From NCBI RefSeq assembly GCF_001536285.1, contig NZ_FAOZ01000013.1, forward strand, positions 62,001 to 126,000: a stretch of DNA of 64,000 nucleotides, given 5' to 3'. The notes under the pieces were generated by a model. It was not told where the DNA came from. It made no database searches and was given only the letters and a program-made list of their open reading frames with translations. Position 1 is the stretch's first letter, and each line of letters starts with the position of its first letter. The translations under genes and the position numbers were made by a program. Source of the stretch: Parafrankia irregularis. GTDB lineage: Bacteria; Actinomycetota; Actinomycetes; Frankiales; Frankiaceae. This document shows positions 1 through 64,000 of this stretch, piece after piece.

Positions 1-39
1 GCCGCCGACGCCCTGCTGCGGCTCGCCCCGGAGTCCTGA
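1..39 (+). CDS. C-terminal end of an upstream gene (partial)
   Basis: Frame 1 reads AADALLRLAPES and then a TGA stop. This could be the last twelve codons of a gene that begins before the window. The fragment is too short to assign a family, and its only support is an open frame with actinobacterial codon use up to a stop. Confidence 0.3.
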   Translation, partial: AADALLRLAPES

Positions 40-593
40 GAACGGGCGTCCCAGGATCCGGCCCGCACAGCGCCGGCGCCCCGAGAACCCGCGTTCCGCG
101 CACCCACGGTGCGCAGGCCTGCCGCGGCGCAGGCCTGGCGGAACGCAGGCTGGCGGGACGCAGACCTGCGCCGCCGGCGGCGGTCACCCGATGGTGTCGC
201 GGGCCCGGGTCGGCGGAGAAACGTCCGGAGGATCAACCCGGCACCGGGACACCACGCGGAGACGGGCACAGCGGGCCAGATCGCCGACCTCCGGTCCGGC
301 GCGACGGCCGGAAAGACCGGTGCCGGACCGGGCGGTCGACCAGCCCAGGGCGGGCACCGGACCGACCCGGCGCCGGCACCGGGCCAGGACAGGCGCCCAG
401 ATCAACCGGCCGCCGGCCGGCCCGCCGGCGGCGGCCGGCCCAGCGCCGCGGGCCCGGCCGCGACCGCCTGCGTCAGAATTCGTGCGCGCACCGCAAACGC
501 ACCAACATCGGCACGAATGTGTGTTGCCGGATCGTCACGCTCAGGAAGTACGGATCGCGCCGAAATGAGACGGCCGCCAGTAAAGTTTCGTGA
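40..593. other. gene-free stretch upstream of the DUF6461 gene
   Basis: No convincing gene is visible. Open frames here are long only because the G+C content is extreme, and their translations are Arg/Pro/Gly-rich. Around 470-590 the base composition becomes more AT-rich. TAAAGT at 581-586 lies 7 bases before the GTG at 594, a -10-like position suggesting a promoter and a possibly leaderless transcript for the next gene. Confidence 0.4.
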
Positions 594-2588
594 GTGTTTC
601 GACCGGACCTGGAAAGCCGTCAGATTTCCCTGCCCGAGCCCACCGTCGAGCTCCCGGCGGACCTCCTGGATCCGCTCGCGAACGTCATCGCGGATGTTTT
701 TCCCCAGCTGGTGGCACGGATTCCGCCCACGCCCGCGGCCGAGCTCGGTCGGATCGGCGCGGCGGAGCGGCCCACGGACCGCCCCGGAGCCCCGGTTCTC
801 ACCGCGCTGCGCTCGGTCGGACCACGCCTGCCCGAACGCCTGCTCGGTGCCCTTGAGCTGGTGGTCGACGAGATTCCGCTGCACGCCCCGCGCGGCCTGA
901 CCGCGGCGCTGGCGGGTGCTCCAGCACGGCCCGCAACCGCGGCGGCCACCCGGGCACTGACTCCCGCGGACGAGCCCGAGGCGGTCACCGCCGTCGCGCA
1001 GCTCGACCGGATCAGTCCCGGTGCCTGTGCGCTCATCCACTCCTACCTGCACCGCCTGCTCGACCATCCGGAGATCGCCCCACTGCTGGTCGTGGACGAC
1101 CGCGTGTTCGACGTCGACGACGCGGCGGACTGCGCGGGCGACCGGTTCGGCGCCGCCCGCGACAGCGCCCGCAACAGCGCCCGCGACGACGACGATGAGG
1201 TCGGGCTGGCCGGCGACGAGGCGACCGACGGGCCCGCCGACGAGGCGACCCTCGCCGCCCGCCACGGAGCCGCCCACCTCGCGCTCGCGGTGGCCGTCGC
1301 CACCGCCGTCCTGCGCGAGCTGGCCCCGCCGTCGCTGGGTGCCGAGGCCCCGGTCGTCGTCGGCACCGCGGTCGGCTGCGCCGTGCTGGTGCTGCGGGGA
1401 CGTCCCATGCCGGACGCCTACCCGGCGGCGCTGCTCATGCGCCGGCGCGCGGACTACCGGCTGCCCCGCCAGGTGATCGGCTGCGTGCACGTCGAGGGCC
1501 ACACCTTCGGCCTCGTCGAGGACATCGTCGAGCCCGCAGCCGAGCCCGCGGCCAAGGCCGCCGTGGAGGACGCGGGCCGCGCGGTGCCGGCGCCGGACTT
1601 CCATCGCAACGGGCTCGTGGACGTCGTCGCCGGAGGGGCCCGCGTGCGCACCGGTGTGGGCACGGGCCGGGTGAACGTGTCCCTGCGGGTGCTGGCCGCG
1701 CCGCCCGGGACGCCCACGCCCGCCGAGGCCGCTGCCTGGGACGAGATCGTCGAGGTCAGCTGGACGGCCGGCGCCGGCGCCGCGTCGGTGGTGGGGGCCG
1801 TGACCAGCCGGGCGGCGGCACCGCCGGACGCGCGTTCCCTGTTCCACCAGACACCGCCCTGGCCCGGGGACTACCGCCTGCGCGTCTGCGCCCGCGGCCG
1901 GGACGGTGCCGGCGAGGACGAGACGTACGAGCTGGCGCTGTGGGGCGCACCCGCCGCGCCAGAAGTCGTCCACCAGCGCGGTGACCAGCTGGGCCACCGG
2001 CTGCGCGGCGAGGAGCTCCCGCCGGTCACCTCCCAGCCGGAGACCAGGTACCGGTGGGTACGCCGGCGCAGCGAGTTCCGCGAGGCCGCCACGTTCACCG
2101 TGGTCGTCGGAGCGACGCCGCAGGATGTCGTGCGCTACTTCGACGCCGACCCCGACGCCCCGTGCTCGCTGGCGCGGCTGCGCGCCGAGGGGCGCACCGA
2201 CCCGTACCTGCTCGTCCTTCCGCTCGCGGGCGCCGACAGCGGCGCGGTGCTCGCCGTGGAGGCGAACGGCCTGCAGGGCTCACGGCACGCGGTGCTGTCC
2301 TCGGTGTCCCGCCAGGGCCTGGCCGCGAGCATGTTCTGGAACATCAACGCGCTCACCCGGCTGTCACTGGCTCAGGGCGGCGAGGTACTGGCCGCGTTCG
2401 AGCCCGGCCCGGACGCCGTTCCCGACGCCGTCCTCCCGCTCCTGCGCGACCTCGACCTGACCGGAGCGACCGACCGGGTCGCCAAGGGGCTCGTCGTCGT
2501 GGAACGGTTCACCGGCCACGAGATCCGCCCGGAGCAGGTACAGCAGATGATCGACAACGACGTGGCCTATCTGATCAACCAGCCCTGA
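594..2588 (+). CDS. large protein with a C-terminal DUF6461-like domain
   Basis: A 664-residue protein of unknown function. The last 130 residues resemble the DUF6461 family of actinobacteria: a DPYLLVLPLAG strand, a VEANGLQGSR motif, SVFWN-like ASMFWNINALTRLS, and GEVLAAFEPG. The first 500 residues are Ala/Asp-rich, contain no motif I recognise, and hold an acidic run near residues 185-215. I chose GTG at 594 because its reading matches a codon-biased frame. There is no Shine-Dalgarno sequence, but a -10-like TAAAGT ends 7 bases upstream, so a leaderless mRNA is possible. GTG at 590 is in another frame. No signal peptide or membrane segment is evident, so a cytoplasmic location is inferred. 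Confidence 0.7.
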   Translation: MFRPDLESRQISLPEPTVELPADLLDPLANVIADVFPQLVARIPPTPAAELGRIGAAERPTDRPGAPVLTALRSVGPRLPERLLGALELVVDEIPLHAPRGLTAALAGAPARPATAAATRALTPADEPEAVTAVAQLDRISPGACALIHSYLHRLLDHPEIAPLLVVDDRVFDVDDAADCAGDRFGAARDSARNSARDDDDEVGLAGDEATDGPADEATLAARHGAAHLALAVAVATAVLRELAPPSLGAEAPVVVGTAVGCAVLVLRGRPMPDAYPAALLMRRRADYRLPRQVIGCVHVEGHTFGLVEDIVEPAAEPAAKAAVEDAGRAVPAPDFHRNGLVDVVAGGARVRTGVGTGRVNVSLRVLAAPPGTPTPAEAAAWDEIVEVSWTAGAGAASVVGAVTSRAAAPPDARSLFHQTPPWPGDYRLRVCARGRDGAGEDETYELALWGAPAAPEVVHQRGDQLGHRLRGEELPPVTSQPETRYRWVRRRSEFREAATFTVVVGATPQDVVRYFDADPDAPCSLARLRAEGRTDPYLLVLPLAGADSGAVLAVEANGLQGSRHAVLSSVSRQGLAASMFWNINALTRLSLAQGGEVLAAFEPGPDAVPDAVLPLLRDLDLTGATDRVAKGLVVVERFTGHEIRPEQVQQMIDNDVAYLINQP

Positions 2589-2637
2589 GCCGTTCGGAAC
2601 CTGGGCCGTTCGGGATCTGGGCCGTTTGGGATCAGTA

Positions 2638-2785
2638 GAGCCCGTCGCAGAATCCCGAGCCTCGGGCTCGGGCTGCCGCCGCCGCTGCTCAGTAAGAAGT
2701 GAGGATTTCGGCTGCTGCAGCAACCGAGATCCTCACTTCTTGCGGATTACCAAGCGACTCCGCACCCCGTTTGCCCCTATTGTCC
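2638..2785 (+). repeat. dispersed palindromic element, copy A
   Basis: The 5' module (GAGCCCGTCGCAGAATCCCG, from 2638) is shared with copies D and F. The stem arms are 2694-2715 and 2720-2741, with 20 of 22 positions paired plus G-U wobbles and a TGCA loop. The 3' module runs into the end of the MFS gene: the conserved CTATT of the module supplies that gene's TAG stop (2777-2779 read on the minus strand). The copy sits between convergent genes, so it could also work as a bidirectional terminator here. Confidence 0.8.
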
Positions 2786-4546
2786 GACCTGCGTCTCTCG
2801 GGCCGGCACCGGGCCGCCCGCCTCTGCACCTGCGGTGGCGACCGCGCCGGGCTGGGGCTGGGGCTGATGGGCGCCGCGCAGCACCGACGCCACCGCGGCG
2901 ATCAGCCCGAGCGCCGCGGACACGCCGAACACGACCACCAGGCCGTCCTGGAACGGGGCGGAGATCAGGTGCGGGAAGAACTCCCGCCCGGTGATCGTCG
3001 CCTGGTGCTCGGGAGCGAGCAGGTCCAGCGAGCCGGTTCCGGCCAGCAGATGCTCCACCGGATTCAGGCCGAGCACGGCAGCGAACAGGGACGCGACCGG
3101 CGGCAGCGCACCGACCTGCTGCGCGACGTCCGCGGGCACCCCCTCGGCGCTCAGCCCCGAGGAGAAGGCACCGGGCAGGCTGCCCGCGAGCCCGGCGATC
3201 ATCAGGGAGAAGAAGACACCGATCGACAGCGCGCTGCCGGCGTTCTGGAAGGTCGTGCGCATGCCCGAGCCAACGCCCCGCACGGCCGCCGGGACGCTGC
3301 TCATGATGGACGCCGAGTTCGGCGCGGCGAACATCCCGGAACCGACGCCGATGGCGGCGATCAGCAGGGCGAACGTCCAGTAGGTGAAGTCGACCGGCAG
3401 CAGCATCAGCCCGACGTAGCCGCCGACGGTCACCAGCGCACCGGACGTCGACAGCCCACGGGCCCCGAAACGGTCGGACAGGAAGCCCGACAGCGGACCG
3501 GCGACGAGGATTCCCGCTGTCAGCGGGAGCAGGTAGATGCCGGCCCACAACGGCGTGTCCTCGAAGTCGTAGCCGTGCAGCGGCAGCCAGATGCCCTGCA
3601 GCCAGATGATCAGGACGAACTGCAGGCCGCCGCGGGCGATCGACACCGCGAGCCCGGCGATGTTGCCCGCGGTGAACGCCCGCAGCCGGAACAGCGCGAG
3701 CTCGAACATCGGCGCGGTGAACCGTCTCTCGATCGCGACGAACGCGACGAGCAGCGCGGTGCCGCCGATCAGCATCGCGAGCACCGTGGGTTTCGTCCAG
3801 CCCATGGTGTGCCCGCGGTAGGGCTGCAGCCCCTCGGTGACGGCTATCAGGATCGCGCCGAGGCCGACGGCGAAGGTGATGTTGCCCCACCAGTCGAACG
3901 GCGCCCGCTCCGGCTGTTCCCGGCGGGCCGGCTCCCGCAGCTTGAGGTAGGCCCAGATGGTGCCGAAGACCCCGACGGGAACGTTCACCCAGAAGACGGC
4001 CCGCCAGTCCCAGACGGCGAGGACGCCGCCGGCGACCAGGCCGATGAACTGCCCGGCGATCGCCGCGACCTGGTTGATGCCGAGCGCGAGGCCACGCTGG
4101 TCGGCGGGGAAGACGTCGGTGAGGATCGCCGCCGAGTTCGCCGCCAGCATGGAGCCGCCGATCGCCTGCAGCACCCGCCAGCCGATCAGCCACATCGCCG
4201 CCGACCCGCCGCGCAGCGGGTCGAAGGACAACAGGATGGAGGCGACGGTGAAGACCACGAAGCCGGCGTTGTAGATCCTGACCCGGCCGAACATGTCGCC
4301 GAGCCGGCCCAGCGGCACCACGAGCACGGCCTGCACCAGCCGGTAGCCCATGATCATCCAGAGCAGGTAGCTGACGTTGCCCGGGGCGAGCGGATCCAGA
4401 TCGATGCCCAGGAAGATCGGCGGCAGCGCGATGAGGATGATCGACCCGTCCAACGCGGCCATGAACACCGCCGCGGTGGTGTTCGCCAGAACGACCCACT
4501 TGTACCGGGGGCCGCCCGGAGCGCTGGAAGCCGCCAGCGCCCTCAC
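2777..4546 (-). CDS. MFS multidrug exporter, DHA2 (14-helix) family
   Basis: A 589-residue integral membrane protein of the major facilitator superfamily. Its length and 14 hydrophobic segments fit the DHA2/EmrB-QacA drug:H+ antiporters. It begins with the typical helix 1 reading LDGSIILIALPPI. Motif A, GRLGDMFGRVRIY, lies between helices 2 and 3 (near residue 85). A motif C-like GQFIGLVAGGVLA lies in helix 5. The GTG start at 4546 overlaps the TGA of the upstream marR gene as GTGA, so translation is probably coupled and expression is controlled by that repressor. Its stop codon lies inside dispersed element A, so the last few residues may derive from the insertion. The substrate cannot be told from sequence. 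Confidence 0.9.
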   Translation of the reverse strand: MRALAASSAPGGPRYKWVVLANTTAAVFMAALDGSIILIALPPIFLGIDLDPLAPGNVSYLLWMIMGYRLVQAVLVVPLGRLGDMFGRVRIYNAGFVVFTVASILLSFDPLRGGSAAMWLIGWRVLQAIGGSMLAANSAAILTDVFPADQRGLALGINQVAAIAGQFIGLVAGGVLAVWDWRAVFWVNVPVGVFGTIWAYLKLREPARREQPERAPFDWWGNITFAVGLGAILIAVTEGLQPYRGHTMGWTKPTVLAMLIGGTALLVAFVAIERRFTAPMFELALFRLRAFTAGNIAGLAVSIARGGLQFVLIIWLQGIWLPLHGYDFEDTPLWAGIYLLPLTAGILVAGPLSGFLSDRFGARGLSTSGALVTVGGYVGLMLLPVDFTYWTFALLIAAIGVGSGMFAAPNSASIMSSVPAAVRGVGSGMRTTFQNAGSALSIGVFFSLMIAGLAGSLPGAFSSGLSAEGVPADVAQQVGALPPVASLFAAVLGLNPVEHLLAGTGSLDLLAPEHQATITGREFFPHLISAPFQDGLVVVFGVSAALGLIAAVASVLRGAHQPQPQPGAVATAGAEAGGPVPARETQVGQ

Positions 4547-5013
4547 AGGGTGTGTGCCAGTCGCTCCAGCAGGGGCGCCGCGGCTTTCAGGCAGGCCAGC
4601 TCGGCATCGCTGAAACCGTCGGTGAGCGCCCGCGCGAGCTGCTCGATGCGAGCGTTGCGCCGCTCCAGCAGCGCGTCGCGACCCGCATCCGCAAGCGACA
4701 GGATGACCCGCCGCCCGTCACCCGGATCGGGCCTCCGCTCGATGAGGCCGCGTACCTCCAGACCGCTCAGGATCGCTCCCATCGACTGTGGGCTGATCGC
4801 CTCCTGCTTCGCGAGTGCCGCGGCCGTCGCCGGCCCGCCACGCTCCAGGCGGACGAGAGCCGCCGTCTCCCCCGCCGTCAGCTCGCCGACCGGCCGCGTG
4901 ATCCGTAGCCTGCGCACCAGCAGGCTGAGGCTCAGCCGGAGCTCGGAGGCAGTCTGGAGCACCTCGGCAGCGGCGGCATCCGCGCCGGAACCCGATCTGT
5001 CGCCGTCAGCCAT
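4543..5013 (-). CDS. MarR-family transcriptional regulator
   Basis: A 156-residue winged-helix regulator. The core includes the helix-turn-helix AAALAKQEAISPQSMGAILS and the wing DPGDGRRVILSLADAGRDAL (D-x-R motif), as usual for MarR proteins, with dimerisation helices at both ends. It is the first gene of a two-gene operon with the DHA2 exporter (GTGA overlap), a common arrangement for a ligand-released repressor of an efflux pump. A perfect 14-bp palindrome 12 bases upstream of its ATG is the likely operator and overlaps the probable -10 box, which predicts autorepression. The inducing ligand is unknown. Confidence 0.9.
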   Translation of the reverse strand: MADGDRSGSGADAAAAEVLQTASELRLSLSLLVRRLRITRPVGELTAGETAALVRLERGGPATAAALAKQEAISPQSMGAILSGLEVRGLIERRPDPGDGRRVILSLADAGRDALLERRNARIEQLARALTDGFSDAELACLKAAAPLLERLAHTL

Positions 5014-5024
5014 ATTGCCAGTAT

Positions 5025-5038
5025 GAACTTATAAGTTC
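5025..5038. promoter_or_regulatory. probable MarR operator, perfect 14-bp palindrome
   Basis: GAACTTATAAGTTC reads the same on both strands. It lies 12 bases upstream of the marR ATG and contains TATAAG, a good -10 box for the minus-strand promoter. Repressor bound here would block RNA polymerase. The assignment to this MarR protein is inferred from position. Confidence 0.7.
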
Positions 5039-5173
5039 CGACTGACTAGCGGTTGGCCTCAGCAGTCCGTCGGGACGTCACCGAGGTTGATGTCGCCTCC
5101 GGCGCACGAACGCGGCCGGACCTCCGAGCGCCCGGCGCCCCGGTAGCCCGGCGGCCCGGCGGCCCGCGGCCCG

Positions 5174-5328
5174 GTTTGGCGAGTCGCAAGAGTGAACGAT
5201 TCTGGTCGTTGCGACGACCAGAATCCTTCTTTCTTGCGGGCCGCCAGGCGGCCCTGCGCCCGCTTTTTATCCCTTTTGAGATGAACTGCCGGCGCTGCGC
5301 GGCGGTGCGAGATCCTCGGTGGGTGGCC
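5174..5328 (+). repeat. dispersed palindromic element, copy B
   Basis: The 5' flank GTTTGGCGAGTCGCAAG is shared with copy E. The arms are 5186-5208 and 5215-5237, with a 6-base loop; the outer stem is degraded but the inner ATTCTGGTCG half is perfect. The 3' module (about 5260-5328) carries the shared ATGAACTGCCGGCGCTGCGC and ends in a degenerate GATCCTCGGTGGGTGG. It lies between divergent genes (marR and a hydrolase), so a plain terminator role does not fit. Confidence 0.75.
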
Positions 5329-5400
5329 GTACGGGTACGCCCGTGCCGATCGGGATGGATCGGGAGCGCCTGCCAGCAGCCTCGGCATACGGTGCGAAGC

Positions 5401-6075
5401 ATGTCTGACAACCCACCGGTCGTCCTGGTCCACGGCCTCGGCTCGTCGAGCGAGCACGGCTGGCGCGGCGCCGGCTGGATCGACATGCTGCAGGAGGCAG
5501 GCCGCGAGGTTCTCCTCGTCGACCTGCCGGGGCATGGCACCTCCCGCCGAGACACCGACCCGGAGTCCTACGCGGACGCCGCCGCCGAGATCGCCGAGGC
5601 CTTCGCCCGCCGCGGTCCCGTCGACGCGGTCGGTTTCTCCGCCGGTGCGCACCTGCTGCTGGAGTCGGCGGTGCGCGGGCTCGCGTCCTTCAACCGGCTG
5701 GCCCTGATCGGGCTCGGCCCGCGCATGCTGGAGTTCCGTCCCGAGCAGGGCCGTGCCTTCACCCCGGACGCCTCGGACGGCACCGACGTCCTGGCCCGGG
5801 TGATCAAGGGGCTCGCCCGCCGCGCCGGCAACGACACCGACGCCGTGCTCGCGTTCGCCCGCCGGCCGACCGCACCGCTGACCGCCGCCGGCCTGGCCAC
5901 GGTCGCCTGCGAGGTGCTGGTCGTCATCGGCGAGCGGGACACCGCCGGATCCCCGGACGAGTTCGCCGCCCTGTTCCCGAAGGCCACCGGACGGACCATC
6001 GACGGCGCCGACCACTACTCCGTACAGGCCCACCCCCGGGCGATGAGCGCCGTCTTCGACTTCCTCGGCGTCTGA
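5401..6075 (+). CDS. alpha/beta hydrolase
   Basis: A 224-residue alpha/beta-hydrolase-fold protein with no signal peptide. The oxyanion region reads VVLVHGLGSSS near residue 10. The nucleophile elbow is GFSAG, with Ser near residue 80. An acid candidate is GERDT and the catalytic His is in GADHYSVQAHP near the end, so the triad looks complete. I chose ATG at 5401 because homology to the fold begins there; the frame is open far upstream only through the repeat element. The substrate is unknown, and an esterase or lactonase is the safest guess. Confidence 0.85.
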   Translation: MSDNPPVVLVHGLGSSSEHGWRGAGWIDMLQEAGREVLLVDLPGHGTSRRDTDPESYADAAAEIAEAFARRGPVDAVGFSAGAHLLLESAVRGLASFNRLALIGLGPRMLEFRPEQGRAFTPDASDGTDVLARVIKGLARRAGNDTDAVLAFARRPTAPLTAAGLATVACEVLVVIGERDTAGSPDEFAALFPKATGRTIDGADHYSVQAHPRAMSAVFDFLGV

Positions 6076-6170
6076 GTCCGGACGCCGGGTGGCGCCGCCG
6101 AGGATGCGGAGCAAGCCGACTCGCCGTCGTCCGACCGCTGGCCACACCGGCGCGAAGAGGCGGCACAGCG

Positions 6171-6785
6171 TCAGCTGACCGCCAGGACGATGGCGGCGCC
6201 TAGGCCTCCGAGGCCGACGGCGAACGCCATCTCGGGCAGCCCACCGTCGCGCCGCCGGAAGAAGCGGTCAAACGCGAGCCGCCCCGCGCCGATCGCCGCG
6301 ACCGCGGTCGCGACCACCGCGATGCACAGCGGATACTCCATGCCGCCGTTGGTCTCCCACAGCCCGTGCGGCACGGTCACGATCATCGCATTGATCATCA
6401 CACCGATCACGGCCGCCGCCGCCAACGGGGTCAGCAGGCCCGCGGCCAGGCCGAGACCACCGAGGAACTCGCCCGCACCGGCCATTCCGGCGAAGAACGT
6501 GCCGGGGTGGTAGCCGAGCTGGGCGAACCCTCTGCCGGTCGCGCTGAGCCCCTCGCCGCCGAACAGGCCGAAGAGCTTCTGTGCGCCATGCCCGGCGAGC
6601 AGCAGGCCGAAGGTCAACCGAAGGAGCAGCAGCCCGAGGTCAGCGGCGGACACCGCCGCGGGCCGCGCGATGCGGCCGGTCCCAGGGGGTGCGCCCGGGG
6701 TCACCGTTCGAGCCGGGACAGCGGCCGGGGCCGAGGTGGCGGGTGGTGGACGGTGGGGCGTCCGGTGCCGCTCGAGAAGCTTCAT
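6171..6785 (-). CDS. DoxX family membrane protein
   Basis: A 204-residue protein with a Pro/Ala-rich cytoplasmic N-terminus and four hydrophobic helices typical of DoxX/DoxD-like proteins. The family signature is clear in helix 1 (LLLRLTFGLLLAGHGAQKLF) and in the following FAQLGYHPGTFFAGMAGAGE segment. Members are often linked to redox homeostasis at the membrane, but the biochemical role here is unknown. ATG at 6785 is preferred; ATG at 6812 would add nine residues. It is divergent from the L,D-transpeptidase gene. Confidence 0.85.
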   Translation of the reverse strand: MKLLERHRTPHRPPPATSAPAAVPARTVTPGAPPGTGRIARPAAVSAADLGLLLLRLTFGLLLAGHGAQKLFGLFGGEGLSATGRGFAQLGYHPGTFFAGMAGAGEFLGGLGLAAGLLTPLAAAAVIGVMINAMIVTVPHGLWETNGGMEYPLCIAVVATAVAAIGAGRLAFDRFFRRRDGGLPEMAFAVGLGGLGAAIVLAVS

Positions 6786-6948
6786 GTCGAGACCTCGATT
6801 CTTCAGGCACACATGGCGATGCTCCGGTCACTGGGATGTTGCCCCTGGACCGGGGCGGTACCACCGCACCGCGTGGCACACCCGGTGGGACGGGCACCAC
6901 CTGGCTGTTCGGCTGCCCGGGAAGCCCGTCTGTGAATAAATCTCGGAC

Positions 6949-7869
6949 ATGTCTGCCATGTGCAGGTCCCGTGTCACCCGCTCGTTGATCGTCCTGCCTG
7001 CGCTGGTCGGGATGGCGCTGGTGGGGGCCTGCGGATCGGACAGTCCAGCGGCCACCGGCCCGGCACCGTCGCCGTCGGCGCCCGTGTCGACGACGACGGC
7101 CCCGGCGCCGGCGACGCCGAGCGGCCTGAGCGGCCCGGCCTCCCCCGCGGGCACCCCGAGCGCGTCGGCGACCGCAGGGGCGACACCGACGGCGTCCCCG
7201 GCGCCCACGGCGTCCCCGACGGCGACCTCGGCCGGGACGACGCCGTCACCAGCGCCGACGCCGACCGGCCCGCCGATCCTGCGGCCCGGCGCGACCGGCC
7301 CGGAGATCCTGGAGCTGCAGCGGCAGCTGATGGCGGCCGGCTACTGGCTGGGCACCCCGGACGGCACGTTCGGCCTGCTCACCCAGCAGGCGGTGCTCGC
7401 CGTGCAGAAGACCGCCGGCATCGGGCTGGACGGGCTGGTCGGGCCGGCCACCCGAGCCGCGATCGCCCGCGGCACGCGGCCGGACGCACGCAGCACGCAG
7501 GGCTTCGTCCTGGAGGTCGACAAGGGCCGGCAGCTGCTGAAGATCGTGCGGGACGGACACGTCGAGACCACGCTCAACACCTCGACCGGCACCGAGCAGA
7601 TCTACTACCACGACGGCGTCCAGTACCTGGCCGACACCCCGCCCGGCACCTGGCGGATGTTCCGCCAGGTCAACGGGGTCGACCACGGCAGCCTCGGCGA
7701 CCTCTACCGGCCGAAGTACTTCCACGCCGACGGCATCGCCATCCACGGGTACGCCTCGGTCCCGGCCCGGGCCGCCTCGCACGGCTGCGTCCGGGTGACC
7801 AACGCCGCGATGGACTGGCTGTGGTCGTCGGGCAACGCCGAGATCGGCACCACCGTCCTGGTCTACTGA
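6949..7869 (+). CDS. L,D-transpeptidase lipoprotein with peptidoglycan-binding domain
   Basis: A 306-residue secreted enzyme predicted to form 3-3 crosslinks in peptidoglycan. The N-terminus is a lipoprotein signal with lipobox LVGAC (Cys near residue 28), followed by a Pro/Ala/Thr/Ser-rich linker to about residue 105. A PG_binding_1 domain (GATGPEILELQRQLMAAGYW to LVGPATRAAI) follows. The C-terminal YkuD domain carries the catalytic signature: IAIHGYAS, then ASHGCVRVTNAAM with the nucleophile Cys. The start is uncertain between ATG 6949 and ATG 6958. An AT-rich GAATAAATCT just before the start could be a -10 box for a leaderless mRNA. Confidence 0.92.
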   Translation: MSAMCRSRVTRSLIVLPALVGMALVGACGSDSPAATGPAPSPSAPVSTTTAPAPATPSGLSGPASPAGTPSASATAGATPTASPAPTASPTATSAGTTPSPAPTPTGPPILRPGATGPEILELQRQLMAAGYWLGTPDGTFGLLTQQAVLAVQKTAGIGLDGLVGPATRAAIARGTRPDARSTQGFVLEVDKGRQLLKIVRDGHVETTLNTSTGTEQIYYHDGVQYLADTPPGTWRMFRQVNGVDHGSLGDLYRPKYFHADGIAIHGYASVPARAASHGCVRVTNAAMDWLWSSGNAEIGTTVLVY

Positions 7870-7870
7870 C

Positions 7871-7920
7871 GGCCGGTCCGCTGACGGCCGGTCCGCTGAC
7901 GGCCGGTCCGCTGACGGCCG
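7871..7920. repeat. 15-bp tandem repeat after the L,D-transpeptidase gene
   Basis: Three perfect copies of GGCCGGTCCGCTGAC plus a 5-base partial copy begin one base after the TGA stop. Each unit ends in TGA, so the array adds stop codons in the same frame. It lies between convergent genes. Confidence 0.9.
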
Positions 7921-7963
7921 GAGGCGGCGGGCCGTGCCAGATCGTGGTCGCGCGACCTGCCGC

Positions 7964-8329
7964 TCAGGTGGACAGGCAGGTGTAGTGGGCGACGACCTTG
8001 GCGATCAGGCCGTCGGCGTCGACGAACAGGACGTCGGCGACGAGCCGGCCACCTACACCCCGCATGTAGATCAGGATGCTGTCGAGGCCGCGCATGACGT
8101 CGACGATCTCGAACCGCAGGTCGGGGTTCGCGGCGAGGGCGGTCTCGAAATAGGTGCGTGCCTCGCCCCGGCCCCGCACCAGGTTGCTGCCGACGAGCTT
8201 CTCGGCGAGCGGGGAGACGAATTCGACGTCCGCGCTGTACAGGGCGAGGATCCGGTCGAGATCACGCGTGTTCCAGACCGCGATGTGGTGCTCGGCGAAC
8301 TCGACTGCGCTCTTCTCCGTCCACGGCAT
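7964..8329 (-). CDS. SnoaL-like / NTF2-fold protein
   Basis: A 121-residue single-domain protein of the NTF2-like superfamily. It shows the typical N-terminal helix and strand pattern (FAEHHIAVWNTRDLDRILAL, then YSADVEFVSPLA), VRGRGEARTYFETAL in the middle, and C-terminal beta strands ending HYTCLST. Members are ketosteroid isomerase- or SnoaL-like cyclases, or binding proteins, and no catalytic residue lets me choose. It is convergent with the L,D-transpeptidase. A 15-bp triplicate repeat lies just upstream of its ATG. Confidence 0.75.
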   Translation of the reverse strand: MPWTEKSAVEFAEHHIAVWNTRDLDRILALYSADVEFVSPLAEKLVGSNLVRGRGEARTYFETALAANPDLRFEIVDVMRGLDSILIYMRGVGGRLVADVLFVDADGLIAKVVAHYTCLST

Positions 8330-8355
8330 GCCGGCAGTCTCTCCTCTTTCGTGCC

Positions 8356-8400
8356 GCGGCGGTCCGCGGTGCGGCGGTCCGCGGTGCGGCGGTCCACGGT
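8356..8400. repeat. 15-bp tandem repeat upstream of the SnoaL-like gene
   Basis: Three consecutive copies of GCGGCGGTCCGCGGT occur, the third with one change (CCACGG). The array lies in the divergent region between the SnoaL-like gene and the DUF2252 gene, within 30-70 bases of the SnoaL-like start, so it could affect its promoter. Confidence 0.9.
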
Positions 8401-8584
8401 GCGCGTCCGGCGATCTCGGCGGAGGTGTCGGGTGGGGCGCGGGTCACGGCGGGTCCCGGGCCAGCGCACGTGCCGGCGGGCGCTGGCATGCTGGGACGGG
8501 CGACGCGCGGCCACCACGCGCGGCCCACGCCGGAAGTCGCGCGACGACGCGATGACGCGATCACGTGAGAGGGAGCCACAGCGC

Positions 8585-9898
8585 ATGACGACGTCCGCTG
8601 CCGGTGCCGACCGTGCCCAGGTGATCGGGGACGTGTTCGGGGCGGCCTTCGGTGAGCTGATGGCCGCGGAGCCCGGTGCCTTCCGCCGCAAGTTCCGGAA
8701 GATGGCAGCCTCGCCGTTCGCCTTCTACCGGGGTTCGGCCGCGCTGTTCTACACCGATATCAACGGCCTGGACGACCCTTTCCTGAACGAGCGGACGAGC
8801 CGGGTCTGGATTCACGGTGATCTGCATGCGGAGAACTTCGGCACCTACATGAGCAGCAACGGCGTGCTCGTGTTCAACGTCAACGACTTCGACGAGGCGT
8901 ACGTCGGGCCGTTCACCTGGGACCTGCGCCGCCTGGTGGCGAGCCTCGCCCTGCTCGGCCGGGCGAAGGCGCTCAGCGACGCCGTCATCACCGACCTGGT
9001 CGAGGCGTGCGTCGGCGCCTACCAGGAGAAGATCCGCGTCCTCGCCGAGGGCGGCTCGTCCGCAGACCTGCTGACCCGGACGTCCACCGAGGGTGTGGTG
9101 CACGCCTTCCTGCAGACCGCGCGGCGCGCCACCCGGGTCGCCCTGCTCGACGAGCTGACCGTGGTCGAGAACTACGACCGCCGTTTCGCCCACGTCGACG
9201 GCGTCAGCGCGGTGGACGACGAGACACGCGCGAAGGTCATCGCCGCCTTCGACCGCTACCTGGCGACGGTGCCGCCGGGCCGGCGCACGCGCCCGGTGGA
9301 GCTGACGGTGAAGGATGTCGTGCTGCGGCGCGGGGTGGGTATCGGCAGTGCCGGGCTGCCGTCCTACAGCATCCTCGTCGAGGGACACACCGAGGCACTG
9401 GACAACGACGTAGTCCTGTACATGAAGCAGGCGCAGAGCCCGGCGGTGAGCAGGTTCGTCCCCGACGAACGGATCGCCGGCTACTTCCACCACCAGGGGC
9501 ACCGCACCGCGGTGTCACAGCGGGCGCTGCAGGCCGACAGCGACTCCTGGCTGGGCTACTCCGAGCTGGACGGGATCGGCCAGCTCGTCGCCGAGGTCTC
9601 CCCGTACGCCCAGGACCTCGACTGGTCCGAGGTCAACGAGCGCGACGAGATGCTGGGCCTGGTCGCCGACCTCGGCCGGTCGACCGCCCGGATGCACGCG
9701 GTCGCCGACGACGAGAGCGACCACGACCTGGTGAGCTTCTCCACCGAGGACGCCATCCACGAGGCGATCTCGGCGGACCCGAAGGGGTTCACCCTCGCCA
9801 TGGTCGAGTTCGCCCACGACTACGGAGCCCAGGTCCACCGCGACCACGCCCTGTTCGTCGACATGTTCCGCAACGGCCAGCTCATCGACGTCGACTGA
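8585..9898 (+). CDS. DUF2252 family protein
   Basis: A 437-residue cytoplasmic protein of the DUF2252 family, which has a kinase-like fold. It begins near RKFRKMAASPFAFYRGSAAL. WIHGDLHAENFG resembles the H-x-D of aminoglycoside phosphotransferase-like kinases, and NVNDFDEAYVGPFTWDLRRL supplies a D-x-D-like metal site. The C-terminal half carries GVGIGSAGLPSY and a long helical region. The reaction is unknown; phosphotransfer is an inference from the fold. ATG 8585 follows GAGAGGGAGCC at good spacing, so the long upstream extension of the frame is not used. It nearly abuts the convergent WYL gene (8 bases). Confidence 0.85.
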   Translation: MTTSAAGADRAQVIGDVFGAAFGELMAAEPGAFRRKFRKMAASPFAFYRGSAALFYTDINGLDDPFLNERTSRVWIHGDLHAENFGTYMSSNGVLVFNVNDFDEAYVGPFTWDLRRLVASLALLGRAKALSDAVITDLVEACVGAYQEKIRVLAEGGSSADLLTRTSTEGVVHAFLQTARRATRVALLDELTVVENYDRRFAHVDGVSAVDDETRAKVIAAFDRYLATVPPGRRTRPVELTVKDVVLRRGVGIGSAGLPSYSILVEGHTEALDNDVVLYMKQAQSPAVSRFVPDERIAGYFHHQGHRTAVSQRALQADSDSWLGYSELDGIGQLVAEVSPYAQDLDWSEVNERDEMLGLVADLGRSTARMHAVADDESDHDLVSFSTEDAIHEAISADPKGFTLAMVEFAHDYGAQVHRDHALFVDMFRNGQLIDVD

Positions 9899-9906
9899 GC
9901 CTGCCG

Positions 9907-11082
9907 TCAGCACCATGGCGTCGCGACGACCGGGCTCCGGCCCTCCCATGGCCTGGCGGCGTAGAGGGCCGTGAGGTCCGCCGCGGCCGCGGCCATCGCC
10001 TCGCGCAGCTCCGGCGGGTCCAGGACCTCCACCTCGGCGCCGAGGACGAGCAGGTCACCACGGGCGTGCCGGATCGACTCGATCGGCAGCCGCGCGCGGA
10101 CCCATCCGTCTACGTCCGGCTCCTGCGCCGTGCTCCGCAGGGACCTCACCACCGCGGGTGCGAGCCGGAAAGGTGCCATCCGCAGTCCTTCCGGGGAGAG
10201 CCGCACCGTGGCCGTCGCCCGGTAGACACTCGCCTCGTAACGGGCCGTCCACCCGGCCCAGTAGTCCGCGAGATCGAAATCATCCGGACGAGGGAAGGTG
10301 CCCGGCAGCGTCTCCAGGTGGTGAATCTTCCCGACCCGGTAGACCCGGACGCCATCCCCCGCATCCGCGGCAGGCTCGGCCGCGGCGGCGGCCCCGGCAG
10401 GCTCGGCCCCGTCCTCGGCCTCGACCTTGGCCGCCGCCGCCGCGGTCGCGGTCGCGGTCGCGGTCGCGGTCGCGGTCGCGGTCGCGGTCGCGGTCGCGGT
10501 CGCGGTCGCGGTCGCGGTCGCGGCGACCAGGTACCAGGTACCGCTCTTGAGGACGACGCCGAGCGGCCTTACGTCCCGCACCACCCCCTGGGGGGAGCGC
10601 CAGCGCAGGTAGGTGAGCCGCAGCGGGCGGCACTCCCAGACCGCCCCGGCCACCTCGGCCAGGTGCGGCACGGGTTCGACGTCCCGGAACCAGCCCGGCG
10701 CGTCGAGGTGGAACAGGCGGCGGGCGTGCTGCGCCCGCCGCCGGTTGCCGGACGGGAGCGCGGCGAGCAGTTTGCGTTCGACGGCGGCCGCGCCCGGGCC
10801 GAAGCCGAGCGCCTCGGCGGCCGCGGGGAGCCCGGCCAGCGGCAGCGAGTCCGACTCGCCGGCGGTCAGGCCTGTCAGGCTGGTGCGATAGCCGCCCAGC
10901 AGCCGGTAGCCGCCGGCCGACCCGCGCTCGGCCACCACCGGGAAGCCGGCCCCGGCGAGCGACTCCACATCCCGGTAGACGGTGCGGACCGACACCGCCA
11001 GCTCGTCGGCGATCTCCCGGGCTGTCAGCCGCCCCCGTGCCTGCAGCAGGAGCAGGACCGAGAGCAGGCGATCGGCGCGCAC
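9907..11082 (-). CDS. WYL-domain (YafY-type) transcriptional regulator
   Basis: A 391-residue regulator. The N-terminal HTH_11 domain (residues 1-60) reads LTAREIADELAVSVRTVYRD, followed by the family-typical ERGSAGGYRLLGGYR. The WYL domain (about residues 140-330) is interrupted after LKSGTWYLVAAT by an (Ala-Thr)n tract from a hexanucleotide microsatellite and then by an Ala/Glu-rich stretch. The domain resumes at VYRVGKIHHLETLPGTF. A C-terminal WCX-like region ends the protein. It is divergent from a VOC gene, and a perfect 14+14 inverted repeat lies between them. Autoregulation and control of the VOC gene are likely. GTG at 11082 is the start that begins directly with the HTH. Confidence 0.9.
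   Translation of the reverse strand: MRADRLLSVLLLLQARGRLTAREIADELAVSVRTVYRDVESLAGAGFPVVAERGSAGGYRLLGGYRTSLTGLTAGESDSLPLAGLPAAAEALGFGPGAAAVERKLLAALPSGNRRRAQHARRLFHLDAPGWFRDVEPVPHLAEVAGAVWECRPLRLTYLRWRSPQGVVRDVRPLGVVLKSGTWYLVAATATATATATATATATATATATATATAAAAAKVEAEDGAEPAGAAAAAEPAADAGDGVRVYRVGKIHHLETLPGTFPRPDDFDLADYWAGWTARYEASVYRATATVRLSPEGLRMAPFRLAPAVVRSLRSTAQEPDVDGWVRARLPIESIRHARGDLLVLGAEVEVLDPPELREAMAAAAADLTALYAARPWEGRSPVVATPWC
10441..10520. repeat. hexanucleotide microsatellite inside the WYL gene
   Basis: Thirteen perfect tandem copies of CGCGGT and a partial copy. On the coding (minus) strand they encode alternating Ala and Thr in the middle of the ligand-binding WYL domain. Unit gain or loss keeps the frame, so length variants would change linker length without killing the gene. 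Confidence 0.95.
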
Positions 11083-11096
11083 CGGCCCATCATCCG

Positions 11097-11131
11097 CCGC
11101 GATACCTGACAGAGGAAGTCAGGTATCGCGG
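11097..11131. promoter_or_regulatory. probable WYL-regulator operator, perfect inverted repeat
   Basis: The arms CCGCGATACCTGAC (11097-11110) and GTCAGGTATCGCGG (11118-11131) are exact reverse complements over 14 bp, separated by AGAGGAA. The site lies 15 bases upstream of the WYL gene start and 85 bases upstream of the VOC start. Position and symmetry suggest a shared operator for both genes. Confidence 0.75.
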
Positions 11132-11216
11132 TCAGGATGGGACCGCAGCGGTGCTCCCGGTGGCGGCCCCGGTGCGTTCCGACACTGTCGAGAAGACGAG
11201 AAGAGAGGCGAGACCC

Positions 11217-11639
11217 TTGAGCGAAGAGCCTGGACCGGTGGGGACAGCGACGACGTCCGCTGGCGTGAGCTGGGCGGGGCTGATGCTGGACTGCCCCGAC
11301 GCGAAGGCCCTGGCGGAGTTCTACGGCGAGCTGACAGGCTGGGGCGTCGCCGGCGCCGACGAGGCGGGCGCGTGGGCCTATCTGACGCCTCCGGGCACCG
11401 AAGTGATGATCGGCTTCCAGCGGGTGGAGGGCTACCAGCCGCCCCGGTGGCCGGACCAGTCCGCCCCGCAGCAGTTCCATCTCGACTTCCGGGTCACGGA
11501 CCTGGCGGCTTCGCTTGAGCTGGCCGAGAAGCTCGGCGCGACGCAGGCCGAGTTCCAGCCGGGCGGGGAACGCTGGCGGGTGCTGCTCGACCCGGTCGGC
11601 CACCCGTTCTGCCTCTGCCCCCCGGCGCCTTCGGCCTGA
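11217..11639 (+). CDS. VOC (glyoxalase/bleomycin resistance) family protein
   Basis: A 140-residue protein of the vicinal oxygen chelate superfamily. It has one betaalphabeta3 module (WAGLMLDCPDAKALAEFYGE) and a second from FHLDFRVTDLAASLELAEKL to RVLLDPVGHPFCLCPP. Such actinobacterial proteins are usually annotated glyoxalase-like. The metal ligands and substrate are not certain. TTG at 11217 follows AAGAGAGGCG at good spacing, though GTG at 11238 is possible. It is divergent from the WYL regulator and probably its target; WYL-VOC pairs are common in actinobacteria. Confidence 0.8.
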   Translation: MSEEPGPVGTATTSAGVSWAGLMLDCPDAKALAEFYGELTGWGVAGADEAGAWAYLTPPGTEVMIGFQRVEGYQPPRWPDQSAPQQFHLDFRVTDLAASLELAEKLGATQAEFQPGGERWRVLLDPVGHPFCLCPPAPSA

Positions 11640-11649
11640 CCCCGAGCCC

Positions 11650-11840
11650 CACTGCCGCTGGCCACTGCCGCTGGCCACTGCCGCTGGCCGCTGGCCGCTG
11701 CTCCAGAGCAAGAAGGGAGGATTATGGCTGCGACAGCAACCGAAATCCTCCCTTCTTGCGGCTTATCAAGCGACTCCGCGTTCCCTTTGTCGCTATTGGC
11801 GTTGATTGCGCGCGCAGCGCCGTGACGCGGGATCCCCGGC
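11650..11840 (+). repeat. dispersed palindromic element, copy C, with a tandem repeat at its 5' side
   Basis: The arms are 11708-11731 and 11736-11759, with 21 of 24 positions paired and a GACA loop. Compared with copies A and D, GTGAGG has become GGGAGG on one arm and CCTCAC has become CCTCCC on the other, a compensated change. The 3' module runs to GCGGGATCCCCGG near 11840. Upstream (about 11650-11690), three copies of a 13-bp unit (CACTGCCGCTGGC) replace the usual 5' module. With element C, the gap 11640-12180 holds no gene. Its remainder contains short direct repeats (GGGCCCGAACC near 12010, CGGGAATCGGAT near 12110). Confidence 0.8.
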
Positions 11841-12180
11841 GGTCGACGTGCGGCGGGTGGGCACGGACCACCAGGTCAGGTTTCGGTGGCCTGGGCTCCC
11901 GCCACTCCTTGGGGATCTTGCGACGCACTCCGGAACGACGAAGATCGCCCGCCCTTTCCTTTGTTTCCCATGCGCCGTGCCCCCTGTGTTTCCCGGGCCC
12001 CGCGCCCCGGGGCCTCGCCAGGCCCGAACCGGGCCCGAACCGGGCCCGAACGGACCGACGCGCCCGCGCGAACGGCTAACGTCCACGATGAAACGGTCGG
12101 GTCGGGAATCGGATCGGGAATCGGATCGGGTCGGGAATCGGGTCGGGCTGCCGCGGCGGCGCTCGGAGCGGATACGGGGG

Positions 12181-13011
12181 ATGTGGGTGTCGGTACAGGC
12201 AGCGGGACCACGGGCCGGGGCGGCTCGGGCAACGGCTGCGCGCACGGTGACGGTCGGCGTCGACGGCGCGTCCAACGAGGTGATCGTGGTCGGGGACGGG
12301 GAGCCCGTGGTCCTGGTCGCGCATGCCTGGGGTGCGTCGGCGCGGGTCATGCTGCCGACCGCGCTGGGCCTGCCCGGGACGAAGGTCGTCGTCAACTTCC
12401 GCGGCTACGGCGGCTCGTCGCCGCGGCCCAACGGCTGGACGTACCCGGAGCTCGCCGACGAGCTGGCCGCTGTCGCCGCCAAGTTCGGGGCGACGGCCGC
12501 CCTCGGGCAGAGCATGGGCGCGGGCGCACTGCTGGCGCTGGCCGCCCGGGAGCCGGGCCTGTTCACGACGCTGGCGCTGCTGCTGCCACCGGCGCTGGAC
12601 GAACCGATCCCGCCGGACGTCCTGGAGATCTTCCGGCGGATCCACCTCGCCCGGCACGGCGGTGACGAGGACGAGCTGCGCGCCGAGATCGCCACCTCCA
12701 TGACCTCGCAGCTGCACGGAGTGCGGGGCTTCGACGTGTACCTGCGCGCCTACGCGCTGATGCTGACCGCATGCTCACCGCCGACGGAGCTGCCGGGGAA
12801 CGCCCCGCTCGCCGGCCGCGCGGCGCTGGCCCGGGTGGGCGCGCGGGCGCTGGTCGTCGGGCAGGACGGCGATCTCATCCACCGCACCGAGGTCGTGGGC
12901 GAGGTCGCGGCTGCCCTCCCGCGCGCCCGGACGCACGTCTTCCCGGCGACCGCGCCGATGTGGAGCGACCGCCGAGGCCTGCGCGCTCTGCTGACCGCGC
13001 ACTTCGGCTGA
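12181..13011 (+). CDS. alpha/beta hydrolase
   Basis: A 276-residue protein with the alpha/beta hydrolase fold. The segment after PVVLVAHAWG carries the oxyanion turn. The nucleophile elbow is GQSMGAGAL (Ser near residue 111). An acid candidate lies in VVGQDGDLIHRTE. The usual catalytic His near the C-terminus is not obvious: the end reads VFPATAPMWSDRRGLRALL, so activity is uncertain. ATG at 12181 is preceded by a G-rich stretch. An upstream ATG at 12088 would add an Arg/Ser-rich segment coded by a short direct repeat, which I consider non-coding. The stop codon lies in a 17-bp tandem repeat. Confidence 0.7.
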   Translation: MWVSVQAAGPRAGAARATAARTVTVGVDGASNEVIVVGDGEPVVLVAHAWGASARVMLPTALGLPGTKVVVNFRGYGGSSPRPNGWTYPELADELAAVAAKFGATAALGQSMGAGALLALAAREPGLFTTLALLLPPALDEPIPPDVLEIFRRIHLARHGGDEDELRAEIATSMTSQLHGVRGFDVYLRAYALMLTACSPPTELPGNAPLAGRAALARVGARALVVGQDGDLIHRTEVVGEVAAALPRARTHVFPATAPMWSDRRGLRALLTAHFG

Positions 13012-13041
13012 CCGCGCACTTCGGCTGACCGCGCATTTCGC
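12991..13041. repeat. 17-bp tandem repeat spanning a stop codon
   Basis: Three copies of CTGACCGCGCACTTCGG (the last with two changes) begin inside the last codons of the hydrolase gene and continue past its stop. Because 17 is not a multiple of 3, copy number changes would shift what follows the last codons, but the first unit always supplies LTAHFG and the next unit the TGA. Confidence 0.9.
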
Positions 13042-13192
13042 CACCGGGGACCGCTGACACCAGCCCCGGCTGCCTTCGCCGGCTGCTCTCCCACCGCAGC
13101 GAGGTCTGCCGGCCTGGGGCTGGATGTACCGATGTGGCCGCCGTCGGCCAGGTTCCGCAGGCCCCAAAGGGCACCGTGTAGGGTCTTGTGTC

Positions 13193-13280
13193 AGGTCGAG
13201 GGGCGCTGCAACGGACGGGTTCCGCAACGGGCCAAGGTCCGCCACGCTCGGCTGGAACCTCTCCGTAAGGGCGCCTCCCC
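13193..13280 (+). ncRNA. probable S-adenosylhomocysteine (SAH) riboswitch upstream of metH
   Basis: The leader contains, in order, GAGGGGCGCTGCAAC (13198-13212), a variable stem-loop, CCACGCTCGG (13242-13251) and AGGGCGCCTC (13268-13277). These match the three conserved blocks I recall for the SAH riboswitch family: GAGGAGCGCUGCAAC, CCAGGCUCGG and the 3' GGCGCUC pseudoknot strand. CGAG at 13197 can pair with CTCG at 13247, and GGCGC near 13201 with GCGCC at 13271. The family activates SAH-recycling genes when SAH is high. A GGGAGG ribosome site follows immediately, then metH. Confidence 0.75.
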
Positions 13281-13298
13281 CACAGGGAGGTGTGTGTC

Positions 13299-17120
<3,822 letters not shown>

Positions 17121-17252
17121 TAGTCGGTCGTCGCACCACGCTGTCGCGGGTCGTTGCGCCTGGCCGCTGCCATGGTGTGGGATCCGCGGTGGCGGGGTGG
17201 TCCGGGTGCCGGGGGCGGCCCGCGCCGGGTCCCTCCGGTCGGGAGGCGCCAG

Positions 17253-19043
<1,791 letters not shown>

Positions 19044-19100
19044 TTCCGCGAGCCCAGGCACAGGCGCAGGCGGCTGCGCCAGAACCTCAGCCCGGGTCGC

Positions 19101-19391
19101 TCAGTCCTCGCTCTCGATCTGGCTGATCTGCATGACCGGGGTGATCGTGGTGTAGTTCGACAGGTCGGAGGCGATCGCGGTGCTGTCGGCCTTCATCGCC
19201 GTGCTGAGGGCGTCCATCGAGTCGAAGCGGAAGTGCGCTGCCGCCACGTAGGGCCCGCGGATGCCCCGGTCGACCTCCACCTGGGTCAGCCCCCACATCC
19301 TGCAGGCCATCGGGATGTGCTTGTTCAGGTAGTAGTCATGGTCGAACGTCGCGCCCTCGGTCTTCGGGTACAGCACGCTGAGCCGGATCAC
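19101..19391 (-). CDS. EthD family protein
   Basis: A 96-residue dimeric alpha+beta barrel protein of the EthD family. It starts with the typical VIRLSVLYPKTEGATFDHDY, followed by LNKHIPM and the C-terminal strand TTITPVMQISQI. EthD proteins are linked to ether and aromatic degradation, but most are of unknown function. GTG at 19391 has a GAGGAGG site 9 bases upstream, better than the longer open frame. Its first 56 bases overlap the 3' end of the upstream CYTH gene on the same strand, suggesting coupled translation. Confidence 0.8.
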   Translation of the reverse strand: MIRLSVLYPKTEGATFDHDYYLNKHIPMACRMWGLTQVEVDRGIRGPYVAAAHFRFDSMDALSTAMKADSTAIASDLSNYTTITPVMQISQIESED

Positions 19392-20397
19392 GGCGATGGC
19401 CTCCTCGCTCGCGGCGCGCGCCGGATGCGTCGCCTTTTTCCCAGCTTCCCGCAGATCCCCCGATCGGCGCATCTTTCGTGGCAGACCGGGCCGGCCCGGC
19501 GGCCGCGAAGTAGTCCAGCGTGGCGCGCGTCTTGGTCTGCTGCGGGCCGGTGAGGTCCACCCCGTGCCGGCGCAGGACGTCGGCGGTGCGGGCGGCGACC
19601 CGCAGGGCCTCGGTAGGGGCGCAGCGGGTCGACAGCTCGACGATGCGGGAGCCGTCGGGGTAGGTCCACCGCTCGACGAGCAGGCGACGCCCCAGCCCGT
19701 CCGGGCGGATCTTGGCCCGGCGCACGTCCACCGGGCCGAACACCCGCAGCTGGTCGAGGTCGAGACCGGTGGGCAGGCGGGCGCTGAGCAGGCGCAGCTG
19801 CGGGCGGGTGAACAGGCGGTGCAGGCCCCGCCCCTGGGCCATCACCCGTTCGACGTCGTCGGCGCCGAGGCGGGCCCGCAGCGCGCCGGAGCAGACGTAG
19901 TAGCCGGGCATTCCATCGACCTCGACGACGAAGTCCTTCGATCGGCGCAGCCGCCGGGAGACGTCGCCGGGAACCATCGGACGCAGCTTGACCACCGCGT
20001 CGTCCGGGCCGCCGACGATGCTGCGGACCCGGGCGACCGCGCCGTTGCGGTGCAGGGCGCGGTCCGCGGTGTCGAGGTAGAAGACCCGCTGCCGACGGCC
20101 TCGGGTGAAGTCGACACCGAGCGCCGCGCAACAGCTGTCGTGGGCGTCCACCGGGACGACCAGCTTCAGCTCGACCCGGTCCACCTCGCTGGCGAGCTCC
20201 AGCAGCCGATCGAGCTCCTTGTCGGGCAGTTGCCAGAACCGCTGGGCGGCCAGCCGCCGCCGGGCCGACCGGGCTCCGCTCGCCGCCATGGACCCGCCCT
20301 GCGCCCGGCCGCGGGACGGACCACGCGACAGACCGGGCAGGCCGGACGCGCGGGACACCCGCAGCACGCGCAGAGCGCCGGAACGGTGAGGTTTCAT
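19336..20397 (-). CDS. CYTH-like domain protein
   Basis: A protein of about 353 residues with an N-terminal basic stretch and a CYTH-like triphosphate tunnel fold. The first core strand carries VELKLVVPVD (E-x-K pattern), followed by RQRVFYLDTADRAL, ARVRS, AVVKLRP and, near the end, TKTRATLDYF. CYTH proteins cleave or cyclise triphosphates (class IV adenylate cyclase, thiamine or inorganic triphosphatase). The substrate is unknown and the metal-binding acids are only partly clear. ATG at 20397 is a plausible start; ATG at 20289 would remove the basic leader. The last 18 codons overlap the EthD gene and read as low-complexity sequence, so they may be non-functional. Confidence 0.6.
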   Translation of the reverse strand: MKPHRSGALRVLRVSRASGLPGLSRGPSRGRAQGGSMAASGARSARRRLAAQRFWQLPDKELDRLLELASEVDRVELKLVVPVDAHDSCCAALGVDFTRGRRQRVFYLDTADRALHRNGAVARVRSIVGGPDDAVVKLRPMVPGDVSRRLRRSKDFVVEVDGMPGYYVCSGALRARLGADDVERVMAQGRGLHRLFTRPQLRLLSARLPTGLDLDQLRVFGPVDVRRAKIRPDGLGRRLLVERWTYPDGSRIVELSTRCAPTEALRVAARTADVLRRHGVDLTGPQQTKTRATLDYFAAAGPARSATKDAPIGGSAGSWEKGDASGARRERGGHRRDPAQRAVPEDRGRDVRP

Positions 20398-20539
20398 CGT
20401 GAATGATCGTAGAGAAGCGGGCGGCAATTCACCCAGCAAAGGGGCTCATTTTTCTTCCAGCCTGGGCTTGACAGGAGGAAATACGTGCACGGGCGGACGT
20501 GCCGCCCGTGGTCCCTGTCAGCTCCGCCGCGGATCGGGC

Positions 20540-20734
20540 TCAGTCGTCGGCGAGGCTGATGGCCTGCTTCGGGCAGGCCGCGACAGCGGCCTTCAGGTCG
20601 GCGCGCAGGTCCTCGCCGGGCTCCTCGTCCAGGATCACCAGATAGTCGTTGTCGTCCAGCTCGAACACCGATGGCGCGATGCCCACGCACAGCGCGTTGC
20701 TCTCACACAGCTTGAAATCGACTACTACTCGCAT
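20540..20734 (-). CDS. small ferredoxin, probably 3Fe-4S type
   Basis: A 64-residue ferredoxin with one cluster: KLCESNALCVGIAP (C-x5-C) and the distal AACPKQAI. The missing fourth Cys in the first motif is typical of 3Fe-4S ferredoxins that feed electrons to actinobacterial cytochromes P450 or Rieske oxygenases. No P450 gene is in this window, so its partner is elsewhere or is the neighbouring oxygenase system. ATG at 20734 has a GGAGGTCAGC site. It follows the TauD-like gene by 136 bases on the same strand. Confidence 0.9.
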   Translation of the reverse strand: MRVVVDFKLCESNALCVGIAPSVFELDDNDYLVILDEEPGEDLRADLKAAVAACPKQAISLADD

Positions 20735-20870
20735 GCTGACCTCCGTCAGACAGACAGTCCGGACCCGGATGACGCCCGCTGTCCCCCCGGCGCCGGCTTC
20801 CACCGCCGCCAGGGCGTCCGATGGACGCCATCCTCGTCATCCTTTCGCGCACCTGCTCGGTGTGCGGAGG

Positions 20871-21704
20871 TCAGGCTACGACCTCTTCGCCTACGAGGGT
20901 GGTTCGGTGCATCAGTCTGCGGGACGTGGCCGTGTACGGAATTGCCCGGTGCAGCATGCCGGTGTTGTCCCAGATGACCAGGTCACCCGGGCGCCAGTGG
21001 TGGCGCAGGACGAACCGGGGCTCCGTCGACCAGGCCAGCAGCCGGTCGAGCAGGGCCCTGCTCTCCTCCTCCGGCCAGCCGACGACGTGGCTGGCGGTGA
21101 CCCCGACCAGCAGGGACTTGCGGCCGCTGCGGCGGGTCCAGACCAGCGGGTGCTCCCGGCTGGGCACCCGGGCCCACAGCGCCCGGGTCTTCTCCGACGC
21201 GTCCGGCTCGGCGAGGCGCTGGGAGGCCGCGAAGCTGTGCACGACGCGCAGCGTGGCGAACTGGGCCTTCTCCTCGTCGGTCAGGGCGTCGTAGGCGGCG
21301 TAGGTGTTCGCGAACTCGGTGTCGCCGCCCTCGTCGGAGACCTGGCGCGCGGTCAGCAGGGTGGCCTTCTGCGGCAGCTCGTCGTTCGCGCCGTCGATGT
21401 GCCAGAAGAACGTGCCCCTGCGGTACGCGGCGAGCACGCTCTCGGCCGGGTCAAGGGTGATCTTCGAGACCTCGGGAAGCCCGTCGATCCCGCCCGTGGG
21501 GGCGACCACGACGGTGCCGAGCAGGCGGCTGAAGGCGACCAGATCGGCGTCGTCGATGTTCAGCTCGCGGTAGACCACCACGCCGTGCTTCTCCAGCAGC
21601 GCCTGGCACTGGGCCGCCGCCACCGGATCGACGAGCTGGTGACCCGCCAGGCCGGCGACCTCGACGCCGACCTCGGGGCTGATCGCGGACACGGTCACGG
21701 CCAT
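20871..21704 (-). CDS. TauD/TfdA family dioxygenase
   Basis: A 277-residue Fe(II)/2-oxoglutarate-dependent dioxygenase. The iron facial triad is visible: FFWHIDG (H-x-D near residue 100) and GMLHRAIPY (distal His near 253). The 2-oxoglutarate Arg is probably in SRRLMHRTTL. The family hydroxylates taurine, 2,4-D-like phenoxy acids, alkyl sulfates and many other acids, and the substrate cannot be read from the sequence. It sits between an AhpD-like gene and the ferredoxin gene on one strand, so a small catabolic operon is likely. Confidence 0.9.
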   Translation of the reverse strand: MAVTVSAISPEVGVEVAGLAGHQLVDPVAAAQCQALLEKHGVVVYRELNIDDADLVAFSRLLGTVVVAPTGGIDGLPEVSKITLDPAESVLAAYRRGTFFWHIDGANDELPQKATLLTARQVSDEGGDTEFANTYAAYDALTDEEKAQFATLRVVHSFAASQRLAEPDASEKTRALWARVPSREHPLVWTRRSGRKSLLVGVTASHVVGWPEEESRALLDRLLAWSTEPRFVLRHHWRPGDLVIWDNTGMLHRAIPYTATSRRLMHRTTLVGEEVVA

Positions 21705-21827
21705 GGCAACTCCTACTCGGATCGTGCTGTCTGGATCGTCCGTGCGGTGCCGCCCCGGCCGGCGCCGGGGCGGCGGGGCGGCGGGCCCTTCGCGGCGATG
21801 GCTCGCGACGTGCTCATCGCGACGCGC

Positions 21828-22406
21828 TCAGTCGTGGCTCTCGTGGAGGTCGTCGTCGAGCGGCAGGTCGAACGAGCTCATCATCATCGCCAGCATGTCG
21901 TAGGTGCCGGTCGTGAAGATGATGTCGAGCAGCTGCTGGACGTCGAGCTTGCCGGCGAGGAACTCCCACGTCGTCGCGCTGATCCCGCCGTCAGTGATCA
22001 GCTCGTCGACGGCGCGGAGCAGCGCCGCGTCCAGCGGGTCCAGGAAGGGGGCGTCCGGGCCCCACGCGATACGCGCGATCTCGGCGTCGGTGAGGCCGAG
22101 ATCGCGGGCCATGATCACATGCTGGGCCCACTCGTAGGCGACCTTGCGCACCGTCGCCACCCGCAGAACGATCATCTCCCGCTGGCGCAGCGTGAGCGTC
22201 GTGCCGCGCAGGATGTGGCCGTTGAACGTGAAGAACGCATGCGCCAGCTCGGGATGGTGGGCCATCGTTCCCAGCGTGTTCAGGGCCTTGGAGCGCCCCT
22301 CGGTGGGCAGCGGAGGATGCCGGGGCGCCGCCGGGGTCATCGCCGCGAGGGCCGCGCGCATCTCCTTCGGCCACTCCCGCAGGGGACGCGGTTCGATCCG
22401 TGCCAT
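21828..22406 (-). CDS. carboxymuconolactone decarboxylase / AhpD-like protein
   Basis: A 192-residue all-helical protein of the carboxymuconolactone decarboxylase superfamily. The central segment LTLRQREMIVLRVATVRKVAYEW and AQHVIMARDLGL give the family pattern, with EWAQH in the place of the E-x-x-x-H core. The C-x-x-C of peroxidase-type AhpD is absent, so a decarboxylase or binding role is more likely than alkylhydroperoxidase. ATG at 22406 has a GAGGAG site. It is probably the first gene of an operon with the TauD-like and ferredoxin genes. Confidence 0.85.
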   Translation of the reverse strand: MARIEPRPLREWPKEMRAALAAMTPAAPRHPPLPTEGRSKALNTLGTMAHHPELAHAFFTFNGHILRGTTLTLRQREMIVLRVATVRKVAYEWAQHVIMARDLGLTDAEIARIAWGPDAPFLDPLDAALLRAVDELITDGGISATTWEFLAGKLDVQQLLDIIFTTGTYDMLAMMMSSFDLPLDDDLHESHD

Positions 22407-23206
22407 GTCGACGGCTCCTCTGCCCTCAAACCCAGAACATGCCCTTGAACCCAGCACACGCCCGACAACCAACCGTGATAGCCGTCACACCGGACGCCTT
22501 CACGCCATCATCCCCGAGCCCGGCCCCGGAGGCACGCGATTGATCGAGCCTGCCCGGCGGACCGACCGGAACCCTCGCGATCACATCCCGTTCGACCGGC
22601 CGCGATAACGAGGCCAAAAAATGCCTATCACCTGACGTTCGATCGGTCAAGAGCCTGTGGATTCAGACCTTCAGGCAGCTACCAGGGCGGACTCGAAGCA
22701 CCCGCACTTGCCCCCCTACCATATACCTGGCGGACATCGTAGGGATACCAGCGAGAATCAAATATAGCGGGTTCGAGAATGTCCCATCCAGCACAACCGA
22801 CCCTCCCTTGTGCCACGGCGTGAGCTGGGGGCCGGGTCAGGGCACCCCGTGGACCACAGACTCCGCCCTCGGTTACGGACAGCGCTCGCCATAGCTTCCT
22901 TCAGCAGTCACTGCAAGTCATGTTCTCTTTTTTGAGATTGTTGTTTGCGTTCATTGGCAAGGCGTCCGGCTGGTCGCCCCCGGCGGGGCAGACAGATCCC
23001 CCGCAGTGTTCCGGGATCGATTCGGGAGGAGTCCCGAGGACACTCTCCGAAGGCATCGCCAGCAGCCGCCAGTTTTATTCAGCGGCAGCCTTGGCCGACA
23101 CTTCTCGGATTTCTTTATGTTTCATCGCCCAGGCCTCCCGGGAAAGCGCGAATCCGGCACGTCCGCCGTGGATGCCTAGCAGGCCCTGAGGGTTCCGGCC
23201 GTTCCG
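22407..23206. other. gene-free stretch, locally AT-richer
   Basis: About 800 bases without a convincing gene. The sequence from 22610 to 23110 is clearly less G+C-rich than the rest of the window and has no actinobacterial codon bias in any frame. It holds a possible minus-strand promoter for the AhpD-like gene and ends in dispersed element D. The composition fits decayed or foreign DNA, but no transposase or attachment-site remnant is recognisable. Confidence 0.4.
22622..22650 (-). promoter_or_regulatory. candidate promoter of the AhpD-TauD-ferredoxin operon
   Basis: On the minus strand TTGACC (22645-22650), a 17-base spacer and TAGGCA (22622-22627) resemble -35 and -10 boxes. The start codon lies 215 bases downstream, leaving room for a long leader. 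This rests on sequence resemblance only. Confidence 0.3.
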
Positions 23207-23392
23207 GAGCCCGTCGCAGAATCCCGAGTCTCGGGCTTTCCGGTGCCGCCGCCGCTCCCGAGCAAGAAGTGAGGATTATGGCTGCGACAGCAACCGAAAT
23301 CCTCACTTCCTGCGGATTGCCAGCGACCCGCACCCCTTTTTGTCACTATTAGCGTGAATTGCTGGCGCTGCGCGGCGGCGCGGGATCCCCGG
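23207..23392 (+). repeat. dispersed palindromic element, copy D (most complete)
   Basis: The 5' module starts GAGCCCGTCGCAGAATCCCG at 23207. The stem arms are 23262-23285 and 23290-23313 (20 of 24 paired, loop GACA). The 3' module (23314-23392) holds GCGACCCGCACCCC, CACTATTAGCGTGAATTGCT and GCGGGATCCCCGG. All three parts recur in copy F in the opposite orientation. It lies between the AhpD-like gene and the dehydrogenase gene, ending just before the latter's stop. Confidence 0.85.
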
Positions 23393-23397
23393 GAGGG

Positions 23398-24294
23398 TCA
23401 GCCGCCCCGGACGAAGGGGTAGATCCGGGTGAAGTCGGCCCCGGCCTCGGCGGCGGCGAACTGCTTCCACAGTCGCGCCGTGACCGGAGCGACCACCGGG
23501 GTGCGGCCGACCTCGCCGACGGCCTCCAGTTCGCCGACGGCCTCCAGGTACAGCGCCACGTCCTTGGCCATCAGCGTGTTGGCGAAGCCGGCGGCGTAGC
23601 GCCCGGTGAGCACGTGGTGGGGAAACTTGTCGCTGGTCGCCGTGTTCTGGCCACTGGCAGCGTTCAGGACTTCCAGCATGGTGGCCATGTCGAGCCCGGC
23701 CGCGGTGCCGAACGCGACAGCCTCGCTGGTGGCGATGAGCGCGGTGGCGGAGAGGAAGTTGTTCGCCAGCTTGAGCGCCTGGGCGAGCCCCGGCCGCGCG
23801 CCGACCCGCCGGCAGCGGTCACTCAGACCGGCGAGAACAGGCCCGACCGCCGCGCAGTCGTCATCCGAACCGGCGAACATCACCGCGATCGTGCGGGCGC
23901 GGGCCCCCGCGACACCACCCGACACCGGGGCGTCGACATAGCCGATGCCCGCGCCGGCCAGCAGTGCCGCCACCTGCCGTGCCGCCGCCACCCCGATCGT
24001 CGAGGTGTCCACGACCCGGGTGACCCGCCGGGGCGACCGCCCGGCGATCCGCTCGGCGACCTGGTGGCTGGCCGCGCCGTCGGGAAGGCTGAGCACCACG
24101 ACCTCGGCCCGCCCGGCGACCTCGGCGACCCCGCCGGCGCCGGCGGCACCGGATGGCACCCGCTCCGGACCGGCCGGGTCGAACGCCACGACCTCGTGCC
24201 CCGCCGTGACCAGGTTCGCGGCCAGTGCCCCACCCATGCTGCCCAGGCCGACGAAGCCGACCACCGGCCGGCCACCCGAACCCGCGTCCGCCAT
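23398..24294 (-). CDS. NAD(P)-dependent 3-hydroxyisobutyrate-type dehydrogenase
   Basis: A 298-residue beta-hydroxyacid dehydrogenase. The N-terminal Rossmann motif GFVGLGSMGG starts near residue 12. The substrate signature DAPVSGGVAGA lies near 115-125. The catalytic Lys is in LKLANNFL near 170, and the helical C-terminal domain is complete. Substrates of the family include 3-hydroxyisobutyrate, tartronate semialdehyde and similar short hydroxyacids. ATG at 24294 has a GGGAGGGACG site. It is divergent from a TetR regulator, whose operator region lies between the two, and is probably a target. Confidence 0.9.
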   Translation of the reverse strand: MADAGSGGRPVVGFVGLGSMGGALAANLVTAGHEVVAFDPAGPERVPSGAAGAGGVAEVAGRAEVVVLSLPDGAASHQVAERIAGRSPRRVTRVVDTSTIGVAAARQVAALLAGAGIGYVDAPVSGGVAGARARTIAVMFAGSDDDCAAVGPVLAGLSDRCRRVGARPGLAQALKLANNFLSATALIATSEAVAFGTAAGLDMATMLEVLNAASGQNTATSDKFPHHVLTGRYAAGFANTLMAKDVALYLEAVGELEAVGEVGRTPVVAPVTARLWKQFAAAEAGADFTRIYPFVRGG

Positions 24295-24458
24295 CGCGCG
24301 TCCCTCCCGCCACTGTCTCCCGCGGCCCCAGCCCCGGCGCAGCCACAAGTACAAGTACACGTCTACGTATATTTGACGTTCATCACAGCAGAGGCTGAAG
24401 GGGACGGCAAGCGGCAGGAGCCTCGCAGGCCGTCGCGCCGGACGATCAGGGCAACGGC

Positions 24459-24490
24459 TTGACAATAAGTATACGCATCGGTGTACTTAT
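24459..24490 (+). promoter_or_regulatory. promoter and inverted-repeat operator of the TetR gene
   Basis: TTGACA (24459-24464), 17 bases, then TGTACT (24482-24487) place transcription start at about the ATG (24494), so the tetR mRNA is probably leaderless. ATAAGTATAC (24465-24474) and GTGTACTTAT (24481-24490) form an imperfect inverted repeat that fills the space between and over the boxes, a good autorepression operator. A related half-site, AAGTACAC, is at 24353-24360 nearer the divergent dehydrogenase gene. Confidence 0.55.
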
Positions 24491-24493
24491 CGT

Positions 24494-25309
24494 ATGAGGT
24501 CGGAGGCCGAGGCCATCGAGGTCGGCACCAGCGGAGCGAGGCCCCGGCACGCGCGCACCACCCGGGCCGGCGCCGCCAGGGCCGACACCAGCGGTCCCGA
24601 CAGCAGCGGTCCCGGCACCACCGGTCCCGACACCAGCGGTGCCGGGGCGGCGGGGCGGTCCCGCACCGGGCGGCCGACACCGACCGAGGCCGCCGAGATC
24701 ACCGCACGCCTCCGTCGGGCGGCCGTCGAGATCTTCCTGCGGGACGGCTACGACCGGACCACGATGGAGGCGGTCGCCCAGGCCGCGGGGATCACCAAGC
24801 GCACCCTCTACGCCCGCTTCCCCGACAAGCGGACCCTGTTCCTCTCCGTGATCTCCTGGGCGCTCGCCCGGCACGAGAACGACCCGGTCGAGCTCGACAC
24901 GGTGCCCGACGACCTGGCCGAGGGCCTGACGGTCATCGCCCGGTCGCTGCTGGCCCGGGCCGTCGACCCCGACCTCGTCGCACTACACCGGATGGCGATC
25001 GCCGAGGCGGCGCGGTTCCCCGAGTTCGCCGCACATTCCCGCACGCTCGCCTGGTCGCCGCGGCTGCAGGCGGTCATGAGCCTGCTGCGCCGGCACATCG
25101 AGCGGGGCACGATCGTCGTCGACGACGTCGAGATCGCCGCCGAGCAGTTCATCGCCCTCGTCAGCATGTCTCCGGCCTGGCTCGCCACGTTCGGCGTCAC
25201 TCGGGATCCCGAGGTCAGCGAGCGGCACCTGCGCCACGCGGTCGCACTCTTCCTCAACGGAGTGCGCCGCCGGGGCGACGCCGGCCTCCCGGCGTCGCGG
25301 TCACGTTGA
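24494..25309 (+). CDS. TetR/AcrR family regulator
   Basis: A 271-residue regulator with an unusual 65-residue Ser/Gly/Pro/Thr-rich N-terminal extension. The TetR DNA-binding domain then reads IFLRDGYDRTTMEAVAQAAG with ITKRTLYARFPDKRTLFLSV. The C-terminal ligand domain resembles the AefR-type TetR_C group (ISWALARHEND, SLLARAVDPDLVALHRM). The extension is coded by DNA with short repeats of AGCGGTCCCG-like units. The gene is divergent from the dehydrogenase and 59 bases upstream of an SDR gene, both probable targets. Confidence 0.9.
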   Translation: MRSEAEAIEVGTSGARPRHARTTRAGAARADTSGPDSSGPGTTGPDTSGAGAAGRSRTGRPTPTEAAEITARLRRAAVEIFLRDGYDRTTMEAVAQAAGITKRTLYARFPDKRTLFLSVISWALARHENDPVELDTVPDDLAEGLTVIARSLLARAVDPDLVALHRMAIAEAARFPEFAAHSRTLAWSPRLQAVMSLLRRHIERGTIVVDDVEIAAEQFIALVSMSPAWLATFGVTRDPEVSERHLRHAVALFLNGVRRRGDAGLPASRSR

Positions 25310-25368
25310 CGCCTGACGCGCCGGCGGCTTTCCTCGCCGGCTACCACCCAGGAAAGGACGTGATCGAG

Positions 25369-26130
25369 ATGGCCGGGAATCCTGCCGGCAAGGTCGCCGT
25401 CGTCACCGGTGCCGCCTCGGGGATCGGCCGCGCCTGCGCGGTACGCCTCGCCCGGGACGGCGCCCGGGTGGCGGTGCTCGACCTCAACGGCGGCGAGGCC
25501 GAGGGCGTCGCCGAGGAGATCCGGGCAGCCGGCGGGACGGCCCTGTCCGCCACGGTCGACGTCGCGGACCGCGCGAACATCGACCAGGCCCTGGCCGACG
25601 TCCGCGAGCGCCTCGGCCCGGTCGCCATCCTGGTCAACTCGGCCGGCAAGGAGGGCTTCAAGCGCTTCCTCGACATCACGATCGAGTCCTGGACGTCGAT
25701 CCTGACCGTCAACCTGACCGGGACGTTCCACTGCTGCCAGGCCGTCGTCCCCGACATGGTCGAGGCCGGCTGGGGCCGGATCGTCAACATCTCCTCCTCC
25801 AGCGCCCACAGCGGCCAGCCGTACATGACCCACTACGTCGCCTCGAAGGCGGGCGTCATGGGCTTCACGAAGGCGCTCGCGCTGGAGCTCGGTCCGGCCG
25901 GCATCACCGTCAACACGATTCCGCCCGGGTTCATCGACACCCCGATGACCCGCCGTAACGAGGAGCGGGGCTTCTTCGGCTCGACGGTCGACGAGCTCGC
26001 GGCCCGCACACCGGTCCGCCGCGCGGGGCTGCCGGAGGACATCGCCGCGGCCTGCTCGTTCCTCGTCTCCGAGGAGGCCGGCTACATCACCGGCCAGGTC
26101 ATCGGTGTCAACGGCGGCCGCAACACCTGA
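25369..26130 (+). CDS. short-chain dehydrogenase/reductase
   Basis: A 253-residue classical SDR. The cofactor motif TGAASGIG is near residue 13, DLN after strand 2 suggests NAD(H) preference, and NSAG follows strand 4. The catalytic SSSSAHSGQPYMTHYVASKAG has the Tyr-x-x-x-Lys, and the PPGFIDTPM loop and C-terminal GQVIGVNGG are typical. It resembles 3-oxoacyl reductases and 2-hydroxycyclohexane-type dehydrogenases. The ATG at 25369 lies about 10 bases after AGGAAAGGA; GTG at 25360 is too close. It is likely co-transcribed with the TetR gene. Confidence 0.92.
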   Translation: MAGNPAGKVAVVTGAASGIGRACAVRLARDGARVAVLDLNGGEAEGVAEEIRAAGGTALSATVDVADRANIDQALADVRERLGPVAILVNSAGKEGFKRFLDITIESWTSILTVNLTGTFHCCQAVVPDMVEAGWGRIVNISSSSAHSGQPYMTHYVASKAGVMGFTKALALELGPAGITVNTIPPGFIDTPMTRRNEERGFFGSTVDELAARTPVRRAGLPEDIAAACSFLVSEEAGYITGQVIGVNGGRNT

Positions 26131-26235
26131 GCCGGCCGGCGGGGCCGCCGACCACGCCGACGACCACGCCACCGTCAGCAGGCGGCTGGCCGGGAGGATT
26201 GATTGTGGTCGGCTGACCTGGCCGAGCGGAACGAG

Positions 26236-26273
26236 CGCGGGCCCCGTCCGGAACGTCCCGGACGGGGCCCGCG
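26236..26273. terminator. bidirectional terminator hairpin
   Basis: A perfect 16-bp G+C stem (CGCGGGCCCCGTCCGG and its complement) with a 6-base AACGTC loop lies between the convergent SDR and acyl-CoA dehydrogenase genes. There is no T run, as is usual in high G+C actinobacteria. Confidence 0.8.
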
Positions 26274-26295
26274 TCGCTGTACAGGTGCGCGCCGG

Positions 26296-27594
26296 TCAGC
26301 GGCGGCTGGAACCGCCCCGCGGGACGTCGCGGAACGCGACCCCGCGGTCCAGCGCCTGCTCCCGCGGCATGCCGAGCACCCGCTCGGACACGACGTTGCG
26401 GGCCATCTCGGTGGTGCCACCACCGATGCAGCTCACCTGCCGCAGCAGGTAGTCGTTGCCGCACTCGGCGGTCGCGCCGTCGGCGTCCTCCCAGGCCGCG
26501 CCCGTGCCGCCGGCGATCTCGAAGGCCAGCGTCGTCGTCCGCGCGGCGACCACACCGGTGAACAGCCGCCCGACGGCCGCCGACTGGTCCGGGATCCGGC
26601 CGGAGCGCAGGCCGGCGGCGACCCGCTCCTGCAGGGCGTGGGTGACGACGTCGAGGGTGCGGCCCTCGCCGATGAGGTCCCGGGCCAGCGGGTCGTCGAG
26701 GCGGCCCGCGTCGCGGGCGATCTCGACGAGGTGGGCGGCGCGGATGCTGCCGCGCGCCCCGCCCTTGGGAATGGTGACCAGGGGCGAGTTGTGCAGCATG
26801 CGCTCGTGGAACATCCACCGGGTGCCGACGGTCCAGCCGTCGTCGATGTTGCCGACCCGGTCGGAGTCCGGCACCCGCACATCGGTGATGAACTCCTGGC
26901 AGAACTCCTTGTTGCCGTTGAGCATCTCGATGCGGTTCACCTCGATGCCGTCCTGGTGGATCGGCAGGATGAAGACCGTCAGACCACGGTGCTTCGGCAC
27001 GTCCCAGTTCGTGCGGGCCAGCACCAGGCCCCAGTCGGACCACCAGGCACCGGTCGTCCAGATCTTGGAGCCGTTGAGGATCCAGTCGTCACCGTCCCGG
27101 ACCGCCGTGGTCAGCGCCGCGGCGACATCCGAGCCCGCGCTCGGCTCGGACAGGAACTGCATCCACAGCTCCTCGCCCCGCAGGATCGCCGGGATGTGGC
27201 GGCGCTTCTGCTCCTCGGTGCCGAAGTCCAGCAGCACCGCGGCGCACGGCGAGAAGGTCGGCGCCTGGATCTCCGACGGGTACTCGTACCCGGAGATCTC
27301 CTCGCTGAAGGCGGCCTGGTGCTCGGGGGTGAGGCCCTGCCCGCCGTACTCCTTGGGGAAGCAGATGCCGGCGAAACCCGCGTCGAAGAACATCCGCTGG
27401 ATCTCGCGCTGGCGGGCGATGGAGGCGAGCTCCTCCTCGTCGCTGTGGCTGGCCCGCATCACGCCGACCAGGGCGTCCGATGCGAGCGGCGCCAGGTTCG
27501 AGCGGATCCAGTTCCGCGCCCGGAGCCGGAAGCTCTCGACGTCCTCGATGTCGCTCGCCGTCGCGGCGCTGCCGCCTGTCGCGCCCGTGCTCAT
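26296..27594 (-). CDS. acyl-CoA dehydrogenase, FadE type
   Basis: A 432-residue flavoprotein of the acyl-CoA dehydrogenase family. It has an N-terminal helical domain, the FAD region WMQFLSEPSAGSDVAAA, the middle beta domain (GDDWILNGSKIWTTGAWW) and the C-terminal helical domain ending CIGGGTTEMARNVVSERVLG. It overlaps the adjacent FadE gene by 4 bases (ATGA). Such side-by-side pairs often form heteromeric dehydrogenases for steroid or branched side chains in actinobacteria. That role is inferred from arrangement only. Confidence 0.9.
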   Translation of the reverse strand: MSTGATGGSAATASDIEDVESFRLRARNWIRSNLAPLASDALVGVMRASHSDEEELASIARQREIQRMFFDAGFAGICFPKEYGGQGLTPEHQAAFSEEISGYEYPSEIQAPTFSPCAAVLLDFGTEEQKRRHIPAILRGEELWMQFLSEPSAGSDVAAALTTAVRDGDDWILNGSKIWTTGAWWSDWGLVLARTNWDVPKHRGLTVFILPIHQDGIEVNRIEMLNGNKEFCQEFITDVRVPDSDRVGNIDDGWTVGTRWMFHERMLHNSPLVTIPKGGARGSIRAAHLVEIARDAGRLDDPLARDLIGEGRTLDVVTHALQERVAAGLRSGRIPDQSAAVGRLFTGVVAARTTTLAFEIAGGTGAAWEDADGATAECGNDYLLRQVSCIGGGTTEMARNVVSERVLGMPREQALDRGVAFRDVPRGGSSRR

Positions 27595-28733
27595 GCTGAC
27601 CTCTCCTTGAGGTGCTCGACCACACCGGCGATGCGCTGCCGGTGCTCGGCCGGTGTTCCGAACAGTGCCCGGTCAAGCACGACCCGGCGCAGGTAGAGGT
27701 GTAGGTCGTGCTCGAAGGTCACACCGATACCACCGTGCATCTGGACGCAGTCCTGAAGCAGCTCGGACCCGTAGTCACCGATGAACGCCTTGGCGATGCT
27801 GACCAGCTCGGCCGCGTCGGGCGACTGGGCGTCCACCGCGGCGGCCGCCTTGTCGCTGATGGCGTGCGCCGCCTCCAGCCATGACTTCATGTCCGCGAAG
27901 CGGTGCTTGAGCTCCTGGTAGGAGGCCAGCGGCCGACCGAACGAGTAGCGCTCGAAAGCCCACTGGACGGTCAGGTCGAACGCGGTCTGCATCGCGCCGA
28001 CGCTCTCCGCGGTCAGGATCACCAGCGCGATCTGGAGCTGGCGCTCCACCTGCTCCGCGGCACCGCCCAGCTCACCGACGACGGCGCTGCGCGGCACCCG
28101 CACACCGTCGAACCGCACCGTCGAGAAGCGCCGGGTCAGGTCGACCGTCTTCAGGGGCGTGATCGTGATCCCGGGTGCGTCGGTCGGGACCAGCACCTGG
28201 GTGAGGCCCTCCTCGGCGCGCCCGGTGACCAGCAGGTACCCGGCCTGGGCGGCCGACTCGACCGGCCGCTTCACCCCGTCGAGGACGATCTCGTCGCCGT
28301 CGACCCGGCAGGTCAGCGTGATCGTGCCCAGCCGGTCGTTCGGCGCGGGCTCCGCGTGCGCCCACGACGCGATGGTCTCCCCGGCCAGCAGCCCCTCCAG
28401 GACCGCCAGGTGCGCCTCGCCGCCGGCCGCGCTCAGCGCCGCGGCGACGACGTTCGCCGACGCCAGCGGGCCCGGGGCCGACCGCACGCCGAACTCGTAG
28501 GCGGCGATCGTCAGGTCGACCAGGGGCGACCCGCTGATCGACCCACCGCCGTGTTCCTCCGACACCAGCAGGGACGTCCAGCCGAGCTCCGCCCCGGCCT
28601 GCCAGTAGCCCGCGTCGAAGCCGGCGGGGTCGTCACGAAGCGCCCTGATCCGGTCGACCGGGACGCGGTCGGTCAGATACCGGGCCGTCGCCTCCCGCAG
28701 GACTTCCTGATCAGCGTCCAACTCCAGCAGCAC
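27591..28733 (-). CDS. acyl-CoA dehydrogenase, partner FadE
   Basis: A 380-residue acyl-CoA dehydrogenase family protein, first gene of the pair. The N-terminus is compact (ELDADQEVLREATARYLTDR). The middle domain lacks the usual TEP-x-AGSD signature and reads SWAHAEPAPNDRLG instead, suggesting weakened FAD or substrate contacts. The C-terminal domain contains QMHGGIGVTFEHDLHLYLRR. In heteromeric FadE pairs one subunit often lacks catalytic residues, which would fit here. GTG at 28733 has a GGAGGT site 9 bases upstream, preferred over the open frame to 28766. Confidence 0.88.
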   Translation of the reverse strand: MLLELDADQEVLREATARYLTDRVPVDRIRALRDDPAGFDAGYWQAGAELGWTSLLVSEEHGGGSISGSPLVDLTIAAYEFGVRSAPGPLASANVVAAALSAAGGEAHLAVLEGLLAGETIASWAHAEPAPNDRLGTITLTCRVDGDEIVLDGVKRPVESAAQAGYLLVTGRAEEGLTQVLVPTDAPGITITPLKTVDLTRRFSTVRFDGVRVPRSAVVGELGGAAEQVERQLQIALVILTAESVGAMQTAFDLTVQWAFERYSFGRPLASYQELKHRFADMKSWLEAAHAISDKAAAAVDAQSPDAAELVSIAKAFIGDYGSELLQDCVQMHGGIGVTFEHDLHLYLRRVVLDRALFGTPAEHRQRIAGVVEHLKERSA

Positions 28734-28798
28734 AGTCTGATACCTCCAACTTGCTCGAGCCCTCACGCGACATCCAGGTCCGCAGGAGGTGACAAAAA

Positions 28799-28826
28799 CT
28801 TATAGGCGTATTTGACCGGCGTTCAA
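28799..28826 (-). promoter_or_regulatory. candidate promoter of the acyl-CoA dehydrogenase pair
   Basis: On the minus strand TTGAAC (28821-28826), 16 bases and TATAAG (28799-28804) resemble a sigma-70-like promoter. The -35 box is embedded in the quasi-palindrome TTGACCGGCGTTCAA (28812-28826), a possible repressor site. The start codon lies 65 bases downstream. Confidence 0.4.
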
Positions 28827-28943
28827 CCCTTGCCGCGACATCGGACGCCCGGACCCGGAGCGGACCCCCCAGCAGCAGCGATACTGGCCTGCGCCGGGTG
28901 TCGCCAGCAGCCGACCAGCCCCGCAACTGGGACACCGGTCAGC

Positions 28944-29945
28944 TCACCCGTCAGCCGTTCCGGCGGCAGCCTCGCCAGCGCTCCCGGCGGCGGCCTCGGC
29001 GGCTGTCCCGGTGGCGCTCTCGGCGGCTGTCCCGGTGGCGCTCTCGGCGGCTGTCCCGGTGGCGCTTCCGGCGGCTTTCCCGGTGGCGGCCTCGTCGTCC
29101 GCGCCGATCTCGAAGTCGTACTCCAGTGGGACGATCGACCGGTACGGCAGGAAGGCGAGCTCCTCGTACGCCCCGCGGTGGGCCGGGTACCGGCCGACGG
29201 CCCGCCAGTACACCCTGGCCCGGTCGATCCGCTCCATCACGGCCGCGGGATCGTCCTCACACAGCAGCAGGTGCAACACCAGGTCGGAGGCGTCGAAGGC
29301 GTCGGAGGCGCCCCGCTCCTGTGCCGACGGCCCCTGGCCCGGATCGACCCCCGGCGCGGCGCCCGAATCAGCCTCCGGACGAGCCACGTCGTCAGCCCAG
29401 CCCAGCCGGACCGCGGCGAGCACGCCGGGCACCGCGGCCAGGTCGGGCAGGTGCACCCGCTCCCACCAGTCCACCGCCTCGCCCAGCCGGTCGGCCGACG
29501 GCGCCCGCCCCAGCGCCACGATCACCCCACGGTGGGCCAGGTACGGCACGGCCACCGGACGGACCAGGCAGCCGGGGCGGGTCCACGCCGAGGTGACCCG
29601 CCACCGCGAGTTGTGCCGCGCCCGGCCAGGCCGCCAGAAACGCCCGGAACGCAGGATCGTCCGGTCCAGCGCGAGCCAGCCCTCGCGGGCCTGCTCCCCG
29701 CACATGTCGAGCGGCCCGCCGAACCAGTAGGTGGTCAGGTACGGCGGATGCCCGCCGAGCAGGTCCGAGCGGATGATCCCCGGCGCGGCGCGCAGGTCGC
29801 GAGCAGCCACGTAGCGGCGGCCGGCCAGCACATCCGGTTTGGCGAGGTGCTCGGGCATGTGATCGAGGTCGTACCAGCGGTTGTACTCCGCGGTGAACTC
29901 CGCCGGGATCTCCAGCAGCGCGAGCATCATTCCGGTGATCTCCAC
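28944..29945 (-). CDS. EthD-like protein with two alpha+beta barrel halves
   Basis: A 333-residue protein of unknown function. The first half has the EthD-like pattern EYNRWYDLDHMPEHLAKPDV, with GGPLDM further on. The second half repeats the fold weakly (VDWWERVHLPDLAAVPGVLA, LVLHLLLCEDDPAAVMERID). The last 50 residues are a tandem octapeptide run (SATGTAAE) coded by a 24-bp repeat and are probably disordered. GTG at 29945 has a GAAGGGG site. It lies between the FadE pair and a crotonase-like gene, so a role in acyl or steroid breakdown is a guess from context. Confidence 0.65.
   Translation of the reverse strand: MEITGMMLALLEIPAEFTAEYNRWYDLDHMPEHLAKPDVLAGRRYVAARDLRAAPGIIRSDLLGGHPPYLTTYWFGGPLDMCGEQAREGWLALDRTILRSGRFWRPGRARHNSRWRVTSAWTRPGCLVRPVAVPYLAHRGVIVALGRAPSADRLGEAVDWWERVHLPDLAAVPGVLAAVRLGWADDVARPEADSGAAPGVDPGQGPSAQERGASDAFDASDLVLHLLLCEDDPAAVMERIDRARVYWRAVGRYPAHRGAYEELAFLPYRSIVPLEYDFEIGADDEAATGKAAGSATGTAAESATGTAAESATGTAAEAAAGSAGEAAAGTADG
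28995..29090. repeat. 24-bp tandem repeat in the EthD-like gene
   Basis: Three perfect copies of a 24-bp unit starting CTCGGCGGCTGTCCCGGTGG, plus a fourth degenerate one, encode repeated SATGTAAE at the C-terminus. The frame is kept whatever the copy number. Confidence 0.95.
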
Positions 29946-30138
29946 ACCAGCCCCTTCCAGTCGCCCGTTTCACCCTGGCACCCGGCGACCGCACGGGCTC
30001 GGGACGCCACCGGTCGCCGGTGTTTGGACCTGTTGACCCTCGGTGTGCTGGTGTGGGTCAATGCGGCATCGGCACCGAATTTCGGGGGCCGTCGATCACG
30101 GTTTGCATCCGTCCGCCTGCTTCCGGCGAAGGAGACCG

Positions 30139-30897
30139 ATGCGTCCCGAGCATGTTGGGTACGACGTCGTCGACGATCACATCGGTGTCATCACGTTCCG
30201 TCGACCCCGCGCCGTCGAGGAGCACGGCGCCCGCGGCGCCCATCACGCGCAGCTCCTGCGCGAACTGGACGACGCCTGGCAGACCGCCGCGGCGGACAGT
30301 CGGGCCCGGGTCATCGTGCTGAGATCAACCGGCCCGAACTTCTTCGCCGGGCCGGGCGGCTCCGGCGACCGCACGGGAGCCGGCACCGTCCGGCCCGGAA
30401 CCGGAACCGGTGCAGGTTCCGGCGACAGCGGCACCGGCACCGGCACCGGCAGCACGGTGGGTGCCGCGGCCGGTGCGTGCGGTGGTGACCACGACTGGGA
30501 GGTCCGCCAGCAGCTCCACTACGCCCAGGTCTGGCGCGACATCCCGAAGCCCGCGGTCGCGGCGGTCCAGGGCCGGTGCATGGCCGGCGGGGTGTTGCTC
30601 TGCTCCCCCTGCGACCTGGTCGTCGCCGCCGACGACGCCGAGTTCGCCCGTCCCGTGACCGGCACGGGCGGCGGCCCGGCCACGGCAGACGGCGCGGCAC
30701 AGGTAGGCGACCCGGTCACGGCAGGCGGCCCGACTTCGGTGGGCGCTCCGGCCGGGGCCGGCAGCTCGGCTTCGGCATGCGCCATCCTGACCGCCGCGCA
30801 GGCTCAGGACCTCGGCCTCGTCACCACGGTCGTGCCGCTCGCCGCGCTGCATCGCACGGCCCTCGCGCTGGCCCGCGACCTGGGCGCGAGCCGGTGA
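30139..30897 (+). CDS. crotonase-like protein with eroded core
   Basis: A 252-residue member of the enoyl-CoA hydratase/isomerase superfamily that looks degenerate. The first half is recognisable: IGVITFRRPRAVEEHG, VIVLRSTGPNFFAG (first oxyanion region, usual S-A-G partly lost) and KPAVAAVQGRCMAGGVLL (second oxyanion loop). Two Gly/Thr-rich low-complexity segments are present, one after the first loop and one replacing the region that normally holds the catalytic acids. Only a short ALTAAQAQDLGLV-like end remains. ATG at 30139 follows GAAGGAGACC. It may encode an inactive acyl-CoA binder or be a gene in decay. Confidence 0.6.
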   Translation: MRPEHVGYDVVDDHIGVITFRRPRAVEEHGARGAHHAQLLRELDDAWQTAAADSRARVIVLRSTGPNFFAGPGGSGDRTGAGTVRPGTGTGAGSGDSGTGTGTGSTVGAAAGACGGDHDWEVRQQLHYAQVWRDIPKPAVAAVQGRCMAGGVLLCSPCDLVVAADDAEFARPVTGTGGGPATADGAAQVGDPVTAGGPTSVGAPAGAGSSASACAILTAAQAQDLGLVTTVVPLAALHRTALALARDLGASR

Positions 30898-30960
30898 CCA
30901 TCCAGCCGTAGCCACCCGACGAACGCCGCTGGACGCCTGAGCGTGATGGCCAGGGAGGCT

Positions 30961-31085
30961 CGCACCGCCACGCAAAACCGGTAGTTCATACCAAAAGGCC
31001 CGCAGACTCGCCAGGCGACCCGCAAGAACGAAGGATTTTAGTCGTCGGAACAACCAAAATTCTTCGCTCTTGCGACTCGCCAAAC
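30961..31085 (-). repeat. dispersed palindromic element, copy E
   Basis: The arms are 31022-31044 and 31051-31073; all four mismatches are A/G or C/T changes, so the folded strand keeps G-U pairs. Read on the minus strand, it has the 5' flank GTTTGGCGAGTCGCAAG of copy B and the 3' module CCTTTTGGTATGAAC (diverged). It lies between convergent genes. Confidence 0.75.
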
Positions 31086-31096
31086 CTCCGCTGGCC

Positions 31097-32320
31097 TCAG
31101 GCGGCGCGGGCCTGGCGGTCGTCCAGGATCACCACCAGCGTGACCAGCGCCCACACCGGCAGCGCCGCCAGGACCGCGAACCAGGGCAGTGGCAGCCCGG
31201 CCGCGGCCGCGGCGGCGATGGCGGCCAGTGCGCCGCAGGCGACGATGACGACACCGAGGCCGGTGATCGGGAACGCGTGCAACGGGGCGTGCAACACCCA
31301 CACCAGCAGCAGGAACGCGATGACCGGCAGCGCGATCGCGAACCCGACGACACCGTCGGACACCTTGATGTGGTGGACGAGCGTCTCCGCCGCCACCTCC
31401 AGACCGGCACCCAGCGCGGCCAGCGCGGCGAAGACACCGTAATGGCCGTAACCCCAGCCGAACGCCCGCTCCGGGTGGCGGGCCAGCCCGTGCCCGGCGG
31501 GGGCCGCGAAGTACAGCCACCAGCATCCGAAGAGCAGCAGCAGCCCGCCGGCACCGAGCAGGACGGTGTCGGTGGTCGCGCCCGCCTCGACGGCCGGCGC
31601 GAGCGCCCGGGACGCGGCCAGCACGCTCTCCCCGAGCACGATGATGACGAACAGCCCGTAACGCTCGGCGATGTGATGGGGATGCCAGGACGTCCGGGCC
31701 GCGCGCTCGGCCCACGGCGGGACGGCCAGCTCCAGCGGCACGAGTACGAAGAACGCGATCAGCCCGGCGGTGTCCGGCAGCGCGAGCCGGGCGAGCCAGC
31801 CGGCCTGGATCACGGCGGTGCCCAGCGCGTAGCGGTACGCGGTCGCCCGGCTGGCCCGATCGCCCCGACCGGCACGCACCCACTGCGTGACCATCGCGAC
31901 CCTCATGATCACGTAGCCGACGGTGACGGCGGTGTAGTCGGTGTCGTCGAAGGCGGCCGGCACGCCCGCCGCGAGCACCAGCACCCCGGCCATCTGCAGC
32001 AGGGTCAGCAGCCGGTACGGGACGTCGTCGCTGTCATAGGCGGAGGCGAACCAGGTGAAGTTCATCCAGGCCCACCAGATGGCGAAGAAGACCATCACGA
32101 AACCGACGACACCGTGGCCCAGGTGGTCGTCGGCCACGGCATGCCCGAGCTCCGCCGCGGCGGCGGCGATGGCCACCACGAAGGTCAGGTCGAACAGCAG
32201 CTCCAGCGGGGTGGAGGCCCGGTGCGGCTCCACGGCGGAACGCGCACCCATCGGCAGCCGCCACCGGCGCCCGGCGGCCGGGCTCGCCGGTTCACTCGCC
32301 GGTTCAACGGTCTCCGGCAT
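31097..32320 (-). CDS. low temperature requirement protein A (LtrA) family membrane protein
   Basis: A 407-residue polytopic membrane protein. The family signature ELLFDLTFVVAIAAAAAELG starts helix 1 near residue 40. WAWMNFTWFASAYDSDD and AERYGLFVIIVLGES (near residue 215) are also typical. There are about 10-12 hydrophobic segments. LtrA was named from a Listeria cold-growth mutant; its transport or other function is not known. ATG at 32320 has a GAAGGGGG site and overlaps the histidine kinase gene by 17 bases, so it is the third gene of a regulator-kinase-LtrA operon. Confidence 0.9.
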   Translation of the reverse strand: MPETVEPASEPASPAAGRRWRLPMGARSAVEPHRASTPLELLFDLTFVVAIAAAAAELGHAVADDHLGHGVVGFVMVFFAIWWAWMNFTWFASAYDSDDVPYRLLTLLQMAGVLVLAAGVPAAFDDTDYTAVTVGYVIMRVAMVTQWVRAGRGDRASRATAYRYALGTAVIQAGWLARLALPDTAGLIAFFVLVPLELAVPPWAERAARTSWHPHHIAERYGLFVIIVLGESVLAASRALAPAVEAGATTDTVLLGAGGLLLLFGCWWLYFAAPAGHGLARHPERAFGWGYGHYGVFAALAALGAGLEVAAETLVHHIKVSDGVVGFAIALPVIAFLLLVWVLHAPLHAFPITGLGVVIVACGALAAIAAAAAAGLPLPWFAVLAALPVWALVTLVVILDDRQARAA

Positions 32321-33923
32321 ACACGCCCCCTTCGTGGTCGGTCGCTGTGGCATCGTCGCCTACCGGCAGCGAGACACCGAAGGCGGCGCCGCCCTCCGGG
32401 GCGTGGCCGGCGAAGGGGGTGCCGCCGAGCCGGCGGGTCAGGCCGGCGACCAGCGCGAGACCCACCCCGGTCGAGACCGGCCGCCGGCCGCGGTAGCGCT
32501 CGAACAGCGCCGAACGCTCGAAGGCGACGGCGAGGTCGTCGTCGGTGAGGCCGGGACCACCGTCACGGACCTCGATCACGGCGGTGACCGGGGCGGCGAC
32601 CGGGTCCGCGCGCAGCGCGATCACCACCGGCTGGCCGGCCGGCACGACCCGCAGGGCGTTCTCGGCCAGGCCGTCCACGATCTGACGGAACCGCATCGGA
32701 TCAGTGCGGGCGGGCACCGGTACGCCCGGCAGCTCGACCTCGAGACGGACACCGGCAGCCGCGCAGCGGGGGCGCCAGACCGCGGCCGCCTCGGAAACCA
32801 GCGCCCGCAGGTCGACCTCGGCGAGATCGACGCGGAAGTCGTCGGCGCCGAGGCGGGCCAGGTCGAGCAGGTCGCTGACCAGCCGGTCCAGGCGCTGGGC
32901 CTCGCCGAGAATGATGCGCCCGGTGCTGGCGACGTCGGCCGGTTCGGTCACGGCGTCCGCGAGGGCCTCGGCGAAGCCCCGCACCGCGGTCAGCGGTGTG
33001 CGCAGCTCATGCGAGACGGACAGCAGGAACCTGCGCTGGCGGTCCTCGCTCTCGGCGAGCGCGGCGGCGAGACCGTCGAGCGCCGCGCCGACGTCCGCGA
33101 CCTCCGCCGGCCCGGAACGGATGGTCACCGGCTCCGCGGCCACCCGCTCCGTACGGCCCGACCGCCGCAGACCTCCCAACCGTTCCAGACCTCCCAACCT
33201 CGCCGGTTCCAGACCTCCCAACCTCGCCGGACGGCCCGCCCGAGCCGGTGCCGCATGCTCCGAGGCCATGTGCTCCGGGCGCACGGCGGACCGCGGGTCA
33301 CGGTCTCGGCGCCCCGCGGCGAGCTGGTCGGCCACCTCGGCGAGGCGCCGCAGCGGCCGGGCGAGCCGGCGGGCGAGCAGCAGCCCGACGGCCGTCGCCG
33401 CGGCGAGCCCGCCGGCCAGCGCGATCCCGAACCTCCGCAGCATCGCGCCGGCCAGCTCACCGTTCTCGGCCGCGGGCTGCACCAGCGCGATGGCCCCGCC
33501 GCCGTCGAGCGGCCTGGCCGCCACGATCACCCGCCGGCCACCGACCGTGCGCGCCGCGCCGACGTCCTGCCCGGCGCCGATCCTGGTGAGGACCTCCGTG
33601 GGCAGTTCGAGGCCGTGGCCGGACCCGGGACCCTGGCGGGTGATCGGGCGGCCGTCGGGGGTGACCCGCACGAAGGTCACCCGCTGGGCCGCGATCGTCC
33701 GGGCCACCCCGGCTCTCAGGTCCGCCGTGGCGTTCGGCCGGGCGAACAGGGTCGCGACGACGTCCGCCTGCCGGCCGAGCGCGCGGCGGGCCTCGTCGTC
33801 CGCGGCGCCCCCGACCAGACCGGCGAAGATCGTTCCGGTGAGCACCACCGCCAGCACCGCGACGGCGGTGGTCGCCAACGCGATGCGCGCGGCGAGGCCG
33901 ACGGGCCGCCGGCCGTCACGCAT
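32304..33923 (-). CDS. sensor histidine kinase with tandem repeat in its HAMP region
   Basis: A 539-residue membrane kinase: helix 1 near residues 12-32, an extracellular sensor of about 110 residues, helix 2 (FGIALAGGLAAATAVGLLLA), HAMP, DHp and catalytic domains. The phospho-acceptor motif is SVSHELRTPL (His near residue 315). The N-box is weak (RQIVDGLAENALRVV), with DGGPGL (G1) and GVGLALV (G2) following. Between the two halves of the HAMP region is an insert of repeated ARLGGLEP-type units coded by a 24-bp repeat. It overlaps the response regulator by 8 bases and LtrA by 17. Confidence 0.9.
   Translation of the reverse strand: MRDGRRPVGLAARIALATTAVAVLAVVLTGTIFAGLVGGAADDEARRALGRQADVVATLFARPNATADLRAGVARTIAAQRVTFVRVTPDGRPITRQGPGSGHGLELPTEVLTRIGAGQDVGAARTVGGRRVIVAARPLDGGGAIALVQPAAENGELAGAMLRRFGIALAGGLAAATAVGLLLARRLARPLRRLAEVADQLAAGRRDRDPRSAVRPEHMASEHAAPARAGRPARLGGLEPARLGGLERLGGLRRSGRTERVAAEPVTIRSGPAEVADVGAALDGLAAALAESEDRQRRFLLSVSHELRTPLTAVRGFAEALADAVTEPADVASTGRIILGEAQRLDRLVSDLLDLARLGADDFRVDLAEVDLRALVSEAAAVWRPRCAAAGVRLEVELPGVPVPARTDPMRFRQIVDGLAENALRVVPAGQPVVIALRADPVAAPVTAVIEVRDGGPGLTDDDLAVAFERSALFERYRGRRPVSTGVGLALVAGLTRRLGGTPFAGHAPEGGAAFGVSLPVGDDATATDHEGGVYAGDR
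33168..33231. repeat. 24-bp tandem repeat in the histidine kinase gene
   Basis: Two and a half copies of a unit containing CCAGACCTCCCAACCTCGCC encode repeated LGGLEPAR in the HAMP region. Copy number changes keep the frame but would alter the signal helix register. Confidence 0.85.
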
Positions 33924-34758
33924 CGGCGGTGTAGCCGACGCCGCGGACGGTGCGCAGGGGGCTCGCCGGGCCGAGTTTCGCGCGCAGCTGCGCCACATGG
34001 ACGTCGACGGTCCGGCTGCCGGCCGCCGCCTGGTAGCCCCAGACCTCCGCCAGCAGGCGGTCCCGGGTGTGCACCAGGCCGGGCCGGCGCATCAGCACCG
34101 CCAACAGGTCGAACTCGGTGGCGGTCAGGTTCACCTCCCGGTCGCCGGCCGTCACCCGGCGGCGGTCCACATCCAGCCGGACCTCGCCGGCACGCAGCAG
34201 GCGGCCCGGTTCGGAGCCGGAGATCGAGTCCGAGATCCGGTCCGGGCTCGTCCTCGAGTCCGGGGCCCTCCTCGAGTCCGGGGCCATCCTCGGTTCCGGG
34301 GCCGTGCCGGGCGCTGGCGCGTCCCGCGCCGACGCGGCTCTGGCCGCGGCCGCCGGGCCGGACGTCCGCCGCAGGACGGCCCGCAGGCGCGCGACGAGCT
34401 CCCGCGGGGAGAACGGCTTGGTCAGGTAGTCGTCGGCACCGAGCTCGAGCCCGACGACGAGATCCACCTCCTCGTCCCGGGCGGTCACCATCAGCACCGG
34501 AACCCAGTCGCCCTCGGCGCGCAGGGTGCGCAGCAGCTCGCGGCCGTCCAGGCCGGGCAGGCGGACGTCCAGGATCACGGCGGCGGGCGCGAGGGCGCGC
34601 GCGGCGGCGAGGCCGGTAGGGCCGTCGGTGCTGATCTGGACCTCGAAACCCTCCCGGGCGAGGTACATGCGGATGAGCGCGGCGATGTGCGCCTCGTCCT
34701 CGATCACGAGGATCAGGTCGGCGCGGTCGTCCCTGTCCGCGGGCACGCGGGTATCCAC
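33916..34758 (-). CDS. OmpR/PhoB-type response regulator
   Basis: A 280-residue two-component response regulator. The receiver domain has LVIEDE (acidic pocket), AVILDVRLPGLDG (phospho-Asp), MVTARDEE and DYLTKPFSPRELVAR (conserved Lys). The C-terminal winged helix reads NLTATEFDLLAVLMRRPGLV and SRTVDVHVAQLRAKLG. A linker between them carries PDSR-type repeats from an 18-bp DNA repeat. GTG at 34758 or GTG at 34746 is the start; neither has a strong ribosome site, and the frame to 34944 runs through dispersed element F. It overlaps the kinase gene by 8 bases. Confidence 0.9.
   Translation of the reverse strand: MDTRVPADRDDRADLILVIEDEAHIAALIRMYLAREGFEVQISTDGPTGLAAARALAPAAVILDVRLPGLDGRELLRTLRAEGDWVPVLMVTARDEEVDLVVGLELGADDYLTKPFSPRELVARLRAVLRRTSGPAAAARAASARDAPAPGTAPEPRMAPDSRRAPDSRTSPDRISDSISGSEPGRLLRAGEVRLDVDRRRVTAGDREVNLTATEFDLLAVLMRRPGLVHTRDRLLAEVWGYQAAAGSRTVDVHVAQLRAKLGPASPLRTVRGVGYTADA
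34250..34303. repeat. 18-bp tandem repeat in the response regulator linker
   Basis: Three copies of an 18-bp unit (GTCCTCGAGTCCGGGGCC and variants) encode repeated MAPDSR-like hexapeptides between the receiver and DNA-binding domains. Confidence 0.9.
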
Positions 34759-34853
34759 CGGTCTGAGTGTGCTTGCCGCGGTCGGCCGCGCCGGCACCGG
34801 CTGCGCTCGCCTACCTGTATCGACCTCGCGATCCGTGCCCGCCCGCCACGCGG

Positions 34854-35051
34854 CGACCCACCGGGGATCCCGCGCCCCCGCACAGCGCCAGCAATTCATG
34901 CTATTAGCCGCAAATAGGACGGATAGTCGTTTGACAATCCGCAAGAAGGAAGGATTTTGGTCGTTGTAGCAGCCAAAATCCTTCCTCCTTGCTCAGCGGA
35001 TGCGGCGGAAGCGGCGGAAGCGGCGGCCCGAGGCTCGGGATTCTGCGACCG
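34854..35051 (-). repeat. dispersed palindromic element, copy F
   Basis: The same composite as copy D, reversed. The 3' module (34854-34940) includes CCGGGGATCCCGCG and AGCAATTCATGCTATTAG. The stem arms are 34941-34963 and 34970-34992, with GGAAGG/CCTTCC in place of GTGAGG/CCTCAC. The 5' module ends CCGAGGCTCGGGATTCTGCG near 35050. It lies upstream of the response regulator gene and downstream of DUF1501. Confidence 0.85.
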
Positions 35052-35079
35052 GACCGGATGCACCCGCATGACCGGCTGA

Positions 35080-36399
35080 TCAGAGGAACGCCAGGCGGGG
35101 AAGGCGCGCGTCCGAGCCGAGGACGACGTCCGCCTCGGTGCCGAGCACGCCTTCCAGCAGGGTCGCGTACACCGAGCGGAAGTCGGTGGTCACCCGCAGG
35201 TCGCCGTCGTCGAGCGCGGTGAGGCTGGGCTGCTCGCCGAAGCAGCCGCCGCGCACCGGGTGGCCCAGGATCAGCACGGGGCCCGCCGTTCCATGGTCGG
35301 TTCCTCCGCTGGCATTGGGCACGACCCGCCGGCCGAACTCCGAGTAGACCATCGTCGTCACCGCGCCGGCCCGCGGGCCGGCGGCCAGGGCCCGGTCGAA
35401 GCGGGTCAGCGCGGCGTCGAGCTCGCGGAGCAGGCGGGCGTGGGTGCCGCTTTCGGCGGCGTGGGTGTCGAAGCCTCCGAGGCTCACCGAGTAGACCCGG
35501 GTCGGGACCCCCGCGCCGATCGCCCGGGCCACCACGTCGAGCTGCACGCCCAGCTCACCGCCATCGCCTCCATCCCCGGCGGCACCGGCACCACCGGCGG
35601 CGCCGGCAGCGGCGTCGTCACCGCCGGTCGCCGCGCCCTCGAGCTGGCCGGAGGTCCCCGCGGCGCGCTCGGGGGCGTCGGCCAGCACCGGCCCGAGCGC
35701 TCCGGCGACCGTGAACATGTCGGCCCCGGACCGCGCCACCCGGGCCCGCAGCGGGCTGTCGGCCGGGTCGGGGCGGTACAGCGTCCGCAGCAGCTCCCCC
35801 TCCCGGCCGTCCGGCGCGGCGAACTGGCCGGTGGGGACGGCCGCGCCGACCGCGTGCTCGCCGACGAGCAGTGGGGGGAGCGTCGGCCCGATCGCCAGCG
35901 CGAGCAGCGGATCACCGCCGGACGACCCGGCGCGCGTCGCCGTGGCGTCCAGCCACCGCCCGATCCAGCCGGAGGTGGACGCCGTGCGCGGCGACGCCGA
36001 CTGCCAGATGGCCATCGACCGGAAGTGGCTGTGGTCCGGCTCGGGGTACCCGACTCCGGACACGACCGCGAGCCGGCCCGCGTTCCACAACCCGGCGAGG
36101 CCGGACAGCGCCGGGGCGAGCGCGAGGCCGTCGGCGAGCGGGTGGACGTCCTGGGCCGCCGCGGCGAGATCGCCGCGGGCGGTGCGGTACGCCGGGTCCT
36201 CGATGGGCACGACGGTGTCGAGCCCATCGTTGCCGCCGTAGAGGGTGACGATCACGAGAATCCCGGTGCCGTCCGCGAGCGGTCGCCGGGTCGCCGCGTC
36301 GTGCAGGACATCCCAGCTGACGGCCCCGGCCCCGGCGGCGACGGCCGCCGCCCCGGTCACGCCGGAGGCGAGGAGGAAACGGCGGCGGCTCAGCGGCAT
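35080..36399 (-). CDS. DUF1501 protein, Tat-exported
   Basis: A 439-residue secreted protein of the DUF1501 family (alkaline phosphatase/sulfatase-like fold). It begins with a twin-arginine signal, SRRRFLLASGVTGAAAVAA. Family motifs include VTLYGGNDGLDTVVP near residue 52, YPEPDHSHFRSMAIWQSA near 120, and the C-terminal SEFGRRVVPNASGGTDHGT. The function is unknown. It pairs with the DUF1800 gene just upstream on the same strand, an arrangement widely conserved in bacteria. A Gly/Ala-rich insert is near residue 265. Confidence 0.88.
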   Translation of the reverse strand: MPLSRRRFLLASGVTGAAAVAAGAGAVSWDVLHDAATRRPLADGTGILVIVTLYGGNDGLDTVVPIEDPAYRTARGDLAAAAQDVHPLADGLALAPALSGLAGLWNAGRLAVVSGVGYPEPDHSHFRSMAIWQSASPRTASTSGWIGRWLDATATRAGSSGGDPLLALAIGPTLPPLLVGEHAVGAAVPTGQFAAPDGREGELLRTLYRPDPADSPLRARVARSGADMFTVAGALGPVLADAPERAAGTSGQLEGAATGGDDAAAGAAGGAGAAGDGGDGGELGVQLDVVARAIGAGVPTRVYSVSLGGFDTHAAESGTHARLLRELDAALTRFDRALAAGPRAGAVTTMVYSEFGRRVVPNASGGTDHGTAGPVLILGHPVRGGCFGEQPSLTALDDGDLRVTTDFRSVYATLLEGVLGTEADVVLGSDARLPRLAFL

Positions 36400-36443
36400 G
36401 GCGGTCCTTCCGGGTCGGGACGGGTTCGCGGTTCGGTGTCAAG

Positions 36444-36504
36444 GCCGCGGTTCGGAGCCGGGCCGCGGTTCGGAGCCGGGGCCGGAGCCGCGGTTCGGAG
36501 CCGG
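36444..36504. repeat. 18-bp repeats between the DUF1800 and DUF1501 genes
   Basis: Three copies of GCCGCGGTTCGGAGCCGG (36444-36461, 36462-36479, 36487-36504) are followed by GGGATC repeats up to the DUF1800 stop. The function is unknown. Confidence 0.9.
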
Positions 36505-36534
36505 AGCCGGGGCTGGGATCGGGATCGGGATCGG

Positions 36535-37929
36535 TCAGGTGACGACGTACTCGGGGGCGAGCAGGGCAAGGGTGACCAGCTGCCGCGGGTCGTCCCGGGC
36601 CGCCGACAGCGCGTCGCGGGTGCGGGTGCTCCACGCCGGCACCGAGAGCAGGCGGGCCACGGCGTCGACCCGTTCACCGGGCGGGACGTCCGCCACCGGC
36701 GACAGGTCCGCCAGGCCGGTGACGGCGGTGGCGAACCGGGTCCGGGTCAGGCTCGCCGCGGTCGTAAGCCAGGCGCCGCCGGCCGGCCAGCCACCGACGC
36801 TCGGCGGGACGAACGGGACCTGCCCGAGGCCGCGCAGCACCGCGATCAGGCGGCTCGGCGCCGCCGCACCCGCCGCACCCGTCGCCGCCCCCGGCTCCGG
36901 CACCGCGAGCCGCAGCGCGCGGAGCACACCGACGACGTACTCAACCGGCTGGACGACCAGCCCCCCGGCGGTGGCGCGCAGGCCCGGCGCGAGCAGCAGC
37001 GCGCGCAGGGCCGCGCCGGTGTCGAGACCGGGACCGTAGGCGGCCAGCAGCCCGGCGATCGCCGGATCGCCCGGTGCCACCGGTGCCGCATACCGGCTCC
37101 ACAGCCGGGAGCACACCCAGCGCGGGGACGCCGGCGCGTGCGTCACCAGGTCGATGACGTCCTCGCCGCCGAGGTTCCCGGTATGCCCCAGCACGGTTTT
37201 GGTGCCGGAGTCGTGCTGGCGGGCCAGCACGGTGAACCGCCCGGACCGGTCGGCCCGCCAGCCGGTGAACGCCCGCGCGGCCTCGCGGACGTCGGTCTCG
37301 CCGTACGCGCCGATACCGAGGGTGAACAGCTCCATCAGCTCGCGGGCGAAGTTCTCGTTCGCGTTGGCCTTGACGTTGCGGCCGGCGTCCAGCCAGAGCA
37401 GCATCGCCGGGTCCTGGGCGACCGCAAGCGTCAGCTCGTCGAACCGGCCGCGGCCGGCGCGGCGGAGGATCTCGTTCTGCGCCAGCATCAGGGCCGGTGA
37501 CCGCACCTTCTGGATGGAGGTGGCGAAGTGGCCGTGCCAGAAGAGGGTCAGCTTCTCGGTGACCGGGTCGGCAGTCGCCACCATGCGGCGCAGCCACCAG
37601 CCGATCAGCGCCTCGGTGCGCTCCCGCAGGCCCTTCGCGTAGGCTGCGCGGGCCGCCTTGTCGGCGAGGTCCGGTGGTCGGTGGTCGGCCTCCTGGTCGA
37701 GGTCGGGTGGTGCCGCCGCGGCGGGATCCGGGCGGTCGCGTGCTCGCAGCAGGCTGTCGACGGTCGCCTCGAAGCCGGCCTTCTCGGCGGCGTCGAGCTC
37801 GTCCGGGCGGGCGCCGAAACCGGCCCGGCGGAACAGCAGCGCGAGCGCCGCCCGCCCCTCGGCCGGTGCGGGCGGGCTGGCCCGGCCCGGTGTGGTGGCG
37901 GCTGGGCCGGATGTGGTGGCGAGAGCCAT
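36535..37929 (-). CDS. DUF1800 protein
   Basis: A 464-residue protein of the DUF1800 family. Clear motifs are RRAGFGARPDELDAAEKAGF at the N-terminus, LTLFWHGHFATSIQKV near residue 128, ANENFARELMELFTLG near 190, and PPSVGGWPAGGAWLTTAA near 390. The function is unknown. DUF1800 and DUF1501 genes occur together and are thought to act together at or outside the membrane, but I see no signal peptide here, and the N-terminus is Pro/Ala-rich. ATG at 37929. Confidence 0.88.
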   Translation of the reverse strand: MALATTSGPAATTPGRASPPAPAEGRAALALLFRRAGFGARPDELDAAEKAGFEATVDSLLRARDRPDPAAAAPPDLDQEADHRPPDLADKAARAAYAKGLRERTEALIGWWLRRMVATADPVTEKLTLFWHGHFATSIQKVRSPALMLAQNEILRRAGRGRFDELTLAVAQDPAMLLWLDAGRNVKANANENFARELMELFTLGIGAYGETDVREAARAFTGWRADRSGRFTVLARQHDSGTKTVLGHTGNLGGEDVIDLVTHAPASPRWVCSRLWSRYAAPVAPGDPAIAGLLAAYGPGLDTGAALRALLLAPGLRATAGGLVVQPVEYVVGVLRALRLAVPEPGAATGAAGAAAPSRLIAVLRGLGQVPFVPPSVGGWPAGGAWLTTAASLTRTRFATAVTGLADLSPVADVPPGERVDAVARLLSVPAWSTRTRDALSAARDDPRQLVTLALLAPEYVVT

Positions 37930-38127
37930 GGCACCGAGGATGGCGGCGCGACATCAGGAACCGGCGAGGGTCCTGTTCGGGTTCGGTAAGGATTCGCCGG
38001 TAGCGCCGTTGCGATCAGGGGATCATTGGGCCGGGCCCGAGCCGAGGGCCGAGGGCCGAGGGCCGACGCAGGCCGGCCCATCCGCCGGGCACCCGGACAG
38101 ATCCAGCTCAATGTCACTCTTGGCGAC

Positions 38128-38157
38128 TGAATGACATCCGGAATGTGATGTTCATTC
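38128..38157. promoter_or_regulatory. inverted repeat upstream of an acyl-CoA dehydrogenase gene
   Basis: GAATGACATC (38129-38138) and GATGTTCATTC (38147-38157) are near-complementary arms with one extra base and an 8-base loop. They sit about 110 bases before the acyl-CoA dehydrogenase ATG in a locally AT-rich gap (37930-38265) that holds no gene. It is a candidate operator for a TetR- or GntR-type regulator. Confidence 0.35.
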
Positions 38158-38265
38158 GTGGCGAATCAGATGCACAGTAGGGCTCGGCGCGGGATTGTCT
38201 GTCATGGCGGATCCGCCGGGTCCCGCCGCCGTCCCGCTCAGCCTCGTCCAGTGGAAGGTCGACCG

Positions 38266-39432
38266 ATGCACTTCGAACTCACGTCGGATCAGGAGCAGCT
38301 CAGGGCCGGGGCGCGCGAGCTCGCCCGCAGCTTCGGGGACGACTACTGGGCGGACAAGGACCAGAAGTGCGAGTTCCCGTGGGAGTTCTACAACGCGTTC
38401 GCCGAGGGCGGCTGGCTCGGCATCGCCATCCCGACGGAGTTCGGCGGCGGCGGGCTGGGCATCACCGAGGCGGCGCTGCTGCTGGAGGAGATCGCGGCGT
38501 CGGGCGCCGGCATGAACGGGTGCAGCACGATGCACCTGACGATCTTCGGCCTGAACACCATCGTCAAGCACGGCAGCGCCGACCTGCAGAAGGAGATCCT
38601 GCCGAAGGCGGCGGACGGCTCCCTGCACGTCTGCTTCGGGGTGACCGAGCCGAACGCCGGTACCGACACCACCCGCATCTCCACGTTCGCCCAGCGTGTC
38701 GACGGCGGCTATGTGATCAACGGCCGGAAGGTCTGGATCACCAAGGCCGGCGACTCGCAGAAGATGATCCTCATCACACGGTCGACGAAGCGTGAGGAGG
38801 TCACCCGTCCCACCGACGGAATGACGCTGTTCCTCATCGACATCGACCGGGAGAAGATCGACCTGCGGGCCATCCCGAAGATGGGCCGCAACGCCGTCTC
38901 CTCCTACGAGGTGTTCATCGACAATCTGTTCGTTCCGGAGAGCGCGCGTATCGGCGAGGAGGGCAAGGGCTTCAAGTACCTGCTGGACGGGCTCAACCCG
39001 GAGCGCATCCTGCTCGCCCACGAGGCACTGGGGATCGGGCGCGCGGCCATCGAGAAGGCGACCCGGTACGCCAGGGAGCGGGTCGTGTTCGAGCGGCCGA
39101 TCGGCCAGAACCAGGGCGTCGCCTTCCCGCTCGCCGAGGCCCAGATCCGGCTCGACGCCGCCGAGCTGATGGCGCGCCAGGCCGCGTGGCGCTACGACCA
39201 GGGCCTGCCCTGCGGGCCGCAGGCGAACATGGCGAAGTGGCTGTGCGCCGAGGCCGGGTTCCAGGCCGCCGACCAGGCCGTCCAGACCCACGGCGGGATG
39301 GGCTACGCCCGGGAGTACCACGTGGAGCGCTACTTCCGGGAGTCCCGCGTCATGCGGATCGCGCCGGTCAGCCAGGAGATGGTGCTCAACTACGTCTCCC
39401 AGCACGTGCTCGGCCTGCCCAAGTCGTACTGA
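38266..39432 (+). CDS. acyl-CoA dehydrogenase
   Basis: A 388-residue acyl-CoA dehydrogenase with all usual parts: the N-terminal helical domain (LTSDQEQLRAGARELARSFG), the FAD signature CFGVTEPNAGTDTTRIST, the beta domain (GYVINGRKVWITKAGDSQ), and the C-terminal region QTHGGMGYAREYHVERYFRE. Short- or medium-chain acyl-CoA is the likely substrate class, but chain length cannot be read. ATG at 38266 follows GGAAGGTCG, so the longer frame from 38158 is not used. It stands alone, ending in a hairpin terminator. Confidence 0.93.
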   Translation: MHFELTSDQEQLRAGARELARSFGDDYWADKDQKCEFPWEFYNAFAEGGWLGIAIPTEFGGGGLGITEAALLLEEIAASGAGMNGCSTMHLTIFGLNTIVKHGSADLQKEILPKAADGSLHVCFGVTEPNAGTDTTRISTFAQRVDGGYVINGRKVWITKAGDSQKMILITRSTKREEVTRPTDGMTLFLIDIDREKIDLRAIPKMGRNAVSSYEVFIDNLFVPESARIGEEGKGFKYLLDGLNPERILLAHEALGIGRAAIEKATRYARERVVFERPIGQNQGVAFPLAEAQIRLDAAELMARQAAWRYDQGLPCGPQANMAKWLCAEAGFQAADQAVQTHGGMGYAREYHVERYFRESRVMRIAPVSQEMVLNYVSQHVLGLPKSY

Positions 39433-39448
39433 GCCCCAGGTCCCGGAA

Positions 39449-39474
39449 GGCCGGCGGGTCCCCTCCCGCCGGCC
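39449..39474. terminator. bidirectional terminator hairpin
   Basis: GGCCGGCGGG and CCCGCCGGCC form a perfect 10-bp stem with a 6-base loop between the convergent acyl-CoA dehydrogenase and hydrolase genes. Confidence 0.75.
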
Positions 39475-39506
39475 CCGGGAGCGCCGGGCTCAGGCTCGGG
39501 TGGAGC

Positions 39507-40340
39507 TCAGGCCCGGGTGGAGGAGACGAACTCCAGCAGGTCGGTGCTCAGCCGTTCCCGGAAGGTGACGGCCAGGCCGTGCGGACCGCCCTCGTACACC
39601 TTGAGCGTGGCGTCCTTGATCAGCTCCGCCGAGCGCTTCCCGCCGACCTCGAAGGGAACCACCTGGTCGTCGTCGCCATGGATGACGAGGGTCGGCACGT
39701 CGAACGCGGCCAGGTCCGGCCGGAAGTCCGTCGCCGAGAAGGCGGCCACGCACTCGTAGGAGCTGCGCAGGCTGGACTGCATGCCCTGGGCCCAGAAGGA
39801 GTCACGGGCCCCCTGCGAGACGTTGCTGCCGGGCCGGTTCGCGCCGAAGAACGGGCCGTCGGCGAACTCGCGGTAGGCCTGGGCGCGGTCGTTGACCAGG
39901 CTGGTGCGGATCCCGTCGAAGACCTCGATCGGCAGGCCCTCGGGGTTGTCGTCCGTCCGCAGCATGAACGGCGGCACCGCGGAGACCAGCGCGACCTGCG
40001 CCACCCGGAACGTGCCGTGCCGGCCGACGTAGCGGGTCACCTCTCCCCCGCCCATCGAGAACCCGACCAGCGTCACGTCGTGCAGATCGAGGTGGTCGAT
40101 CAGGGTCGAGAGGTCGTCGGCGAAGGTGTCCATGTCGTTGCCGTCCCACGGCTGCGACGAACGGCCGTGCCCGCGGCGGTCATGCGCGACGACGCGGTAG
40201 CCGTGGGCCGCGAGCGCGGCCGCCTGGGACTCCCAGCTGTCCGCGTTCAGCGGCCAGCCGTGGCTCAGTACCACGGGACGCCCCGTGCCCCAGTCCTTGT
40301 AGTAGATCTCGGTTCCGTCCTGCGTCGTCACGGCCGCCAC
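39507..40340 (-). CDS. alpha/beta hydrolase, non-heme haloperoxidase type
   Basis: A 277-residue alpha/beta hydrolase closely resembling cofactor-free chloroperoxidases/perhydrolases. It shows [15 protein letters not shown] (oxyanion), [13 protein letters not shown], the nucleophile elbow GFSMGGGEV (Ser near residue 97), [11 protein letters not shown] (acid) and [11 protein letters not shown] (His). The family makes peracids and can halogenate or hydrolyse esters in vitro. The physiological substrate is unknown. GTG at 40340 follows AGAAGGGGACG. A 10-bp tandem array lies upstream of its promoter region. Confidence 0.92.
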
Positions 40341-40450
40341 GATCGTCCCCTTCTCCGCGTGGGTGGGTGGGGGTTACCTCCCCCTCTCTCACGCTAGGCC
40401 CGCCCACGGGAGAACGCGCACCGATCAGGCACCGGCCGACACCGTTCGGG

Positions 40451-40560
40451 CGAGGCCCGGCGAGGCCCGGCGAGGCCCGGCGAGGCCCGGCGAGGCCCGG
40501 CGAGGCCCGGCGAGGCCCGGCGAGGCCCGGCGAGGCCCGGCGAGGCCCGGCGAGGCCCGG
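40451..40560. repeat. perfect 10-bp tandem array, 11 copies
   Basis: CGAGGCCCGG is repeated exactly 11 times without a mismatch. It lies between the DGAT gene's stop and the haloperoxidase-type gene's start. The 10-bp period is close to one helical turn. Confidence 0.97.
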
Positions 40561-40602
40561 CCGGCGGCTGCGCGGGCAGCCGCCGGCCGGCTCAGGCGGC
40601 TG

Positions 40603-42201
40603 TCAGGCCGCGGCGGGCCGGCGGCGCCACGGCCGGAGCAGGCCGCCGGGATCGCGGGCGACCACGCCCGTCACCGCTCCCGAGACGGCACCGCTGACGG
40701 TGCCGGTCATCATCGCCGTCACCGCGGCCGCGGCGGTGGGCAGGCGCTGGGCCGGCACGCTGACCCGGGCCCGCGGGGCGCAGTCACGCAGCGCGGCGAG
40801 CTCGTCCAGCCACAGCTGCGCGAACCGGTCGTGGTTCGGCACGCTGTCGCTGGCGACGACCATGACGCCGACCCGGTCGTCGACACCGAACATCGCCACG
40901 GCCAGATGCTGGCGCCCGACCAGCAGCGGGCCCATGCCGATCAGGCCGGTCATCCGCCGGCCGGCGACGGACAGCGGGCCGCGGATGGTCCGCGCGTTGG
41001 TCGCGACCAGCGCCATCTTGCTGATCTGGGTCGGGTAGCTGCCGACACTCGCGAGCATGCGCTTGCTGGCGAACCGCGCCATGGCCGGGAAGTGGGCCCG
41101 CTCCACCAGGCCGAGGCCGCCCTTCTTCATCCGCGCGGTCGCCTCGGCTGTCCGGGCGAGGCGCCGGGCCGGGTCGGGCTCGCCGCAGTACAGCGGAACC
41201 CGCACCCCGGTGTTGAAGTTCGACAGGACGTCCTGCTCGGCCAGCGTGCGGATGCTCACCGGCATGAGCGCGTGGACGGGGCGTGACCCGCTCTCCCAGT
41301 CGGCCGGTGACCAGGCGCGCAGCGCGCCGGCGACCGCGGCGAGGTACACGTCGTTCACGGTCACCCCGTGCTGGCGGGCGATCGACCGCAGGGTGCTCAG
41401 CTCGGTGGTGACCCAGCTGTGCCGCGCGGGGCCGGACGGCGGGCCGCCCCAGCCGGCGAGGCGGCGGGTCGGCAGCAGGCAGCCGATGCCGCGGCTGACG
41501 AACTTCGCGTACTCGACCGGGCGGGGGCGGCGGATCGTCTCCGGCAGGCCCAGGTCGATCCGGTCGCTCTCCCCGAAGAGCAGGTACATGACGCGGTAGA
41601 GCGCCATCCCGTCCTGCTGGATGTGGCTGGAGCGGTAGACCATCGCCGTCCGGGTCGCCGCCGGGTCCGGGTCGCGAAGCAGGTAGAGCATCCACGGCGG
41701 CCGGGTCATGTCGACGGGCCGGCTGACGATGCTGTCGACGGCCGCCTGCAGCCGGGCGTCACCGAAGCCCGGGTCCCCGCCGGTGCGTGCGTCGGCGGCG
41801 GCGCCTTCCCCTGCGCCGGCACCGGAGTCGACACCCGCGTCGGCACACGCGTCGGCGGGAGGCAGGTCGACGACGACGATGTGGTGGTCGAGGTCCACCC
41901 CGGGGTCGGAGACCCAGCGGGTCTCCTTCGCCGAGGATCCCCGCTCGGGCGACCAGATCGTCACGGTCTCCAGCCGGTCGGTCAGCATTCGCGCCCGCGG
42001 GTCGCGCAGCCGTTCGGCGATGTGCGCCCGCAGCTCGTCGATGCCCACCTGGGGACCGTCGAAGAACAGCAGGGCGCCGATGTCCTGGTGCTCCCCCGGA
42101 TTGCGGTCGACGAACGCGAGATACGCCCGGTCGCCGGGGGTCAGCGGGCGCACGTGCGCCGGCGTGTAGTCGGTCTTCCTGAGCGCGCCGAGCAGAGCCA
42201 T
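40603..42201 (-). CDS. wax ester synthase/diacylglycerol acyltransferase
   Basis: A 532-residue member of the WS/DGAT family, which makes triacylglycerol or wax ester storage lipids from acyl-CoA. The active-site motif normally reads H-H-x-x-x-D-G. Here it is SSHIQQDG near residue 205, so the first His is Ser while the second, catalytic His and the Asp-Gly are kept. Other family motifs are RPPWMLYLL, the NDVYLAAVAGALR segment, and SNFNTGVRVPLY. An Ala/Gly/Asp-rich insert of about 30 residues lies before the motif. ATG at 42201 has a GGGGGAGCG site. The first-His loss occurs in some natural paralogs, so activity is uncertain. Confidence 0.88.
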   Translation of the reverse strand: MALLGALRKTDYTPAHVRPLTPGDRAYLAFVDRNPGEHQDIGALLFFDGPQVGIDELRAHIAERLRDPRARMLTDRLETVTIWSPERGSSAKETRWVSDPGVDLDHHIVVVDLPPADACADAGVDSGAGAGEGAAADARTGGDPGFGDARLQAAVDSIVSRPVDMTRPPWMLYLLRDPDPAATRTAMVYRSSHIQQDGMALYRVMYLLFGESDRIDLGLPETIRRPRPVEYAKFVSRGIGCLLPTRRLAGWGGPPSGPARHSWVTTELSTLRSIARQHGVTVNDVYLAAVAGALRAWSPADWESGSRPVHALMPVSIRTLAEQDVLSNFNTGVRVPLYCGEPDPARRLARTAEATARMKKGGLGLVERAHFPAMARFASKRMLASVGSYPTQISKMALVATNARTIRGPLSVAGRRMTGLIGMGPLLVGRQHLAVAMFGVDDRVGVMVVASDSVPNHDRFAQLWLDELAALRDCAPRARVSVPAQRLPTAAAAVTAMMTGTVSGAVSGAVTGVVARDPGGLLRPWRRRPAAA

Positions 42202-43265
42202 CAGACGCTCCCCCAGCCCGTCCGCGGGCGGTGGGTACAGGTCTGGACCGTCCGGTCCTCAGCCCTGACAAATGAGCGCAACTGTGCGCAAAACGTACCT
42301 ATACCCATGAACCAATTACAACTGGTCACCAACGCGGTAAGCGTCGCTGTGTCGGACGTCTCCACGCCAGCGTTGTGACACGCACGGCAAGAGGGTTGTC
42401 GCAAGTAGCAATGAAGAAGGGTGAGCTGCGGATACGCCGCGTTCCCTCATGACAACGGTACAACCGGCCCGCGGGCACCTAGGTGGCTCGGCACCGGCGC
42501 GACGGCGGCGAGCGACTCAGTTCCAGTGCGCCGCGAGGCTCAGTTCCAGTGCACCGCGAGGCCGTCCCGACGCCCGAACCGCTCCAGGTGCGAGCCCACG
42601 ACGTCCTTCACCACGTCGAGCAACTCGGGTTGCCCTTCGGCGGGGCCAGACGGTCCGGGCGGGTCCGGGCCTGGGCCCCGTCACCCCGACCACCTGCCCG
42701 GAAATCCGCCGGTAAAAGACCCGGCCCGACCTGGGACGGGAAGGCGACAACACCGGAGGGCACCTTCGGCAGGCACTCCCGAGACGCTGGTCACAGCCCT
42801 CCAGAAGGCGCCGCGGAGCACGTTCACCCAGGATTCCCTCCGGCGGGGGCCCCGATTCCCGGCCGTGCTGGACGAGCCGGCGGCCACGGCGCCCGCATCG
42901 CGCCGTCCTAGGCCTTTCTCCCCGCGAACGGGCCGCCCAACCACGAGCCACCAGAGCTCTGACCAGGCATAACCCGTGCCCGCGCCGGGTTCCGGACGAA
43001 CCCTGCGCGGCAACGGAAATCGATTTCAGCCGCAGCGGCGGCCTTCTTTTCCGGCAGCATCCCGAGTTCCCCGGGCTTTCTTCCGACGGCCGGCCACACC
43101 ATTCTCCGGCGATTTCCGGCACGGCTCCGAGCAGGCCCCAGGGTGATTCTGAACACGATCCGCCCCCGCACCCGAGGCGGAAAATCGGTTGGCAGCGACC
43201 GACCACCGCCGCAGTTCTGGTCCGCCACCACAACCGCCTCCGCCACCAACCGCCGAAGGTGGACC
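42202..43265. other. gene-free stretch between DGAT and BCKDH genes
   Basis: About 1060 bases without a convincing gene. The part 42260-42420 is AT-richer and probably holds the DGAT promoter, with small dyads (GCGCAACTGTGCGC near 42280; ACCAATT/ACTGGT near 42315). A 23-bp direct repeat (CTCAGTTCCAGTGCGCCGCG...) occurs twice at 42516-42561. The rest has open frames on both strands with atypical composition. Confidence 0.45.
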
Positions 43266-44453
43266 TTGACGATCCTCGACGCCAACACCACCCCCGGGCT
43301 CGCCGGGCAGCCGAGCTCCCACGGCCCGCGGCGCGACGCCGCGCCGCTGCTGCCCGAGCGTGAGCCGGTCCGCGTACTCGGGACGGAGGCGGCCGGCACG
43401 GTCGACCCCGACCTGCTGCGCGATCTGCACCGCCGCCTGGTGCTGGGGCGCCGTTTCAACCAGCAGGCCACCACGCTCGCCCGGCAGGGCAGCCTCGCGG
43501 TGTACCCGTCGTCCACCGGGCAGGAGGCGTGCCAGATCGCCGCCGCGATGGTGCTGCGCGAGACGGACTGGCTGTTCCCCACCTACCGCGACACCCTCGC
43601 GGTGATGGCCCGGGGCGTGGCGCCGATGGACGTCCTGGCGCTGATGAGGGGTCACACGCACTGCGGCTACGACCCGCGCCGGCACCGGACGGCCCCGCTG
43701 TCGACCCCGCTGGCGACCCAGGCCTGCCACGCGGTCGGGCTCGCGCACGCGGCCCGGCTACGGGCCGCCGGCGATCCGGGTGGTGGTCACGACGTGGTGG
43801 CGCTCGCACTGATCGGCGACGGCGGGACCAGCGAAGGCGACTTCCACGAGGCACTGACCTTCGCCGGGGTGCTCAACGCGCCCGTGGTCTTCCTCGTGCA
43901 GAACAACGGCTACGCGATCTCGGTGCCGCTGGCCCGGCAGAGCGCGGCGCCGACGCTGGCGCACAAGGCGGTCGGCTACGGCATCACCGGCCGTCTGGTC
44001 GACGGCAACGACGCGCCCGCCGTGCATGCCGTGCTCGGCGCCGCCGTCGAGCACGCGCGGGCGGGCCGGGGCCCGGTCCTCGTCGAGGCCATCACCTACC
44101 GACTGGACGCGCACACCAGCGCAGACGACGCGACCCGTTACCGGACGTCCGAGGAGGTCGAGGCCTGGCGCGCCCGCGACCCGCTCACGCTGCTGGAACG
44201 GCACCTGCGCGGCGCCGGCCTGCTCGACGACGCGGGCCTGGCCGCCGTGACCGCCGCCGCCGAGGAGCTGGCCGCCTCGATGCGGGCCGCGGTGGCGCGG
44301 GCGGAGGAGCCCGACCCGCGGTCCCTGTTCGCCCATGTCTACGCCGAGCCGACCAGCCAGCTCCGGGAGCAGGCCGCGGACCTGGCCGCCCGGCTCGCGG
44401 ACGAGGCCTCGACCCCCGCGACGCACGCGACGCACGCCGAGGCCCGGGCATGA
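43266..44453 (+). CDS. bkdA: branched-chain 2-oxoacid dehydrogenase E1 alpha subunit
   Basis: A 395-residue thiamine-diphosphate-dependent E1 alpha subunit. The substrate/TPP region YPSSTGQEACQIAAAM and TDWLFPTYRDTLAVMARG are typical of BCKDH/PDH E1 alpha, and the TPP motif runs from GDGGTSEGDFHEAL to VQNNGYAIS. It decarboxylates 2-oxoacids and hands the acyl group to E2. TTG at 43266 follows GAAGGTGG; the frame to 43143 lacks a site. It overlaps the E1 beta gene by 4 bases (ATGA). The branched-chain rather than pyruvate assignment rests on the overall three-gene pattern. Confidence 0.9.
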   Translation: MTILDANTTPGLAGQPSSHGPRRDAAPLLPEREPVRVLGTEAAGTVDPDLLRDLHRRLVLGRRFNQQATTLARQGSLAVYPSSTGQEACQIAAAMVLRETDWLFPTYRDTLAVMARGVAPMDVLALMRGHTHCGYDPRRHRTAPLSTPLATQACHAVGLAHAARLRAAGDPGGGHDVVALALIGDGGTSEGDFHEALTFAGVLNAPVVFLVQNNGYAISVPLARQSAAPTLAHKAVGYGITGRLVDGNDAPAVHAVLGAAVEHARAGRGPVLVEAITYRLDAHTSADDATRYRTSEEVEAWRARDPLTLLERHLRGAGLLDDAGLAAVTAAAEELAASMRAAVARAEEPDPRSLFAHVYAEPTSQLREQAADLAARLADEASTPATHATHAEARA

Positions 44454-45433
44454 GCGGCACCGGCGGAACGACCATGGTGCAGGCCCTCAACACCGCGCTG
44501 CGCGACGCGCTGCGCGAGGACCCCGACGTGCACCTGCTCGGTGAGGACGTCGGCGCCCTCGGGGGTGTCTTCCGGGTCACCGACGGGCTCGCCGCCGAGT
44601 TCGGGACCCAGCGCTGCCTGGACACCCCGCTGGCCGAGGCGGGCATCCTCGGCACCGCCGTGGGCATGGCCATGTACGGCCTGCGCCCGGTCGTGGAGAT
44701 GCAGTTCGACGCCTTCGCCTACCCGGCGTTCGAGCAGCTCGCGTCGCATGTCGCCAAGATGCGCAACCGCACGGCGGGCCGGCTGCCGCTGCCCGTCACG
44801 ATCCGGATCCCCTACGGGGGCGGCATCGGCGGGGTCGAGCACCACAGCGACTCCAGCGAGGCGTACTACGCCCACACCCCGGGCCTGCACGTCGTCACGC
44901 CCGCGACGGTCGCCGACGGCTACGGTCTGCTGCGCGCCGCGATCGCCTCCGACGACCCCGTGGTCTTCCTGGAGCCCAAGCGCCTGTACTGGTCCAGCGA
45001 GCGGTTCCCACCGACCGCGGTGGCGCCGATCGGCCAGGCGGTGGTACGCCGGGCCGGCACCGACGCGACCCTGCTGACCTACGGGCCGTCACTGCCGGTG
45101 TGCCTGCGGGCCGCCGAGGCCGCCAGCGCCGAGGGCCTGGAGCTCGCCGTCGTCGACCTGCGCTCACTGGTGCCGTTCGACGACGAGACGGTCTGCGCGG
45201 CGGTGCGCGCCACCGGGCGTGCCGTGGTGGTGCACGAGTCGGTCGGGTTCGCCGGGATGGGTGCGGAGATCGCCGCCCGGGTGACCGAACGCTGCTTCCA
45301 CCACCTGGCCGCCCCGGTACTGCGGGTGACCGGGCTCGACATCCCGTACCCGGCGCCGCTGCTCGAACATCACTACCTGCCCGGCGTGGACCGGATCCTC
45401 GACGCCGTCGCCCGACTCCAATGGGAGCAGTGA
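44450..45433 (+). CDS. bkdB: branched-chain 2-oxoacid dehydrogenase E1 beta subunit
   Basis: A 327-residue E1 beta (transketolase-like) subunit. Motifs are HLLGEDVGALGGVFRVTDG, FGTQRCLDTPLAEAGILGTA, and GGGIGGVEHHSDSSEAYYAH near residue 125. The C-terminal transketolase domain has VVDLRSLVPFDDETV and VVHESVGFAGMGAEIAARV. It forms an alpha2beta2 heterotetramer with the preceding gene product. ATG at 44450 overlaps the E1 alpha stop, and its own stop overlaps the E2 start. Confidence 0.93.
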   Translation: MSGTGGTTMVQALNTALRDALREDPDVHLLGEDVGALGGVFRVTDGLAAEFGTQRCLDTPLAEAGILGTAVGMAMYGLRPVVEMQFDAFAYPAFEQLASHVAKMRNRTAGRLPLPVTIRIPYGGGIGGVEHHSDSSEAYYAHTPGLHVVTPATVADGYGLLRAAIASDDPVVFLEPKRLYWSSERFPPTAVAPIGQAVVRRAGTDATLLTYGPSLPVCLRAAEAASAEGLELAVVDLRSLVPFDDETVCAAVRATGRAVVVHESVGFAGMGAEIAARVTERCFHHLAAPVLRVTGLDIPYPAPLLEHHYLPGVDRILDAVARLQWEQ

Positions 45434-46977
45434 CCTCCGTGGCCGCGGTACGCACCTTCGCCCTGCCCGATCTCGGGGAGGGACTGACCTCCGCCGAGAT
45501 CGTCCGCTGGCTCGTCGCGGTCGGGGACGTGATCGTCGTCGACCAGCCGGTGGCCGAGGTCGAGACGGCGAAGGCCGTCGTCGAGGTCCCCTGCCCACAC
45601 GGCGGTGTGATCACCTCCCTGGCTGGGCCCGCCGGCAGCCAGCTCCCGGTCGGCGCGCCCCTGGTCACCGTGGCTGTCAGCGAGGCCGTGGACGAGGCCG
45701 CCGCCGGCGAGGCCCCGGCCGGCCCGCCGCAGCCTTCAACCGGCCCGGCGCAGCCTCCGGTCGCCCCGGCGCAGGCTCCGGTCGGCCTGGTTGCAGCGCC
45801 CGACGCCGGCGGTCCCGATTCCGGGGGCCCAGGCAGTGGCGGCTCGGGCAGCGTGCTCGTCGGGTACGGCGTCCGGGACGAGCTCGGTGGCTTCGGCACC
45901 GCGGGCGGCACCGCGACCGTGACCGGCGCGCCGCCGCCCCGGACGGTCGCCAAGGTCATCTCACCGCTGGTCCGCCGGCTCGCGCGCGACCACGCCATCG
46001 ACCTGACCAGGCTCACCGGCAGCGGACCGGACGGCCTGATCCGCCGTGGGAATGTCGAAAGCGCCATCGCCGCCAGCCGGTCCGCGCAGCCGACGACATC
46101 CACGCATCCGGCGACATCCGCCCAGCCGGCGACATCCGCCCAGCCGGCGACATCCACCCAGCCGCTGGCCGGGGCCGGGACGGGCACCGGGACGGGCGCG
46201 ATCACCGGGCCCGGCGGTTCCGCGGAACCGTCCGTCGTCACCCTCAGCCCGCTGGCCCGGCACGCGGCGGAGACCTTCGTCCGTAGCCGGCGCGAGGTCG
46301 CCGACGCCACCTGCTGGGTCGACGCGGACGCGACCGCCCTGCTGGCGGCCAAGAAGGAGCTGAACGAGGGCACCGGCGGCGGAGCCGGGGCCGGGGCCGC
46401 GCCGGCGGACGGCGTTGCACCGACGGACGGCGCCATCGGCCTGCTCGCGATCATCGCGCGGATCTGCGTCGCCGCGCTGCTGCGCTTTCCCGACCTGAAC
46501 TCCCAGGTCGTCACAGATCTGGACGGGCGGGCGACGGCGGTGCGCCGCCACGGTGCCGTCCACCTGGGCTTCGCCGCGCAGACGCCGCGCGGCCTGGTCG
46601 TCCCGGTGGTCCGTGACGCGCACGCCCGCAGCACCGCCGCGCTCGCCGCCGAGATCACCCGGCTGACCGCGGCGGCCCGGGCCGGCCGGCTCACCCCCGC
46701 CGACCTCGCCGGCGGCACGTTCACGCTGAACAACTACGGCGTCTTCGGCGTCGACGGTGCCACGCCGATCATCCACCACCCCGAGACCTCGATGATCGGC
46801 ATCGGCCGGATCGTCCCCCGGCCGTGGGTGGTGGACGGGGCGCTGGCGGTCCGCAGCGTCACACAGCTGTCGTTCACCTTCGACCATCGGGTCTGCGACG
46901 GGGCGACAGCGGGATCGTTCCTGCGGTTCGTCGCGGACGCCGTCGAGGCGCCCACCCGCCTGCTGAGGTTCCTTTGA
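45430..46977 (+). CDS. bkdC: branched-chain 2-oxoacid dehydrogenase E2 (dihydrolipoyl acyltransferase)
   Basis: A 515-residue E2 core subunit. The lipoyl domain has VETAKAVVEVP with the lipoylated Lys near residue 45. A Pro/Ala/Gly linker follows, then the peripheral subunit-binding domain (ISPLVRRLARDHAIDLTRL). A Thr/Pro-rich linker with an 18-bp tandem repeat leads to the catalytic domain ending FTFDHRVCDGATAGSFL (His and Asp-Gly). I take GTG at 45430, which forms a GTGA overlap; ATG 45421 and GTG 45439 are alternatives. No E3 (lipoamide dehydrogenase) gene is in the window. Confidence 0.9.
   Translation: MTSVAAVRTFALPDLGEGLTSAEIVRWLVAVGDVIVVDQPVAEVETAKAVVEVPCPHGGVITSLAGPAGSQLPVGAPLVTVAVSEAVDEAAAGEAPAGPPQPSTGPAQPPVAPAQAPVGLVAAPDAGGPDSGGPGSGGSGSVLVGYGVRDELGGFGTAGGTATVTGAPPPRTVAKVISPLVRRLARDHAIDLTRLTGSGPDGLIRRGNVESAIAASRSAQPTTSTHPATSAQPATSAQPATSTQPLAGAGTGTGTGAITGPGGSAEPSVVTLSPLARHAAETFVRSRREVADATCWVDADATALLAAKKELNEGTGGGAGAGAAPADGVAPTDGAIGLLAIIARICVAALLRFPDLNSQVVTDLDGRATAVRRHGAVHLGFAAQTPRGLVVPVVRDAHARSTAALAAEITRLTAAARAGRLTPADLAGGTFTLNNYGVFGVDGATPIIHHPETSMIGIGRIVPRPWVVDGALAVRSVTQLSFTFDHRVCDGATAGSFLRFVADAVEAPTRLLRFL
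46087..46158. repeat. 18-bp tandem repeat in the E2 linker
   Basis: Four consecutive 18-bp units (CAGCCGGCGACATCCGCC and variants) encode PATSAQ-type hexapeptides in the flexible linker between the subunit-binding and catalytic domains. Confidence 0.92.
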
Positions 46978-47060
46978 CGACCCGCCCGGTCCTGCCGGTG
47001 TTCGACGTTCCCCGGCAGGCCGGCGACAGCCGCCGCCGGCCCCGTCCGGGAAAGGATCTT

Positions 47061-48008
47061 TTGCCTGCTCACCCGCAGCGATGCACCTACCTCGGGCCGG
47101 AGGGCACCTTCACCGAGGCCGCGCTGGGCACGCTGCCCGAAGCCACCACCCACGAGCTGTTCCCGTCCGCGACGGTGGCCGCCGCACTGGACGCCGTACG
47201 CGACGGCGACGCCGCGGCGGCGCTCGTGCCGATCGAGAACTCGGTGGAGGGGCCGGTGACCGCGACCCTCGACGAGCTCGCCACCGGCCAGCCGCTCACG
47301 ATCCGTCGGGAGGTCCTGCTACCGATCAGCTTCGCGCTGCTGGTCCGTCCGGGCACCACCCTGGACGACGTCAAGAGCGTCACCGGTCATCCGGTCGCCC
47401 AGGCGCAGGTGCGGCGCTGGCTCGCCCGGCACCTCCCGCACGCCGTGTGGGAGTCGGCGGCGTCCAACGCCGAGGGAGCCCGGCTGGTCCGGGACGGCCG
47501 TTACGACTGCGCCTTCGCCGGCGAGTTCGCCGCGCGCCGCTACGGGCTGGAGGCCCTGGTCACCGACGTCAACGACGCCGCCACCGCGACGACCCGCTTC
47601 GTCCTGCTCGGGCCGCCGGGCCGGGCCGCGGCGCCGACCGGCCGGGACAAGACCTCGGTGGTCGTGTGGCCGGAGGCCGACGGCCCCGACGCACTGCTGG
47701 AGGTGCTGCGGGAATGGGCCGTACGCGGGGTCAACCTGCTGCGGGTCGAGTCCCGGCCGACCGGCGAGGGCCTCGGCCGGTACTGCTTCTCCATCGACGC
47801 CGAGGGCCACATCGGCGACCGGCCGGTCAGCGAGGCCCTGATGGGCCTGCACCGCATCAGCCGCAAAATCCGCTACCTGGGATCATACGAACGCGCGGAC
47901 CGGGCGGACGCGACGATGCAGGCCCGCCGGGCCGAGCGGAGGTTCGCGCTGGCGGCGGACTGGCTCGCCCGGTGCCTGCACGGTCTCGGCGACAACACGG
48001 AGCCCTGA
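47061..48008 (+). CDS. pheA: prephenate dehydratase
   Basis: A 315-residue monofunctional prephenate dehydratase, converting prephenate to phenylpyruvate for phenylalanine synthesis. The N-terminal catalytic domain starts CTYLGPEGTFTEAAL and has VPIENSVEGPV and the signature TATTRFVLLG (catalytic Thr near residue 190). The C-terminal ACT domain contains ESRPTGEGLGRYCFSID, the phenylalanine feedback site. I chose TTG at 47061, preceded by AAAGGA and matching usual family starts; a TTGA overlap with the E2 stop (46974) is also possible and would add 29 residues. It follows the BCKDH genes by 83 bases, so it is likely co-transcribed. Confidence 0.93.
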   Translation: MPAHPQRCTYLGPEGTFTEAALGTLPEATTHELFPSATVAAALDAVRDGDAAAALVPIENSVEGPVTATLDELATGQPLTIRREVLLPISFALLVRPGTTLDDVKSVTGHPVAQAQVRRWLARHLPHAVWESAASNAEGARLVRDGRYDCAFAGEFAARRYGLEALVTDVNDAATATTRFVLLGPPGRAAAPTGRDKTSVVVWPEADGPDALLEVLREWAVRGVNLLRVESRPTGEGLGRYCFSIDAEGHIGDRPVSEALMGLHRISRKIRYLGSYERADRADATMQARRAERRFALAADWLARCLHGLGDNTEP

Positions 48009-48035
48009 CCTGGGAGACGGCGACGGGGGACGGGG

Positions 48036-49367
48036 GTGGGTGGCGTGGCCGATGGCGGCCCGATGTCCGGGGTGCGGGTGCTGGAGGTCGCCACCCATGT
48101 GTTCGGGCCGGTGGCGAGCGCGGTCCTGGCCGAATGGGGTGCCCAGGTCGTCAAGGTCGAGCATCCCCGGACGGGCGATCCCTACCGGGCCCTGACCACC
48201 GTCGGACTGCATCCCGAGTACCGGGGGGTCGATCCCTACTTCCAGTCCGCGAACCGGGGGAAGCGGTCGGTCGGCATCGACCTGACCCACCCGCGGGGAC
48301 GTGAGCTGCTCGACCGGCTCCTGGCCGGCAGCGACGTGTTCGTGACCAACCTGCGTGAGGGCGCCCGGCGCCGGCTGGGCATCGACGTCGACGACATCCG
48401 CGCGCGGCACCCGTCGATCGTCTACGTCCGGGCGAGCGCGTTCGGTGCCCGCGGGCCGGACGCGCACCGCGGCGGCTACGACGCCGGCGCGTTCTGGGCC
48501 CGCAGCGGCATGCAGCACCTGCTCGGCTCACCGGGCACGGCGGATGCGGCGGGCACGGCGGACACGGCGGACGCACAGTGGCCGGGGCCGCCGCGGCCGG
48601 CCTTCGGGGATCTGGTCGCCGGGCTGGCACTGGCCGGCGGGGTCAGCGCCGCCCTGTACCGCCGGGCGACGACCGGGGAGGGCGCGCTCGTCGACGGATC
48701 ACTGCTGGCCGCGGGCCTCTGGCAGGTTCAGCCGGACATCATCAACGCCTGGATCGAGCAGGCCGAACGCTCAGCCGCGCAACCCGCCAGCGGCCCCGCG
48801 GAACCGGACGGCACCGCGGAACCAGACGGCTCCACCGGCCCCCGGTCCGTCCGGCGCCGGGCCTGGAATCCGCTGATGCTGCCGTACCGGACCGCCGACG
48901 GCCGTTTCGTCGCGCTGATGATGTTGTCCCCGGACCGCAACTGGCCCGCGCTCTGCGATGCCCTGGGCCGGTCCGACCTGGCCACCGACCCGCGTTTCGT
49001 GGACCTCGACGCCCGACGCCGCAACGCTCCCGCCTGCGTCGACGAGCTCGACGCGATCTTCGCCGCGCGCCCGCTGGCGGCCTGGCGGGAGGCCCTCGCC
49101 GGATTCGGGGGCGAATGGGCGGTCACCCAGCATCCGGGTGAGGTGCACGATGATCCGCAGGTGGCCGCCAACGGTTATGTCTCCGAGGTCGAGACGGGCG
49201 GCGGCTTCGGGATGCCGATGGTCACGACCCCCGTGCAGTTCGACGGACGTCCAGGAAGCCCTTCCCGCGCGCCCGAACACGGCGAGCACACCGAGGACGT
49301 CCTGCTCGAACTCGGGCTGAGCTGGGAGGAGATCCTGCGCCTCAAGGAACACGGCGCGATCCTCTGA
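48036..49367 (+). CDS. CaiB/BaiF family CoA-transferase
   Basis: A 443-residue class III CoA-transferase. It shows [82 protein letters not shown] (aspartate nucleophile in [13 protein letters not shown] near residue 155) and the C-terminal [18 protein letters not shown]. Substrates of the family include carnitine, formate and bile acids. The pairing here is unknown, but the gene follows pheA by 27 bases and may serve CoA-activation of a branched or aromatic acid. GTG at 48036 follows GACGGGGGACG. Confidence 0.9.
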
Positions 49368-49422
49368 CGGCAGCTCACCCATCCCCTGCGGCTCGGCCCG
49401 GCTCGGCCCGGCTCGGCTCGGC

Positions 49423-49475
49423 GGAAGAGTGAAGGCTTTGGGTCGTTCCAGCAGCCAGAATCCTCCACTCCTGCC
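49423..49475. repeat. dispersed palindromic element, copy G (degenerate)
   Basis: The arms 49423-49445 and 49452-49475 keep the family pattern (AGAGTGAAGG / TCCTCCACTC and the inner GGTCG / CAGCC) but with several mismatches, and no flanking modules are recognisable. A 10-bp repeat of CCCGGCTCGG precedes it. It lies between the CoA-transferase and pentapeptide genes. Confidence 0.55.
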
Positions 49476-49551
49476 CGGCGGCAACGGCAGCGACCGGGAT
49501 CCAGGGCGGCGGACCGCCAGACGATCGGTTGGGCGCAACTACTCCCCTGTC

Positions 49552-49571
49552 AGCCACAATGTGGCTAATCT
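49552..49571 (+). promoter_or_regulatory. candidate promoter with dyad before the pentapeptide gene
   Basis: TAATCT (49566-49571) is a -10-like box ending 8 bases before the ATG at 49580, which would make the mRNA leaderless or nearly so. The perfect dyad AGCCAC-AAT-GTGGCT (49552-49566) overlaps its upstream edge and could be an operator. Confidence 0.4.
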
Positions 49572-49579
49572 CACCGTCT

Positions 49580-50431
49580 ATGACGCGGGACGAGCACAAC
49601 GGGGCGCTTCGGCCGTACCAGGAGGTGCGGCCGTCGGAAGAGTTACCCGTCACGTCAGCGTGGTGGAGCCACCCACTCGCCGGGCTCCTCGCCGCGATCC
49701 GCGCACGGCCCGCTGGTGCCGCGGTAACGGCTGAATCCGCTGGAACCTCCGGAACCACCGGGGCCGGACGCTCCGGAGCCGGGGCCGGGGCCGGCCGTGC
49801 TGGCGCCGACCTCGCCGGCCGGGCCTTCACCGGCCGGAACCTGCGCGGGGCCGACCTGCGCGGGGCCTTTCTCAGCGGCGCCGACCTGCGCGGAGCGGAC
49901 CTGCGCGGAGCGTGCCTGCGCGGCGCCGATCTGCGGGACGCCGACCTGAGCAGCGCCGCGCTGTCCGGCGCGGACCTGCACGGGGCGCTGCTCGTCGGCA
50001 CCTTTCTCAGCCGCGCGGACCTGCGCGGCGCCGATCTGGGCCGGGTGTACCTGCGCCGGGCCGATCTGCGTGGCGCCTTTCTCGGGCGCGCCGACCTGCG
50101 GGGAGCGGATGCCGCCGAGATCGTCCTGCGCGGTGCGGTCCTGCGGGGCGCCGATGCGACGGGCGCCGTCCTGGACACCATGGACCTGCGGGGGGCGGAC
50201 CTGCGTGGGCTCCGGCTGGCCGGTGCGCGCCTGCTCCGCGTCGATCTGCGTGGGGCGGACGTCCGTGACACCGACCTCGGCGAAGCCGTCCTCTGCGCCG
50301 CCCGGCTTGATCGACTGCGCTGGTCCACGACGACGACCTGGCCCCGCGACGAGTGGGCTCACCGGGTGCGCTCGGCCTCCCATCGGACCTCCCCCGACAT
50401 GTTCGAGGTCGTCGACGGCTCCGCGCGCTGA
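49580..50431 (+). CDS. pentapeptide repeat protein
   Basis: A 283-residue protein whose middle (about residues 80-235) is almost entirely pentapeptide repeats of the form A(D/N)LRG, for example ADLRGADLRGACLRGADLRD, predicted to form a right-handed quadrilateral beta helix. Some family members mimic DNA and protect gyrase (MfpA/Qnr type), while others have no known role. There is no signal peptide or membrane helix. ATG at 49580 is chosen because a -10 box lies just upstream. The first 75 residues are non-repetitive with a Trp-rich patch (SAWWSHPLAGLLAAI). Confidence 0.88.
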   Translation: MTRDEHNGALRPYQEVRPSEELPVTSAWWSHPLAGLLAAIRARPAGAAVTAESAGTSGTTGAGRSGAGAGAGRAGADLAGRAFTGRNLRGADLRGAFLSGADLRGADLRGACLRGADLRDADLSSAALSGADLHGALLVGTFLSRADLRGADLGRVYLRRADLRGAFLGRADLRGADAAEIVLRGAVLRGADATGAVLDTMDLRGADLRGLRLAGARLLRVDLRGADVRDTDLGEAVLCAARLDRLRWSTTTTWPRDEWAHRVRSASHRTSPDMFEVVDGSAR

Positions 50432-50578
50432 CCCGCGCCGGTTCCCTTCCTCGCATGACGCTTCGGCCTTACCAGTCGAGTCCGAGACGGGTTCGTCCTA
50501 CGATCTGCTGATGAGGCTGAGCCTGATGAAGCTGAACCCGCGGCGCATGACCACGGTGTGTGCTCCGAGGTCGGCCTG

Positions 50579-50803
50579 ATGGGCCTGTTCCGGCGCCGCC
50601 CGGACGCGGCGCGTGACGACGATCCGGCCCCGACCTTCGGCGGGCGGACACTGAGCCGGCTGTTCGGCGTCTCGTGCACCGAATGCCGGCTCGGGCCGGC
50701 GTCGTTCACCCGGGTCGCGGCCGAAGCCTACGCCTGGGCCAACACCCACAACGAGCTGCACCACCCGGCCAGATCCTCTGCCCGGGTCGTCACGCACCGC
50801 TGA
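50579..50803 (+). CDS. small conserved-looking protein with a CxxC motif
   Basis: A 74-residue protein of unknown function. It begins MGLFRRRP, has an acidic stretch, then GVSCTECRLGPA with one C-x-x-C pair, and VAAEAYAWANTHNELHH, which looks like a helix. A single pair is not a complete zinc site, so dimeric zinc binding or a redox role is possible. ATG at 50579 follows GAGGTCGG. It is convergent with clpB (22 bases apart). The Arg-rich tip and C-x-x-C are the only visible functional hints. Confidence 0.55.
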   Translation: MGLFRRRPDAARDDDPAPTFGGRTLSRLFGVSCTECRLGPASFTRVAAEAYAWANTHNELHHPARSSARVVTHR

Positions 50804-50825
50804 CCACGGCTCGCGGAGCGCGAAC

Positions 50826-53458
<2,633 letters not shown>

Positions 53459-53468
<10 letters not shown>

Positions 53469-53866
53469 CTGTGCAGCACCTCGCCTCGGGCGGGTCGGGC
53501 GGCTCGCAACAGCCGTTCCAGATCGTCGATGCGGTCGAGCAGGTCGAGCACGACCCCGGACGCCGTGTAGGTGATCCCGAGATCGCGCCGCAGCCGTTCG
53601 ATGCGCCCGGCGCGGGCCACCGCCCGCGCTTCCAGGACGTACCGGCCGCCCGGGTCGGTCTCGGCGTCGAGCAGGCCCAGCGCGACCAGCCTGCGTACCA
53701 GGTCGGGATGCAGGTGGGTCACGGCGCAGAACGCGTCGAGCTCGAGGCGTTCGGGGTCGCCCGTGTCACCGGGGCGTTCGGGGCGTCCGGGGCCATCAGG
53801 GCCTGCGGTGCCGCGGCCCGCGGGACGGTCGCCCCGCGGCTGGACCCGGACGAGCAGCGCGTTCAT
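53459..53866 (-). CDS. CbpM/MerR-like chaperone modulator
   Basis: A 135-residue protein in the place that hspR often holds in actinobacterial dnaK operons. Its core ([47 protein letters not shown]) resembles the MerR-like HTH of HspR but is closer to CbpM, which binds the DnaJ-type CbpA. The C-terminal coiled coil ([19 protein letters not shown]) is typical of both. I cannot settle whether it is a DNA-binding repressor or a J-protein modulator. It starts at ATG 53866 (GAGGGAGGC site), 17 bases after dnaJ. Confidence 0.75.
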
Positions 53867-53882
53867 GCCGCCTCCCTCACCG

Positions 53883-54917
53883 TCATGCCGCCTCCCTGGG
53901 GTTGAAGGAGGAATCCCGGGCGAGCTCGCGGAACAACTCCGTCTCACGTTCCGTCGGGCTGGCCGGGACCATGATCCAAACCTGCGCGTACAGGTCACCG
54001 CCGCTCGGTTGTTTCCGTCCGGGCAGGCCCCGGCCTCGCAGGCGCAGCCGGCGGCCGCTGGAGGTGCCCGCCGGCACGGCGAGGCTCACCCGCTCGCCGT
54101 CCGGCGTGTCCAGGCTGACCGTGGTCCCCAGCGCGGCCTCCCACGGCGTCAGCGGCAGTTCGGTGTGGACGTCTCGCCCCTCGACCCGGAACCGCGGGTC
54201 GGGCAGCAGCCGCACCACCAGGTACAGGTCGCCGGCGCTCCCGCCGCCCCGCCCGCGCCCGCCCTGGCCGGCGAGCCGCAGCCGCTGGCCGTCGCGGATG
54301 CCCGCGGGGACCGTCACCTCGATCTCCCGCGGGCCGTCGGCGCCAGGCAGCGTCACCCGGCGCCGCCCGCCGTGGTACGCCTCGCTCAGGGTGGCCTGGA
54401 TCTCCGCCTCCTGGTCGGCACCGGGCACCGGGCCGGCACCGCCCCGTCGGCGGGAGAAGGCGTGCGCGCCCATGCCGAACAGGTCGCCGATGTCGAACCC
54501 CTCGAACCCCTCGAAGCCGCCGCCGAATCCCCCGTCGAAGCCGCGAAAGCCCTCGGCGTCCTCGAAACCGAACCGCTGGCCGGCTCCCCCACCGGCTCCA
54601 CCGGCCCCGGCCCGACCGCCTCGGCGGGCGCCGGCCCGCGCCCCTGCCGCCCAGCGCTCCGCCCCCTCGGGGACGCGGCGGAAGTCGGCGCCGAACCGGT
54701 CGTAGCGGGCCCGGGCACCCGGGTCGGAGAGCACGTCGTATGCCTCGGACAAATCCTTGAACCGTTCCTCGGCCGACGGATCGGAGTTGATGTCCGGGTG
54801 GTACTTCCGGGCGAGCTTGCGGTACGCCCGCTGGATCGCGTCCGCGTCGGCGTCCCTGGGAACGCCGAGGACCTCGTAGAAGTCCTGGCCGGTCGCCCCG
54901 GTCGCGCCGCCGCTCAC
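53883..54917 (-). CDS. DnaJ-type J-protein (CbpA-like, no zinc finger)
   Basis: A 344-residue J-domain co-chaperone. The J domain (residues 12-78) has [20 protein letters not shown] and the HPD tripeptide in KYHPDINSD, which stimulates DnaK ATPase. A Gly/Phe-rich region follows. The C-terminal client-binding domains have no CxxCxGxG zinc motifs, so it is the CbpA/DnaJ class B form. GTG at 54917 makes a GTGA overlap with the grpE stop and begins directly before the J domain; an earlier start at 55052 would duplicate grpE coding sequence. Confidence 0.9.
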
Positions 54918-55597
54918 GGCGACGTCCCCGGCGGCGTCCAGGCCGGCCGCCCCGCCGACCTCGGCCCCGCCGACCTCGGCCCCTCCGGCCGCGGCGTTTC
55001 CGGCCGCGGGGCTTCCGGTCGCAGTGCTTCCGGCCGACGGCCCACCGTCCATGGCGTCTGCGGCGCCCGTGGCGCCTGCGCTGTCTGTGGCGTCTGTGGC
55101 GTCCCCGTGTGCGGGCCGGCGCTCACCGCGACCGACGCGGGCCGCAGCACCCGGCCGTCCGCGGCGAACCCGGCACGCAGGACGTCCATCACGGTGCCGG
55201 CGGGCGGCGGGTCCGGTGTGGCCGAGACGTCGACCACCGCGCCCACCTCGTGCCGGTTCGGGTCGAACGGGCCGTGCTCGTCGTCCAGCCGGACGACACC
55301 GCAGCGGCGCAGCGCCTCCAGCGCGAGCTGGCGCACCCCGCGCACCCCGTCGAGCAGCGAGCCGGGGTCAGCGGACGCGTGCGACAGTGCCAGCTCCAGA
55401 TGATCGAGCACGGGCAGCCAGGCGAGCACGACCCGGTCCCGCTCAGCGGTCCGAGCCGCCGCCAGCTCCCGGCCGGTGCGGCGGCGGAAGTTGTCGAAGT
55501 CGGCCAGCGTCCGCAGCTGTCGGTCCCGGCATTCCTCCAGCTCGACCGCCAGGTCCGGCGCCGCCGGCGCCTTCTCGGGACGCCCGTTCTCAGTCAT
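54914..55597 (-). CDS. grpE: GrpE nucleotide exchange factor
   Basis: A 227-residue GrpE-like protein. The coiled-coil/beta domain is recognisable: [19 protein letters not shown] near residue 30, and [20 protein letters not shown] with [20 protein letters not shown] in the beta domain. Its C-terminus is a Pro/Arg-rich tail (about residues 165-227, PETPRPEG-type repeats) not found in standard GrpE. It releases ADP from DnaK. ATG at 55597 overlaps the dnaK stop by 8 bases; a GTG at 55603 is possible. It is shorter in its N-terminal coiled coil than the housekeeping GrpE of actinobacteria. Confidence 0.88.
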
Positions 55598-57560
55598 CGC
55601 CACGGGTGGTGAACTCGGCGTCGATCACATCGTCACCTGCCGCGCCGCCCCGTCCAGCGCCAGCCCCGCCAGCCCCACCGGGCCCGCCGGCCGCACCGGC
55701 TCCGGCTCCCGTTCCCGTTCCTGTTCCCGCGGAGCGACCGCCGCTCGGCGCCGACGCCGTCTCCCGCGCCGTCGCCGACGGCAGGCCGTAGAGCACCTGC
55801 TGAAGATCGTTCACCAGCGGGCGGACCCGGTCAAGATCGGCCCGCTCCTCCAGCGCCCGACGCGCATCGGTGATCAGCTGATCGGCACGGGCCCGCTCGT
55901 GCACCGGTACCTCGTCGCCGAGCTCCGTCAGCCGACGTTCCACCTGGTAGACGATCGTGTCGAGCTGGTTGCGGGCGTCGGCGTTCTCGCGCAGCGCCGC
56001 GTCCTCCGCACGGTTGCGCTCGGCGTCGGCGACCATCCGGTCGATGTCCTCCGACGGCAGGTTCGTGTTCTCGGAAATGGTGATCTGCTGTTCCGCGCCG
56101 GTGTCGGCGTCTTTCGCGGTGACCTTCAGAATGCCGTTGGCATCGATGTCATAGGTGACGTCCACACGGGCCTCGCCGCGAGCCGCCGGACGTATTCCCT
56201 CCAGCCGGAAACGGCCCAGCGTCCGATTGTCCGCGGCCATCTCACGCTCGCCCTGCAACACCACGATGTCGACGGCCGACTGGTTGTCCTCGGCTGTCGA
56301 GAACGTCTCCGTGCGCCGCGCGGGAATCGTGGTGTTGCGCTCGATCACCCTGGTGCTCACACCACCGAGCGTCTCCACTCCGAGCGAGAGCGGGGTGACG
56401 TCGAGCAGCAGCACGTCGGACACCTCGCCCTTGAGCACCGCGGCCTGCACGGCGGCACCGACGGCGACGACCTCGTCCGGATTGACGGTCATGTTCGGGT
56501 CCTTGCCGGCCGTGAACCGGCGCACCGCGCCCTGCACCGCCGGCATTCTGGTCGCACCGCCGACCAGAATGACCTCGTCGATGTCCTGCTCCGCGGTCTT
56601 CGCGTCCTTCATCGCCTGGCGCAGCGCGGGTGTGCACCGCTCCAGCAGGTCGGACGTGCTCGCTTCGAACTGCGCCCGGGTAAGCGTCGTGCTCAGATGC
56701 TGGGGACCGTTCGCGTCGGCCGTGATGAAAGGCAGACTGACCTGCGTCTGGGTGACCGACGAAAGCTCGATCTTGGCTTTCTCCGCCGCCTCGAACAGCC
56801 GCTGCAGCGCCTGCGGGTCCTTACGCAGATCGATACCGGACGTCTTCGCGAAGTCGTCCGCGAGGACGTCCACCAGGCGGCGGTCCCAGTCGTTGCCGCC
56901 CAGGTGGGTGTCACCCGCCGTCGCCCGCACCTCGACAATGCCGTCACCCACGTCGAGAACCGAGACGTCGAACGTGCCACCACCGAGGTCGAACACCAGG
57001 ACGGTCTCATGTGACCGTTTCTCCAGCCCGTAGGCGAGCGCCGCGGCAGTCGGCTCGTTGATGATCCGCAGGACCTCCAGGCCGGCGATCCGGCCGGCGT
57101 CCTTGGTGGCCTGTCGCTGCGCGTCGTTGAAATAGGCCGGTACGGTGATCACCGCTTCGGTGACCCGCTCCCCCAGGAACCGGCCGGCGTCGTCCACCAG
57201 CTTGCGCAGCACCATCGCCGAGATCTCCTCGGGCGCGTACCGGCGCCCGCGCACCGCGATCCGGACGGCGTCGTCCTTTCCCGCCTCCAGATCGAAGGTG
57301 ACGGTCCTGAGCTCACTGGTCACCTCGCTGTAGCGGCGGCCGATGAACCGCTTCACCGAGGTGATCGTGCCCTTCGGGTTGAGGATCGCCTGCCGGCGCG
57401 CCAGCTCACCCACCAGCCGCTCGCCGCTCTCCGTGAAGGCGACCACCGACGGTGTCGTGCGCGAGCCCTCGGAGTTGGGAACGACGGTCGGCTGACCGCC
57501 CTCGACGACCGCGATAACCGAGTTGGTCGTCCCCAGGTCTATTCCAACAGCCTTTCCCAC
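55590..57560 (-). CDS. dnaK: Hsp70 chaperone DnaK
   Basis: A 656-residue Hsp70. The ATPase domain has [19 protein letters not shown] near residue 4, [15 protein letters not shown] near 160 and [14 protein letters not shown] near 310. The substrate-binding domain starts with [17 protein letters not shown]. The alpha lid is followed by a Gly/Ala/Thr-rich tail and the end [17 protein letters not shown] at 57560 has GGGAGGAC 5 bases upstream; the frame to 57728 lies in the regulatory gap. First gene of the operon dnaK-grpE-dnaJ-cbpM-like-clpB, divergent from hsp20. The compact operon suggests a stress-specific set. Confidence 0.96.
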
Positions 57561-57963
57561 AATGTCCTCCCGCTGTCCTCCCGCTGGGGGATCGTCCTGC
57601 GCAGCGTTGCCACCGAAACGGGCGGTTGCCACCGAAAGCCGCCACGGGCGCGCACCGGGCCTCGCGGGTTTTCCAGCACCCGCGGGAAAACCACGGTCAC
57701 CGGCCACCCGCGGGAGAACCACGATCACCGGCCGCCGCCGTCCGTATCACCAGTCCCGCCGATGCCGTCTCACCGGACCGATGGCACCTGACTGTGCGAT
57801 ACCACTGGTTGCCGCCCCAAAACTCGGCGAGCGTCAGGTGGGCCGTGGCGGCTCCTGCCATACCCGATCAGGCCGCCTGCGCCAGCCCGAGTTGCCGGTC
57901 GGACGGCACGGACAGACCATCGCCAGGTAGCCGACCGAGGGCATCGAGGGAGGTATCACGATC
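57561..57963. promoter_or_regulatory. divergent dnaK-hsp20 control region with 28-bp direct repeats
   Basis: The gap holds two tandem 28-bp units (57678-57705 and 57706-57733), both starting ACCCGCGGGA and differing at two bases. GGTTTTCC (57668-57675) and GGAAAACC (57685-57692) form a dyad over the first unit. I find no HspR-type CTTGAGT-N7-ACTCAAG site and no CIRCE element. Symmetric or repeated sites between divergent heat-shock genes are good operator candidates, but the regulator is unknown. Confidence 0.5.
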
Positions 57964-58455
57964 ATGTCTCATCCTGTGCGCGCCGGGGGCGACCGACCGC
58001 TCCCGACCGTCCGCTGGGACCCGTTCCGCGAGATCGAGGACGCCTGGACCCGCATGGGCAGCCTGCTCGGTGACGTGGTCGGAGGTGAACGCCGGCCCTA
58101 CGGCGTCCTGGCCGGCCGGACGCCCGGCCTGGACATCGAGGAGACCGACGACGCCTTCATCGTGGAGCTGGAGCTGCCCGGTGTCCGGTCCGAGGATCTG
58201 TCGATCGACCTGCGGGACAACGAGCTGACGGTGAGTGGCGAGGTCAGGGAACGGGAAGCCCGCGGAACCCTTCGCCGCCAGGGCCGGCGGACGGGCCGGT
58301 TCGAGCACGCGATCACCGTCCCCGGCGAGGTCAACCCGGATACGACAACAGCCAGCCTCGACTGCGGCGTCCTGACGCTGCGCCTGCCGAAGGCCCACCG
58401 CAGCCAGCCCCGCCACATCAACGTCTCCGAGCCGACATCCACGGAAACGACGTGA
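57964..58455 (+). CDS. hsp20: Hsp20/alpha-crystallin small heat shock protein
   Basis: A 163-residue small heat shock protein that holds unfolding proteins for DnaK/ClpB. The N-terminal arm contains VRWDPFREIEDAW. The alpha-crystallin domain (about residues 45-135) has PGLDIEETDDAFIVELELPG, LTVSGEVRERE and the end DCGVLTLRLPKAHRSQPRHI. The usual I-x-I motif at the C-terminus is replaced by HINV. ATG at 57964 follows GAGGGAGGTATCACG. Divergent from the dnaK operon, it is probably controlled by the same region. Confidence 0.93.
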   Translation: MSHPVRAGGDRPLPTVRWDPFREIEDAWTRMGSLLGDVVGGERRPYGVLAGRTPGLDIEETDDAFIVELELPGVRSEDLSIDLRDNELTVSGEVREREARGTLRRQGRRTGRFEHAITVPGEVNPDTTTASLDCGVLTLRLPKAHRSQPRHINVSEPTSTETT

Positions 58456-58671
58456 CGTCCACGGGAGCGAGGCGAGGCGGGGCCATCGCTTTCAGCAGCG
58501 CCCCGTAGGAAGGACCCGCGGCGGACCGCGCACCATGCTCCTCGGGCAGATCATCCCAGCCGCAGCTCACCGAATGGAAGCCACCCACCCATCGGCATCC
58601 TGCGCAGATCACCGAGAACGCCGATGGGGGCCCGCTGAACCGCTTCTGGCGCGGCTGATAAGCACCTGTTC

Positions 58672-60021
58672 GTGGCATTATTCGTCCGTCACCGCATCGA
58701 CGCGACCATGGCTGACGTCCTGGCCGCCCTGCTCGCCGTGGCCATCGGGGCCATCGAGGCAACCGAGGCAACCGAGGCTTGGTCCCGCACCCGCCGCCGG
58801 TCGGCGGGCGTCTCCGGATCCCGGCTCCCGACCGGTGCCAGCACTGGAGCCGCCGGGTGGGGACAGCTCGAGGACGGCCTGATGTGCCTGTCGGTGCGGT
58901 CCGCCTTCCACCTGCTGCTGAGCGCCGCCGAGGTTCCCCCCGGAAGCGAGGTCGCGATCTCCGCGGTGACCCACCCGGACATGGTGCGGCTCATCGAGCT
59001 GCACGGACTGCGGGCCGTCCCGGTGGACATCGACCCCAACACCCTCGCCGTTGACGAGCGGGCGCTGGACGCGGCCATCACCGAGCGGACCCGGATCCTG
59101 GTCGTCACGCACCTCTTCGGCGCACGGTCATCGATGGACGCCGCCGCGCGGGCAGCGCGCGACCACGGGCTTCTCCTCGTCGAGGACTGTGCGCAGTCCC
59201 TCCAGGGGCCGGACGACCGGGGTGATCCGCGGGCCGACGTGTCCCTGTTCAGCTTCGGGCTGCTCAAGACCGCGACCGCAATGGGCGGGGCGGTCGCCTG
59301 GGTGCGCCGGCCGGGGCTCGCCGCCGCCATGCGGGCCCGGCAGGAGAGCTGGCCCGAACAGTCCCGGCGCTCCTACGCGGCGAAGGTGCTCACCTGCATG
59401 GTGGCGCTCGTCGCCTCCCATCCGGTGCTGTACGCGCTCCTTTTCGGTGGGGGGCGGCGACTGGACCCGACCGCTCTGGTGCGTTCCCGGGTCCCGCGGG
59501 ACGAACCCGGATTCACCCGGTGGCTGCAGCGCAGGCCCTGCGACGCGCTGGCCCGGACCGTCGCCCGGCGGCTGGCCCGGTTCCCCTCGCACCGGCTGCG
59601 CCGCCGCACCGAGGCCGGCGAGGCGTTCGCCGCCGTGCTCGGGCAGAGGGTGTTCCGCCCGGGCGCCACCGCGCCGCGGCACACCCACTGGGTCTTCCCC
59701 GTCACCGTTGACGACCCGGACCGCGTGGTCCGTGAGCTGCGCACCGCCGGCGTCGACGCAACCCCGACCACCAGTCAGATCGCCGCGGTCGAACCCGCGC
59801 CGCCGGGCGCCGCCCGGGTGCTCGCCGGCCTGGTCTTCCTCCCGGCCTACCCCGGGCTGCCCGCGGCGCAGCGGGACCTGATGGCGGCCGCTGTCGCCGC
59901 CGGCGTGGCGTCAGGGGTGCGTGGTGGAGAGGGCCGGGCACAGGATGCGGTCGTGGGCGGAGAGGGTGGCGAGCGCGCGCACCGTCACGATGCCGCGCCA
60001 TTCCACCGTCTGCGCCGGTGA
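58672..60021 (+). CDS. DegT/DnrJ/EryC1-type aminotransferase
   Basis: A 449-residue PLP enzyme of the DegT family (sugar aminotransferase fold). The cofactor Lys is in FSFGLLKTATAMGGA (near residue 201). EVAISAVTHPDMVRL and VPVDIDPNTLAVD are typical, and LVEDCAQSLQGP holds the PLP-binding Asp. The sugar-type QYS/N region is not clear, so substrate is unknown. GTG at 58672 or ATG at 58708 could be the start. The last 37 codons overlap the convergent terpenoid-cyclase-fold gene and read as low-complexity sequence, so the true function ends near residue 410. Confidence 0.85.
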   Translation: MALFVRHRIDATMADVLAALLAVAIGAIEATEATEAWSRTRRRSAGVSGSRLPTGASTGAAGWGQLEDGLMCLSVRSAFHLLLSAAEVPPGSEVAISAVTHPDMVRLIELHGLRAVPVDIDPNTLAVDERALDAAITERTRILVVTHLFGARSSMDAAARAARDHGLLLVEDCAQSLQGPDDRGDPRADVSLFSFGLLKTATAMGGAVAWVRRPGLAAAMRARQESWPEQSRRSYAAKVLTCMVALVASHPVLYALLFGGGRRLDPTALVRSRVPRDEPGFTRWLQRRPCDALARTVARRLARFPSHRLRRRTEAGEAFAAVLGQRVFRPGATAPRHTHWVFPVTVDDPDRVVRELRTAGVDATPTTSQIAAVEPAPPGAARVLAGLVFLPAYPGLPAAQRDLMAAAVAAGVASGVRGGEGRAQDAVVGGEGGERAHRHDAAPFHRLRR

Positions 60022-60846
60022 CCATCCCAGCCAGCTGAACATCCACCCGCCGTCCGTGCGCTGCCCGTCCTCGAGCTGGTCGAGCCCTGCGCCGATCTGC
60101 TCGTCGCTGAACAGGGCCCGGCTGCGCAGCCCCGGCCGCGGGGACAGGTCCAGCGCGGTCAGCCGCTCGCCTTCGATCCCGCCGGGTACGGGAATCGAGC
60201 CGTCGGCTCCGATGTGGGGCCGCAGTGCCTCGATCGACCGCCCGGCGCGCTCCGCGTCGGGTGCCCGGTCGAGAAAGTCCAGCGCGAACTTCAGCACGTA
60301 GCCGCCGAGCGACTCCGGATCCGCCAGCACCGCCCAGCACCATTCGGTCGCACGTTCCAACCACTCGGTCGCACGCGCCAGCCGCGCCCGCGTGGCATCG
60401 GCGCCTGCGTGCGCCTCGGCACCGGAGAGCAGCTGCCCCAGAGCACCCGCGAACGCGAACGTCAGCTGGGATCCACCTTCGCCGGGCACCATCCACGGCG
60501 CGTGCGGATGGGCCGCCGCACCGGGCAACACGAAGGGCACACCGCCATCCGGAAGGGCGGTCGCCGCCACCCAGGCCGCGGCGCCGGCCACCATCGGATC
60601 AGCCTGCGCACCCACGGCTGCGAGCACCTCGATCGCCTGCAGGGTCGCGGTCGGCTCGCTGCCCGGCGTCCGGACATCGGGTTCGAGGGCGTGCCCGAAG
60701 CCGCCGTCCGCGTTGCGGTAGGCGCGCAGCGCGTCCAGCACCGGCGCCGCCGCCGCGCCGTGCAGGAGCCGGGCCAGAATGTGCCGTTCCAGCAGGCGGC
60801 CGTTGGCCAGCACGAACTGCTCGGCGGATGCGATGTCGACAGGCAT
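59911..60846 (-). CDS. terpenoid-cyclase/protein prenyltransferase-fold protein
   Basis: A 311-residue protein with repeated helix pairs of the alpha/alpha toroid fold. It shows VLDALRAYRNADGGFGHALEPD near residue 36, GGVPFVLPGA, and QLEDGQRTDGGWMFSWLGWSP near 260; the Q-W or D-G-G-F/W repeats are typical of squalene-hopene cyclase and prenyltransferase families. It is much shorter than cyclases and lacks the DxDD motif, so no cyclase activity is inferred. The function is unknown. It overlaps the convergent DegT gene by 111 bases. Confidence 0.75.
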   Translation of the reverse strand: MPVDIASAEQFVLANGRLLERHILARLLHGAAAAPVLDALRAYRNADGGFGHALEPDVRTPGSEPTATLQAIEVLAAVGAQADPMVAGAAAWVAATALPDGGVPFVLPGAAAHPHAPWMVPGEGGSQLTFAFAGALGQLLSGAEAHAGADATRARLARATEWLERATEWCWAVLADPESLGGYVLKFALDFLDRAPDAERAGRSIEALRPHIGADGSIPVPGGIEGERLTALDLSPRPGLRSRALFSDEQIGAGLDQLEDGQRTDGGWMFSWLGWSPAQTVEWRGIVTVRALATLSAHDRILCPALSTTHP

Positions 60847-60856
60847 GCGGGTGACG

Positions 60857-61693
60857 TTAGGCCGCGGTCACGATGGCGTCTTCCAGAAATCGGACGGCCG
60901 TGGTCCCAGTCAGGCGGCGGACCTCGTCGTTCATGTGCGACTGGCTCGCATAGCCCGCGGCGACGGCGACGGACGCCAGGGAGAAGGAGGACGAGCCCGG
61001 CGACGTACGCCCCGGCGACTGCGCCGCCCACTCAGCCACCGGCCGCCCCGCCGGCACCGAGGGCGGTGCGGGCGGCCGCTGGGTGAGTGTCACCAGCCGT
61101 CGCAGCCGCGCGACCCGGGCGAAAATCTTGGGGCCGTATCCGACCGCACCCAGCATTCTGCGGTGAAGCTGACGCTCGCCGACCCCGAGTTCCGCCGCGA
61201 CGACCGAAACCCGCGCGCCCGGATGCGTAAGGCGGCGCACCGCGGCCCGGACCAGCGGGTCCGGGCGGGCCGTGGCCCGGCGGGTCACCATGTCGACCAG
61301 CAGCTCCAACCTGCGCGCCGGGGCGGCCTCGACCAGCCGGCCCCGAAGCTCGGCCGTGCTGTCGCCCCGCTTCCGGGACGCCTGACCACCCCAGAGAAGA
61401 TCCACATCGATCTGGAGATCACGCACATCGCACGCGGGGACACCGAGCACCACACCTGCCGCGCCAGGACGCAGCCGGACGCCGGAGGACATCGCCCCCG
61501 CAGGCAGCGCCACGTCGCGGAAACGGGTGTCAGGCCCCGCCACCACCAGCTCACGGCCGGCGAGCCAGATCAGGTCGACGCATCCGTCCGGCACCACCCT
61601 CTGGACGTGGTCACCGGCCGGCTCCTGCTCCCACAGGCAGGCCACCACCGGCGCCACGGCATCGGGTGCCTGGTATTCGCGGTACACCGACAT
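60857..61693 (-). CDS. AraC-family transcriptional regulator
   Basis: A 278-residue regulator. The N-terminal domain (YREYQAPDAVAPVVACLWEQ, VVPDGCVDLIWLAGRELVVAG) matches the DUF6597 type found before AraC DNA-binding domains. The C-terminal HTH pair begins VSVVAAELGVGERQLHRRM and ends YASQSHMNDEVRRLTGTTAV. An Ala/Pro/Ser-rich insert of about 40 residues separates the two HTH halves. ATG at 61693 has a GTGAGGTG site. Divergent from the lipoprotein esterase gene, which may be its target. Confidence 0.85.
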   Translation of the reverse strand: MSVYREYQAPDAVAPVVACLWEQEPAGDHVQRVVPDGCVDLIWLAGRELVVAGPDTRFRDVALPAGAMSSGVRLRPGAAGVVLGVPACDVRDLQIDVDLLWGGQASRKRGDSTAELRGRLVEAAPARRLELLVDMVTRRATARPDPLVRAAVRRLTHPGARVSVVAAELGVGERQLHRRMLGAVGYGPKIFARVARLRRLVTLTQRPPAPPSVPAGRPVAEWAAQSPGRTSPGSSSFSLASVAVAAGYASQSHMNDEVRRLTGTTAVRFLEDAIVTAA

Positions 61694-61831
61694 CACCTCA
61701 CGGCATGCAATCACACGTCACGCCCGAAGCCAGACGCCCGGAATCTCGGTATCAGCAATGCCGACCCACACAGGACCGGTTCAGCCGAGTATGGTCCCTT
61801 CATTCTCGGCCCAGCATCGAGGAGACCACGG

Positions 61832-63016
61832 ATGAACGCACGCCGGATTCTCTCCGCCATGACCGGCCTCGCTCTGGTCGGCGGACTGGCCGCCTGCGGC
61901 TCCTCGACTGAAAGCCAACCGGGCTCCGCGCGCACCGCGGGGACGGCGGACTCCCGGGCCGCTGCGCCGACTCCCCGGCCAGCACCACTGGACATCTCGT
62001 TCACCGATCCTTCGTTCGACACCGGCACCGCCAGCGGCGTCCGGTTCGCCACAGACATCTCCTGCGGCGCGGACCGCCTCAACGCCTTCGACATCGCGCT
62101 TCCCGCCTCCGCGCGGACGCCCGCGACCGCGTCGGCGTCCACGTCGACCCCTGCCCCTGCATCTGCCGCCGCATCTGCCGCTGCCGCTGCGTCCGCTGTG
62201 CCGCTCGTCATCCATCTGCACGGCGGCGGGTTCATCAACGGGGACAAGTCCACCTTCTGGACGAACGGGTTCGACGACCCCGCGGCCACCGGTTCGGCCC
62301 CGGCGCAGCTCCTGTCCGCCGGGACGGCGGTCGCCAGCATGAACTACCGGCTCCTCGGAGCCGAGGACGACAAGGGTGTCATCAAACCGATGACCGACGT
62401 GGCGCGCTGCCTGCAGTACATCCGCTACCACGCGGACTCGTTCGGCATCGACCCGAACCGGATCGCCCTCCTCGGCAACTCGGCGGGTGCTGGCACCGCG
62501 CTGTGGCTCGGCTTCCACGACGACCTCGCGGACCAGGACTCCACCGACCCCGTCGCCCGGATGTCGACCCGGCCACAGGCCGTCGCGGTGAACCAGACCC
62601 AGGCCACCTACGACATCGTGCGGTGGGGTGACGACGTCTTCGCCGACTACGCCGACCAGCTCAAACCAGGTCTCATGAAGCTCATCGAAGCCGTCCCCGA
62701 GGGCCGGCGCATGCTCGCCTTCTACGGGATCAAGCAGTTCGGCGACGTCACCCGGCCGGACATCGTCACCTACCGGCACAACGTCGACATGCTCGGCTTG
62801 ATGGACGCCTCGGACGTCCCCTTCTGGGCGGCGAACACCAGCACACCGGAGGCGCTGCCGCTGGGTGCCGACGTCATGTTCCACCACCCCTGGCACGCCC
62901 GTGCGCTCTCCGAACGCGCCGAGCAGGTCGGCCTCGACGCGACCGCCACCTGGGGAGAGGGCAGGATCCCGCCGATCTCCGCGGTCGACTACGTGCTCCG
63001 CGCGCTGAACCGCTGA
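61832..63016 (+). CDS. alpha/beta hydrolase lipoprotein (esterase)
   Basis: A 394-residue exported esterase. The signal peptide ends in the lipobox LAAC (Cys near residue 22), so it is anchored on the outer face of the membrane. After a low-complexity linker, the mature part has the oxyanion motif IHLHGGGFINGD (near residue 130) and the nucleophile elbow GNSAGAGTALW (Ser near 216), as in the hormone-sensitive lipase/carboxylesterase group. The His is probably in MFHHPWHARAL. An Ala/Ser/Thr/Pro-rich run sits just before HGGG. ATG at 61832 follows GAGGAGACC. Confidence 0.9.
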   Translation: MNARRILSAMTGLALVGGLAACGSSTESQPGSARTAGTADSRAAAPTPRPAPLDISFTDPSFDTGTASGVRFATDISCGADRLNAFDIALPASARTPATASASTSTPAPASAAASAAAAASAVPLVIHLHGGGFINGDKSTFWTNGFDDPAATGSAPAQLLSAGTAVASMNYRLLGAEDDKGVIKPMTDVARCLQYIRYHADSFGIDPNRIALLGNSAGAGTALWLGFHDDLADQDSTDPVARMSTRPQAVAVNQTQATYDIVRWGDDVFADYADQLKPGLMKLIEAVPEGRRMLAFYGIKQFGDVTRPDIVTYRHNVDMLGLMDASDVPFWAANTSTPEALPLGADVMFHHPWHARALSERAEQVGLDATATWGEGRIPPISAVDYVLRALNR

Positions 63017-63160
63017 ACCGTGAACCGCTGAGCCAGCCGAGCGACCGAGCCGACTGTCAGCCCATTGCCGCTCCGACGTTCCGACGCCGGGCAGCGGGGC
63101 AGGAAGAAATGGGGGTTTGCGCGGCGCAGGGGCGGTCACCTGGCGGAAGGGAGGGGCGAG
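63017..63160. other. short gap before the final gene
   Basis: No gene is visible. GGAAGGGAGGGGCGAG, an unusually rich ribosome-binding region, ends directly before the ATG at 63161. Confidence 0.5.
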
Positions 63161-64000
63161 ATGCTCTTCCAGAATCGCGAACATGCGGGGCAGGAGCTCG
63201 GCCGACGACTGGCGTATCTCGGCGGCCAGCAGGTGGTGGTCGTCGGTCTCCCCCGAGGGGGTGTGGTCGTCGCCTACGAGGTCGCCCGGGCGCTGGGTGC
63301 ACCGCTGGACGTCATCGTCGTCCGGAAGCTCGGCGTTCCGGTGCAGCCGGAGCTGGCTATGGGTGCAATCGCCGAGGGCGGTGTGCTGGTGGTCAACGAC
63401 GAGACCCGGCTGCTGGCCAGCATCACCCCGGGAGATCTCCACGCGGTGGAAGCACGTGAACGGGTGGAACTCGACCGCCGGATCCGGCGCTTCCGCGGAT
63501 CGCAGCCCCGGGTTCCACTGGCCGGCCGCACCGTGGTCGTGGTTGACGACGGGATCGCGACCGGCGCGACCGCTGCCGCCGCCTGCCAGGCGGTCCGGGC
63601 CGCCGGCGCCGCCCGCGTTGTCCTCGCCGCACCCGTCGGCCCGCCGGAACGGATCGCATGGCTGCACCAGTTCGCCGAGGAGGTGGTCTGCCTGGCCACC
63701 CCGGACGAGTTCTTCGCCATCGGCGCCTTCTACGTCGACTTCACCCAGACCGCGGATGAGGAGGTCACCGACCTGCTGCATCGGGCCGCCCTCATCGCCG
63801 CCCCGGCGGCCGGTCACACCGTGCATGCCAACGGGACCGCAGGCACCGCGAGGACCGGTGGCGCATCGCCGGCGCATGCCGTCGAGGTCCGAATTCCAAC
63901 AGACACGACAAAGCTGAGTGGAGATCTCACTGTTCCCGACCATCCGCACGGTCTGGTCGTGTTCGCCCACGGGAGCGGCAGCAGCCGCCAAAGCCCACGC
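63161..64000 (+). CDS. phosphoribosyltransferase-alpha/beta hydrolase fusion, truncated by the window end
   Basis: The frame is open to the last base, giving 280 residues of a longer protein. The first 220 residues are a type I phosphoribosyltransferase: GLPRGGVVVAYEVARALG, VRKLGVPVQPELAMGAIAEG and the PRPP loop VVVVDDGIATGATAAAA. After an Ala/Gly linker, DLTVPDHPHGLVVFAHGSGS begins a dienelactone-hydrolase-like domain. The same two-domain order is known in Mycobacterium (Rv0571c-type). Substrates are unknown. ATG at 63161 follows a strong AAGGGAGGGG site. Confidence 0.9.
   Translation, partial: MLFQNREHAGQELGRRLAYLGGQQVVVVGLPRGGVVVAYEVARALGAPLDVIVVRKLGVPVQPELAMGAIAEGGVLVVNDETRLLASITPGDLHAVEARERVELDRRIRRFRGSQPRVPLAGRTVVVVDDGIATGATAAAACQAVRAAGAARVVLAAPVGPPERIAWLHQFAEEVVCLATPDEFFAIGAFYVDFTQTADEEVTDLLHRAALIAAPAAGHTVHANGTAGTARTGGASPAHAVEVRIPTDTTKLSGDLTVPDHPHGLVVFAHGSGSSRQSPR

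Follow-up and report, generated by a model that had tools for sequence, protein, structure and literature searches.

The window, which is the whole stretch of 64,000 nucleotides of Parafrankia irregularis DNA that was analysed, contains a perfect hexanucleotide array inside the gene of a predicted transcriptional regulator, next to a palindrome and a divergent glyoxalase-like gene. The features at this locus are:

9907..11082, minus strand: HTH_11-WYL-WCX transcriptional regulator, 391 aa (ORF, Pfam, Foldseek)
10324..10347, minus strand: RVYRVGKI motif, residues 246-253 (HMMER alignment to M. smegmatis PafB)
10348..10521, minus strand: 58-aa loop, residues 188-245, (AT)13 and then an acidic stretch rich in Ala (AlphaFold2 model, loop comparison)
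10441..10523, minus strand: perfect hexanucleotide array of 13.83 units (CGCGGT on the plus strand, GCGACC on the minus strand), encoding (Ala-Thr)13 (Tandem Repeats Finder, direct scan)
11097..11131, no strand: 35-bp palindrome CCGCGATACCTGAC-N7-GTCAGGTATCGCGG, with 14-bp arms and a 7-bp spacer; candidate operator (sequence)
11217..11639, plus strand: divergent glyoxalase-like gene, PF18029 Glyoxalase_6, start codon approximate (Pfam E 3.5e-25)

Tandem Repeats Finder reports the array at 100% matches, and a direct scan resolves its 83 bp (10441-10523) into 13 perfect CGCGGT units plus five bases, or 13.83 units. The preliminary description of this DNA had placed its end at 10520; the perfect array in a WYL regulator is there as described, but it extends to 10523. 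The host gene lies on the minus strand, where the unit reads GCG ACC (Ala-Thr), and residues 188-213 are the thirteen Ala-Thr pairs of the ladder that had been proposed. The reading frame, which a 6-bp unit was expected to preserve, is intact throughout the ORF (9907-11082, GTG start, 391 aa). Long plus-strand ORFs across the array are taken to be by-products of the GC-rich repeat, since the conserved domains sit in the minus-strand frame. With perfect units of 1-6 bp extending well beyond chance, the array is a coding microsatellite.

The regulator carries an HTH_11 domain (E = 1.5e-15), a WYL domain (1.8e-13) and a WCX domain (4.1e-15), all above the curated Pfam cut-offs. This architecture, an N-terminal HTH followed by WYL and WCX, fits a PafBC/DriD-type WYL transcription factor, and the top PDB hits, both by fold (Foldseek) and by profile, are DriD and PafBC. 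Full-length TM-scores are low (about 0.3), owing to domain placement and the loop, and it is Pfam, E-values and residue alignment that identify the protein as WYL; a search of NCBIfam with the regulator assigned no family. The array was earlier said to lie in the middle of the WYL domain. By position this is right, as Pfam aligns only positions 1-51 of the 70 in the WYL profile ahead of the insertion; structurally, the array is an insertion into an inter-strand loop.

How unusual is such an array in this genome? Dinucleotide shuffles contain a mean of 0.01 matches to a four-unit pattern with up to three mismatches, whereas the real sequence has 12 that overlap, all in the one array. Within the whole genome (9,536,211 bp, 82 contigs), the only run of at least four perfect CGCGGT units is that at 10441-10523, which rules out a genome-wide repeat family. 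In a 464-kb sample of the genome, made up of the window and twenty chosen (not random) 20-kb stretches, its 83 bp make it the longest perfect 6-bp array, followed by one of 42 bp. Across all periods from 1 to 40 in the same sample, it ranks second among perfect arrays, behind one of 113 bp, with a 10-bp unit, which is likewise in the window. This longer array (GGCGAGGCCC x 11.3, 40449-40561) lies beyond the end of a WS/DGAT-like ORF (40603-42201, minus strand) and ahead of an alpha/beta-hydrolase ORF (39507-40340, minus strand), in the gap that separates them, and could possibly serve as a length-variable spacer or leader. A perfect 15-bp array (CTGACGGCCGGTCCG x 3.7) occupies 7866-7921, upstream of the longest ORF with a DUF2252 domain (7934-9898); the domain begins only at residue 247 of that ORF, so the gene itself may start later than the ORF does.

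The genome is a draft of 82 contigs, in which the length of a repeat could have been collapsed or expanded during assembly. Against such an artefact, the frame is intact through the whole gene and a related array occupies the same position in the sister species. An array of 83 bp is also shorter than ordinary sequencing reads, and we regard this explanation as very improbable.

The beta3/beta4 loop in Frankiaceae orthologues

In the AlphaFold2 model (29 aligned sequences as input; mean pLDDT 79, pTM 0.62), the loop is placed between the WYL strands beta3 (182-189) and beta4 (245-249), and residues 193-241 are the only stretch of at least three residues with pLDDT under 50. Because of these strand positions and this single low-scoring stretch, the array is predicted to fall in a disordered loop that links beta3, the strand with the WYL residues, to beta4. 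A position inside the fold core is ruled out by the model. A homologue from a Chloroflexi-labelled MAG (L065) has a long Gly/Thr/Ala-rich insertion in another loop, in the WCX part, so other loops of the WYL protein can also accept low-complexity insertions.

Close relatives of the gene, defined by a match to its N-terminal 162 residues with E up to 1e-40, are present in 18 of the 35 family genomes: six of six in the window's genus, 11 of 13 in a second genus (g5) and one of eight in a third (g6). The long beta3/beta4 loop is found in all 18, with lengths of 15, 15, 24, 24, 24, 29, 31, 31, 33, 33, 33, 36, 37, 49, 50, 56, 57 and 58 aa; one of them (L018) ends after the loop at a contig end, and a partial match in G027 (L022), whose loop was read as 15 aa, is excluded from these counts. 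In 25 homologues from outside the family, taken from records whose titles name neither Frankia nor Parafrankia, the same site has 4-11 residues, and exactly six in 19 of the 25. The genome itself contains seven WYL matches, one of which is the gene itself and one (L114) unreadable by motif; the remaining five paralogues have 8, 8, 8, 8 and 11 residues at the site, which rules out a long loop as a general trait of WYL paralogues.

Nine of the 18 loops contain perfect in-frame tandem repeats of at least 24 nt, in 1.8 to 13.5 copies. Three have a 6-bp unit (GCGACC, GCGACG and, in G032, GCCACC), three a 9-bp unit and three an 18-bp unit; the scan covered periods 4-24, with multiples of three not built in, and only 6, 9 and 18 turned up. 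The remainder of the same genes (17,535 nt) yields one array (12-bp, L009), and none of 3600 length-matched segments from before the loop has any. After codon shuffling, a mean of 0.42 and a maximum of 3 of the 18 loops contain an array, and none of 500 shuffles reaches 9, which rules out chance low complexity as the source. In these sequences, the recurring feature is the site and not the unit, namely a repeat-prone loop by the sensing motif in every family orthologue examined.

The same comparison bears on the idea that the array acts as a DNA or RNA structure or binding site, with the peptide being incidental. The repeat is indeed perfect at the nucleotide level. However, unit sequence and length vary among orthologues while site and reading frame are constant, which points to the protein position, and the genome offers no second run of at least four such units; of all the readings considered here, this one is the least credible.

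The putative ssDNA motif, loop charge and the gene neighbourhood

Alignment by HMMER with M. smegmatis PafB (chain 7p5x_AY) pairs Y184, R246, R249 and K252 of the regulator with Y196, R208, R211 and R214, respectively, and places PafB R204 within the aligned loop. The regulator thereby carries the conserved ligand residues of the PafBC/DriD type (the WYL tyrosine and the RxYRxxR arginines). W183, Y184 and R249 are invariant in all 29 rows of the alignment, which represent 29 of 31 possible rows after L051 (stops in range) and L070 (low similarity) were left out. The third motif arginine of PafB is a lysine here (K252); 18 of the 29 rows have Arg at this position, and the others Lys, Ala, Gln or Asn. 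At the end of the loop of L002 (G002) there is a small tandem duplication, RVYRVYRVG, copying part of the ssDNA-motif strand.

For PafB, the substitutions R211A/R214A, Y196A, R181A and R181A/R204A/R208A are each described as abolishing ssDNA binding, and R181, R204 and R208 as forming a basic patch at the groove entrance (PMC11804915). In SiwR, R204/R207 are reported to be required for ssDNA binding and induction (PMC10693628), and by their spacing these would be the same pair as the PafB motif pair. In a published description of WYL proteins, the WYL residues belong to beta3, and those that face the ligand to the beta4/beta5 loop (PMC6789036). By alignment, the loop adjoins residues that bind ssDNA in PafB. 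The regulator resembles PafBC/DriD in its WYL-WCX architecture, its fold and its tyrosine/arginine ssDNA motif, here by sequence (PMC6789036, PMC11804915), but the beta3/beta4 loop of M. smegmatis PafB has 8 residues by the same count that gives 58 in the regulator.

Could the disordered loop itself be under selection, as an acidic gate that electrostatically screens the ssDNA site in the manner of the acidic tails of Hfq? The net charge is acidic in 16 of the 18 loops, neutral in two and positive in none, and the nine perfect units are all read in an Arg/Lys-free frame (P = 0.0004 under random forward frames, a post hoc value for units that are partly related). PafB R204, a member of the groove-entrance patch, falls within the loop. 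WYL is described as an Sm-like fold (PMC6789036), and Hfq is reported to be autoregulated by its acidic C-terminal domains (PMC5606850), so both cases would have an acidic, disordered appendage of an Sm-like fold close to where nucleic acid binds. They differ in that the Hfq appendage is a terminal tail with reported regulation (PMC5606850), whereas here it is a beta3/beta4 loop for which regulation is proposed. Moreover, loop charge spans 0 to -12, and the loop of L007 has no charged residue. The acidity may also be generic to disordered linkers in these genomes, the loops having been considered on their own. Nor does the motif prove ssDNA binding here, since PafBC needs the arginine pair of PafB and not the corresponding pair of PafC, which is described as dispensable for ssDNA binding (PMC11804915). 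A selected gate of this kind seems unlikely.

The loop also shows other signs of constraint. The loop of G032, from another genus, also has an Ala-Thr repeat but with different codons: 35 of its 37 codons are ACN or GCN, 8 of these 35 lack C at the third position, and GGG and CCA end the loop. The third-position differences hint at constraint at the protein level. Imperfect repeat copies in L006 contain Lys and Arg. Taken from the sequences, the charge and frame data suggest that selection acts on the composition of the loop, or does no more than exclude basic versions of it.

The 35-bp palindrome at 11097-11131 stands upstream of the regulator. In each of the 18 family orthologues, 12-16 of the 16 arm positions of its 23-bp core are matched, each score being that of the best place in 250 bases, without a shuffled control. 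The distance from core to start codon is 19-21 bp in 14 of the 18, 41 in L003 and L011, 39 in L010 and 6 in L013. Among 17 further loci, three from Streptomyces (L048, L055 and L058) score 16/16 and the other 14 score 8-14. The palindrome is offered as a candidate operator of a wider WYL regulator group, and the divergent PF18029 gene is a probable regulated neighbour.

This arrangement recalls the WYL regulator SiwR of Mycobacterium smegmatis, for which PF18029 genes are reported beside siwR in some Actinobacteria, together with a 19-bp imperfect palindrome (PMC10693628). PF18029 or a DinB-superfamily gene would mark a SiwR-type neighbourhood, and the former is found in the divergent gene here. 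Here too a conserved palindrome lies between the regulator and its neighbour, and it may be a counterpart of the SiwR one, the comparison being with the description and not the letters (PMC10693628). On the other hand, the neighbours of SiwR in M. smegmatis itself are DinB-superfamily genes, and the available text of that report mentions no repeat loop in SiwR (PMC10693628). Since the PF18029 neighbour and the palindrome resemble the published SiwR locus, it is a reasonable guess, by analogy, that the regulator is SiwR-like and responds to genotoxic stress.

Repeat turnover and the repair background

The closest named relative found is Parafrankia sp. EUN1f (G001, L041), Parafrankia belonging to the Frankiaceae. 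The two proteins are 94.6% identical outside the loop, and their loops measure 58 aa in P. irregularis and 31 aa in EUN1f. The EUN1f loop opens with two GCGACC units common to both species and continues with a homogenised GCGACG run of 5.5 units, for which copying of a mutated unit is the best explanation, in place of independent substitutions. The variant base repeated in successive units thus points to slippage turnover. The preliminary description had assumed that the array mutates by slippage, and between species this is the mutational account that fits best, given the two shared units followed by homogenised GCGACG, the differing units and the loop lengths of 15-58 aa. The refuting condition named in that description, a copy number that is the same across strains, is contradicted at the level of species only.

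Turnover also shows in the distribution of units on the core tree. Counted against other array-bearing rows only, the Ala-Thr label needs two changes, which well-supported branches force, and a single ancestral Ala-Thr array is ruled out within this set of rows. The 9-bp label likewise needs two changes, and the 18-bp label is compatible with one origin. Turnover is not uniformly fast, since L014 and L015 have identical loops at 95.4% identity outside the loop.

In the window's genus, a profile search finds NucS_C in six of six genomes and a MutS_I domain in none of the six; the control for MutS_I gave matches in 11 of 14 named genomes. The search covered these two domains. Two NucS_C matches in the P. 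irregularis genome exceed the cut-off, a strong one and a weaker one that lies in a longer open frame (G000:C69:1644-1985, G000:C7:243942-244220), and EUN1f has a similar pair. Short indels are reported to escape correction by NucS in M. smegmatis and C. glutamicum, and DnaE proofreading has been suggested to remove most short indels in Actinobacteria (PMC8228993), so the absence of MutS need not mean that the array is unstable. Bacterial genomes are described as having, on average, no enrichment in short tandem repeats (PMC12699852).

Two published hexamer repeats provide a comparison. The GCTGGC repeat of Salmonella mutL is, like the array, an in-frame hexamer that encodes a dipeptide repeat beside a ligand pocket (a predicted one in the regulator), and it changes by slipped-strand mispairing, as the array probably does; it differs in having three units (LALALA) against 13.8, and the loss of one unit is reported experimentally to inactivate MutL (PMC2955026). 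For the array, lengths are compared between species only. The GACATC repeat of Mycobacterium leprae rpoT is likewise an actinobacterial hexamer with varying copy number, but with 3 or 4 copies, at a locus called non-coding, and with documented variation among strains (PMC4545183). Literature searches on Frankia microsatellites, on WYL proteins together with Frankia and on in-frame repeats in actinobacterial regulators listed no title on such a repeat.

Does array length set the sensitivity of the regulator? In such a contingency locus, slippage would yield differing set-points on which selection could act; the preliminary description had envisaged length variants that might tune the regulator. 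The loop connects a WYL strand with the counterpart of the ssDNA-binding motif of PafB (Y184, R246, R249 and K252 being the aligned residues), copy number differs between the sister species, and in Salmonella a single unit of the Leu-Ala hexamer, in the lid of the MutL ATP pocket, is reported to switch function (PMC2955026). However, perfect arrays of at least 24 nt are missing from nine of the 18 orthologues, so array instability is not conserved. Changes by 6 bp would also alter length in graded steps, with no frame shift and no on/off switch. We consider tuning by array length unlikely, if a little less so than a selected acidic gate.

A probably tolerated, repeat-prone site

The explanation we consider probable is that slippage keeps renewing a tolerated, weakly constrained disordered loop, with selection for frame and non-basic composition. 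The array would be one lineage's present filling of a repeat-prone disordered beta3/beta4 loop in a Frankiaceae WYL regulator, in which replication slippage may repeatedly expand, contract and replace short in-frame repeats. Such slippage is probably left uncorrected, these bacteria having NucS and no MutS, and selection would purge frame-shifting and strongly basic loops and otherwise tolerate length and sequence. We infer that slippage is the mutational mechanism in the loop, that loop length is nearly neutral and, by analogy with mycobacterial and corynebacterial data, that indel repair is lacking in this organism.

The hypervariability and predicted disorder of the loop fit tolerance as well as tuning, and the position of the loop by the ssDNA motif is the reason why the tuning and gate readings merit direct test. 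A combination of the two is conceivable but doubtful: a slippage-driven 'length dial', in which an acidic or neutral disordered gate would by its length set how much ssDNA is needed to trigger a WYL stress regulator. It is just as speculative that such a gate sits at the mouth of the ssDNA site and has been rebuilt repeatedly from different in-frame repeats in the Frankiaceae.

The locus brings together one defined loop by a nucleic-acid-sensing motif, different in-frame repeats in separate lineages, and a genus without MutS_I. The 18 orthologues, with loops of 15-58 residues in otherwise alignable proteins, form a natural series for asking whether the length of a disordered loop tunes a bacterial sensor, and the same series suits the measurement of hexamer-array evolution under NucS repair. 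Even if length proves irrelevant, the loop would be a clear example of a tolerated repeat-prone site.
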